A stretch of 36,566 bases of DNA from Bacteroidales bacterium (GTDB taxonomy: Bacteria; Bacteroidota; Bacteroidia; Bacteroidales; VadinHA17), in the NCBI GenBank assembly GCA_019429325.1, contig JAHYJA010000015.1, positions 1-36,566 of the forward strand. The letters run 5' to 3'. Shown here one piece after another: positions 1 to 36,566 of the stretch. Both the position numbers and the translations under genes were made by a program. Each line of letters begins with the position of its first letter. Within the stretch, counting starts at the first letter, position 1. The notes under the pieces are model-generated. The model saw nothing but the letters and a program-made list of their open reading frames with translations, was not told the origin of the DNA and did no database searches.

Positions 1-660
1 TACAGGTGGCAGCCCCAGATAAGGAGAATTAAACAGATCCTCGATTCAGGTGTGATAGGTAAACCCTTTCGCTGTAATTCATTGTGGAACACCGCCTTCC
101 CACTGTTTGAAACACAACCTTTCCTGGCTACCCTTGAACAGTTTGCGCTCACCGACCAGGGATCTCATCAGTTTGATGTTTTAAGATACCTTTTTGGTGA
201 GGCTGAAACAATTTACACACAGATACAGACAATCAATCCGACCATTAAGGGTGAGGATGTGGCAACATCCATGCTCAGAATGAAAAACGAAATGGTCTGC
301 GTTCAGCAGATATCCTTCAGCTCACCCCTTGAAAAGGAGGTCTTTCCACAGGTACTGCTGCTTGTCGAAGGTGACAAAGGCAGTGTAAGGCTCGATCCTG
401 ATTATAATTTTGCCATTACCAGCGGTAATAAGACAACTTATGAAAAGATGACCATGCAAAAATACAACTGGCAGACAGACAGGCTTGAACCTGAGCCTCC
501 CAGCATAGTCGCATGTAACAATGACATCCTTCAGGATCTGCTCGGGAACAGTAAGGCAGAAACCTCTGCAGAGGATAATTTTGAAACGGTCAGGCTTGTG
601 TGGGCGGCTTATGAGTCGGCAAAAACAGGCAGGAATATTGCATTACAGAATTTCAATTAA
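1..660 (+). CDS. Gfo/Idh/MocA-family oxidoreductase, C-terminal part (5' end outside window)
   Basis: The reading frame is open from base 1, so the gene begins upstream and only about 219 residues are visible. The first residues contain IRRIKQILDSGVIGKP, the usual link between the Rossmann domain and the C-terminal alpha/beta domain of Gfo/Idh/MocA dehydrogenases. This is followed by a TDQGSHQFDVLRYLFGEAE block that matches the substrate-side helix, in which His normally takes part in catalysis. The family uses NAD(P) to oxidise or reduce sugars and cyclitols. The exact substrate cannot be read from this fragment. The next gene starts 19 bases after the stop on the same strand, so the two are probably co-transcribed. 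A GTG at 52 lies inside the conserved region and is not the start. Confidence 0.85.
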   Translation, partial: YRWQPQIRRIKQILDSGVIGKPFRCNSLWNTAFPLFETQPFLATLEQFALTDQGSHQFDVLRYLFGEAETIYTQIQTINPTIKGEDVATSMLRMKNEMVCVQQISFSSPLEKEVFPQVLLLVEGDKGSVRLDPDYNFAITSGNKTTYEKMTMQKYNWQTDRLEPEPPSIVACNNDILQDLLGNSKAETSAEDNFETVRLVWAAYESAKTGRNIALQNFN

Positions 661-679
661 CGCATTAAATCATAAAAAG

Positions 680-1507
680 ATGTTGAAAGTTGCACTCGTG
701 GGAGCCGGTGGAAAGATGGGGCTCCGGCTTGCACATAATCTGAAGGATTCCGACTATATCGTTACCTTCCACGAGATTGCCCCAACCGGAATTGCCAGGC
801 TCGCCGAAAAAGGGATAATGGTGTCAGAAACAGGATTCTGCGTACCCGGTTCCGATATCGTTATCCTTGCAGTGCCTGATGTTGCACTGGAAAAAGTGTC
901 GGAGGAGATCATACCCGCGATGAGAGAAGGTGCATTGGTTATAACGCTTGATCCCGCCGCCGCCCTGGCCGGGAAATTATTCAAACGGTCAGATATAGCA
1001 TATTTTATAACCCACCCTGCTCATCCCTCCATTTTCAACTGGGAACCAACAGAAGAGGCTGTAAAAGACCATTTTGGCGGTGTTGCCGCAAAACAGGCAA
1101 TTGTATGTGCCCTTATGCAGGGATCGGAGGATGATTACAGCAAGGGTGAGGATCTTGCCCGCACATTTTATGCTCCTGTCTCAAGATCTCACAGGATCAC
1201 GGTCGAACAGATGGGCCTTCTCGAACCTGCTCTTGTCGAGACACTCGCCTCGACATGTGTTTATGTGATACGGCAAGGGCTCGATGAGGTAATAAAAAGA
1301 GGAGTCCCCCCTGAGGCAGCAAGGGATTTCCTGCTCGGACACCTCCGTATTCAGATGGCTGTGCTTTTCGATGAGCTGCCGGGAGCGGTGTTCTCCGATG
1401 CTGCCAATAAAGCACTGCAAAGAGGTCTTAAAGAATTTATAAAAGAAGACTGGAAAAAGGTCTTCGAGCCTGATAATGTAAAAGATCAGATTATGTCAAT
1501 TACATGA
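680..1507 (+). CDS. 6-phosphogluconate-dehydrogenase-like NAD(P)-binding oxidoreductase, ApnO-like
   Basis: The protein is 275 residues from the ATG at 680; the longer open frame to 521 overlaps the upstream gene and is rejected. The N-terminus carries the Rossmann loop VALVGAGGKMG at about residues 4-14, then an acidic FHE at the end of strand 2, as expected for nucleotide binding. The C-terminal half is all-helical and resembles the PGDH_C domain seen in D-apionate oxidoisomerase (ApnO) and related sugar-acid enzymes. THPAHPS near residue 115 is likely active-site sequence. What I see is the fold. The ApnO-like assignment is inference, and another acid-sugar dehydrogenase is possible. The gene follows a Gfo/Idh/MocA dehydrogenase and precedes an esterase, which fits a carbohydrate catabolic operon. 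Confidence 0.7.
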   Translation: MLKVALVGAGGKMGLRLAHNLKDSDYIVTFHEIAPTGIARLAEKGIMVSETGFCVPGSDIVILAVPDVALEKVSEEIIPAMREGALVITLDPAAALAGKLFKRSDIAYFITHPAHPSIFNWEPTEEAVKDHFGGVAAKQAIVCALMQGSEDDYSKGEDLARTFYAPVSRSHRITVEQMGLLEPALVETLASTCVYVIRQGLDEVIKRGVPPEAARDFLLGHLRIQMAVLFDELPGAVFSDAANKALQRGLKEFIKEDWKKVFEPDNVKDQIMSIT

Positions 1508-1560
1508 ACTTGCATTAAAATCAGTTTAACAACAGATATCAAATTTTAAAATCACAACCG

Positions 1561-2982
1561 ATGAAAAGATTCCTGATTCAAACCGGCACCCTTATGGTGT
1601 TTCTGATTGCTTTTACGCTGTCGCTCAGTGCAGAAATAAAACTCCCTTCCATTTTCGGCGACAATATGGTCCTCCAGCAGCAGACTAATGCTGCGATATG
1701 GGGTAAGGCCACACCAAATTCCACCATCAGTGTAAGAGCTTCATGGAACAACAGGAGTGTCACCACACGGGCCGACAGTGAGGGCCGATGGAAACTGAAG
1801 GTTCCAACACCGGCTGCAGGAGGTCCTTATACTGTAACAATAAGCGACGGAAAACCTGTTACGTTAAGGAATGTGATGATCGGTGAAGTATGGATCTGCT
1901 CGGGGCAATCAAATATGGAGATGCCAATGAAGGGCTACAGAAATCAGCCGATAACAGGATCGAATGAGGTCATTGCCACATCTGCAAACAACTCCATCCG
2001 ACTGATCACTGTGCCACATGTGACAAGTCTTGCTCCGCTGGATGACTTCACCGGATCGTGGAAAGCTTGCGGACCGGCAAATGTGGCCGAGTTCAGCGCT
2101 ACTGCATATTTTTTTGGTATAATGCTTAACAAGGTATTGAATGTACCCGTTGGTCTTATCTGTACCAGTTGGGGAGGCACACGTATCGAACCCTGGATTA
2201 ACGAAGATGGCCATAAGAATTTTGATTGGGTAAAATTACCGGATAAAACCCAGAAGCCAGATAATCTATCAGCCCAAACCCCCACAGTGCTCTTTAATGC
2301 AATGATCAATCCCCTGGTGGGGTATGGCATCAGGGGAGCTATCTGGTACCAGGGAGAATCAAACCGGAATGAACCCGTCCAGTATCAGAAGCTTATGCCC
2401 GGACTGGCAGATAACTGGAGATCGGTGTGGGATATAGGTGAATTCCCTTTCTACTACGTTCAGATAGCACCATTCGATTACGGACCAACGGGACTGAATT
2501 CAGCCTATCTGAGAGAAGCTCAGCTTAAGGCTGTTAAGGACGGCACCAATATGGGAATGGCCTGCATAATGGATACAGGTGAAAAGGATAACATCCATCC
2601 GGCCGATAAGAAAGTGGCAGGTGACAGACTTGCATACCTGGCCCTGGCAAAAACCTACGGAATGCAGGGTTTTGCCTGCGAGGGCCCCGTCCTTAAAGAA
2701 ATGACTGTGGAGGGGACGCAGGTAAAACTCACATTTGACAATGCACCAAACGGGCTCACTTCGTTCGGTAAGGAGCTCTCCAACTTCGAGGTTGCCGGAG
2801 CCAACAAAAGATTCTATCCGGCCACAGCCTTCATTACATATAATGGAATAACACTCTTTTCACCTGTTGTGGGTGAACCTGTTGCGGTAAGATACGCATT
2901 CAAAGATTTCGTTATTGGAGATCTGTTCAATACAGAAGGTTTGCCGGCCTCATCGTTCAGGACGGACGACTGGGAACCATAA
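1561..2982 (+). CDS. Sialate O-acetylesterase family SGNH hydrolase, exported
   Basis: The protein has 473 residues and begins with a clear signal peptide (KRF, hydrophobic stretch, cleavage near LSAE at about 24). An N-terminal beta domain (about 25-105) is followed by the SGNH hydrolase core. GQSNM at 115-119 supplies the catalytic Ser117, WYQGESN at 262-268 is the second family block, and DNIH at 343-346 supplies the general-base His346. These features match the 9-O-acetyl sialate esterase/SIAE family, which removes acetyl groups from sialic acids or from acetylated plant glycans. The length is usual for the family. It probably acts in the periplasm or outside the cell. It lies 53 bases after the ApnO-like gene, and a repeat element starts a few bases after its stop. 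Confidence 0.88.
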   Translation: MKRFLIQTGTLMVFLIAFTLSLSAEIKLPSIFGDNMVLQQQTNAAIWGKATPNSTISVRASWNNRSVTTRADSEGRWKLKVPTPAAGGPYTVTISDGKPVTLRNVMIGEVWICSGQSNMEMPMKGYRNQPITGSNEVIATSANNSIRLITVPHVTSLAPLDDFTGSWKACGPANVAEFSATAYFFGIMLNKVLNVPVGLICTSWGGTRIEPWINEDGHKNFDWVKLPDKTQKPDNLSAQTPTVLFNAMINPLVGYGIRGAIWYQGESNRNEPVQYQKLMPGLADNWRSVWDIGEFPFYYVQIAPFDYGPTGLNSAYLREAQLKAVKDGTNMGMACIMDTGEKDNIHPADKKVAGDRLAYLALAKTYGMQGFACEGPVLKEMTVEGTQVKLTFDNAPNGLTSFGKELSNFEVAGANKRFYPATAFITYNGITLFSPVVGEPVAVRYAFKDFVIGDLFNTEGLPASSFRTDDWEP

Positions 2983-2987
2983 TTAAA

Positions 2988-3141
2988 AGTCATTCGATTG
3001 TCATTCGATTGTCATTCAATTGTCATTCAATTGTCATTCAATTGTCATTCAATTGTCATTCAATTGTCATTCAATTGTCATTCAATTGTCATTCAATTGT
3101 CATTCAATTGTCATTCAATTGTCATTCAATTGTCATTCAAT
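2988..3141 (+). repeat. 11-bp tandem repeat array, copy 1 (14 units)
   Basis: Fourteen head-to-tail copies of an 11-mer with consensus TGTCATTCAAT fill this stretch. The first two units carry CG in place of CA and the rest are almost identical. The array begins 5 bases after the esterase stop and ends at TGTTTAA, 19 bases before the start codon of the four-helix-bundle gene. The same 11-mer occurs 10 times at 12065-12174 and 5 times at 21364-21418, again followed by TGTTTAA. The units are too short and uninterrupted to be CRISPR. Confidence 0.95.
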
Positions 3142-3160
3142 TGTTTAAAATATTTAGAAA

Positions 3161-3565
3161 ATGAAATTAGATGAATTACAGGTTTATAATTTGTCGATGG
3201 AACTGGCTGAAAAGATTTGGGATATTGTTATAAGGTGGGATTATTTTCAGAAAGATACTATCGGAAAACAACTGGTGAGGGCTGCTGATTCTATAGCTTC
3301 CAATCTGAGTGAAGGATTTGGACGTTACCATTACAAGGAAAGTGTCAACTTCAGCTATTATTCCAGAGGGTCTCTGTTCGAAACGAAAACCTGGCTCACA
3401 AAAGCAACCAACAGAAAGCTGATCCAACCGGACTCCTTTAACTCATTTATGGAAGAAATAGATAATATTGGAATTAAACTTAACAACTATATAAAATCCA
3501 TAGGAAGAACCTCCAATCAACCACCAAATGAGATCCGCCGCGCAGCGGCGAATGACAGCGCGTAG
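3161..3565 (+). CDS. Four-helix-bundle protein (S23 / 23S rRNA intervening-sequence type)
   Basis: This is a 134-residue, mostly helical protein. Recognisable signatures are the opening LQVYNLSMELAEKIW, the central QLVRAADSIASNLSEGFGR at about residues 38-56, and the later SLFETKTWLTKA. This is the TIGR02436 family, known from proteins encoded in 23S rRNA intervening sequences and structurally related to Avd of diversity-generating retroelements. The biochemical role is unknown; nucleic-acid binding is usually suspected. The gene sits between the 11-bp array and the hairpin array. Its last roughly 10 residues are translated from the repeats, with the TAG stop inside a hairpin, so the protein exceeds the usual 115-120 residues. 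Its lower GC than the arrays and its position suggest it is the cargo or partner of the repeat element. Confidence 0.88.
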   Translation: MKLDELQVYNLSMELAEKIWDIVIRWDYFQKDTIGKQLVRAADSIASNLSEGFGRYHYKESVNFSYYSRGSLFETKTWLTKATNRKLIQPDSFNSFMEEIDNIGIKLNNYIKSIGRTSNQPPNEIRRAAANDSA

Positions 3566-3637
3566 CGCTGAATGACGTCCGACGTTAGGAGGACGAATGA
3601 CGTCCGCCGTCAGGCGGACAAATGACTATTGAATGAC
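3526..3637 (+). repeat. Hairpin array with AATGAC spacers, copy 1
   Basis: Short palindromes are separated by the heptamer [G/A]AATGAC. In order they are CGCCGC-GCA-GCGGCG (3536-3550), AGCGC-GTA-GCGCT, an imperfect GTCC...GGAC hairpin, and GTCCGCC-GTCA-GGCGGAC, then TATTG and a final GAATGAC. AATGAC is the reverse complement of the GTCATT core of the left-hand 11-bp repeat, so the two arrays face each other around the four-helix-bundle gene. The array ends 13 bases before the GH92 start codon. Confidence 0.9.
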
Positions 3638-3650
3638 AAATCTTGCAACC

Positions 3651-4660
3651 ATGAAGCAAACACTTACAATCATCCTGGCTATCATCAGCATAACAGCCAG
3701 TGCCCAGCCACCCCTTCAATATGTCAATACACTTATCGGCACTGCTCAGGCAACCACCGAAAGCGCCAGGAAGCACAGCGAAGCAGGATCGGAACTGAGG
3801 GGACAGACCTTCCCTGCAGTGGGAAGACCATTTGGAATGACCCAGTGGACACCTGAGACAAGAACAACCGAGGACAAATGTATTCCACCCTATTACTATA
3901 ACGACCGCTATATCACCGGCTTTCGCGGCAGTCACTGGATGAGCGGAAGCTGTACCCAGGATATACCAGGGATGGGGCCAGCCTGCCGGATTCAGCGGTC
4001 ATTTCGTGATCAAGTTTGACAAACCCTTTTTATTACTCGAGCAACTGAAGGATCCCCGGCAGATGGATAGAACCGTTTGATCCATTCTCAAAGGCAAGCT
4101 TTATTTGTGAAGGTACGCCCTTCCATTACACCTGGTATGTGCCTCACAATATACCCGGACTTATTTCGGTGATGGGAGGAGAAAGAGCTTCTACCGGCAA
4201 ACTTGATATGTTTTTCAAGGAGGGGCATTACTGGCACGGAAACGAACCGGGTCATCAGATACCATTTCTGTACACTATGGCCGGGCGTCCGGACAGGACA
4301 ACGGAACAGGTCGACAGGATCATCAGGGAGGAATATGGTACCGGGCCGGGAGGACTGAGTGGCAATGAAGATGCCGGACAGATGTCAGCCTGGCTCGTGT
4401 TTTCCATGATGGGCTTCTACCCGGTCTGTCCCGCCACAGATAAATATTATATCACAACACCGGCATTTGATGAAATAAAAATCAATTTACCGGGAGGTAA
4501 CTATTTCCTGATCAGTACTGTAAGCAGTAAACCGGGAAGCAGATACATCAGGGCAATAACAAAGGGAGGAGGGGTCTATCCGCACTGGTATATCACACAT
4601 GAGGATATTATGAAAGGAAGCAGGTTTACTTTTCAGCTTACGGACAAGCCACTAAATTGA
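3651..4660 (+). pseudogene. GH92 alpha-mannosidase remnant, middle deleted and frameshifted
   Basis: The start codon is followed by a good signal peptide (ILAIISITASAQ) and then by GH92 N-terminal blocks: YVNTLIGT, TFPAVGRPFGMTQW, and GSHWMSGSCTQD (frame of 3651). The next recognisable piece, GHFVIKFDKPF at 3997, is one frame on. From about 4063 a third frame gives FHYTWYVPHNIPGL, the acidic GNEPGHQIPFLY, GNEDAGQMSAW and the C-terminal beta domain to the TGA at 4658. A full GH92 is about 700-780 residues, so more than half is missing, chiefly between FDKPF and the PFHYTWYVPHN block. GH92 enzymes are calcium-dependent inverting exo-mannosidases acting on glycans. With two frame changes and no catalytic middle this copy cannot work. 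A misassembly cannot be excluded. Confidence 0.85.
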
Positions 4661-4666
4661 GTTGTG

Positions 4667-4688
4667 GGTTCGTTGCATGCAACGAACC
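4667..4688. repeat. 22-bp perfect palindrome in convergent gap
   Basis: GGTTCGTTGC followed by ATGCAACGAACC forms an uninterrupted self-complementary sequence just 6 bases after the GH92 remnant stop and about 100 bases before the end of the convergent TIR gene. The flanks GTGGG and CCCAC almost extend the stem. There is no T-run after it, so it is not a standard intrinsic terminator. It may be a terminator-like hairpin or a protein site. Confidence 0.8.
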
Positions 4689-4793
4689 TGCCCACACCTG
4701 ATGATGTTCCCAATACAAATGAAACCATGTCATTCATATCCCCCCAATCAGGATCATTGTCTGTTGTAATCCTGTCATATTTTACACCCTTAT

Positions 4794-6803
4794 TTATTTT
4801 GGAACCGGAAGGTTCATTTTTTCACAGATGTCTATAAATCTGGGATTGCTGAACAATGGATCAAGATTACCCATCTTTGTGGCTATGTATATCGTTGCCG
4901 GATCATGTATTTCAAATGCCTTTTCAATGCAGACCATGGCTTTATCAGGTTGATTTGCATAAATATATCTCAATGCAAGATCGAAGGGTGAAATGGTATT
5001 GTTTTGAACAACTTCTTCCAGATGTTTCATGATTTCGTCATAGGCCGAAACAATGCCCTGGTCGTGGTAGATCCTCTCTATTTCTTTAAAAGCAACTTCT
5101 TCAAAAAGAAACGGTAGTAAGTGTTTTTCTGCTGTTAACACTTTGTCATATTCTTTACACCTGTAAGCAGCCATTAGCATACCATTGTTAGCTAATATGT
5201 TCCCCTGATCAGCTGCAATAACCTCTTCAACAAGAGACAAGCCTGTTTTACAATCACCTGCCATCAGCAGAGTTGCTCCATACCAACTCTTCATATTATG
5301 ATTTAATGGGTCGAGGCTATAAGCAAGCTTTCCCTGTTCCAATGCTTCATCATCCCTTTGCAGAACCGCCAATAACTGTGAATAGAAAATCCTTGAGAGG
5401 GCATCGTTGGGATTAATGGCCAGGGCTTTTAAGAATTCCTTTTCGCTCTTTTCCCAGTTCCATTCCACCAGATGAGCAATCATGGCATTTAAATAATGAG
5501 CTACAGCAAGATCCGGATCCAGTTCCAGTGTTTTATTTAGGTTCTCGAAAATTTTTGGACCTGCAACATCGGGTGGTTCATAACCCATCTGTTGTATTCC
5601 CATCCAGACTTGCGTCAGACCTGCATAAAGAAGCGCCAGGTCCGGATCTTTCTCCACTGCGCTGTTTAAGAATTCAAGGGCTTTATACAACGATTCCCTG
5701 CTAAAATCATTCCGGTAAGAAAGGGATTTCAGATATTGATCATATACTTCAAGATCCGTATCCGGTATTTTTTCGATGAGCCGTTTTTCCTGAGGGGATA
5801 TCAGAGCCTTCAGCTCCTTGGCAACTGATTGAGCCACATCACTCTGCATTGAAAAAATATTGGACAGGTCGCTCAGATCACCATCATAAACCTCCGACCA
5901 GAGATGTGTGTCGTTCCTGGCGTCTATAAGCTGAACGGTTATCCTTACAAGGTTCCCCGCCCTTCTCACACTCCCTTCAAGAATGGCCCCGACACCAAGT
6001 TCCCTGGCTATCTCTTTAATGGAAAGATCGGTATTCCTGTACTGCATGGAGGACGTACGTGAGATGACCTTCAGATCACCAATCTTGAAAAGTCGGTCCA
6101 GTATCTCATCCATCATACCGTCGCTGAAATAGTCCTGGTCCGGGTCAGGACTAAGATTGGTGAACGGCAGTACGGCAACTGACTTGTCAAGTGGTCCCAT
6201 TTGATCCAGAAAATTCCTTCTGATCGACGGCACAAGAAGCAGGAGAGCAAACAGTAAAATAATTATTGCGGTTACAGGTACTCCCAGCTTTATCCACGGT
6301 GATCTGTACCGGCCCTTCCCCGAAACCGGCTTACCGGTCTTTCCCAGCCGCAGGGTTCCCTTACTGATGGCTTTTTCAATATCCTCGTCTTTGACCTCAT
6401 CCTTTGAAAGCAACATTTTAACCACTCTGGCTAACCGGTCAATGTGTTGTTCAAGCGGAGGGGCCATGGCATCGAGCCAGTGGACATCGCTTAGGTAATA
6501 TTCGAGCTGATTTGACATCGGAACATCCTCGAGGCGGAGTGTTATGACAGATAACCCGTGGTGCACCGCCCGGTCCACTTCTTTAATAACCTGCGGAGAA
6601 ATGTTCGAGTTTTGTGTATAGACGAGGATAAAAACCCTGGATTCTTTTATGGCTTTGATAATGGCTTCGGCAAAGGGGACTCCGGGTGTAATATCCCGTG
6701 GAGCGATCCAGCTTGAGGTGCCGTTTTGTTCCAGTATGGAGCAAACAGTGTCAGCAGCGGTCTTGTCGACGCTGGAGTAGCTTATAAAAACATCATGTGC
6801 CAT
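4794..6803 (-). CDS. TIR - membrane helix - TolB/FlgO-like - TPR protein
   Basis: The protein has 669 residues. Residues 1-135 are a TIR domain: DVFISYSSVDK (box 1), WIAPRDITPG (32-41), and IKEVDRA, in which Glu75 falls where NADase-type TIR domains have the catalytic Glu. A hydrophobic helix at about 173-194 is followed by Arg-Arg, so the TIR end is probably cytoplasmic and the rest may be outside. From 208 comes SVAVLPF, the start of a TolB/FlgO N-terminal-like domain with DQDYFSDGMMDEILDRL and LEGSVRRAGN. TPR-like helices fill about 350-669. TIR domains either signal by protein contact or degrade NAD+; which applies here is unknown. Among the family in this window it is the only one with a membrane helix. 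It shares its upstream block with the genes ending at 11946 and 21245. Confidence 0.85.
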   Translation of the reverse strand: MAHDVFISYSSVDKTAADTVCSILEQNGTSSWIAPRDITPGVPFAEAIIKAIKESRVFILVYTQNSNISPQVIKEVDRAVHHGLSVITLRLEDVPMSNQLEYYLSDVHWLDAMAPPLEQHIDRLARVVKMLLSKDEVKDEDIEKAISKGTLRLGKTGKPVSGKGRYRSPWIKLGVPVTAIIILLFALLLLVPSIRRNFLDQMGPLDKSVAVLPFTNLSPDPDQDYFSDGMMDEILDRLFKIGDLKVISRTSSMQYRNTDLSIKEIARELGVGAILEGSVRRAGNLVRITVQLIDARNDTHLWSEVYDGDLSDLSNIFSMQSDVAQSVAKELKALISPQEKRLIEKIPDTDLEVYDQYLKSLSYRNDFSRESLYKALEFLNSAVEKDPDLALLYAGLTQVWMGIQQMGYEPPDVAGPKIFENLNKTLELDPDLAVAHYLNAMIAHLVEWNWEKSEKEFLKALAINPNDALSRIFYSQLLAVLQRDDEALEQGKLAYSLDPLNHNMKSWYGATLLMAGDCKTGLSLVEEVIAADQGNILANNGMLMAAYRCKEYDKVLTAEKHLLPFLFEEVAFKEIERIYHDQGIVSAYDEIMKHLEEVVQNNTISPFDLALRYIYANQPDKAMVCIEKAFEIHDPATIYIATKMGNLDPLFSNPRFIDICEKMNLPVPK

Positions 6804-6848
6804 ATAAGGATTTGTTAAGGAATTGATTATCTTTTTTCAGTTTTATGA

Positions 6849-6879
6849 TAAAGGTAATAAACAGATGAATATGAGTCAA
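6849..6879 (-). promoter_or_regulatory. Candidate promoter of the TIR gene at 4794-6803
   Basis: On the minus strand TTGAC is followed after 18 bases by TACCTTTA, close to the Bacteroidota -33 (TTTG/TTG) and -7 (TAnnTTTG) elements, about 45 bases before the start codon. About 100 bases of this upstream region recur almost unchanged before the TIR genes at 10102-11946 and 19395-21245, which supports a function. Confidence 0.5.
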
Positions 6880-7208
6880 GAATATTTTGCCCGAAGGCGG
6901 AAGACCGAAGAAAGTTGGCAGTTGGCAGTTGGCAAACAGAATTACTCTCTTGCCCTGAGCTCTGAGCACTGTGCACTGAGCCAAGTAAGACCGAAGTCCG
7001 AAGACGAAAAGATGAAAGACAAAAGGTAAAAGAAAAAAGGATGGAGCAGAAAAGTTTGAATTACCGGATACTGATTACTGATAACCGATCACCGCTTTAC
7101 CATGTGTTCACTGAACCCTGAGCCACTCCGTTGCGCCGCTGCGCCTTTATGCCATTACACGGTTACGCTGTGAAATGAAATGTTTTTTCATCAAAACGAT
7201 ATCACTTT
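6880..7208. other. Intergenic stretch without a recognised gene
   Basis: Between the divergent TIR and ATPase promoters I see no credible gene. It holds three tandem copies of GTTGGCA (6914-6934), a self-similar GAGC/GCTC-rich piece near 6957-6980, and a GC-rich CGCCGCTGCGCC motif near 7135. That motif resembles motifs in the gaps at about 8650, 10040 and 15330. These look like dispersed intergenic repeats. Confidence 0.5.
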
Positions 7209-7211
7209 TAG

Positions 7212-7300
7212 ATAAGTGAATATAAATAATATATACAATTATAAATAAGTGAAATAATATACTATTAATACTTACATATAAGCGAAATAATTTATATTTG
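7212..7300 (+). promoter_or_regulatory. Three 33-bp-spaced direct repeats plus -7 box before the ATPase gene
   Basis: ATAAGTGAATA at 7212, ATAAGTGAAATAATAT at 7245 and ATAAGCGAAATAAT at 7278 lie exactly 33 bases apart. The last one sits just upstream of TATATTTG (7293-7300), a perfect TAnnTTTG -7 box 18 bases before the ATG. The repeats therefore overlap the promoter as an operator would. The binding protein is unknown, and self-regulation by the ATPase or a partner is inference. Confidence 0.6.
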
Positions 7301-7318
7301 CATAAACATTATGGAGAA

Positions 7319-8512
7319 ATGGAAAGACTTAAGCAAATATCAGAGAACAGGTTACATCAGGTTAAGACTGGTTTTAAGCGGTTCCTCATGGATGAAATAC
7401 ATTGGGATGACAGGATGATTGGTATTTCAGGTGCAAGAGGGTCAGGAAAGACGACCATGTTATTGCAGCAAATGAAAAGCAATCTGCCTGCCGGTGCCGA
7501 GGCTCTTTATGTAAGCCTTGATGATATTTATTTTGCAGGGAATCCGGTTGTGTTTTTTGCGGAAGAGTTTTCAAGAAAGGGAGGAGAATACCTTTTTCTG
7601 GATGAGGTACATAAATATCCTGACTGGTCACGGGAACTGAAAAATATATATGACAACCTGCCGGAACTTAAGATCATCTTTACCAGTTCTTCTGCTCTCG
7701 ATATATACAGGGGAGGTTATGACCTGAGTCGCAGAGCTGTGGTATATGACCTTCCTGGATTATCATTCCGTGAGTTTATTGAATTAAAGTACGGCTTAAA
7801 ATTCCCATCCTATCCTCTTGAAGAAATACTGCATAATTCAGTAAGCACTGCCAGGGAGATCACCGGTAAAATACGGCCTATGAAATTCTTTGAAGAATAC
7901 CTGCAAACAGGATATTATCCTTTTATTATTGAATCGGAAAGGAATTACCCGGAGCGGCTGATAAACATATTGAATCTTGTCCTGGAAAATGATTTACCGA
8001 CCATTTTTCATATTGATTACTATTCTGTGTTGAAAATTAAAAAGATGCTTGCTGTACTTTCAAGGATTGTGCCCTATAAACCAAACATTGAAAAGCTGGC
8101 CCGTCAGACCGGTACCACCCGGGACACTCTTCTGAGGTATCTTTTTTACCTCGAGAAGGCTGAAATAGTTAAATGGCTGACAAAAGATACATTTGGCATA
8201 AACTATCTTAACAAACCGGATAAGATCTATCTTAATAATACCAATCTGATGTTTGCCTTAAACAGCGAGAAGCCTGATAAGGGAACACTGCGCGAGACCT
8301 TCCTGCTTAACCAGTTACAGGTAAAACATAAAGTCACCTACCCTGAATCGGGGGATTTCCTGGCAGACGGCAGGTATTTGATCGAGGTCGGAGGGAAAAG
8401 AAAAAATGCCGGGCAATTATCGGGTAAGAAAGACAGCTTTATAGCAGCGGATGATATTGAATTCCCTTACAATAAGAAAATTCCCTTATGGCTGTTCGGG
8501 TTCATGTATTAG
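7319..8512 (+). CDS. AAA ATPase with DUF4143-type C-terminus (1)
   Basis: This is a 397-residue protein from the ATG at 7319; the TTG at 7298 is part of the -7 box and is rejected as a start. The N-terminus MERLKQ...FKRFLMDEIHWDDRMIGISG is typical of the Bacteroidota branch of this family. Walker A is GARGSGKTT (about 38-46), Walker B is YLFLDEVHKY (about 91-100) and sensor 1 is IIFTSSS. A winged-helix-like segment (KLARQTGTTRDTLLRYLFYL) and a degenerate DUF4143 nuclease-like tail (FLADGRYLIEVGGKRK) follow. The biological role of the family is not established; they are abundant in accessory regions. It converges on the next ATPase gene. Confidence 0.85.
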   Translation: MERLKQISENRLHQVKTGFKRFLMDEIHWDDRMIGISGARGSGKTTMLLQQMKSNLPAGAEALYVSLDDIYFAGNPVVFFAEEFSRKGGEYLFLDEVHKYPDWSRELKNIYDNLPELKIIFTSSSALDIYRGGYDLSRRAVVYDLPGLSFREFIELKYGLKFPSYPLEEILHNSVSTAREITGKIRPMKFFEEYLQTGYYPFIIESERNYPERLINILNLVLENDLPTIFHIDYYSVLKIKKMLAVLSRIVPYKPNIEKLARQTGTTRDTLLRYLFYLEKAEIVKWLTKDTFGINYLNKPDKIYLNNTNLMFALNSEKPDKGTLRETFLLNQLQVKHKVTYPESGDFLADGRYLIEVGGKRKNAGQLSGKKDSFIAADDIEFPYNKKIPLWLFGFMY

Positions 8513-8741
8513 ACGATAATCGTGCAATTCCTGGTTCACCTCGTTCACCGGGACTTCGTCGCATTGCTCCTCGCGTGCAATCGCATCTTCATTTCTTTAT
8601 TTGTGATTCCTTCGCTCTCTCGCTTTATCGCTTTATCGCTCCATCGCAGTCAGGCTGCTGCGCCAAAGGACCATTATACATTTATACCACTGTGCCTCTG
8701 CACCGCTAATCATCTGACAACTTAAGCATTACTATGATCTT

Positions 8742-9896
8742 TTATTGACTATCTATATACTTGTCGAGAAAGACTCTTAATCCGCAGATTCTGAAACCGC
8801 CTGATAACAAATAATCCTCGTCATCCTTTATTATAATATAGTTACGAGAAGTTTTAAGGGTTTGTACTGCTTCAGTGTTACCTCTTGTCGGTCGGGCATC
8901 TGATCCGTATTTTATTTCTATTGAAGCCACCGGGCGATTGCCCCTGGTAAGCACCATATCAAGTTCTGCTCCGTCGTGAGTACGATAAAACCAAACTTTC
9001 CTGTTTACAGGCAACAGAGGAATAATCTGTTCAACAACAAAACCTTCCCATGATGCGCCCTTCTTGGGATGGCCCGTAAGTTGCTCCAGATTTTCAATGC
9101 CAGATAAGTAATGCATAATTCCCGAATCACGGATATATACTTTGGGAGATTTCACCAAACGTTTTTTACTATTGGTATAAAAAGGTTCTATCAGACGTAT
9201 GAGAAAAGCATTTCGAAGAAATCCTATATAATTTTTTATTGTGTTTATATTCAGCTCCAGGCTTCTTCCAAGTTCGGCATAATTAAGCATATTGCCGTGA
9301 TAATGAGCCAGCATAGTCCATAGTCTTTCACCTGTCAGACTGTCGGCAGGAAATCCAAGATTGGGGAGGTCACGCTCAAAGTATGTCTTAACATAGTTGT
9401 TCATCCAGTTCAGCCAGTATTTCCTTTTCATAAGAGCATCGGGGAAACCTCCATACATCCATACATTCTCAATCTTAAAACTCTTCCCCAGCTCCGGTAA
9501 AAGAAATGGAGTTAACTCATGATAGGCTACCCTGCCTGCCAGTGACTCAGAACTATTTCTTAAAAGGTCGGGACTTGCTGAACCAAGAATCAGGAACCTG
9601 CCAGGGCGTCTGTTCAGATCAATGAGCGCACGGAGGACAGGGAACAGATCCTTTTTCCTCTGAACCTCATCAATGATTACAAGATGATTTTCAAATTGTC
9701 TGAGGTATGTCTCAGCATCTTCAAGCTTTAAATAGTCTTTTTGAAACTCAAGATCGAGGTATGTTGAGAGTTCATATCCCTTCTGGATTATTCTTGCAAG
9801 GGTTGTCTTCCCAACCTGCCTGGGCCCTATTATTGCCACACATGGAAATCCACTGAGCAAATCTTTCACTATATTTTCTGAAATCCGCTCCTTCAT
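8742..9896 (-). CDS. AAA ATPase with DUF4143 C-terminus (2)
   Basis: The protein is 384 residues from the ATG at 9896 (MKERISENIV). An in-frame codon upstream at 9923 would place the -7 box inside the gene and is rejected. Walker A is GPRQVGKTT, Walker B is LVIIDEVQRKKDLF, sensor 1 is FLILGSAS and the arginine-containing SLAGRVAYHELTPFLLPEL follows, all in the usual spacing. The C-terminal DUF4143 part is complete: VYIRDSGIMHYLSGI, WEGFVVEQII, and the PD-(D/E)xK-like HDGAELDMVL...SIEIKYG. Function is unknown beyond ATP binding and a nuclease-like fold. It belongs to the same superfamily as the ATPases at 7319 and 14006 but is clearly divergent from both, so it is not a recent duplicate. Confidence 0.88.
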   Translation of the reverse strand: MKERISENIVKDLLSGFPCVAIIGPRQVGKTTLARIIQKGYELSTYLDLEFQKDYLKLEDAETYLRQFENHLVIIDEVQRKKDLFPVLRALIDLNRRPGRFLILGSASPDLLRNSSESLAGRVAYHELTPFLLPELGKSFKIENVWMYGGFPDALMKRKYWLNWMNNYVKTYFERDLPNLGFPADSLTGERLWTMLAHYHGNMLNYAELGRSLELNINTIKNYIGFLRNAFLIRLIEPFYTNSKKRLVKSPKVYIRDSGIMHYLSGIENLEQLTGHPKKGASWEGFVVEQIIPLLPVNRKVWFYRTHDGAELDMVLTRGNRPVASIEIKYGSDARPTRGNTEAVQTLKTSRNYIIIKDDEDYLLSGGFRICGLRVFLDKYIDSQ

Positions 9897-9900
9897 TAAG

Positions 9901-9944
9901 CAAAGATAATAAATAAAACACAAAATATGTAATCATATTACATA
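9901..9944 (-). promoter_or_regulatory. -7 box and 8-bp inverted repeat before ATPase (2)
   Basis: On the minus strand TATCTTTG (9908-9901) is a perfect TAnnTTTG box only 4 bases before the ATG, implying a leaderless or nearly leaderless mRNA. Upstream, TATGTAAT-cat-ATTACATA (9926-9944) is a perfect 8-bp inverted repeat over the -33 region and looks like an operator. The half-site TATGTAAT reappears before the ATPase gene at 14006-15217. Confidence 0.6.
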
Positions 9945-10101
9945 TATTTAGTATTATTTAATAAAATTATGAAAGATCAAAAACAATGAAATGCCTGTAT
10001 GTAATGAACCCGTTCCTCCAATTACGCCTATATGCTGCAAAGCCGTTACGCCGCTGCACCATTACGCCACCACGCCACTGAGCCACTAAGCCTTAGCACC
10101 G

Positions 10102-11946
10102 TTATTTATACGGCAGTCCCATCTTCCGGGCAATTTCCCGAAATCTGGGTTCATCACGAATAGGATCAAAAGCTGGCATTCTCAGATAAGGCATACTGGG
10201 ACTATGTATTTCGTAGGCTTTCTCCCAACAATCCAGGGCTCTTTCATTATTACCTGCCATAAGATACACAAGTGAAAACATCGCAGGATCTACAAAAGTA
10301 GTTTCAGATAATACTTCAAGTGCTTCCGTAGCTTTGATTAAAGATTCGGCATATCCCAGTTTTTTAAAGTCAAGTTCAAAAGCCTGCCCTTTACCCATCA
10401 TTATGAATTCTTTTTTTATCGACTCCCAGGCTTCCTCAAGCCTTCCGTTCTTATGTAATATATCAGTTAGAACTGTTTGAGCAACCGGAGATAATGGTTC
10501 CATTCGAATTGCTTCCCGGGCTGCTTCAAGTGCTTCATCAAAACGACGGACCAACCAGAGGTCAACACTATAAAGACTGATTATAAGAGGATTATATGGA
10601 TCCAGTTTCAGGGCTATCTGAATCTCTGCCATTGCTTCTTCAGTTCTCCCCAATATGTTCAGGAGATGTGAGTAGTATGCATGTGCTTCCGCATGATTGG
10701 GATTGATCTCAAGTGCTTTTTTAAATGCTGATTCTCCGGCTTCCCAGTCCCACATCATCCATGTAGTTATACCAGCCTGAGCATAAATTACCTCTTCATT
10801 ATTGCTGTCCAGTTCTGTAGCCTTCATCAGTGCTTCCATGGTTTTTGGGCCACCTTCTTCAGGAGAAATAAGCCCCATTTGGATTAACGCACCATAGACA
10901 AAAGCAATTCCTGCGTAAGCGGGAGCATATTCAGGATCTTTTTCTATTGCCAGCTCAAAATATTTCATTGCGGTTTCAAGCTCATTCCGTGTCAGTTTTC
11001 TCCAGTAAAACATGCCGCGAAGGTAAGCATCGTAAGCCTCAGTATTTTTTGTGGGTTTCTTCTCAATGAGATCCAGCTCCTGTGGTGACAAAACAGCTTT
11101 CAACTCCCTTGCCACAGATTGAGCCACTTCACTCTGAATAACAAATATGCGTGACAGATCACTCAGATCTCCGTTGTAAATCTCTGACCATAAGTGGGCA
11201 TCGGTTCCGGCATCAATCAGCTGAACGGCAATGCGCACCATATTGCCTGCTCTGCGCACACTGCCTTCAATTATGTTTGCTACTCTCAGTTCCCGGGCAA
11301 TTTCCTTTATCGATTTGTCACTATTCTTATAATGCATTGAAGAAGTTCGGGAGATCACCTTCAGATCGCCGATCTTGAAGAGACGGTCAAGGATCTCCTC
11401 CATCATCCCGTCGCTGAAATACTCCTGTTCAGGATCGTTGCTTATGTTCTTAAAAGGCAGCACGGCAATGGACTTTTTATCCTGCCCCACCTGTAATATT
11501 CCATCCCTTATGGCTTTTTCGAGATCTTCCTCTCTGGCACCATCTTTTCTGAGAAGGATTTTTACCACTCCCGATAATTTATTAATGTGATCTTCCAACG
11601 GAGGTGTCTTTGCATCGAGCCAGTGAACACTGCTCAGGTAATATTCAAGTTGTTTTGACAGTGGTATATCTTCGAGCCGGAGGTTAATGACCGGAAGCCC
11701 CAAATGTACTGCCCGGTCCACTTCCCTGATAACCTGTTTGGAGTTATTCGAGTTTGATGAATAGATCAGGATAAACAGTTTCGATGATTTTATACCATCG
11801 ATGATAGCCTCTGCAAAATCAAGTCCCGGGGTGATATCCCTCGGAGCGATCCAGCACGAGATACCGTTTTGTTCAAGAATGGAGCAAACAGTGTCAGCAG
11901 CGGTCTTGTCGACGCTGGAGTAGCTTATGAAAACATCGTGTGCCAT
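10102..11946 (-). CDS. TIR - TolB/FlgO-like - TPR protein (soluble form)
   Basis: The protein has 614 residues. The TIR domain (1-135) has DVFISYSSVDK, CWIAPRDITPG and VIREVDRA with Glu75. Instead of a membrane helix, a short linker (ILQVGQDKK) leads straight into SIAVLPFKNISNDPEQEYFSDGMMEEI at about 158 and a TolB/FlgO-like domain with IIEGSVRRAGN. TPR-type repeats (YFELAIEKDPEYAPAYAG, ALEINPNHAEAHAYY, ALKLDPYNPL) reach the C-terminus, ending in RFREIARKMGLPYK. It is close to the kinase-headed protein at 15427 from the TolB part onward, and nearly identical to the protein at 19395 over its first 180 residues or so. No signal peptide or membrane segment is visible. The role is unknown, with signalling or defence possible. 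Confidence 0.85.
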   Translation of the reverse strand: MAHDVFISYSSVDKTAADTVCSILEQNGISCWIAPRDITPGLDFAEAIIDGIKSSKLFILIYSSNSNNSKQVIREVDRAVHLGLPVINLRLEDIPLSKQLEYYLSSVHWLDAKTPPLEDHINKLSGVVKILLRKDGAREEDLEKAIRDGILQVGQDKKSIAVLPFKNISNDPEQEYFSDGMMEEILDRLFKIGDLKVISRTSSMHYKNSDKSIKEIARELRVANIIEGSVRRAGNMVRIAVQLIDAGTDAHLWSEIYNGDLSDLSRIFVIQSEVAQSVARELKAVLSPQELDLIEKKPTKNTEAYDAYLRGMFYWRKLTRNELETAMKYFELAIEKDPEYAPAYAGIAFVYGALIQMGLISPEEGGPKTMEALMKATELDSNNEEVIYAQAGITTWMMWDWEAGESAFKKALEINPNHAEAHAYYSHLLNILGRTEEAMAEIQIALKLDPYNPLIISLYSVDLWLVRRFDEALEAAREAIRMEPLSPVAQTVLTDILHKNGRLEEAWESIKKEFIMMGKGQAFELDFKKLGYAESLIKATEALEVLSETTFVDPAMFSLVYLMAGNNERALDCWEKAYEIHSPSMPYLRMPAFDPIRDEPRFREIARKMGLPYK

Positions 11947-11990
11947 ATATGGATTTGTTAAGGAATTGATCTCCTTTTAAAGTTTTATGA

Positions 11991-12021
11991 TAAAGGTAAT
12001 AAACGGATGTATATGAGTCAA
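11991..12021 (-). promoter_or_regulatory. Candidate promoter of the TIR gene at 10102-11946
   Basis: Minus-strand TTGAC, 18 bases, TACCTTTA, 45 bases before the ATG; same block as at 6849-6879 and 21290-21320. Here the 11-bp tandem array begins only about 45 bases upstream, so array length could influence promoter context. Confidence 0.5.
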
Positions 12022-12064
12022 GAATATTTTGCCGGAAGACGGAAATGTCAGGTGAGATTTAGAT

Positions 12065-12174
12065 GGTCATTCAATGGTCATTCGATTGTCATTCAATGGT
12101 CATTCGATTGTCATTCGATAGTCATTCAGTGGTCATTCGATTGTCATTCAATGGTCATTCAATTGTCATTCAAT
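12065..12174 (+). repeat. 11-bp tandem repeat array, copy 2 (10 units)
   Basis: Ten 11-mers of the form [T/G/A]GTCATTC[A/G][A/G]T stand head to tail and end in TGTTTAAC. The units alternate more (GGTCATTCAAT, TGTCATTCGAT) than in copy 1. The following bases, CAATGAATGAC, form an inverted repeat with the last unit, and the hairpin array starts at once with no four-helix-bundle gene in between. Confidence 0.93.
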
Positions 12175-12182
12175 TGTTTAAC

Positions 12183-12302
12183 AATGAATGACGTCCGCCG
12201 GTAGGCAGACAAATGACTACTGAATGACGGCGCAGCCGAATGACAGCGCGTAGCGCTTAATGACGGCCGAAGGCCAAATGACGTCCGCCGGTAGGCAGAC
12301 AA
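12183..12302 (+). repeat. Hairpin array with AATGAC spacers, copy 2 (gene-less)
   Basis: The order is GTCCGCC-type hairpin, TACTG, CGGC-GCA-GCCG, AGCGC-GTA-GCGCT, GGCC-GAA-GGCC, GTCCGCC-type hairpin, each separated by NAATGAC. It abuts the broken TIR gene at about 12303, whose reading frame runs on through it as meaningless residues. Compared with copy 1, the four-helix-bundle gene is absent. Confidence 0.9.
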
Positions 12303-13952
12303 AGCTTCTTCAGTAAGAGGCAAACTGTTTTTGCAATCACCTGCCTGCACCAATGTACCTATATACAGAAGCTTTGTCAAAGGATTTAACGGATCAAGGC
12401 TGATAGCAAGTTCTCTCTGTGCTATTGATTCATCACTCCTGTTCAGGATCAGTAACAACTGTGCATACATCAGCCTTGCGTCAGGGTTGTTGGGATTAAT
12501 GGCCAGGGATTTTAGAAATGCTTTTTCGCTCTTTCCCCAGTCCCATTCCACCAGTTGAGCCATGACGGCACTCTGGTAATGAACCTCAGCAAGATCCGGA
12601 TCCAGTTCCATCGCTTTATTAAGGTTTTCGGCGATTTTCGGACTTGCAACAGAAGGTGTTTCCCACCCTTCTTGCTGTATCCATATCCAGATCTCAGCCA
12701 ACCCTGCATACAAAGGTGCCCAGTCAGGGTTTTTCCCAATGGCGCTGTTCAGATATTCAATTGCTTTATATAGCGATTCCCTTGAATAATCACTAAAATA
12801 AGAACGGGCCTTCAGATATTCATCATATACCTCAATATCTGCGCTTGGTATTTTCTCAATTAGCCGTTTCTCTTCAGGAGAAATGACAGCTCTGAGTTCA
12901 TTAGCTATTGATTCTGCAATCTTTATCTGTATGTTGAAAATATCTTTAACATCATTTATCTCGCTCTGGAACGACTCACCCCAGAGATGTGACTCATGCT
13001 CTGCCTTGATCAACTGTGCCCTGAGGCGAAAGGAACTCCCGTATTTCTGCCCGCTGCCCTCCACAATGTAGTTTACACCCAGTTCTTCTGCAATCTCTGA
13101 GATGGATTTGCTTTGCCCCCTGAATTTCTCAACAGAGGTACGTGAAATCACCCTGAGGTCTTTTATCCTTTGAAGGTTGTTAAGTATCTCTTCCATCACA
13201 CCATTGATGAAGTAGGTGTTCTCCTGATCGGGACTGTCGTTGATAAAGGGCAGCACGGCAATGGATTTCTCCAATTCTACTACTGATTCTGATACTGATG
13301 CTGCTTTCCCGGCTTTTGTTGTAATCTCTCCGGGTTGAAACCCGGAGTTTCTTATTGCTGTGATGATTTCCTTTATTGCAAGAGCCACCTTGTTTATCTG
13401 ATTACGGTACCTGGTTTTATTCATGTTCGTTTTAGGGTCATCATCCGGGGTAAGCGGCCTGTTCACACCCGGTTCCCTGTAAATGAACTCTATGCCCCTG
13501 AGAAAACCTCCCAGCACCGATTCGCATAGACTTGTATCATCGCTGTCGAGGTCGTGAATGGTCACAGGCAGTACCCTGCCTGCAATATTTCCGTTGGGTA
13601 GTTTAACCTTCAGTCCGTACTGATCGTCAGTTGCCTGTTTAACAAAAGCCATGAACTCGTTCACCCATGCAAAGGATTTCGGATCGCAATAGGTTCTTGA
13701 AAGGACAGGGATGAAGATGAGGCATTTGAGCTTCTCTTTCAGTGAGGCATCGACATCATGGGTCTCCAGGAGCCCGTCGTGCGGGTTGATGTCGAAATAG
13801 ACACTTATCTCTTCCTTAAAAGTAGCTTCGAGCTCTTTCTGAAGATTTTCGACAAATCCGGTCACCCAGCCGTCGTACTTATTGTCCTTCTGACGTTAGG
13901 AGATGAAGATGTCGTAGTTGTAACCGGGGATAATACTGGGCATGATATCCAT
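12303..13952 (-). pseudogene. Divergent TIR - TolB/FlgO-like - TPR gene, broken at both ends
   Basis: The ATG at 13952 opens MDIMPSIIPGYNYDIFIS, then a TAA (13898-13896) stands where the family has the Tyr of the FISYRQKD box. A single C-to-A change (TAC to TAA) would explain it. Downstream the frame stays open: VYFDINPHDGLLETHDVDASL, LKCLIFIPVLSRTYCDP and a long insert typical of this second TIR subtype. SIAVLPFINDSPDQENTYFINGVMEEI follows at about residue 230 of the full frame, then TPR helices like those of the 4794 gene. At LPLTEEA (near 12303) homology stops because the hairpin array replaces the rest; about 155 C-terminal residues are missing relative to the 4794 protein. A re-start at the GTG at 13865 would lack the first TIR strand. 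A sequencing error at the stop is possible, but the 3' loss is not. Confidence 0.8.
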
Positions 13953-14005
13953 TTTATTGATAAAGTTAAAAATTAGGACAATACGAAGCAAGAAAAAGTT
14001 ATTCG

Positions 14006-15217
14006 TTATAAGATTGCTGAATTCAGATCAGGATTTATATTATCCCTGAGTATCCTGAACATGTTGGTCCAGTTTGTAACAATCAAATTATCATTCAATT
14101 TAAATTCCTCTTCATAAAATCCAAGGAGATAACCTGTACTGCCGGGAAACAGCGAAAGCTGTCTGCTGAGGTTCCTCGTATGCTCAAGCCTTAGGGTTTG
14201 TGTGGCTTTAATCTCAAAGAGAAAAAACCTGCCTCCTGATTCCAGAATGATGTCTGTTTCATTTCCGTTTGAATCCCTGTAAAAGTATATATCGAAACCA
14301 GCATTATAGTTGTATTTGAATTTAAGAAATTCATTCAAAAGAAACGTTTCATAAAAGCTTCCGGATAAAGGCCCGGTTTGCAGTGTGTCTGCGTTCTGGT
14401 ACTTCAGGATATATGACATAAGGCCGGTGTCGGTAAGGTAGAGTTTCGGACTCTTGATTACCCTTTTAGGGATATTCCTGAACCAGGGCTTCAAAAGATA
14501 AACAATGCCGGATGCCTGCAATATTGCCAGCCACTTTTTAGCTGTATTAAATGCAACTCCGCACTCTTTGGCTATCTCGTTAATATTTACCACAGATCCT
14601 GATCTTGCAGCAATCAGAGTGATAAATGTCTGGAAAAGATTTATGTTGCTTATTTCAGATATCTGACGTACATCTCTTTCGAGATAGGTTAGAAGATATG
14701 AGCCATAAAACAGAGAGATATCGATTCCATGGATCAATGGCTCAGGATAGAAACCTGTCAATATTGTGCCAAAGCATGTTTCCGGATCCTGCAGGTTATC
14801 TTTTGGGTGTTCAGTTACCGAAAATGCCGGGAGTGTAAGTATGGCAGCCCTTCCTGCAAGGGATTCCGTGATGCCTGCCATCATATTGAAATGCTGGGAT
14901 CCAGTAAGTACAAAATGTCCTTTTCTCTCCCTGTTGGTATCAACCGCTATTTTAATATAGGATAATATTTCCGGGGCATACTGAATCTCATCAATGATCA
15001 GCGGTTTATCCTGATTACTCAAAAGGGATCTGGGATCCTCCTTTATGATCTGTCTCTGTATCGGATCATCGAGAGTAATATACCTGAAGCCCGGCAATAT
15101 ATTTCTGAGCATGGTGGATTTACCTGTTTGCCTTGCTCCTGTGATAACCACCACCGGAAAATCACCCAGAGCTTTTATTAAAAGGCTTTCAATGCTTCGG
15201 TGATAATATTTAATCAT
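14006..15217 (-). CDS. AAA ATPase with DUF4143 C-terminus (3)
   Basis: The protein is 403 residues from the ATG at 15217 (MIKYYHRSIESLL). The in-frame ATG at 15253 would translate through the promoter and is rejected. Walker A is GARQTGKST, Walker B is PLIIDEIQYAPE, sensor 1 is FVLTGSQ, and ESLAGRAAIL.LPAFSVTE is the usual arginine region. The DUF4143 tail has LYLTDTGLMSYIL, ETFLLNEFLK and the nuclease-like NGNETDIILE...LFEIKATQT, which retains the D...ExK arrangement. The family is common in Bacteroidota and archaea, and its physiological role is not settled. It lies between the broken TIR gene and the kinase-headed gene, all on the same strand. Confidence 0.88.
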   Translation of the reverse strand: MIKYYHRSIESLLIKALGDFPVVVITGARQTGKSTMLRNILPGFRYITLDDPIQRQIIKEDPRSLLSNQDKPLIIDEIQYAPEILSYIKIAVDTNRERKGHFVLTGSQHFNMMAGITESLAGRAAILTLPAFSVTEHPKDNLQDPETCFGTILTGFYPEPLIHGIDISLFYGSYLLTYLERDVRQISEISNINLFQTFITLIAARSGSVVNINEIAKECGVAFNTAKKWLAILQASGIVYLLKPWFRNIPKRVIKSPKLYLTDTGLMSYILKYQNADTLQTGPLSGSFYETFLLNEFLKFKYNYNAGFDIYFYRDSNGNETDIILESGGRFFLFEIKATQTLRLEHTRNLSRQLSLFPGSTGYLLGFYEEEFKLNDNLIVTNWTNMFRILRDNINPDLNSAIL

Positions 15218-15219
15218 GT

Positions 15220-15254
15220 TATGTAATATTGCATTATTATTGCAAATATACATA
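15220..15254 (-). promoter_or_regulatory. Inverted repeat and -7 box before ATPase (3)
   Basis: TATGTAATATTGCA (15220-15233) and TGCAAATATACATA (15241-15254) form an inverted repeat matching at 11 of 14 positions, centred just upstream of the start codon. On the minus strand TATATTTG (15250-15243) is a perfect TAnnTTTG box inside the right arm, 25 bases before the ATG. The TATGTAAT half-site is shared with the operator-like palindrome of ATPase (2). Confidence 0.55.
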
Positions 15255-15351
15255 AATATTTTATTTGTATAATTTTAGTCGATAATTATTGCCTACCAGT
15301 TCCGTTGGAAACTTATCAGATAAACAGGCCGTTACGCCGCTAAGCCCTTTG

Positions 15352-15417
15352 GCCACCGTAGCCTTCTTCGACCAACGAAGTCCCGGTCTCCGGGACGAAG
15401 TTGGGGGCGACGGTGGC
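15352..15417. repeat. 66-bp imperfect inverted repeat (large hairpin)
   Basis: The core GTCCCGG-TCT-CCGGGAC is enclosed by CAAC/GTTG and by outer arms GCCACCGTAGCC and GGCGACGGTGGC. It begins 10 bases after the stop of the kinase-headed gene (minus strand), so it could end that transcript, though no T-run follows. It may equally be one of the dispersed GC-rich intergenic repeats (compare about 7135, 8650, 10040). Confidence 0.7.
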
Positions 15418-15426
15418 GTTGCGCCG

Positions 15427-17289
15427 TTATTTATACGGCAGTCCCATCTTGCGGGCAATCTCACGGAAACGGGGTTCATCCCGAATAACGTCAAAAATCG
15501 GTACTCTCAGATAAGGCAGATTCGTATCACGCATTTCGCAGGCTTTCTCCAGCCATTCCAGGGCTGGTTCTACATTACCTGCCAAAATATATAGAAATGC
15601 CAGCATAAAGGGATTGATAAAAGTCGAATCCGCTGAGATTTTCATGGCTTCTGCAGCTTTATTCATTGCAGCGGCATATCCCGATTCATTAAAATCCTGG
15701 TCATTAAAATAGTTTCCAGATCCAGTTAATTGCCAATCATTTTTAATTACTTCTGCATTTGTGCTGTCAAGCTCAATAGCCTTCGTTAATGCTTCAATGC
15801 CTTTAGGACCTGCTTCCTCAGGGGAAAGGAGCCCCATCTGCATTAACCCACCCCATACAAAAGAAATACCGGCATAAGCAGGTGCATATTCGGGATCTTT
15901 TTCTATTGCCAGCTCAAAATATTTTTTTGCAGTTTCAAGGTCATTCCGGGTCAGTTTTCTCCAGTAAAACATGCCGCGAAGGTAAGCATCGTAAGCTTCA
16001 GTGTTTTTTGTTGGAATTTTCTCAATAAGCTCAACCTCCTGCGGTGATAAAACAGCCTTCAGCTCCCTGGCTACAGATTGTGCTACCTCACTCTGAATTA
16101 TGAAAATGCGTGACAGATTGCTCAGGTCTTCGTCATACATCTCTGACCATAAATGGGCATCGGTTCCGGCATCAATCAGCTGAACGGCAATGCGCACCAT
16201 ATTGCCTGCTCTGCGAACACTGCCTTCAATTATGCTGGCAACTCCCAGTTCCCGGGCAATCTCTTTTACCGACTTATCATTATTCTTATAATGCATTGAA
16301 GAAGTCCTGGAAATAACCTTCAGATCACCGATCTTGAAGAGACGGTCAAGGATCTCATCCATCATGCCGTCGCTGAAATACTCCTGGTCAGGATCGTTGC
16401 TCATGTTGACAAAGGGAAGAACGGAGATGGAGGGCGGCTTTTCTTCCCTGGTGACGGAAGGCATGCTCAAGGTCTTATCCCTCGTGCCCAACAATTTCAA
16501 GTCGTCCCGCAAAGCCTCCATATCTGCATAGCGATTGCGGGGATCTTTCTGCAGGCAGGTTGCGATGATCTTTTCAACCTCAGGTGTAATGTCGTTTCTC
16601 ACCCGTAAGACGGGCTCAGGCTTTTCGTTCAAGATCGCATATAAGGTCGACTGGATGCTTGTACTCTCAAACGGCCGCTTTGCCGTCAGCATCTCATAAA
16701 GGACACATCCCAGGGACCAAATATCCGTCTGATGATCAACCGGTTTGCCACAAGCCTGTTCGTGAGACATGTAGGCTGCGGTTCCCATGACAACCGCCGT
16801 TCTTGTGAGATCTTCTCCCCAGGATAACTTGGCCAGACCGAAATCAAGTATCTTGGCTGTCCCCTCACCGGTGATCATGATATTCGCGGGTTTCATGTCC
16901 CGATGAGTGATGCCTTTTTTATGCGCCGCCCGCAGCCCTTCGGCAACCTGGGAAACAAGGCTGAAAGCCTCATCCAAAGCAAGAGGGCCTCCCTGAATTT
17001 TTTCTTTCAGGCTTTGACCCTCCACGTAAGCCATGGCAATGTAGGTTTCTCCATCGGATTCATTGATCTCATAAACGGTGCAGATATTGGGGTGATCCAA
17101 TGCCGCGGCCGCCTGCGCTTCCTGAATAAAGCGTTCTCGGGACTCCCGATCCCTGGTGAGGTCCGGAGATAAAAACTTTAGGGCAACCGTCCTTTTCAGC
17201 CTGGTGTCTTCGGCCTTAAAAACAACACCAATTCCGCCTTGACCGAGCGTGTCGATGATTTTGTAGTGAGAGATCGTTTTCCCGATCAT
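15427..17289 (-). CDS. Ser/Thr protein kinase - TolB/FlgO-like - shortened TPR protein
   Basis: Starting at the ATG 17289 (MIGKTISHYKI, the usual family start) the protein has 620 residues; a TTG at 17370 is less likely. The kinase has the loop GQGGIGVV (16-23), Lys38 in VALK, HRDMKPAN from 129 and DFG at 149-151, so it should be active. The APE-like position reads YMSHEQ instead of the usual YMSPEQ. From about 286 SISVLPFVNMSNDPDQEYFSDG opens the TolB/FlgO-like domain, nearly the same as in the 10102 protein, with the same C-terminal MGLPYK. Between NAEVI and KNDWQLTG about 123 residues of TPR are missing, in frame, relative to that paralogue. The kinase part appears GC-richer, suggesting a foreign kinase joined to a resident tail. 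No membrane helix follows the kinase, unlike many PknB-type receptors. Confidence 0.85.
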   Translation of the reverse strand: MIGKTISHYKIIDTLGQGGIGVVFKAEDTRLKRTVALKFLSPDLTRDRESRERFIQEAQAAAALDHPNICTVYEINESDGETYIAMAYVEGQSLKEKIQGGPLALDEAFSLVSQVAEGLRAAHKKGITHRDMKPANIMITGEGTAKILDFGLAKLSWGEDLTRTAVVMGTAAYMSHEQACGKPVDHQTDIWSLGCVLYEMLTAKRPFESTSIQSTLYAILNEKPEPVLRVRNDITPEVEKIIATCLQKDPRNRYADMEALRDDLKLLGTRDKTLSMPSVTREEKPPSISVLPFVNMSNDPDQEYFSDGMMDEILDRLFKIGDLKVISRTSSMHYKNNDKSVKEIARELGVASIIEGSVRRAGNMVRIAVQLIDAGTDAHLWSEMYDEDLSNLSRIFIIQSEVAQSVARELKAVLSPQEVELIEKIPTKNTEAYDAYLRGMFYWRKLTRNDLETAKKYFELAIEKDPEYAPAYAGISFVWGGLMQMGLLSPEEAGPKGIEALTKAIELDSTNAEVIKNDWQLTGSGNYFNDQDFNESGYAAAMNKAAEAMKISADSTFINPFMLAFLYILAGNVEPALEWLEKACEMRDTNLPYLRVPIFDVIRDEPRFREIARKMGLPYK

Positions 17290-17370
17290 GGATTGACGTA
17301 AATCCCGGAGCATGATTCTCGATTCACCCGTTCTTGACTTAAAGATATCACTGCTCCGAGCCGATGTCAA

Positions 17371-17671
17371 TTTCCTGTTATTGAGCCGACCCGTCTGCCG
17401 GCGGAAGGAACCCCTACCCCTTCGTTGGGATTTATGTCATGATATACGGCGTGCATCGTGTTGTTTATGCAGCATAAAGATAAGGATTTCGTTTTTGGAC
17501 TTGCATCAAATCCCTCTCAATATTCCCCAATGACCTTGCGAACAAAGAATATCACGTCCAGGTCAACAAGCGCAACGGCTTAAAAATCACCTGGATTCAA
17601 CCAAAACCTACAACTCAACAGGTTCAGTATAAACTCCGCCTTTGAATCAGCAAAAGCAGCGACTGAGGCCC
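17371..17671. other. Region upstream of the kinase gene, no recognised gene
   Basis: This lies between the kinase gene and the IS91-type remnant. Short frames such as the plus-strand ANKEYHVQVNKRNGLKITW near 17530-17590 look protein-like but match nothing I can name. Near 17390-17410 is a CCCGTCTGCCGGCGG sequence reminiscent of the hairpin-array GTCCGCC units. I can support no feature here. Confidence 0.4.
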
Positions 17672-18562
17672 TCAGGAATATTCCTCCCTCTCCTCGGCTG
17701 CCATCAGGAGTTCCTGCTGGACTTGATGAGGCGGAGGGGGGCGTTCGGCCTCGAAGATTAGTTCGAGATGACGGATGATCCTGTCGATCGTTTTCGGATC
17801 CTCTATGAAAGAGATGATCCTCATCCGGCCGTCGCAGGAAGGACACCCCAGTGGATCGAGCTAGTAGACCTTTTTTATCATCTCTGCCCAGCCTTTGGAG
17901 GGCACATAGGAGGAGTCATCTTCAATGATAGGAGGATGTGAAATTTGAACCCCGGCCTTCCGCATCTTGCCCCTGTGGGCATTGGAATAGAGGCCGTAGT
18001 AACGAACCATGACCTGACCTTTGTCGGGAATATGTGAGGTGACTCTGGCTATGAACTCCAGATAATCCATCGACTCTTCCTGTGAGCCATGTCTTGAGTG
18101 CTGATAGCGGACCTTTCCCCCTGTCTCATCGAAGAACAACCGCTTCAACGACAGCACGGGCCGGATCATGTATTTACCGACTCTCTCCGCCACTCTCTTG
18201 GTCTGAGCCTTGACCTTGCTGTGGACATTGAAACCTGTGTGCCGCCACCGGAGGATCTTCTGTACCAGGGGAAGACCGATGAACTTTTTCCGCACAAGCA
18301 GGGAGAAGACCTCATGGATGAAGATCTCCTGGATGACATCGTCATGAAAATGACCGGCATGGTGAAAAGCCCCAGCCGGGGCTGTACCTTCTTCGGTCAC
18401 AAGGACATGGATATGGGGATGGAAGTTGATGCGATCACCGAAGGTCTGGATTACGGCTACCACTCCCGGCATAAGCTCAAGACCTGTGGCTGTGAGCAGG
18501 AATATCACAAATGAGCGCATTGCAGAGAGACAGAGCGAATCGAGGAGCTTCCGCTTGGATGG
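17672..18562 (-). mobile_element. IS91-family transposase remnant with internal amber codon
   Basis: The frame KRKLLDSL...AMRSFVIF...GVVAVIQTFGDRINFHPHIHVLVTEE contains the HPHIH motif of HUH transposases. KYMIRPVLSLKRLFFDE with its catalytic-type Tyr follows, then VRYYGLYSNAHRGK and WAEMIKKVY. There a TAG (17863-17861) replaces what is normally a Glu codon. The frame then resumes with LDPLGCPSCDGRMRIISFIEDP to the stop at 17672, exactly as in intact IS91-type proteins. The N-terminal zinc-finger region is missing upstream of a TGA at 18565, so about 297 of roughly 400 codons remain. It is a dead element. Its host range suggests transfer, and it may mark how the foreign DNA at 17.4-19.4 kb arrived. 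Element ends were not found. Confidence 0.8.
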
Positions 18563-18607
18563 TCAAGAAGGCGCTCGAAAGCCGCCCCAAGCCCAAGGCC
18601 CGGCGCA

Positions 18608-18754
18608 GGACGTGATGACGTCGATCCACACAGGCGCGAATCCGAGTTGGACAATCAGATCATGCCGAAGAAAGTCTGCCGGTTCGACTTCCGGTTTCAT
18701 CCCCCAGAACTCGGTGAAGGCGGCGACCAATCGGATCGAAAAGCCGGGAAATCT
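18608..18754 (-). pseudogene. Fragment resembling a nucleotidyltransferase-like protein
   Basis: A 49-codon open piece reads ...LVAAFTEFWGMKPEVEP..DFLRHDLIVQLGFAPVWIDVITS. This resembles the middle of small MNT/AbiEii-like nucleotidyltransferase proteins (pattern DF..pg.vvQiG..P.RID.lTs). It joins the amidase remnant directly at 18755 and loses homology after ITS. The identification rests on memory of that pattern only and is uncertain. Confidence 0.35.
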
Positions 18755-19308
18755 CCGGATCGGCTCACCAATCCCAAGGTCGTCCGGAAACCGACCAGTG
18801 CGTTATGCGAGGAAGGTCCGCACATGGAATTGCCGGTATCCGTCTCGGCCATATTGGACTTTGCGAGAATGATCGCGCCGGCATCGACGAGTCTTTGGAT
18901 GATGAAGGCATCCTCCTGAGGGACGAAATCCGCCAGCGCCAAGGCACCCGCGGTCGTCGGGAGACCGTGGGTGTTGATGTTGTCCTTGACGATCAGTGGG
19001 ATGCCGTGCAGCGGGCGCAGCCCGCCGGTCGCTGCGAATTCCTTGTCGAGCTTTTCGGCGATCGAAAGGGCTTCGGGATTGAGGGTTGTCAGCGCGTTGA
19101 TGCGGCCGTTCAGCTCTGCGATCCTGTCCAGATAGGCCTGGACCAGCTCCTTGCCGCCGTAATCCCCGTTTTCGTAAGCCGCATGGATTCGGGCCACGGT
19201 CAGTTCGGAAAGTTCGATGGTCGCAGCCGGCTTCGGGGATCGGCAGGCGGCGGCCGCAAGCAGGAAAATGCAGATGAACGACGAGATCTTAAAAACGTTT
19301 TTGGCCAT
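18755..19308 (-). pseudogene. Amidase-signature lipoprotein remnant, catalytic Ser region deleted
   Basis: From the ATG at 19308 a lipoprotein signal (FICIFLLAAAAC) leads into IARIHAAYENG-like and YLDRIAELNGRINALTTLNPEAL, then HGIPLIVKDNINT with the catalytic Lys and TTAGALAL, all typical of the amidase signature family. After AKSNMAE the sequence jumps to TDTGNSMCGPSSHNALVG. The intervening roughly 45 residues, which normally include GGSSGG and the catalytic Ser pair, are gone. At GLVSRSG the gene is cut and fused to unrelated sequence. Intact members are about 500 residues and hydrolyse amide bonds. This one cannot. Its high GC differs from the Bacteroidota-like neighbours, so it is probably foreign. 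Confidence 0.75.
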
Positions 19309-19394
19309 TCTGCCCAGATCGACTGGTTCTCGGGTTGGGTTCATAACGGAAGTTTATGATAAACGGCGGGCCGGAATCAAATTCCGTACTCGAT

Positions 19395-21245
19395 TCACTT
19401 GATCAATCCGTACTTTTGATATAAAGGCCTTAATCGGTGGTGGTTGTGAAGCTGGTATTCTTGAATCGGGATGATCGCGCACCAGGGAAGAAAATTGTCC
19501 CTTTCTTCGCAGGCCCGCTTCAACCAATCATACGTTTGATCCAAGTCCTTGCGGAAAAAATAAACGTAGGCGAATCCCAGCGCCGGCATATATTCCTGCC
19601 GGACTCTCTGCTCCAGGCTTTGCAAAAGAGTCTCTCCTTTTTCGATCTGATCCGTCTCAAAATAATTGCAGGCCAACATCAAAGCCGGCCAGGGAGCCCC
19701 TCCGGAAAGCTCAACCGCCTTCTCAAACTCGGCAATATTCTCTTTGCGCATTTGTTTGCCCCGGTAAGCCAATCCCAGATAATAGTGCATCAGATAGAAA
19801 TCCGGAGCCAGGATCATTCCCGCCTTCATTTCCTGAATGGCTTTATCGTACTGACGGCCCCAGATGCAGGCCAGGCCGACGTGAGCAATAATCAGGGGTG
19901 AGAGTGGATCGAGCTCCTGGGCCCTTTTGGTTTCAGCGACGGCTTCCTCATGCCTTTCCGTGAGTGTTAAAAACCAGGAATAACTCAAGTGAATGATGGC
20001 CGAACTCGGATTCAATTCCAGAGCTGTGGCCAATTCGCGCCCCGCTTCCTTCCCGTTCCAATCATAAAATGCGTAGACCATCCCTAAAGAGGCATGAGCC
20101 TCTCCGATCTCTTTATCGATTTCTATGGCTTTTTTCGCAAATTCCTTGACTTTCGGATACGCCTGATGAGGAGGAACGTTTCCCCAGTAGGAGATGGCAT
20201 AAAAGACTTCACTCAACCCGGCATAAGCGAGGGCATAATCCGGATCTTTTTGAAGGGTGAGCTCGAAGTATTTGATGGCCTCCTGGAATCCTTCGGCCGT
20301 ATATCTTCGCAGATTGAAAATCCCTTTCAGGTAGAGATTGTAAGCTTCCGGATCTTCCGTATACCGCTTCAGCAGCGCTTTTTCTTCCCGTTTTAAAAGC
20401 GTGACTTTGAGGTTGTCAACGATGGCAAATGAGATCTCGTCCTGAATCGCGAAAATGTCTTCCATGTCTCGGTCAAATTTCTCAGACCACAGGTGAAAAC
20501 CGTCCGCGACGTTGACAAGCTGCGCCGTGATGCGCAGTTTGTTTCCCGACTTGCGGACACTGCCTTCCAGGATTTTTTCAACATTCAGCCGCTGGCCCAC
20601 CTCACGCACGTCGATATATTTTCCTTTAAAGGCAAAGGCGGAGGTTCTGGCAACGACTTTGATATCTTTTATTTTGGTCAAGGAATTGATGAGTTCTTCG
20701 GCCAAACCGTCGCAGAAATACTCCTGGTCAGGATCGTTGCTTATGTTCGTAAAAGGCAGCACGGCAATTGATTTTTTATCCTGTCCCACCTGCAGTATGC
20801 CATCCCTTATGGCTTTTTCGAGATCTTCCTCCTTGGCTCCATCTTTCCTGAGAAGGATTTTTACCACTCCCGATAATTTATTAATGTGATCTTCCAACGG
20901 AGGTGTCTTTGCATCGAGCCAGTGAACACTGCTCAGGTAATATTCAAGTTGTTTTGACAGGGGTACATCCTCCAGCCGGAGATTAATGACAGGAAGCCCC
21001 AAATGTACTGCCCGGTCCACTTCCCTGATGACCTGTTTAGAGTTGTTCGAGTTTGATGAATAGACCAGGATAAAGAGTTTCGATGATTTTATGCCATCGA
21101 TGATAGCCTCTGCAAAATCAAGTCCCGGGGTGATATCCCTCGGTGCGATCCAGCAGCTTATGCCGTTTTGTTCCAGGATGGAGCAAACAGTGTCAGCAGC
21201 AGTCTTGTCGACGCTGGAGTAGCTTATAAAAACATCGTGTGCCAT
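19395..21245 (-). CDS. TIR - TolB/FlgO-like (second type) - TPR protein, chimeric
   Basis: The protein has 616 residues. Residues 1-180 or so are nearly identical to the protein at 10102-11946, including FISYSSVDK, CWIAPRDITPG, Glu75 in IREVDRA and SIAVLPFTNISNDP. Just after DQEYF the two part. Here CDGLAEELINSLTKI, VVARTSAFAFKGK, ILEGSVRKSGN and IFAIQDEIS belong to the TolB/FlgO-like subtype usually found behind kinases or adenylate cyclases in other phyla. TPR helices follow (YFELTLQKDPDYALAYAGL, ALELNPSSAIIHLSY, AQELDPLSPL). The 3' half appears GC-richer than the 5' half, so the gene seems to be a fusion of a resident TIR/promoter cassette with a foreign tail. No membrane segment is seen. 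Confidence 0.85.
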   Translation of the reverse strand: MAHDVFISYSSVDKTAADTVCSILEQNGISCWIAPRDITPGLDFAEAIIDGIKSSKLFILVYSSNSNNSKQVIREVDRAVHLGLPVINLRLEDVPLSKQLEYYLSSVHWLDAKTPPLEDHINKLSGVVKILLRKDGAKEEDLEKAIRDGILQVGQDKKSIAVLPFTNISNDPDQEYFCDGLAEELINSLTKIKDIKVVARTSAFAFKGKYIDVREVGQRLNVEKILEGSVRKSGNKLRITAQLVNVADGFHLWSEKFDRDMEDIFAIQDEISFAIVDNLKVTLLKREEKALLKRYTEDPEAYNLYLKGIFNLRRYTAEGFQEAIKYFELTLQKDPDYALAYAGLSEVFYAISYWGNVPPHQAYPKVKEFAKKAIEIDKEIGEAHASLGMVYAFYDWNGKEAGRELATALELNPSSAIIHLSYSWFLTLTERHEEAVAETKRAQELDPLSPLIIAHVGLACIWGRQYDKAIQEMKAGMILAPDFYLMHYYLGLAYRGKQMRKENIAEFEKAVELSGGAPWPALMLACNYFETDQIEKGETLLQSLEQRVRQEYMPALGFAYVYFFRKDLDQTYDWLKRACEERDNFLPWCAIIPIQEYQLHNHHRLRPLYQKYGLIK

Positions 21246-21289
21246 AAATGGATTTGTTAAGGAATTGATATCCTTTTAAAGTTTTATGA

Positions 21290-21320
21290 TAAAGGTAATA
21301 AACGGATGTATATGAGTCAA
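21290..21320 (-). promoter_or_regulatory. Candidate promoter of the TIR gene at 19395-21245
   Basis: Minus-strand TTGAC-18-TACCTTTA, as before the two other intact TIR genes. The identity to the 11944-12075 region continues through the promoter and into the first 11-bp repeats, showing that promoter, TIR domain and repeat edge were copied as one block. Confidence 0.5.
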
Positions 21321-21363
21321 GAATATTTTGCCGGAAGACGGAAATGTCAGGTGAGATTTAGAT

Positions 21364-21418
21364 GGTCATTCAATGGTCATTCGATTGTCATTCAATTGTC
21401 ATTCAATTGTCATTCAAT
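21364..21418 (+). repeat. 11-bp tandem repeat array, copy 3 (5 units)
   Basis: Five 11-mers (GGTCATTCAAT, GGTCATTCGAT, then three TGTCATTCAAT) end in TGTTTAACAATGAATGAC, the same junction as copy 2. It is the shortest of the three arrays. Confidence 0.93.
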
Positions 21419-21426
21419 TGTTTAAC

Positions 21427-21697
21427 AATGAATGACGTCCGCCGACAGGCGGACAAATGACTACTGAATGACAGCGCGTAGCGCTTAATGACGGCCGAAG
21501 GCCAAATGACGTCCGCCGACAGGCAGACAAATGACTACTGAATGACGGCGCAGCCGAATGACAGCGCGTAGCGCTTAATGACGGCCGAAGGCCAAATGAC
21601 GTCCGCCGACAGGCAGACAAATGACTACTGAATGACGGCGCAGCCGAATGACAGCGCGTAGCGCTGAGTGACGTCCGACATAAGGAGGACGAATGAC
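21427..21697 (+). repeat. Hairpin array with AATGAC spacers, copy 3, with 90-bp super-repeat
   Basis: The same hairpin types as in copies 1 and 2 (GTCCGCC/GGCGGAC, AGCGC/GCGCT, GGCC/GGCC, CGGC/GCCG, GTCC/GGAC) are joined by NAATGAC. The AGCGCGTAGCGCT hairpin recurs at 21473, 21563 and 21653, an exact 90-bp period containing one of each main hairpin type. The array ends flush with the stop codon of the enolase-superfamily gene (21699). Open frames through it encode only repetitive nonsense. Confidence 0.92.
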
Positions 21698-21698
21698 T

Positions 21699-23093
21699 TT
21701 AAGCTTTGAACATCGCCTCGTAATGCGGCATCGGATCAAAGATGCCACCGCCTGTGCGGTAGAACTCTTTACTCAGCTCGTAAACACCTCTTTTTACATT
21801 CACCCACGAAGCATCCTTCCGGGGATGATAACCCAGCATCGTACTCCAGTTCCTGTAGTTCTGATGACCATTGCTCTCAACAAGCCCCAGATTGCCTATG
21901 CCGGGGAAGGAAGCCAGTCGTGCCGCCACATTCTTGTTCCATTCAACCAGAACAGGGTTGACAGTCAGGTCGGCGCAAAAACAGGGGACATTACGCTCAT
22001 GAGCTGCCTGAGCTATCTTCATTGTCATACTGAGTGTTTTGGCTATTGCCTTAAGCGCTATAGCCTTATAACCCATCTCAATCCTTTCAACAGCATCTTC
22101 GACCGTGTGAGCGCTTTCATCTGACGCAAGCCTTACGGGAATATCGCTGACATCAATCTCTGCTTCCTCAGGGAATGGTTCCTCTATTATTGCTATCTGG
22201 TCGAATGCCCCGATAGACCTGGCATGATCAAGCAGTCTGAGCAGTGTCTCCTTTTCTTCATATCTGCCGTTCGCGTCAAAATAATAAGGCAATCTGCCAT
22301 CAGCAGTATATTCAGTACGCACATTCCCGATTGCTTTATGGATCTCTGTGAGTCTTGCCTTATCCTTCTCCAGCATCTCTTCCTGAGTACCCGGCTGGCC
22401 AATTTTGATCTTCATGAAAAAGTATCCTTCATCGACTGCTGATTTTATCTCATCGATCGGGATTGTGTATGCCATCAGGGGAATACCGGCAACCTTATCA
22501 TGCCGGTATGACAAAGCAGGCCTGTAGGCCTCAGGAATGAGCTCATCAAATGTGGATATGCCATTTTCCTTTGCGTAAAGAAGCCATACGGCATTATCGA
22601 CACCTACAAGTGCGTTGAGCGCAAAGGTTTTTCTCAGATCAGGATTTGATGTTATTCTTTTTCCATAATCATAAATCTCGGTATAGAGATGATCCAAAAG
22701 CTCAACAGGCGATATATATTGCTGACTCTTAAGTATCTGCATCGCCCTCTCGGTCATTGCGTACATCAGTGCATTTCCACCGCTTTCCGAGTGGGATTCA
22801 AAGACTTTCGCATCGGACCAGAGAACACTTTGTGTACAGAGACCTATTGAATGATTCCCGGAATCACTTTCAAGATAAGAAGCGCTCTGCCATATTTCCG
22901 TCATAAAGCCCCCCTTGAAGCCGAAGGGACGGATAAGAGGTTCTCTTTCAAAATCCGAGCTGACCCGTTTTATCCTGATCTTTTTTGCCGCAAACGGGGC
23001 ACATCCTGATATCAGGCAGTCGAACGGACTGGCAATTATAGCTGCACCTGCAGCCATAAGTCCTTTACTGATAAAACTTCTCCGGCTATGCAT
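21699..23093 (-). CDS. Enolase-superfamily (mandelate racemase/muconate cycloisomerase-like) enzyme, Tat-exported
   Basis: Translation from the ATG at 23093 gives 464 residues; the TTG two codons upstream is less likely. SRRSFISKG near the N-terminus is a twin-arginine signal, followed by a hydrophobic stretch and LISGC, which could be a lipobox. The barrel carries FMKIKIG with the catalytic Lys pair, YYFDANGRY (first metal Asp), IIEEPFPE (second metal Glu) and LASDESAH (third metal Asp), the normal enolase-superfamily order. Members abstract a proton next to a carboxylate in sugar acids, dipeptides or cycloisomerisation substrates. The substrate is not predictable here. It starts 7 bases after the isomerase gene, with which it is probably co-transcribed. 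A sugar-acid dehydratase or epimerase role would suit the context. Confidence 0.8.
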   Translation of the reverse strand: MHSRRSFISKGLMAAGAAIIASPFDCLISGCAPFAAKKIRIKRVSSDFEREPLIRPFGFKGGFMTEIWQSASYLESDSGNHSIGLCTQSVLWSDAKVFESHSESGGNALMYAMTERAMQILKSQQYISPVELLDHLYTEIYDYGKRITSNPDLRKTFALNALVGVDNAVWLLYAKENGISTFDELIPEAYRPALSYRHDKVAGIPLMAYTIPIDEIKSAVDEGYFFMKIKIGQPGTQEEMLEKDKARLTEIHKAIGNVRTEYTADGRLPYYFDANGRYEEKETLLRLLDHARSIGAFDQIAIIEEPFPEEAEIDVSDIPVRLASDESAHTVEDAVERIEMGYKAIALKAIAKTLSMTMKIAQAAHERNVPCFCADLTVNPVLVEWNKNVAARLASFPGIGNLGLVESNGHQNYRNWSTMLGYHPRKDASWVNVKRGVYELSKEFYRTGGGIFDPMPHYEAMFKA

Positions 23094-23100
23094 TAACAAT

Positions 23101-24054
23101 TTAAATTAGTTGATACTTTTCAAGATAACTCTTAAGGTAATCCGTGTCTTTCTTGATTTTCCTTACAATGATATTCTGCTGCTGACTGAGGGAGAGTTTC
23201 TCCTCATCTTTTTCAAGCAGCGGATATTCAACATGCAATGTGACCGGGCCTGAGATATTCAGTTCCTTAACAGTTCTGAAGAATAGATCCCAGTTAATCA
23301 TCCCCTCTCCAATGGGTACAGTTACAGCCCTTGGTCTTCCCTCCACTGTCATCCATGTAAAATCCTTTACTGCCAGAGAACCGATTAAGCCTGAAATAAG
23401 CCGCATGCCTATAATCCACGCATTGGCACCCTCGACCATCGCGTGCCTGACATCATACTGACAGCCAATATGTTCCGGAGGATAGTCGCGGAGCATCTCA
23501 AACAGATCCCATACTGAGCAACCCACCCTGGTTCCTGCATGGTTCTGATAATCGCCATGTATTCTGTATTTTTGGTTAAGGTCAACCAGGCCTTTCATGT
23601 CCCCCTTATATTTCTGAAGCGATTCCCAGACGCCGGTTTTAAGGTCAAAATCGAGGTATCCCAGCCTGTAATGTGTTACGCCAAGGGATGAGGCTGTTTT
23701 AAGTACTCTCTCAGCAAGGGGATCGGTGGCATTAACGATGCCGGTAACGATCATATCGATAGCCAGGTTATATTTCCGGGCCTTTTCAACAAGAGGCGGC
23801 AAATCTTTTTCCACCGCTGAGGGTTCAACTTTACCTGCCGGCCTTACGGTCAGGTCAAAGCCCCCTAACCCGCTTCTGTTGACACACTCGCACATAAAGT
23901 CAAAATCGTAGTTGTCGATTGGCTTAGAGAACAATCTCAGAGGAAATTTTTCCTGTTTATTATCCTGAGGTATTGACCATGATGTTGACTGAAATGGCAA
24001 AAGAAGTCCGGCAGAGGCGACTGTCCCTATAAATTCTCTTCTGTTTTGTTTCAT
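23101..24054 (-). CDS. Sugar phosphate isomerase/epimerase-like TIM-barrel protein, Tat-exported
   Basis: This is a 317-residue protein with an N-terminal twin-arginine signal (QNRREFIGTVASAGLLLPF). The body follows the xylose-isomerase-like/AP-endonuclease-2 TIM-barrel pattern: GGFDLTVRP, THYRLGYLDFD, YRIHGDYQNHAG, IGCQYDVRHAM, VKDFTW, VPIGEGMINW and LHVEYP. The Glu/Asp/His metal-site residues are partly visible in HGDYQNH, YDVRHA and EYP. Such proteins isomerise or epimerise keto sugars and inosose-like compounds. Exported members with Tat signals are common beside Gfo/Idh/MocA oxidoreductases in Bacteroidota. It lies between the enolase-superfamily gene (7 bases) and the broken oxidoreductase. 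Confidence 0.82.
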   Translation of the reverse strand: MKQNRREFIGTVASAGLLLPFQSTSWSIPQDNKQEKFPLRLFSKPIDNYDFDFMCECVNRSGLGGFDLTVRPAGKVEPSAVEKDLPPLVEKARKYNLAIDMIVTGIVNATDPLAERVLKTASSLGVTHYRLGYLDFDLKTGVWESLQKYKGDMKGLVDLNQKYRIHGDYQNHAGTRVGCSVWDLFEMLRDYPPEHIGCQYDVRHAMVEGANAWIIGMRLISGLIGSLAVKDFTWMTVEGRPRAVTVPIGEGMINWDLFFRTVKELNISGPVTLHVEYPLLEKDEEKLSLSQQQNIIVRKIKKDTDYLKSYLEKYQLI

Positions 24055-24129
24055 TCTGGTTTTGCTAAGAGTTTATCAATTGTTTATCTGTAATTAAGCT
24101 AATGAGGCATGGAACGGAACAATGATCGC

Positions 24130-25243
24130 TCAAAGTTTCCATGGACTCCGGTACTCATAATGCAGGAGGTTATTTGCATTTTCGTTGTTGGTAAACCTTT
24201 CCCTGTCCGGATCCCATTGCAGCCTCTCCCTGACCTCCAGGGCAATATTTGCGAGGTGAGCGAAGCTGGTCGACCTGTGACCATCCTCTATGGAGCAGAG
24301 TGGTGTTTGCCCGGATTTAATACAATCGAGGAAGTTCCGCACAAGGGTACCTGTACTGTCGCCGCTGCTTCCGTCAGCCATCGGAGTGTCCTTAACGCTG
24401 AACTCCTCAGCCTGGAGGGTATGTTTGTAAGTCTGGAACTGGCCGTTTCTTGCGGGAGTGATCCGATAGCCGTTCTCGTCGGCGTTAAGGGTGCCCAGAG
24501 TACCCCGCAGCTCAATCTCACCGTATCTGAACAAGTTTCCGCTGCTGGCCTCATAAGTACAGAATGTTATAATGGCTCCTGACTTGAATTCAAATGTAAC
24601 CTGCATTGCATCGGGTATTGTCCTGTCGTCATCAAAGAAATATCTTCCTCCGTGGGTGCTTACTGCTATCGGGGCCGTTTCGCCCATCAGCCATAAGTCC
24701 TACGGCAACCACCCTCTGTGTTTCTGCCTGAGCACTGACCATTTCCCTTCCCTCTTTAAGGGTTATGGTCAATGGTTTCTCTACATATACATCTTTGCCG
24801 GCTTTAACCGCGCTGATCATCTGGATAGCGTGCCAGTGATCGGGTGTGGCAATTACAACAGCATCTATATCCGTATTTTCCAGTAGTTTGCGAAAATCAT
24901 TATAGAGGATGGGCTTCTCCGGGAATTTTTCACCCATTTGCGGGATCCTGCCACCCAGTTCTGATAAATATCCGGGATGGACTTTGCTTCTGTCGCGCAG
25001 CATATAGGGTTCATAAGTATCGCAGAAAGCAGCTGTCCGGACATCGTGTTGGTTCATAAAAAGTCCCAGAAGCTGAGTACCCCTGTTGCCAAGACCTATA
25101 AATCCGACATTTATTCTCTCCCCGGCTCCATATATGCGGTTATAAGCTGCAGCGCTCATTGCCGGGGCGCCCAGTGCAACACCCGCGGTAACGATGCCTG
25201 TTTTAGCAATAAAATCGCGGCGTGAAGTTTTTCTGGTTTTCAT
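24130..25243 (-). pseudogene. Gfo/Idh/MocA oxidoreductase with internal deletion and frameshift
   Basis: The N-terminal frame (25243 downwards) has a Tat signal SRRDFIAKTG, the Rossmann motif VGFIGLGNRGTQLL, DAVVIATPDHWHA and VEKPLTITLKEGREM, then RVVAVGL. At this point, near 24690-24670, the sequence jumps to DLWLMGETAPIAVSTHGGRYFFDD in another frame and continues to the proper C-terminus NLLHYEYRSPWKL at 24130. In intact members about 90-100 residues, including the catalytic-domain His region, lie between those blocks. The N-terminal frame as it stands ends in about 17 meaningless residues. The intact enzyme would be a periplasmic NAD(P)-dependent or glucoside-processing dehydrogenase. It should head the operon with the two downstream enzymes. 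A local misassembly could mimic this. Confidence 0.82.
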
Positions 25244-25381
25244 GATCTGATTGAATTAAAAAAGAAAATTACTGAAATATTTTAAAAGGGCAACCTTTAA
25301 CCTGATTAATTCATAAACTTTGTGAACCTTCGTGTAACCCTTTGAGCTCCTTTGTGGTTAAGGTTTATTTACCACTAAGTA

Positions 25382-27112
25382 TCACTCGACCCTGATGGTC
25401 TTACTGGCTGACAAGGGAATTCCTTCAGATGAAATCCCGTGGACGTTAATTTCGTAATCAGATACATAATCCGACGACCAGAACTCCACCCTGGCTTTTC
25501 CGTCCTTCCCTGGCTTTACTGACGGGTTCCAGTAAAGAGTGTTCCTGAAATCCGGGACCCGGCTCTGCTTCGCTTCCGTTTCTGAGTAATCAGGAGAAAC
25601 GAATGGAACATCAGGGTCAAATATCCGGTATGGAAACCGCACGGCATAGTCAGGGAGGGGAAAGGAAGCATAATTACCTGATTTAGTGATCACATTCACT
25701 ATTCCGTAAAAACGGTAACCGCCAACTGTATATTCAGACCTGAGTATGTCAATCCTCTCGACCAGTTCAGGGTTCATCCCGGCTATCACCGCCGGATCTC
25801 CGATGACTACCCCGTCAATCATCAGGGTCGCGTCAGATTCATACGGTCTGTTATCGACAAGGCTGGTGACTGTAATGCCGGGTCGTACTCTTCCTGTCCT
25901 CATTGAAACTCCGGGAATAAGCTCAAAGAACACCTCCTGCATGTTTGGCAGCAAGATATAATCAGCCATCCTCAGCTCCATATCGGGGATACCATAGAAT
26001 CTCGCGCTTTTCGGCCGGAAGGAAGAATCGGCAGTCGGCTTACCGGTTGAACTCATTCCATATATCTTCGATACCTGGTGGTTAACGCTCCACTCGGCAA
26101 TATGACCGGGGATATCTGAAAGAAGGGTATCCGTGATTTTTCTGTATTCCGGAAAATTGTCCGTAAACGGGGAACCCATCCTGATCAGATTGCCGCTCTC
26201 GTTGTCCTTCTGCTGAATAATTATCTCATCCGGAATAGCGTCGGTGTCGATCATGAAACGGAAATTGCCTTCCCTGTCTGTAAGCGAATACTGAAAGATT
26301 GCTTCTTTGCCCGGGACAGAAAGCAACATTAGCTGATTGCCGATAACAGCGCCTGCTTTTTGCGGGATGAGCCTGCCATAAAGGAAATGGCTGGTGACTT
26401 CCGGACTGAATCTGATATCATCGGGTTCTGCAGGATTTGCATACAGGTACAAATAATCTTCCGGACCGTTAAAATTGTCATTCCCGGATTTTGAGCTTAC
26501 CGATATGCTCAGGTTTGCATATTCAGGCGAGGCAACCAGATCTTTGTCAATCTCGATTTCAAGAGTTATTTTTTCCCTTCGGCTGAAGAGATCTGATGAT
26601 TTTACGGAGATAGCCGGATCAGCAGGTCTTTTCTCCAGCACTGGTTCTCCGGCATAGATAATTTTGAGAAAATCCTTACTGGTTAATGAATTATATATAC
26701 TGATAACCTTCCTGAAACAGTTACCGGGAGGAAGATTCAGGATCAGGTTCGTATATGCCCGGAGAATATAAGTACCCGGGCTCAGCGTATCAGGAAGCTG
26801 AAAAGTGCCATGACCTGTGCCGTTTGTTAAAAGTATACGTTTCTGAATAACAGGATTATGGTCGCTGTTGAGCAATTCGATGTACCCTGTACCGCTTATT
26901 CCCGGTCTGTTATTGTCCTGCCTGTCGAAAGTAAATGCTGAAAACCAGAAATTTTCTCCTGCAAGATACTCCTCCCTGTCGGTATGGATAAAAATCCGCT
27001 CTCCTGTTCCGGTCCTTTTATCCCGGTATATGATCTGTTCCTGTCCAAAGGAGTGAGGGAATGTTTCTCCCACCAACAGTACACAAATCAATATAATCTT
27101 TTGTTTCAGCAT
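25382..27112 (-). CDS. Secreted MG2-like protein with C-terminal TonB-plug-like domain (copy B)
   Basis: From the ATG at 27112 (MLKQKIILICVLLVGE, signal peptide) it has 576 residues; the ATG at 27133 would add seven polar residues before the signal and is less likely. The first part (FIHTDREEYLAGENFWFSAF, then GTFQLPDTLSPGTYILRAYT) is the MG2 beta-sandwich pattern of alpha-2-macroglobulin-like proteins. Toward the end YGIPDMELRMADYILLPNMQEV, TLMIDGVVIGDPAVIAGMNP, VERIDILRSEY and FYGIVNVITKSGN reproduce a TonB-receptor plug, but no barrel follows. The end ARVEFWSSDYVSDYEINVHGIS is another macroglobulin-like strand set. It is a shorter paralogue of the 31804-34191 protein and the last gene of the DUF4249/receptor module. 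It probably works at the outer membrane. The function is unknown. Confidence 0.75.
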   Translation of the reverse strand: MLKQKIILICVLLVGETFPHSFGQEQIIYRDKRTGTGERIFIHTDREEYLAGENFWFSAFTFDRQDNNRPGISGTGYIELLNSDHNPVIQKRILLTNGTGHGTFQLPDTLSPGTYILRAYTNLILNLPPGNCFRKVISIYNSLTSKDFLKIIYAGEPVLEKRPADPAISVKSSDLFSRREKITLEIEIDKDLVASPEYANLSISVSSKSGNDNFNGPEDYLYLYANPAEPDDIRFSPEVTSHFLYGRLIPQKAGAVIGNQLMLLSVPGKEAIFQYSLTDREGNFRFMIDTDAIPDEIIIQQKDNESGNLIRMGSPFTDNFPEYRKITDTLLSDIPGHIAEWSVNHQVSKIYGMSSTGKPTADSSFRPKSARFYGIPDMELRMADYILLPNMQEVFFELIPGVSMRTGRVRPGITVTSLVDNRPYESDATLMIDGVVIGDPAVIAGMNPELVERIDILRSEYTVGGYRFYGIVNVITKSGNYASFPLPDYAVRFPYRIFDPDVPFVSPDYSETEAKQSRVPDFRNTLYWNPSVKPGKDGKARVEFWSSDYVSDYEINVHGISSEGIPLSASKTIRVE

Positions 27113-27135
27113 TTTACACTCTTTATCCGGCATTT

Positions 27136-28245
27136 TTAATCTTCGGGCCAGAAATCAGGTTTTACTGTCGTACCCCTGGTCGTGCAGTCAGCACACCGCA
27201 ACTGATCGGTATATGTTTTTGTCATCTCATCATAATTCATGATTATCACCCAGTAGAGTTCGCCCAGGTACCTGATAGGTGAGGAAATAGGTACGGTAGC
27301 AAAGGGGCATCCTGTATACAGGTCCTTCTGCCCGGCAAAGTAATCCCTGATGAATTTCCTTTGCGATGAGAGAGCCGAAACACTGAAGAATCCAAGTACC
27401 AGCTCATCAGGGTCATTAATGTTCTTCATGTTCCCCTGGATCGTCATAGGCACAACATCATACAAACCTCCTGTTTTGTCAGAGATCTTGCGGATCTTCT
27501 CCCAGTAGAGAAACTCCTCCTCATTAAGAGAATACTGATTAACCTGAATACTGTATAGTTCCTTCAGCCTGTCGTCGGTTTCCGTCGCTATTTTTCTGAC
27601 CGGCATGCGCTTCACAGCCGATTCGGCAAGATAACTGGTATTAGTCAGAAAAATCCGGTTCGACTTTTCGGTGATCCAGCAGACCCTGTTGGGCACATCA
27701 TATGGCAGTGTGAAGATCCATGTTTCGGAGTAATTCCATCTGAAAAACCTTGCATAGTTCATTGGATCATGAGTATCGAGATAGATCTGACAACCCTCCA
27801 CAACCTTTCCAAGCTGGTTCAGTTTCACAAATTCCTTTTCGTACCAGACACTATCGATCGGAGGAACAGGCACCATTTCCATCCACGACGATACATAAGT
27901 TCCCATATAGCTTTCGATCAGCAAAAAGTATTTTCTCCCGGGTTCCCCCCTGAACCTGGCCGGATTGGTATAATAGTTACCCGGTTCCTTCTCCCTCAGT
28001 TCATGAATGTTCCCGAGATCATCCTTAACAGTGACTATTGCCGAAGTAACCGGAAGAGGATCTGACAAGTTACTCAGGGGCAGTGAGAGAGTGATCCTTA
28101 CCCTGTTTGCTTCAGGCTGGTCAGTGATCAATCCCTCCACCACCAGCACATTCTCCGATTCGGAAATTTCGGGAACAAATTCTGTAACACATCCTGTTGA
28201 CAGAAAGATGAATAACAATACCGGAATTAAATTAAGAGTCTTCAT
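27136..28245 (-). CDS. DUF4249 lipoprotein (copy B)
   Basis: This is a 369-residue protein with a lipoprotein signal ending LSTGC (Cys19), followed by TEFVPEISESENVLVVEGLITDQP, a very typical DUF4249 opening. Later blocks are VTVKDDLGNIHEL, SSWMEMVPVPPIDSVWYE, INQYS-like VNQYSLNEEEFLYWEKI, GLYDVVPMTIQGN and LGFFSVSAL. DUF4249 proteins are outer-membrane lipoproteins that nearly always accompany STN-type TonB receptors and presumably help capture or deliver the substrate, as SusD does for SusC. Spacing supports one operon: 5 bases after the receptor and overlapping or touching the MG2/plug gene. It is a paralogue of 34203-35318. Confidence 0.88.
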   Translation of the reverse strand: MKTLNLIPVLLFIFLSTGCVTEFVPEISESENVLVVEGLITDQPEANRVRITLSLPLSNLSDPLPVTSAIVTVKDDLGNIHELREKEPGNYYTNPARFRGEPGRKYFLLIESYMGTYVSSWMEMVPVPPIDSVWYEKEFVKLNQLGKVVEGCQIYLDTHDPMNYARFFRWNYSETWIFTLPYDVPNRVCWITEKSNRIFLTNTSYLAESAVKRMPVRKIATETDDRLKELYSIQVNQYSLNEEEFLYWEKIRKISDKTGGLYDVVPMTIQGNMKNINDPDELVLGFFSVSALSSQRKFIRDYFAGQKDLYTGCPFATVPISSPIRYLGELYWVIIMNYDEMTKTYTDQLRCADCTTRGTTVKPDFWPED

Positions 28246-28250
28246 ACCTT

Positions 28251-30989
28251 TTAAAAATCAAAGCTATAGGTTACCGAAGGAATTGCCTGGGCGAATATGG
28301 ATAATTTATAGCCTTTGATCTGGTCATTCTCCTCCCTGAAATAGACTGAATAGACGTTAGCCCTTCCCAGAATGTTATAGACAGAGATTGTCCAGTGAGG
28401 GTGGGCTATCTTATTGGTCTTCAGGTTACCGCTTATTTTCATCGACAGGTCAAGCCGTGAATAATCGGGGATCCGGTATTTGTTCCGCTCCGAGTAATAA
28501 GGTACGGTGATGCCTCCTGTCTGGTAAACACCTGCAGGAAAGGTGACAGGTCTGCCCGTACTGTATGTGTAGCTTGCAGAGAAGCTGAACCGTCTGGAGA
28601 AAAGATAGTTCAGAGTAGCTGAAACATCATGCGGCTTATCGAAGCTTGCCGGGAACCATTTCCCGGAATTGATGAGTTCATCATTAAACTCTGTCACGCT
28701 TCTGATCAGGATCCTGGAATATGTGTAGCCTGCACTCCATCTCAGCCTTCCCTCGGTGCTCCTAACTGAGAGTTCCGCTCCATAGGCTCTTCCCCTGACA
28801 TTTATTATCTCGGTTTCGATATTCCCGTTCAATACCAGCTTTGCCCCTCCCTTATAATCAAGCATGTTGCTTATTCTCTTGTAATAGATCTCTGCCGAAG
28901 TCTCAATCGAGTTTCTGTAAAGCATTCTGTAATAACCCAAGGCTATCTGATCTCCGATCTGGGGTTTCAGGTAATAATCGCTGAGTTTCCATGTATCGGT
29001 AGGTGAGACGGCTGTGGTGTTGGTCAGAAGGTGAAGGTACTGTCGCGTTCTGTTGTAATTTATCTTAAATGAGCTGTTATCCGCCAGGATAAAGTTCATC
29101 GAGACCCTGAACTCAGGTCCGGCATAGGATTTAATTATACGGTTCTGTAAGAAACTGATGGTATCAGTTATTGTTGACAGTTCTCTGGGCCGGGAAGGAT
29201 CGTACTGCATAACATCAGCAGGTCCGAGTGCAAAGAAGGACGAGAACCTGAGACCCGCGCTGACTGACAGGAAGCTTGATACCTGAATCTTCTGATCAAA
29301 CCAGAGGGCTGTTTCAAGGGCATTCTCCTTCTGGATCAGAAACGGATTAACCATTGAGGAATCGTTTGAAGGCAGGTAATCACCCGGTCTTATTGAATAA
29401 TAAACAAGTTCAGTCCCGAAATTCATTTCACTTCTGCCAGCGGGGTACCAGTTAAAATCAGCCTTAAAGCCTGAGCTTCTGACATTGTGCGCTATCTTGA
29501 AACCCTCCTGGAGTACCCTGTCACTTGAGATTGTATAATCGTATCTGCTGGTATTAGCCGCCAGTTGGGCGAAGAACCGGTTACTGAAAAAGTGCTTCCA
29601 TCTCAATGAAAGAATAGTGTTGTCATACCTGTAAAGGGTATCCGAATTAAGGCGAAAGGCATCGTTACTAAAATAGGAAGAGAATTCAAGTTTATCGTTC
29701 TTGCTCAGATCGTATGATAACCTGCCGGCAATATCGTAAAAGAATGCCATGCTGCTATTAAGCCATGGGTTATCAATTCTCCTGAAGATCCAGTTTGAGT
29801 AAGTACTGCGTCCTGTAACAATGAAAGAACATTTGTCTTCAATAACCGGAGCTTCGATCATCAGGTGTGCAGTCACCGGGCTGATCCCTGCGTTGCCAGC
29901 AAACTCTTTCCTGTTACCATCTTTGGGTACTATGTCCAGGACCGATGATACCCGTCCCCCATAGCGCGCAGGTATACCACCCTTATAAAGGGTTACATCC
30001 CTGATAATATCGGTGTTTACTGCTGAGAAGAAACCAAAAAAATGGTTCGGATTATATAATGGTGCACCATAGAGCAGTATAAGATTCTGATCGGCTGAAC
30101 CTCCTCTCACATTAAACCCGGCAGATCCCTCTCCCACTACTTTGACACCCGTAACGAACAGAACACTCTTAATGATATCGGATTCTCCGAGAGATGTCGG
30201 CAATAGCTTGAGATTCACGACACTGATCTTTTCGAGTCCTACCTCAAACCGTTGCATTGTGGCGTTCCTCTGAGCAGATATGATTGCTTCTTTCAAAGGT
30301 ATCAGGACACTGCTCATTTCCATATCTATTTCCCCGTCGCCATACAGGTTCACATTGAGCTTTTTTTCCCTCATACCAATGAATGAATACTGAAGCGAAT
30401 AGCTGCCACGTGGCATTGAAATGGAATAGAACCCGTAGGCGTTTGTAACGGCACCGACTGACAACTGCTGATTAAAAACTGTTACTCCTGCTATTGGCTC
30501 ACCTGTATTGTCCATCCTCACCCATCCCGATATAGTGGCATTTCCCGGTTTATTCCTGTCTGCAGGGTTACCGACATCGATGAACATGCTGGTGGCAATC
30601 TTCTCGTCCCCCTTAATTTCGGTTAGTACCTCCCGGGGAAGGAATTTCGATTCCTCTGCGTCACGCGTTTCCGGTAATCTGACCATATACCCCTTTGTAA
30701 GTATTATATCACCCCGAGGGGTGATCAGATAATAGATACCTGAACCGGACAGATAGTTGTCGAGCACAAGTGAAACAGAAACCGGGTCTCCATAGTTACC
30801 CAGCAACCTTCCGGCAAACCATTCTTCCACAAAAAAGAATCTGATGTCATGAACAGCTTCGGCTTCCCGGACAAATTCGCCGAATGACTGATTACGATAC
30901 TCCCAGGTAACAGGATAGACCCTGACGGAGTCCTGTGAGTGGCCCGAAAAGCTTAACAAAATCAATCCTGCAAAAAATAGAAACCTCAT
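28251..30989 (-). CDS. STN-domain TonB-dependent outer-membrane receptor (copy B)
   Basis: The protein has 912 residues. A signal peptide (1-18) is followed by an STN (secretin/TonB N-terminal) domain at about 30-100, a carboxypeptidase-regulatory-like beta domain at about 150-215 (ISGWVRMDNTGEPIAGVTV), and a plug at about 265-355 (GFNVRGGSADQNLILLYGAP, GGIPARYGGRVSSVLDI). The rest is a beta barrel ending in the aromatic VTYSFDF. The STN domain usually contacts an anti-sigma factor, so transcription may be substrate-triggered, although no FecR/sigma pair is in the window. It imports an unknown large or complexed nutrient using TonB energy. It follows the small exported protein by 12 bases and precedes DUF4249 by 5. 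The full length suggests a working gene. Confidence 0.9.
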   Translation of the reverse strand: MRFLFFAGLILLSFSGHSQDSVRVYPVTWEYRNQSFGEFVREAEAVHDIRFFFVEEWFAGRLLGNYGDPVSVSLVLDNYLSGSGIYYLITPRGDIILTKGYMVRLPETRDAEESKFLPREVLTEIKGDEKIATSMFIDVGNPADRNKPGNATISGWVRMDNTGEPIAGVTVFNQQLSVGAVTNAYGFYSISMPRGSYSLQYSFIGMREKKLNVNLYGDGEIDMEMSSVLIPLKEAIISAQRNATMQRFEVGLEKISVVNLKLLPTSLGESDIIKSVLFVTGVKVVGEGSAGFNVRGGSADQNLILLYGAPLYNPNHFFGFFSAVNTDIIRDVTLYKGGIPARYGGRVSSVLDIVPKDGNRKEFAGNAGISPVTAHLMIEAPVIEDKCSFIVTGRSTYSNWIFRRIDNPWLNSSMAFFYDIAGRLSYDLSKNDKLEFSSYFSNDAFRLNSDTLYRYDNTILSLRWKHFFSNRFFAQLAANTSRYDYTISSDRVLQEGFKIAHNVRSSGFKADFNWYPAGRSEMNFGTELVYYSIRPGDYLPSNDSSMVNPFLIQKENALETALWFDQKIQVSSFLSVSAGLRFSSFFALGPADVMQYDPSRPRELSTITDTISFLQNRIIKSYAGPEFRVSMNFILADNSSFKINYNRTRQYLHLLTNTTAVSPTDTWKLSDYYLKPQIGDQIALGYYRMLYRNSIETSAEIYYKRISNMLDYKGGAKLVLNGNIETEIINVRGRAYGAELSVRSTEGRLRWSAGYTYSRILIRSVTEFNDELINSGKWFPASFDKPHDVSATLNYLFSRRFSFSASYTYSTGRPVTFPAGVYQTGGITVPYYSERNKYRIPDYSRLDLSMKISGNLKTNKIAHPHWTISVYNILGRANVYSVYFREENDQIKGYKLSIFAQAIPSVTYSFDF

Positions 30990-31001
30990 GATTAAGATCA
31001 G

Positions 31002-31718
31002 TCAATCGACCAGGCTGTCGTAGTAGACAAGTACCGGTATAACAGATTCCGGTTGTCTGGGCATTATTATCAGATTATTGTTTCTCATGTACTTCCTCAG
31101 CTCATCTCTTTTATCATCCAGAAAGTCGAGAAGTCCTTTTCTCCCCTTCAGCCGGAACACTGTACCCTCTTTCATGACAAAAAGCTGGTCGGTCTGGGTA
31201 AAAATATCAAACACCCTGCGATAACCAAGGGGTGTGATTTCCTTGACTGATTTCAGCAACAGGTTGCATTTCCCTTCATACAACACGCAGGCGTATCCGG
31301 TTATATTTCTCTCCTCGCCCAGGCCAAGATTAATGAAGCGGTACTCTGTATTATCGTTTTTCAGGGTAAAACCGCTGGTCGTTTCCCTGTTAAGGGCAAT
31401 TATCACCCCGTCAGGCCTTCTTATCAGGAGCTCGTCGATCACTATGTCGTACCTGAGCATTCTGTCATGGAATGTCTCATTCCCTGTTATGACATCTCCC
31501 CTGAACCAGACAGCGGAGAAAAGGAACTCGTTCCCGATAATGTTGGAATATGTCCTGTTCCATATCCTTCCGTTGTAAAGGATCTGACTGTCCTGATAAA
31601 CATATAGTTCTGTATTCAGGATGTCATCAAAATCCTGTCCTTTTAATTCCTGGTCCTTCAAGAAAGCCTGAATGATTATAAATGAAAAAGCAATTAAAAG
31701 AAAGAGTCTTCCTTTCAT
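31002..31718 (-). CDS. Small exported protein of unknown function
   Basis: This is a 238-residue protein with a signal peptide or N-terminal anchor (LFLLIAFSFIIIQAFL). The body is beta-rich, with ELYVYQDSQILYNGRIW, LIRRPDGVIIALNRE, LLKSVKEITPLGYRRVFD and a basic helical segment LDFLDDKRDELRKYMRNNN near the end. I do not recognise a named family. Proteins of this type often precede STN-type TonB receptors in Bacteroidota. It is separated from the preceding MG2 gene by 85 bases, which contain a 7-bp stem (AGGGTTT...AAACCCT), and it leads the B module by 12 bases. A periplasmic or outer-membrane accessory role is inferred from position only. Confidence 0.6.
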   Translation of the reverse strand: MKGRLFLLIAFSFIIIQAFLKDQELKGQDFDDILNTELYVYQDSQILYNGRIWNRTYSNIIGNEFLFSAVWFRGDVITGNETFHDRMLRYDIVIDELLIRRPDGVIIALNRETTSGFTLKNDNTEYRFINLGLGEERNITGYACVLYEGKCNLLLKSVKEITPLGYRRVFDIFTQTDQLFVMKEGTVFRLKGRKGLLDFLDDKRDELRKYMRNNNLIIMPRQPESVIPVLVYYDSLVD

Positions 31719-31803
31719 TGGTTAAGTATAGAGCAGGTCAGGGTTTAACAGTGAAGAAAACCCTCAAAAACCGTGCCTTATGTGTTGTAATAAAAAATTA
31801 AAC

Positions 31804-34191
31804 TCATTCCGAATAAATCATTTTCCTCGCTGAAAACAGTTCCCCCTCATCAGTGATGCCGTTAATGGAAATCATCCAGATACCAGGATAATCCGGTGTC
31901 CAGAATTCAACCAAAGCTTCTCCGTTCGTGCCGGTCCTGACTGAAGGACTCCAGTAAAGCGTGTTTCGGAGATCAGGTATTCTTCTCAGCAGTTTGTCGC
32001 CTGCAGAATAATCAGGAGCATCAAACAGGGAAATTTTTTCAACAGCCCTGTAGGGTAGTTCAACGGCATAATCGGGTAATATAACGTCACTGAAGTTGCC
32101 TGAACGGGTTATTACATTTACAATGCCATTCAAAACAAGGTCGCCAACCAGGTAGGGAGTCCTCACAACCTCAATCTTCTCAACCAGCTCCGGATCGAGG
32201 TCGGCAAGAATAGTCAGATCATTGATAATCAAGCCATCAATCATTACCAGAGGTGGCTCGATATAATAGACTCCGGTAATGGGATTTGTTATTTTAATTT
32301 CATAACCCGTTTTTACCGGTCTTAAAATTATTCCGGGCAGTAATTCGGTAAAAACCTCCTGCATCTGTGGAAGGCTTATATAATCATCCAGGAAAACCTC
32401 CATTTCGGGTATCCCATAGAATCTCGCTGTCTTCCGGGCAACAGCACCACCTGCAACGGGTCCTGTCCTGTAAGTTGTTCCATATATCTTTGAAGCCTGG
32501 TAGTTGAAGCTCAGGTTTGAGAATAGTTTGACAAGTGAATCAGTCATGACACTCCTGATACTGTACGATTCAGGCAATTTACCGGAAAATGCCGGTTCAA
32601 GCTCAAGTATCATATTGTTATCTGCATACCCCGGCTGGATGATAAGGTTTCTGCGTAAGGTATCGGCCGGCAGAAGAAAGCTGAACCGGCCATCATTATC
32701 CCTCCTGGCATATTTGAAATCCGCAATTTTTCCCCTTACCGACATGTAAAGAATACGTGCATTACCGCTCTTTTTATCTTCCCTGTACCTGATTCCGGCC
32801 GACAGATTGTGACCATACTGTTCAAATGAGTATCCGGGTTGCCCGAAATTTCCTGATATTACATCCTCCCACTTTATCCAGTTGCTCTCTGAATATATAA
32901 GCAGATTATCAAAAGCTTCACTTTCAGGGCCATCTGAAAAACCACTTAAAAACTTCAGGGGACCAGGGCCGTACTCAGTTCCGACGATCAGAAAATCATC
33001 TATACCTATAGAGTGGGTTGATATCGCGGCAGGTACAGCTGCAATACTGAAATCATTAATTCTTTTTCCGGCCTTATTACCCAGATAAAAACTGACAGAT
33101 ACTTTTTGCCTCGGGTCAAAAAGGGTGTCTGCTCTTAAATCCACTACCGGAGGGTCATGCGCCGGTGAGTAAAACAACCTTTCGGCCATTATTTCCCCAT
33201 CTTCCCTTATCAGGGCAATGCTGGCAACACCTCCCCGGAGATCGCTGCGGAAAACCGTTTTCCTGATAAATGCTTCGCTGATCTTAATTTCATCCAGGTA
33301 ATCAATATTCCCACTGCTATGGATTACCAGGAAACAGGTCGCAGGAGTTTGAGGAGCTTTATTCCCCGAAGACCTGATCAAAACTTCTATTCTGTCATTC
33401 AACGAATTATCGATGGAAAGCGAAAATCCCTCACTGAGGACGGATGGAAGCCTGAAAGATCCATCTTCTGAAGTGACGGAATAGTTTTTTCCCTTTTCGG
33501 GTGTGATTAAAAATGAGCCGTAGCCAGCTGCATCTGTACTGAACACTGTAACTGAGTCTCCCTCATTACTTCTTATTATCCCTGAATATTCCACACCGGC
33601 ATCATTATTGCTGAAACAACGCACCGCTACCCTGTTGATCACACCGTCGAGGAGTACCCCTCCCTCGGGATAAAAGCCTATATTTACGGAGTAGCGCCTA
33701 AAAGGGGAAAAACTGGTCCTCCTCTGAAAATATGAATTTTTAAACGGGTTGTAAACATCCACATCCTGCATGAAGCAGTTTCCCGGCAAATAATTTTTCA
33801 TCCATCGGGTATATGCCCTGATGGTATAGGAGCCTGAGCTTAAGGAATCAGGCAGAATGAAACTCCCTTCACCCCTGCCACCCTCAAGCCTGAACCGTTT
33901 TTGAATCACCGGGATGTTCCATGGATTTAAAAGCTCAACATATGCAATGGTGCTCTGCCCGGATACTCTTCCGGTTTGCCTGTTTATAGCAAATATACTG
34001 AACCATATATCCTCTCCGGCAATGTATCTGCTCCGGTCGACATGGAGCCAGAGCTCTTCACGGGGGGATGCCTCAAGATATTGTTTCAGCCGAACCCTAA
34101 GGTCAGATGAGGTAATGACCTGTGCTTCCGAGCGAACCACGATAAAGCCCGGCAAAATGATCAATAAGAAATATCTTATAATTCTTTTCAT
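31804..34191 (-). CDS. Secreted MG2-like protein with C-terminal TonB-plug-like domain (copy A)
   Basis: The protein has 795 residues with a signal peptide (YFLLIILPGFIVVRSEA). The MG2-like start is LHVDRSRYIAGEDIWFSIFAINRQ, then GSFILPDSLSSGSYTIRAYTRWM and PGNCFMQDVDVYNPF. It has extra beta domains in the middle (about 170-420) that copy B lacks. The C-terminal part repeats the plug pattern: YGIPEMEVFLDDYISLPQMQEV, LVMIDGLIINDLTI, EKIEVVRTPY, LNGIVNVITRSGN, and the ending ALVEFWTPDYPGIWMISINGI. It lies 11 bases after DUF4249 copy A. It is presumably anchored to or contacts the receptor at the outer membrane. The function has not been shown for this protein type, as far as I know. Confidence 0.75.
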   Translation of the reverse strand: MKRIIRYFLLIILPGFIVVRSEAQVITSSDLRVRLKQYLEASPREELWLHVDRSRYIAGEDIWFSIFAINRQTGRVSGQSTIAYVELLNPWNIPVIQKRFRLEGGRGEGSFILPDSLSSGSYTIRAYTRWMKNYLPGNCFMQDVDVYNPFKNSYFQRRTSFSPFRRYSVNIGFYPEGGVLLDGVINRVAVRCFSNNDAGVEYSGIIRSNEGDSVTVFSTDAAGYGSFLITPEKGKNYSVTSEDGSFRLPSVLSEGFSLSIDNSLNDRIEVLIRSSGNKAPQTPATCFLVIHSSGNIDYLDEIKISEAFIRKTVFRSDLRGGVASIALIREDGEIMAERLFYSPAHDPPVVDLRADTLFDPRQKVSVSFYLGNKAGKRINDFSIAAVPAAISTHSIGIDDFLIVGTEYGPGPLKFLSGFSDGPESEAFDNLLIYSESNWIKWEDVISGNFGQPGYSFEQYGHNLSAGIRYREDKKSGNARILYMSVRGKIADFKYARRDNDGRFSFLLPADTLRRNLIIQPGYADNNMILELEPAFSGKLPESYSIRSVMTDSLVKLFSNLSFNYQASKIYGTTYRTGPVAGGAVARKTARFYGIPEMEVFLDDYISLPQMQEVFTELLPGIILRPVKTGYEIKITNPITGVYYIEPPLVMIDGLIINDLTILADLDPELVEKIEVVRTPYLVGDLVLNGIVNVITRSGNFSDVILPDYAVELPYRAVEKISLFDAPDYSAGDKLLRRIPDLRNTLYWSPSVRTGTNGEALVEFWTPDYPGIWMISINGITDEGELFSARKMIYSE

Positions 34192-34202
34192 GTCGGGGTT
34201 TG

Positions 34203-35318
34203 TCAGAAATCGTCCCAGTAATCCGGTTTTATCCTCTCGGCATCAGTAACGCAATCACCACATTCCCTGTATGTTGTGATCACCCACCAGGGAGGGATCT
34301 CGTTACCGTTATCATCAACTACCCAGTAACTGCTGTTAAGTCCCTCTTCCGGAAGAAAGCCTGTCAAAGTATCGGTAACGCAATAGGTATAAAAATGGGG
34401 TAGTCCCAGGAACTGATCCTCAACAAAGAGTCTTTTCTCCGCAACTGCCGAAACGCTGAAATAACCCAGAACGGTTTCTTCCGGTCTGGAAGTGCATCTT
34501 ATGTTTCCCGGGATCGCCATGGGCGTCATGTCGTAAAGGCCTCCGACATTCTCATTGACACTTTGCACCTTCTCCCAGAAATTATATTCAGTTTCAGTGA
34601 TCGAATACTGATTCACAAGTATGCTGTATTTGATCTGCAATCTGGTTGTTCTGTTAGTGATGAATATAACCGGATATTTCGAGATCCTGGCCTGATTATA
34701 AACTGAAGTATTTTTTATCAGTATCCTGTCAGACCTTTCAGTTGCCCAGCATTTACTGTTGACAACAGGGTACGGGATATGATATTCCCAGGTTTCCACA
34801 AAACCCCATCTGAAGAAGAGACATTTCCCTGTCGGATCATAACTATCGAGATATATTCTGCATCCTTCATCTATTCTCGAGCTGTCTGTGGAAGCGGTGA
34901 TTACAACTTTTTCGTAGTATAATGCACCGATCTGTGGTACCGGCTTCATTTCAACAAAATCGGTCTCATAATTCCCGCCCTCTGCAAAAATGTTCAGTGC
35001 ATAGTGGCCGCCTACTCTGCCGCGAAAAGTTGTTGAGTCGGTTGAATAGATCCCGGGAGAAGTTTCAGTTAATGTTGTTACAACTCCGTTTTCGTCTGTA
35101 ACGGTCACAAGAGCGCCAGTCAAAGCATTGGAGATTATCTGGTTACCAATGGGAGTGGACCTCGAAAGAACCACTCTGTTTGAGACCGCCTGATCGGTGA
35201 TAAGCCCTGACACAACAAGCAGTTCTTTATCCTCCATGATCTCCGGTTTAAACTCGATGGTGCAGCCGGCAAACAGGAGGATCATGGTTAGTGTTCGTAT
35301 TAGTGTCTCAGGTTTCAT
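34203..35318 (-). CDS. DUF4249 lipoprotein (copy A)
   Basis: This is a 371-residue protein with a lipobox LLFAGC (Cys19), followed by TIEFKPEIMEDKELLVVSGLITDQ. It shares the DUF4249 landmarks with copy B: VTVTDENGVVTTL, DFVEMKPVPQIGALYYEK, LVNQYSITETEYNFWEKV, GLYDMTPMAIPGN and LGYFSVSAV. A Cys-rich tail (YRECGDCVTDAERIKPDYW) matches the RCADCTTRG...PDFWPED tail of copy B, so both may bind a metal or form a disulfide. It starts 5 bases after the receptor gene and is followed after 11 bases by the MG2/plug gene, the same order as module B. Confidence 0.88.
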   Translation of the reverse strand: MKPETLIRTLTMILLFAGCTIEFKPEIMEDKELLVVSGLITDQAVSNRVVLSRSTPIGNQIISNALTGALVTVTDENGVVTTLTETSPGIYSTDSTTFRGRVGGHYALNIFAEGGNYETDFVEMKPVPQIGALYYEKVVITASTDSSRIDEGCRIYLDSYDPTGKCLFFRWGFVETWEYHIPYPVVNSKCWATERSDRILIKNTSVYNQARISKYPVIFITNRTTRLQIKYSILVNQYSITETEYNFWEKVQSVNENVGGLYDMTPMAIPGNIRCTSRPEETVLGYFSVSAVAEKRLFVEDQFLGLPHFYTYCVTDTLTGFLPEEGLNSSYWVVDDNGNEIPPWWVITTYRECGDCVTDAERIKPDYWDDF

Positions 35319-35323
35319 GGTCG

Positions 35324-36566
35324 CTAAAAGTCAAAATTGAATGATACCGATGGTATTGGTCTGCCAAAAACGGACAGATAGTATCCTTTAACAGTATTCT
35401 TTTCATTCTTAAAGTAAACCGAATAGACATTCTGTCTACCTGTGAGGTTATACAGGGAAAATATCCAGTGAGGGTGTGCAATTTTCTTAACCTTAAGATC
35501 ACCGCTGACCTTAAAGGAGATGTCGAGCCTCGAATAGGCAGGGATCCGGTATTTGTTCCTGTCGGAAAAATGTGTAAGGACAATGTCTCCGATTTTGTAA
35601 GATGAAACCGGGTAAGTGACCGGCCGGCCCGAGCTGTATGTGTAGTTGGCAGAGAAACTCAATCGTCTGGTATGCAAATAATTGAAGGTCAGAATAAGGT
35701 CATGCGGCCTGTCAAAATCAGCCGGAAACCATTCACCTCTGTTAATACTTTCCTCAGCGAAGGTACCTGTGCTCCTGATAAGCACTCTGGACCAGGTATA
35801 CCCAAGGCTCCATCTTATCCTTCCTTCAGGTTTCCTTACCTGCAATTCAATCCCGTAAGCCTTCCCGTTGACGTTTATCAGGTCTCTTTCAATGAACTCA
35901 TTCATCACCAGTCTTGTACCACCCTCAAAATCGATTATGTTCTCAATCTTCTTATAATAGGCTTCTGCAGATACCTCAATTTTATCCTGATTGAACATCC
36001 TGTAATATCCTGCGGCAAACTGGTCTCCCATCTGGGGTTTGATATGATAGTCGCTCAGCTTCCAGATATCGCTCGGCGAGATAGAGATTGTGTTGGACAA
36101 AAGATGGAGGTATTGCCGGGTGTGACTGTAATTCAGCTTTGCGGTACTATGCAGTCCGGTCTTAAAAGTTGCCGATAACCTGAGTTCAGGTCCCGCGTAT
36201 GTCTTATAGGGATCAGCCTTTCCAAAAACAAGGGTATCAGTTACAGAGGAGATACCCTTAGGGTAATCCGGGTCGTAGGCGAGAACGGTCTGGGGTCCGA
36301 AGGCGAGGTATGTAACAAACCTCAATCCTGCGTTAATTGATAAATAATCAGTTACGGGAAAATTGTCTTCAATGTAAACAGCTGTTTCGAGTGCCTTCTG
36401 TTTCTGAATTGAGTTGGGATTGACGATCGAGGAATCCCTGGCAGGCATGAAACTTCCGGGTAATATGCTATATGACTTAATTTCAGCCCCGAAATTGATT
36501 TCATGCTTCCCGGGCAGCCATGTGAAATCAGATTTTATTCCGGTACTGTTAATCCTGTGGGATAAT
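35324..36566 (-). CDS. TonB-dependent receptor, C-terminal barrel (copy A, runs off window)
   Basis: The frame remains open to the window edge; about 413 barrel residues are visible and the N-terminus lies beyond base 36566. Blocks match copy B closely: YAGPELRLSATF, RQYLHLLSNTISISPSDIWKLSDY, QMGDQFAAGYYRMF, WFPADFDRPHDLILTFNYL, SYKIGDIVLTHFSDRNKYRIPAYSRLDISFKV, HPHWIFSLYNLTGRQNVYSVYFK, and the terminal aromatic VSFNFDF. It is therefore the receptor of the upstream A module. An internal ATG at 36448 is not the start. The substrate is unknown, but the strong similarity of the last 200 residues to copy B points to related ligands. Confidence 0.88.
   Translation of the reverse strand, partial: LSHRINSTGIKSDFTWLPGKHEINFGAEIKSYSILPGSFMPARDSSIVNPNSIQKQKALETAVYIEDNFPVTDYLSINAGLRFVTYLAFGPQTVLAYDPDYPKGISSVTDTLVFGKADPYKTYAGPELRLSATFKTGLHSTAKLNYSHTRQYLHLLSNTISISPSDIWKLSDYHIKPQMGDQFAAGYYRMFNQDKIEVSAEAYYKKIENIIDFEGGTRLVMNEFIERDLINVNGKAYGIELQVRKPEGRIRWSLGYTWSRVLIRSTGTFAEESINRGEWFPADFDRPHDLILTFNYLHTRRLSFSANYTYSSGRPVTYPVSSYKIGDIVLTHFSDRNKYRIPAYSRLDISFKVSGDLKVKKIAHPHWIFSLYNLTGRQNVYSVYFKNEKNTVKGYYLSVFGRPIPSVSFNFDF

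Follow-up and report, generated by a model that had tools for sequence, protein, structure and literature searches.

What kind of unit is the repeat block at positions 2988-3637 of this contig, and does it belong to a wider class of movable DNA? By the window we mean the whole stretch analysed, 36,566 nucleotides long. The block consists of a 14-copy array of an 11-bp unit, a four-helix-bundle (4HB) gene of the PF05635/TIGR02436 family and an array of AATGAC words and hairpins. Its left arm (2989-3144, plus strand) holds the 11-bp unit GTCATTCAATT, repeated 14.2 times in tandem (TRF score 298, 99% match). The 4HB gene (3161-3565, plus strand, 134 aa) matches Pfam PF05635 (23S_rRNA_IVP) and NCBIfam TIGR02436, each at 4e-27, with the domain match at 3173-3484; its relative in the PDB is 2gsc (2e-5), which is XCC0516, by name the Xanthomonas protein. 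The last codons run into the first hairpins of the right arm (3536-3637, plus strand; TRF 3539-3576 and 3570-3626), where four hairpins alternate with AATGAC, a word whose reverse complement is the left arm's core, GTCATT. Folded as single-stranded DNA, the stretch 3530-3640 gives these four hairpins and does better than 200 of 200 shuffled sequences (z -4.69). A preliminary description of this DNA had taken array, gene and opposite array to be one unit, and TRF, Pfam/NCBIfam, the sequence and the fold all bear this out. The block lies outside any rRNA gene, between a SASA esterase gene (1561-2982, plus strand; Pfam) and a GH92 gene (3633-4660, plus strand), the two anchors for same-site comparison in relatives. 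The GH92 gene is apparently broken into two short pieces (ORFs 3633-4019 and 4139-4660, with the Pfam GH92 N domain on the first). The 4HB gene is the only family-matched ORF between the arms, and there is no transposase inside; elsewhere in the window, a 219-aa ORF at 17861-18520 matches the transposase family Y2_Tnp (PF04986).

Two gene-less copies of the same arrays, also claimed in the preliminary description, are indeed present at 12063-12303 and 21365-21697. In copy 1, the left array (12063-12177, plus strand; TRF 174 as a 33-mer, 154 as an 11-mer) is connected via ATTGTTTAACAAT to an AATGAC/hairpin right arm (12180-12303, plus strand; from the sequence and ORF list) which overlaps the 3' end of a minus-strand TPR ORF. 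In copy 2, the left array (21365-21421, plus strand; TRF 100) is followed by an AATGAC/hairpin right arm (21430-21697, plus strand; TRF 405 and sequence) with a 90-bp higher-order repeat at 21466-21678. The DNA fold of the hairpin part is weak in copy 1 (z -1.21, with 21 of 200 shuffles equally good) and stronger in copy 2 (z -3.62). Three TIR-TPR paralogs occupy the minus strand (4794-6803, 10102-11946 and 19395-21245); the first two have TIR and TPR matches, and the third starts with nearly the same sequence as the others. Copies 1 and 2 lie a short way upstream of the second and third, respectively, where the flanking sequence is almost identical (11900-12060 and 21200-21360). The TPR ORF at 12159-13865 (minus strand) passes through the hairpin array of copy 1 with its final ~40 codons, so that the gene's end appears to have been cut off or replaced by the array.

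Across the organism's own genome (3.39 Mb, 263 contigs), a search for two adjacent units with at most one mismatch, which single or decayed units would escape, gave 55 matches at 15 loci, and a backwards control pattern gave none. A 4HB gene is present at one of these loci; the AATGAC right arm is found at 12 of the 14 gene-less ones (10 of the 12 outside the window) and is absent at L267 and L269. The same genome has seven PF05635 genes, and only that of the window lies in GTCATT arrays. By eye, however, all seven are enclosed by opposed arrays of short repeats, the word being particular to each gene (for example AGTTGGC/GCCAACT, GCAGGTC/GACCTGC and GTTTGTAAAG/CTTTATAAAC), and four of the seven reach an arm score of 22. 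This score comes from one simple local alignment of the left flank against the reverse complement of the right flank, and the threshold of 22 was chosen after the data were known; the window element itself scores 21, just under it, although GTCATT and AATGAC are plain reverse complements.

The arrangement recurs far beyond this genome. PF05635/TIGR02436 genes occur in 51 of 60 relatives, with up to 18 PF05635 genes per genome. For genes taken from the top of the listed hits in relatives (36 loci and 40 more), the arm score exceeded the 95th percentile of 2000 random windows in 59 of 75 cases and the 99th in 47, compared with 9 and 5 of 75 in direct orientation; the random windows came from 400 kb of six genomes (G000, G001, G026, G032, G053 and G059). 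Among 82 of the 87 4HB hits at the best 80 of 575 loci obtained for one subfamily across many phyla, 56 exceeded the 95th and 31 the 99th percentile of mismatched flank pairs (14 and 7 in direct orientation). Because the relatives represent top listed hits and the second set the best 80 of 575, these rates are not those of a random sample; rows omitted were 2 of 36 in the first scoring (short flanks), 5 of 80 in relatives and 5 of 87 in the trans-phylum set. The titles of the latter name Bacteroidota, Desulfobacterota, Proteobacteria, Planctomycetes, Omnitrophota, Clostridia, Acidobacteria and candidate phyla. When distinct hits from genus, order, many phyla, plasmids and further loci were pooled, 107 of 182 scored at least 22, a value reached by 2 of the 94 control genes (90-220 aa; Fisher 9e-24); a duplicate (L155, identical to L040) was removed from the pool but is still inside the trans-phylum 82. 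The 75 hits below threshold include the window's own (L005), L003, L006, and L210 and L212, the latter two from the empty-site comparisons described below. Given these counts, the statistical link between 4HB genes and arrays on which the preliminary description had staked its reading exists, and the lack of any such link, which it had named as evidence against itself, is not what we found. The link is nonetheless not to GTCATT/AATGAC arrays as such, as that description had it: in our set these belong to the window's subfamily, while other 4HB genes have other words, and we rejected a general link of the family to this word pair.

Searching the 400 kb for arm pairs more than 200 bases apart yielded three, of which L115 accounts for two and L117 for one; in L115, paired arrays built from a single word lie between several further genes. 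At L053, gene-less inverted hairpin arrays adjoin a 4HB element (by eye). On plasmids, where nine loci from 45 records were examined, opposed short repeats were seen by eye at eight, with none visible at L214; they include GGGAGTA/TACTCCC between nrdB and nrdA in Nostoc, GGTGACAGG/CCTGTCACC between cas6 and cas4 in Anabaena, and arms at one Riemerella 4HB gene beside sufB. A search of six cyanobacterial loci against Rfam gave zero matches up to E 0.1. Three 4HB genes (L211, L221 and L263) lie within CRISPR-Cas clusters (cas6/cas4, cas10/cmr3), which might explain the appearance of 23S rRNA IVP in surveys of CRISPR association; PF05635 is named, for instance, in the legend of a figure that deals with associations of CRISPR adaptation (PMC10910872).

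Several properties of the arms are shared across the class. The arms lie close to the gene, at a median of 42 and 20 nt from the domain, and the repeat word is mostly 7-9 bp long, compared with 11 bp in the window family. Of the 107 armed hits, 74 have a clear period: 7 (32 hits), 14 (16), 8 (16) and 9 (7), with 6, 10 and 11 once each. The upstream arm is G-rich in 101 of the 107 (4 opposite, 2 zero) and also in 36 of 38 hits scoring 18-22. This polarity fails in the window family, which supplies three of the four opposite cases (L286, L287 and L290, the last being two entries that are pieces of one broken gene) and two near zero (L005 and L289). Part of the polarity may be strand bias, since the 4HB coding stretch is mostly G-rich itself (88 positive, 17 negative) and the same tendency is seen in weakly armed hits, 30 to 7. 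Entries with fewer than 60 bases of flank or with runs of N, among them L288 of the window family at a contig end, were excluded from the analyses of polarity, period and word. Hairpins inside the right arm were seen by eye in the window subfamily only.

At the level of the class, the arms of one element match each other better than they match those of other elements, and the word differs between elements. The word tracks the protein weakly, clearly so only above 60% identity (Mantel r 0.123; the largest of 300 permutations gave 0.114). One Flavobacterium site offers six loci with a common downstream gene start (by eye) and 4HB proteins 64-91% identical; L176 was excluded as its left flank differs. 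Own arms there score 21.5 on average, against 14.0 between species, but only in three of the six is an element's own right arm the one that matches best, so that support for co-change of the two arms is mixed.

Are the arms part of what moves? The preliminary description had proposed comparing empty and filled sites, and at two cyanobacterial plasmid sites the comparison gives a well-supported answer: arms and gene were inserted together as a unit, with a 5-bp duplication. At the first, arms plus gene are present in T. variabilis plasmid C and in a Scytonema plasmid 97% identical to it, while six more records (97.5-98% identity) match only both sides of the insert; in the two of these that were examined, Microchaete and N. 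linckia, there is nothing at the site and no array. The insert is flanked on either side by GTAAT, which the empty site has once. A further record, Nostoc C052, retains a remnant. At the second site, in Nostoc plasmids 91-94% identical, three are filled (L212, L224 and L231) and three empty (L228, L229 and L230); here the insert is bordered on each side by TTCTA, next to which one base differs. Both duplications come from elements of one repeat word. Four other cyanobacterial pairs (L207/L232, L263/L276, L209/L307 and L208/L308; 86-92% identity) yielded no readable duplication, and in Bacteroidota the filled and empty pairs are too diverged to read, the window element included. Between cas6 and cas4, Anabaena 90 and Dolichospermum give no clean empty site, as the second plasmid carries another insert, and Pseudanabaena ABRG5-3 (L222) has a short array there. 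The plasmids also harbour a gene-less element whose TCAGAAT arms enclose ~100 nt of conserved sequence, at 100 places in 43 plasmid records (loci L225, L226, L227, L231, L233-L247, L257 and L258). One copy lies within a 4HB gene with a 0-1 bp duplication, and 10 of 14 listed copies border GATAA.

For the window family itself the evidence is of a different kind. Counting at least three words on a side, GTCATT-left/AATGAC-right arms were found only at the window protein's four nearest relatives in the set (G081, G015, G025 and G016), which are 65-80% identical to it; the gene in G016 is broken. The neighbours differ in three of them, G015, G025 and G016 (FAD oxidoreductase, outer membrane efflux protein, hexapeptide transferase/DegT), and from this occurrence at unrelated places we infer that the family probably moves as a unit. 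At the window's own site, two relatives have no array (G034 and G076), one has one unit without a gene (G075), one a gene-less hairpin (G030) and one a decayed array without a gene (G064). Arrays and gene thus come and go at this site, and since some relatives have array or unit but no gene, gain of the gene looks the same there as its loss. In G081 the element at this site is flipped and is followed by sequence resembling that beside gene-less copy 2 (by eye). Its arms are arranged as in the window when read in the gene's own orientation, which indicates that the whole element is flipped; an inversion of the gene between fixed arms was therefore rejected. Another site, L004, holds in the same gap three different armed 4HB genes with different words (in G000/G007, G075 and G025), as well as one remnant (G014) and one gene-less hairpin (G070).

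Among the closest known systems is the intervening sequence (IVS) of 23S rRNA in Leptospira and Coxiella, a 4HB/S23p ORF between complementary ends for which mobility was proposed by Ralph and McClelland in 1993 (PMC4990558). The same source describes a homopentamer for the IVS-family protein in Xanthomonas and a family without known function. Protein family and single ORF are shared; ends complementary at the score threshold occur in 107 of the 182 hits of the class, with the window element just under it. The IVS lies within rRNA genes, whereas the elements examined here are outside them as far as seen, the Coxiella IVS ends in a 28-bp stem rather than in tandem arrays of element-specific words, and here PF05635 genes reach 18 in a single relative. 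The preliminary description knew of no described system of this kind; the IVS is a described relative, although for arrays around 4HB genes we recognised no account in titles and abstract openings of a literature that largely excluded subscription journals and preprints. The words themselves resemble the short, mostly 7-bp intergenic tandem words of the heptamer repeats, namely cyanobacterial STRR, the GGGAATC type of Xanthomonas and Nostoc, and TAACTGA of Beggiatoa, with the difference that here such heptamers flank cyanobacterial 4HB genes. Repeats of the STRR kind were reportedly described in 1990. Xanthomonas heptamers include 70 and 75 inverted pairs in two genomes and are accompanied by an account of those of Nostoc (PMC4692102), and the Beggiatoa repeats are described in PMC4679880; neither 'four helix' nor 'S23' occurs in the main text of these two papers. 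REP/RAYT systems (REPtrons) likewise have hairpin repeats around one small gene and many gene-less copies, as do the 14 gene-less loci here, 12 of them with the hairpin arm, but the gene here is a PF05635 4HB gene and not a Y1 transposase, and most 4HB arms are without inner hairpins (by eye). MITEs share gene-less copies with inverted ends, for which the TCAGAAT element is a parallel, yet here the ends are arrays of variable length. Unlike a classical DNA transposon or IS, the window element has no transposase inside; a 5-bp target duplication was read at two sites, of one repeat word. Finally, PF05635 has been described as resembling the DGR accessory protein Avd (PMC10053308). No RVT_1 match was found in 30 of the 51 relatives with 4HB genes, and RVT_1 and 4HB counts are not significantly correlated (Spearman 0.15, p 0.24), so we rejected a reverse transcriptase as obligatory partner, although absences are soft because the assemblies are incomplete. 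The organism's only RVT_1 match lies on contig C43 and the window is C206, so that none stands beside the Avd-like gene.

How, then, should the arms be explained? Accidental inverted matches in low-complexity intergenic DNA could in principle produce them, and some control windows do score high (maximum 34 among 2000); the contrast with control genes and the lack of equal enrichment in direct orientation refute this, and we regard chance or base composition as extremely improbable. It is also rather improbable, in our judgement, that the arms are the stem of a transcript which brackets the 4HB message for RNase III processing or regulation, with selection on the stem keeping the arms complementary. 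The Coxiella IVS does form such a structure, its 28-bp terminal stem being cut by RNase III around the ORF (PMC4990558), and the arms here are close to the gene and mostly polar relative to it. Their mismatches, however, are not enriched in G-U-compatible types relative to A-C types (328 vs 371, p 0.11); an RNA-wobble signature was accordingly rejected as absent, which would favour recognition or copying at the level of DNA over an RNA stem. Another reading, which we think unlikely, makes the block non-autonomous and the 4HB gene cargo, with hairpin ends on which a Y1 transposase (RAYT/IS200 type) works in trans. The right arm of the window family is rich in hairpins, and Y1_Tnp matches occur in 49 of 60 relatives, with numbers that correlate with those of 4HB genes (Spearman 0.36, p 0.004); the organism's own genome has five such matches, all on contigs other than the window's. 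Insertion with a 0-1 bp duplication beside GATAA, as in the one readable case of the TCAGAAT element, resembles the IS200/IS605 rule. Against this, the two readable 4HB insertions show 5-bp duplications instead, inner hairpins are by eye lacking from most 4HB arms, and 6 of the 51 4HB genomes have no Y1 match, again a soft absence in incomplete assemblies. We found no catalytic protein as a constant partner of 4HB elements.

The remaining alternative treats the arrays as residents: standalone intergenic short-repeat or REP-like arrays outside any mobile unit, in which 4HB genes are passengers swapped by recombination between arrays. That 14 of the 15 GTCATT loci found in the organism's own genome are gene-less fits this, as do the relatives whose array, decayed array or single unit at the window site lacks a gene, the different 4HB genes and words that share one gap at L004, and G081, where the window's left neighbour is by eye joined to sequence like that flanking copy 2 as if by inter-array recombination. 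Yet the empty plasmids are array-free at both sites, where arms and gene arrived jointly with a 5-bp duplication; G034 and G076 are array-free at the window site; and GTCATT arms are tied to one protein subfamily, which passengers would not need. We consider resident arrays a somewhat unlikely explanation. With little more than even confidence, we favour the view that the window block is a member of a widespread class in which one 4HB gene lies between inverted short-word arms that are the ends of the element, with gene-less arrays as its relatives. The preliminary description had spoken of an autonomous element and gene-less derivatives; the gene-less relatives exist and may descend from gene-bearing copies or have preceded them, and the 4HB protein is a putative driver of movement.

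If the arms are the ends of an element, an oligomeric 4HB protein related to Avd may bind the repeated word or the DNA hairpin of an arm and assist a trans-acting enzyme in cutting, copying and joining. What would keep the two arms in step is either a need for both to be recognised or the copying of one from the other, and gene-less hairpin arrays would be derivatives or empty frames of the same ends. A bolder version, which we offer tentatively and hold to be somewhat doubtful, is that these elements form a trans-phylum mobile class with inverted arrays as ends, in which the short word changes freely, and with a non-enzymatic 4HB oligomer as sole protein. Such a class would move by a route unlike that of any known transposase and leave gene-less hairpin arrays behind, thereby giving rise to some of the short tandem repeats (cyanobacterial STRRs, for instance) with which many bacterial intergenic regions are filled.

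In summary, we read the armed 4HB elements as kin of the 23S rRNA intervening sequence, with gene-less relatives. That the arrangement recurs in many bacterial groups, usually with another word, points to a kind of movable DNA that may be widespread but has been little described. The recurrent inverted, word-specific arrays give the 4HB family a testable role, the recognition of DNA or RNA ends in a mobile element. They would also offer an origin for families of short intergenic repeats known from separate accounts of cyanobacteria, Xanthomonas and Beggiatoa, and through them the old guess of a mobile rRNA IVS would become testable outside rRNA.
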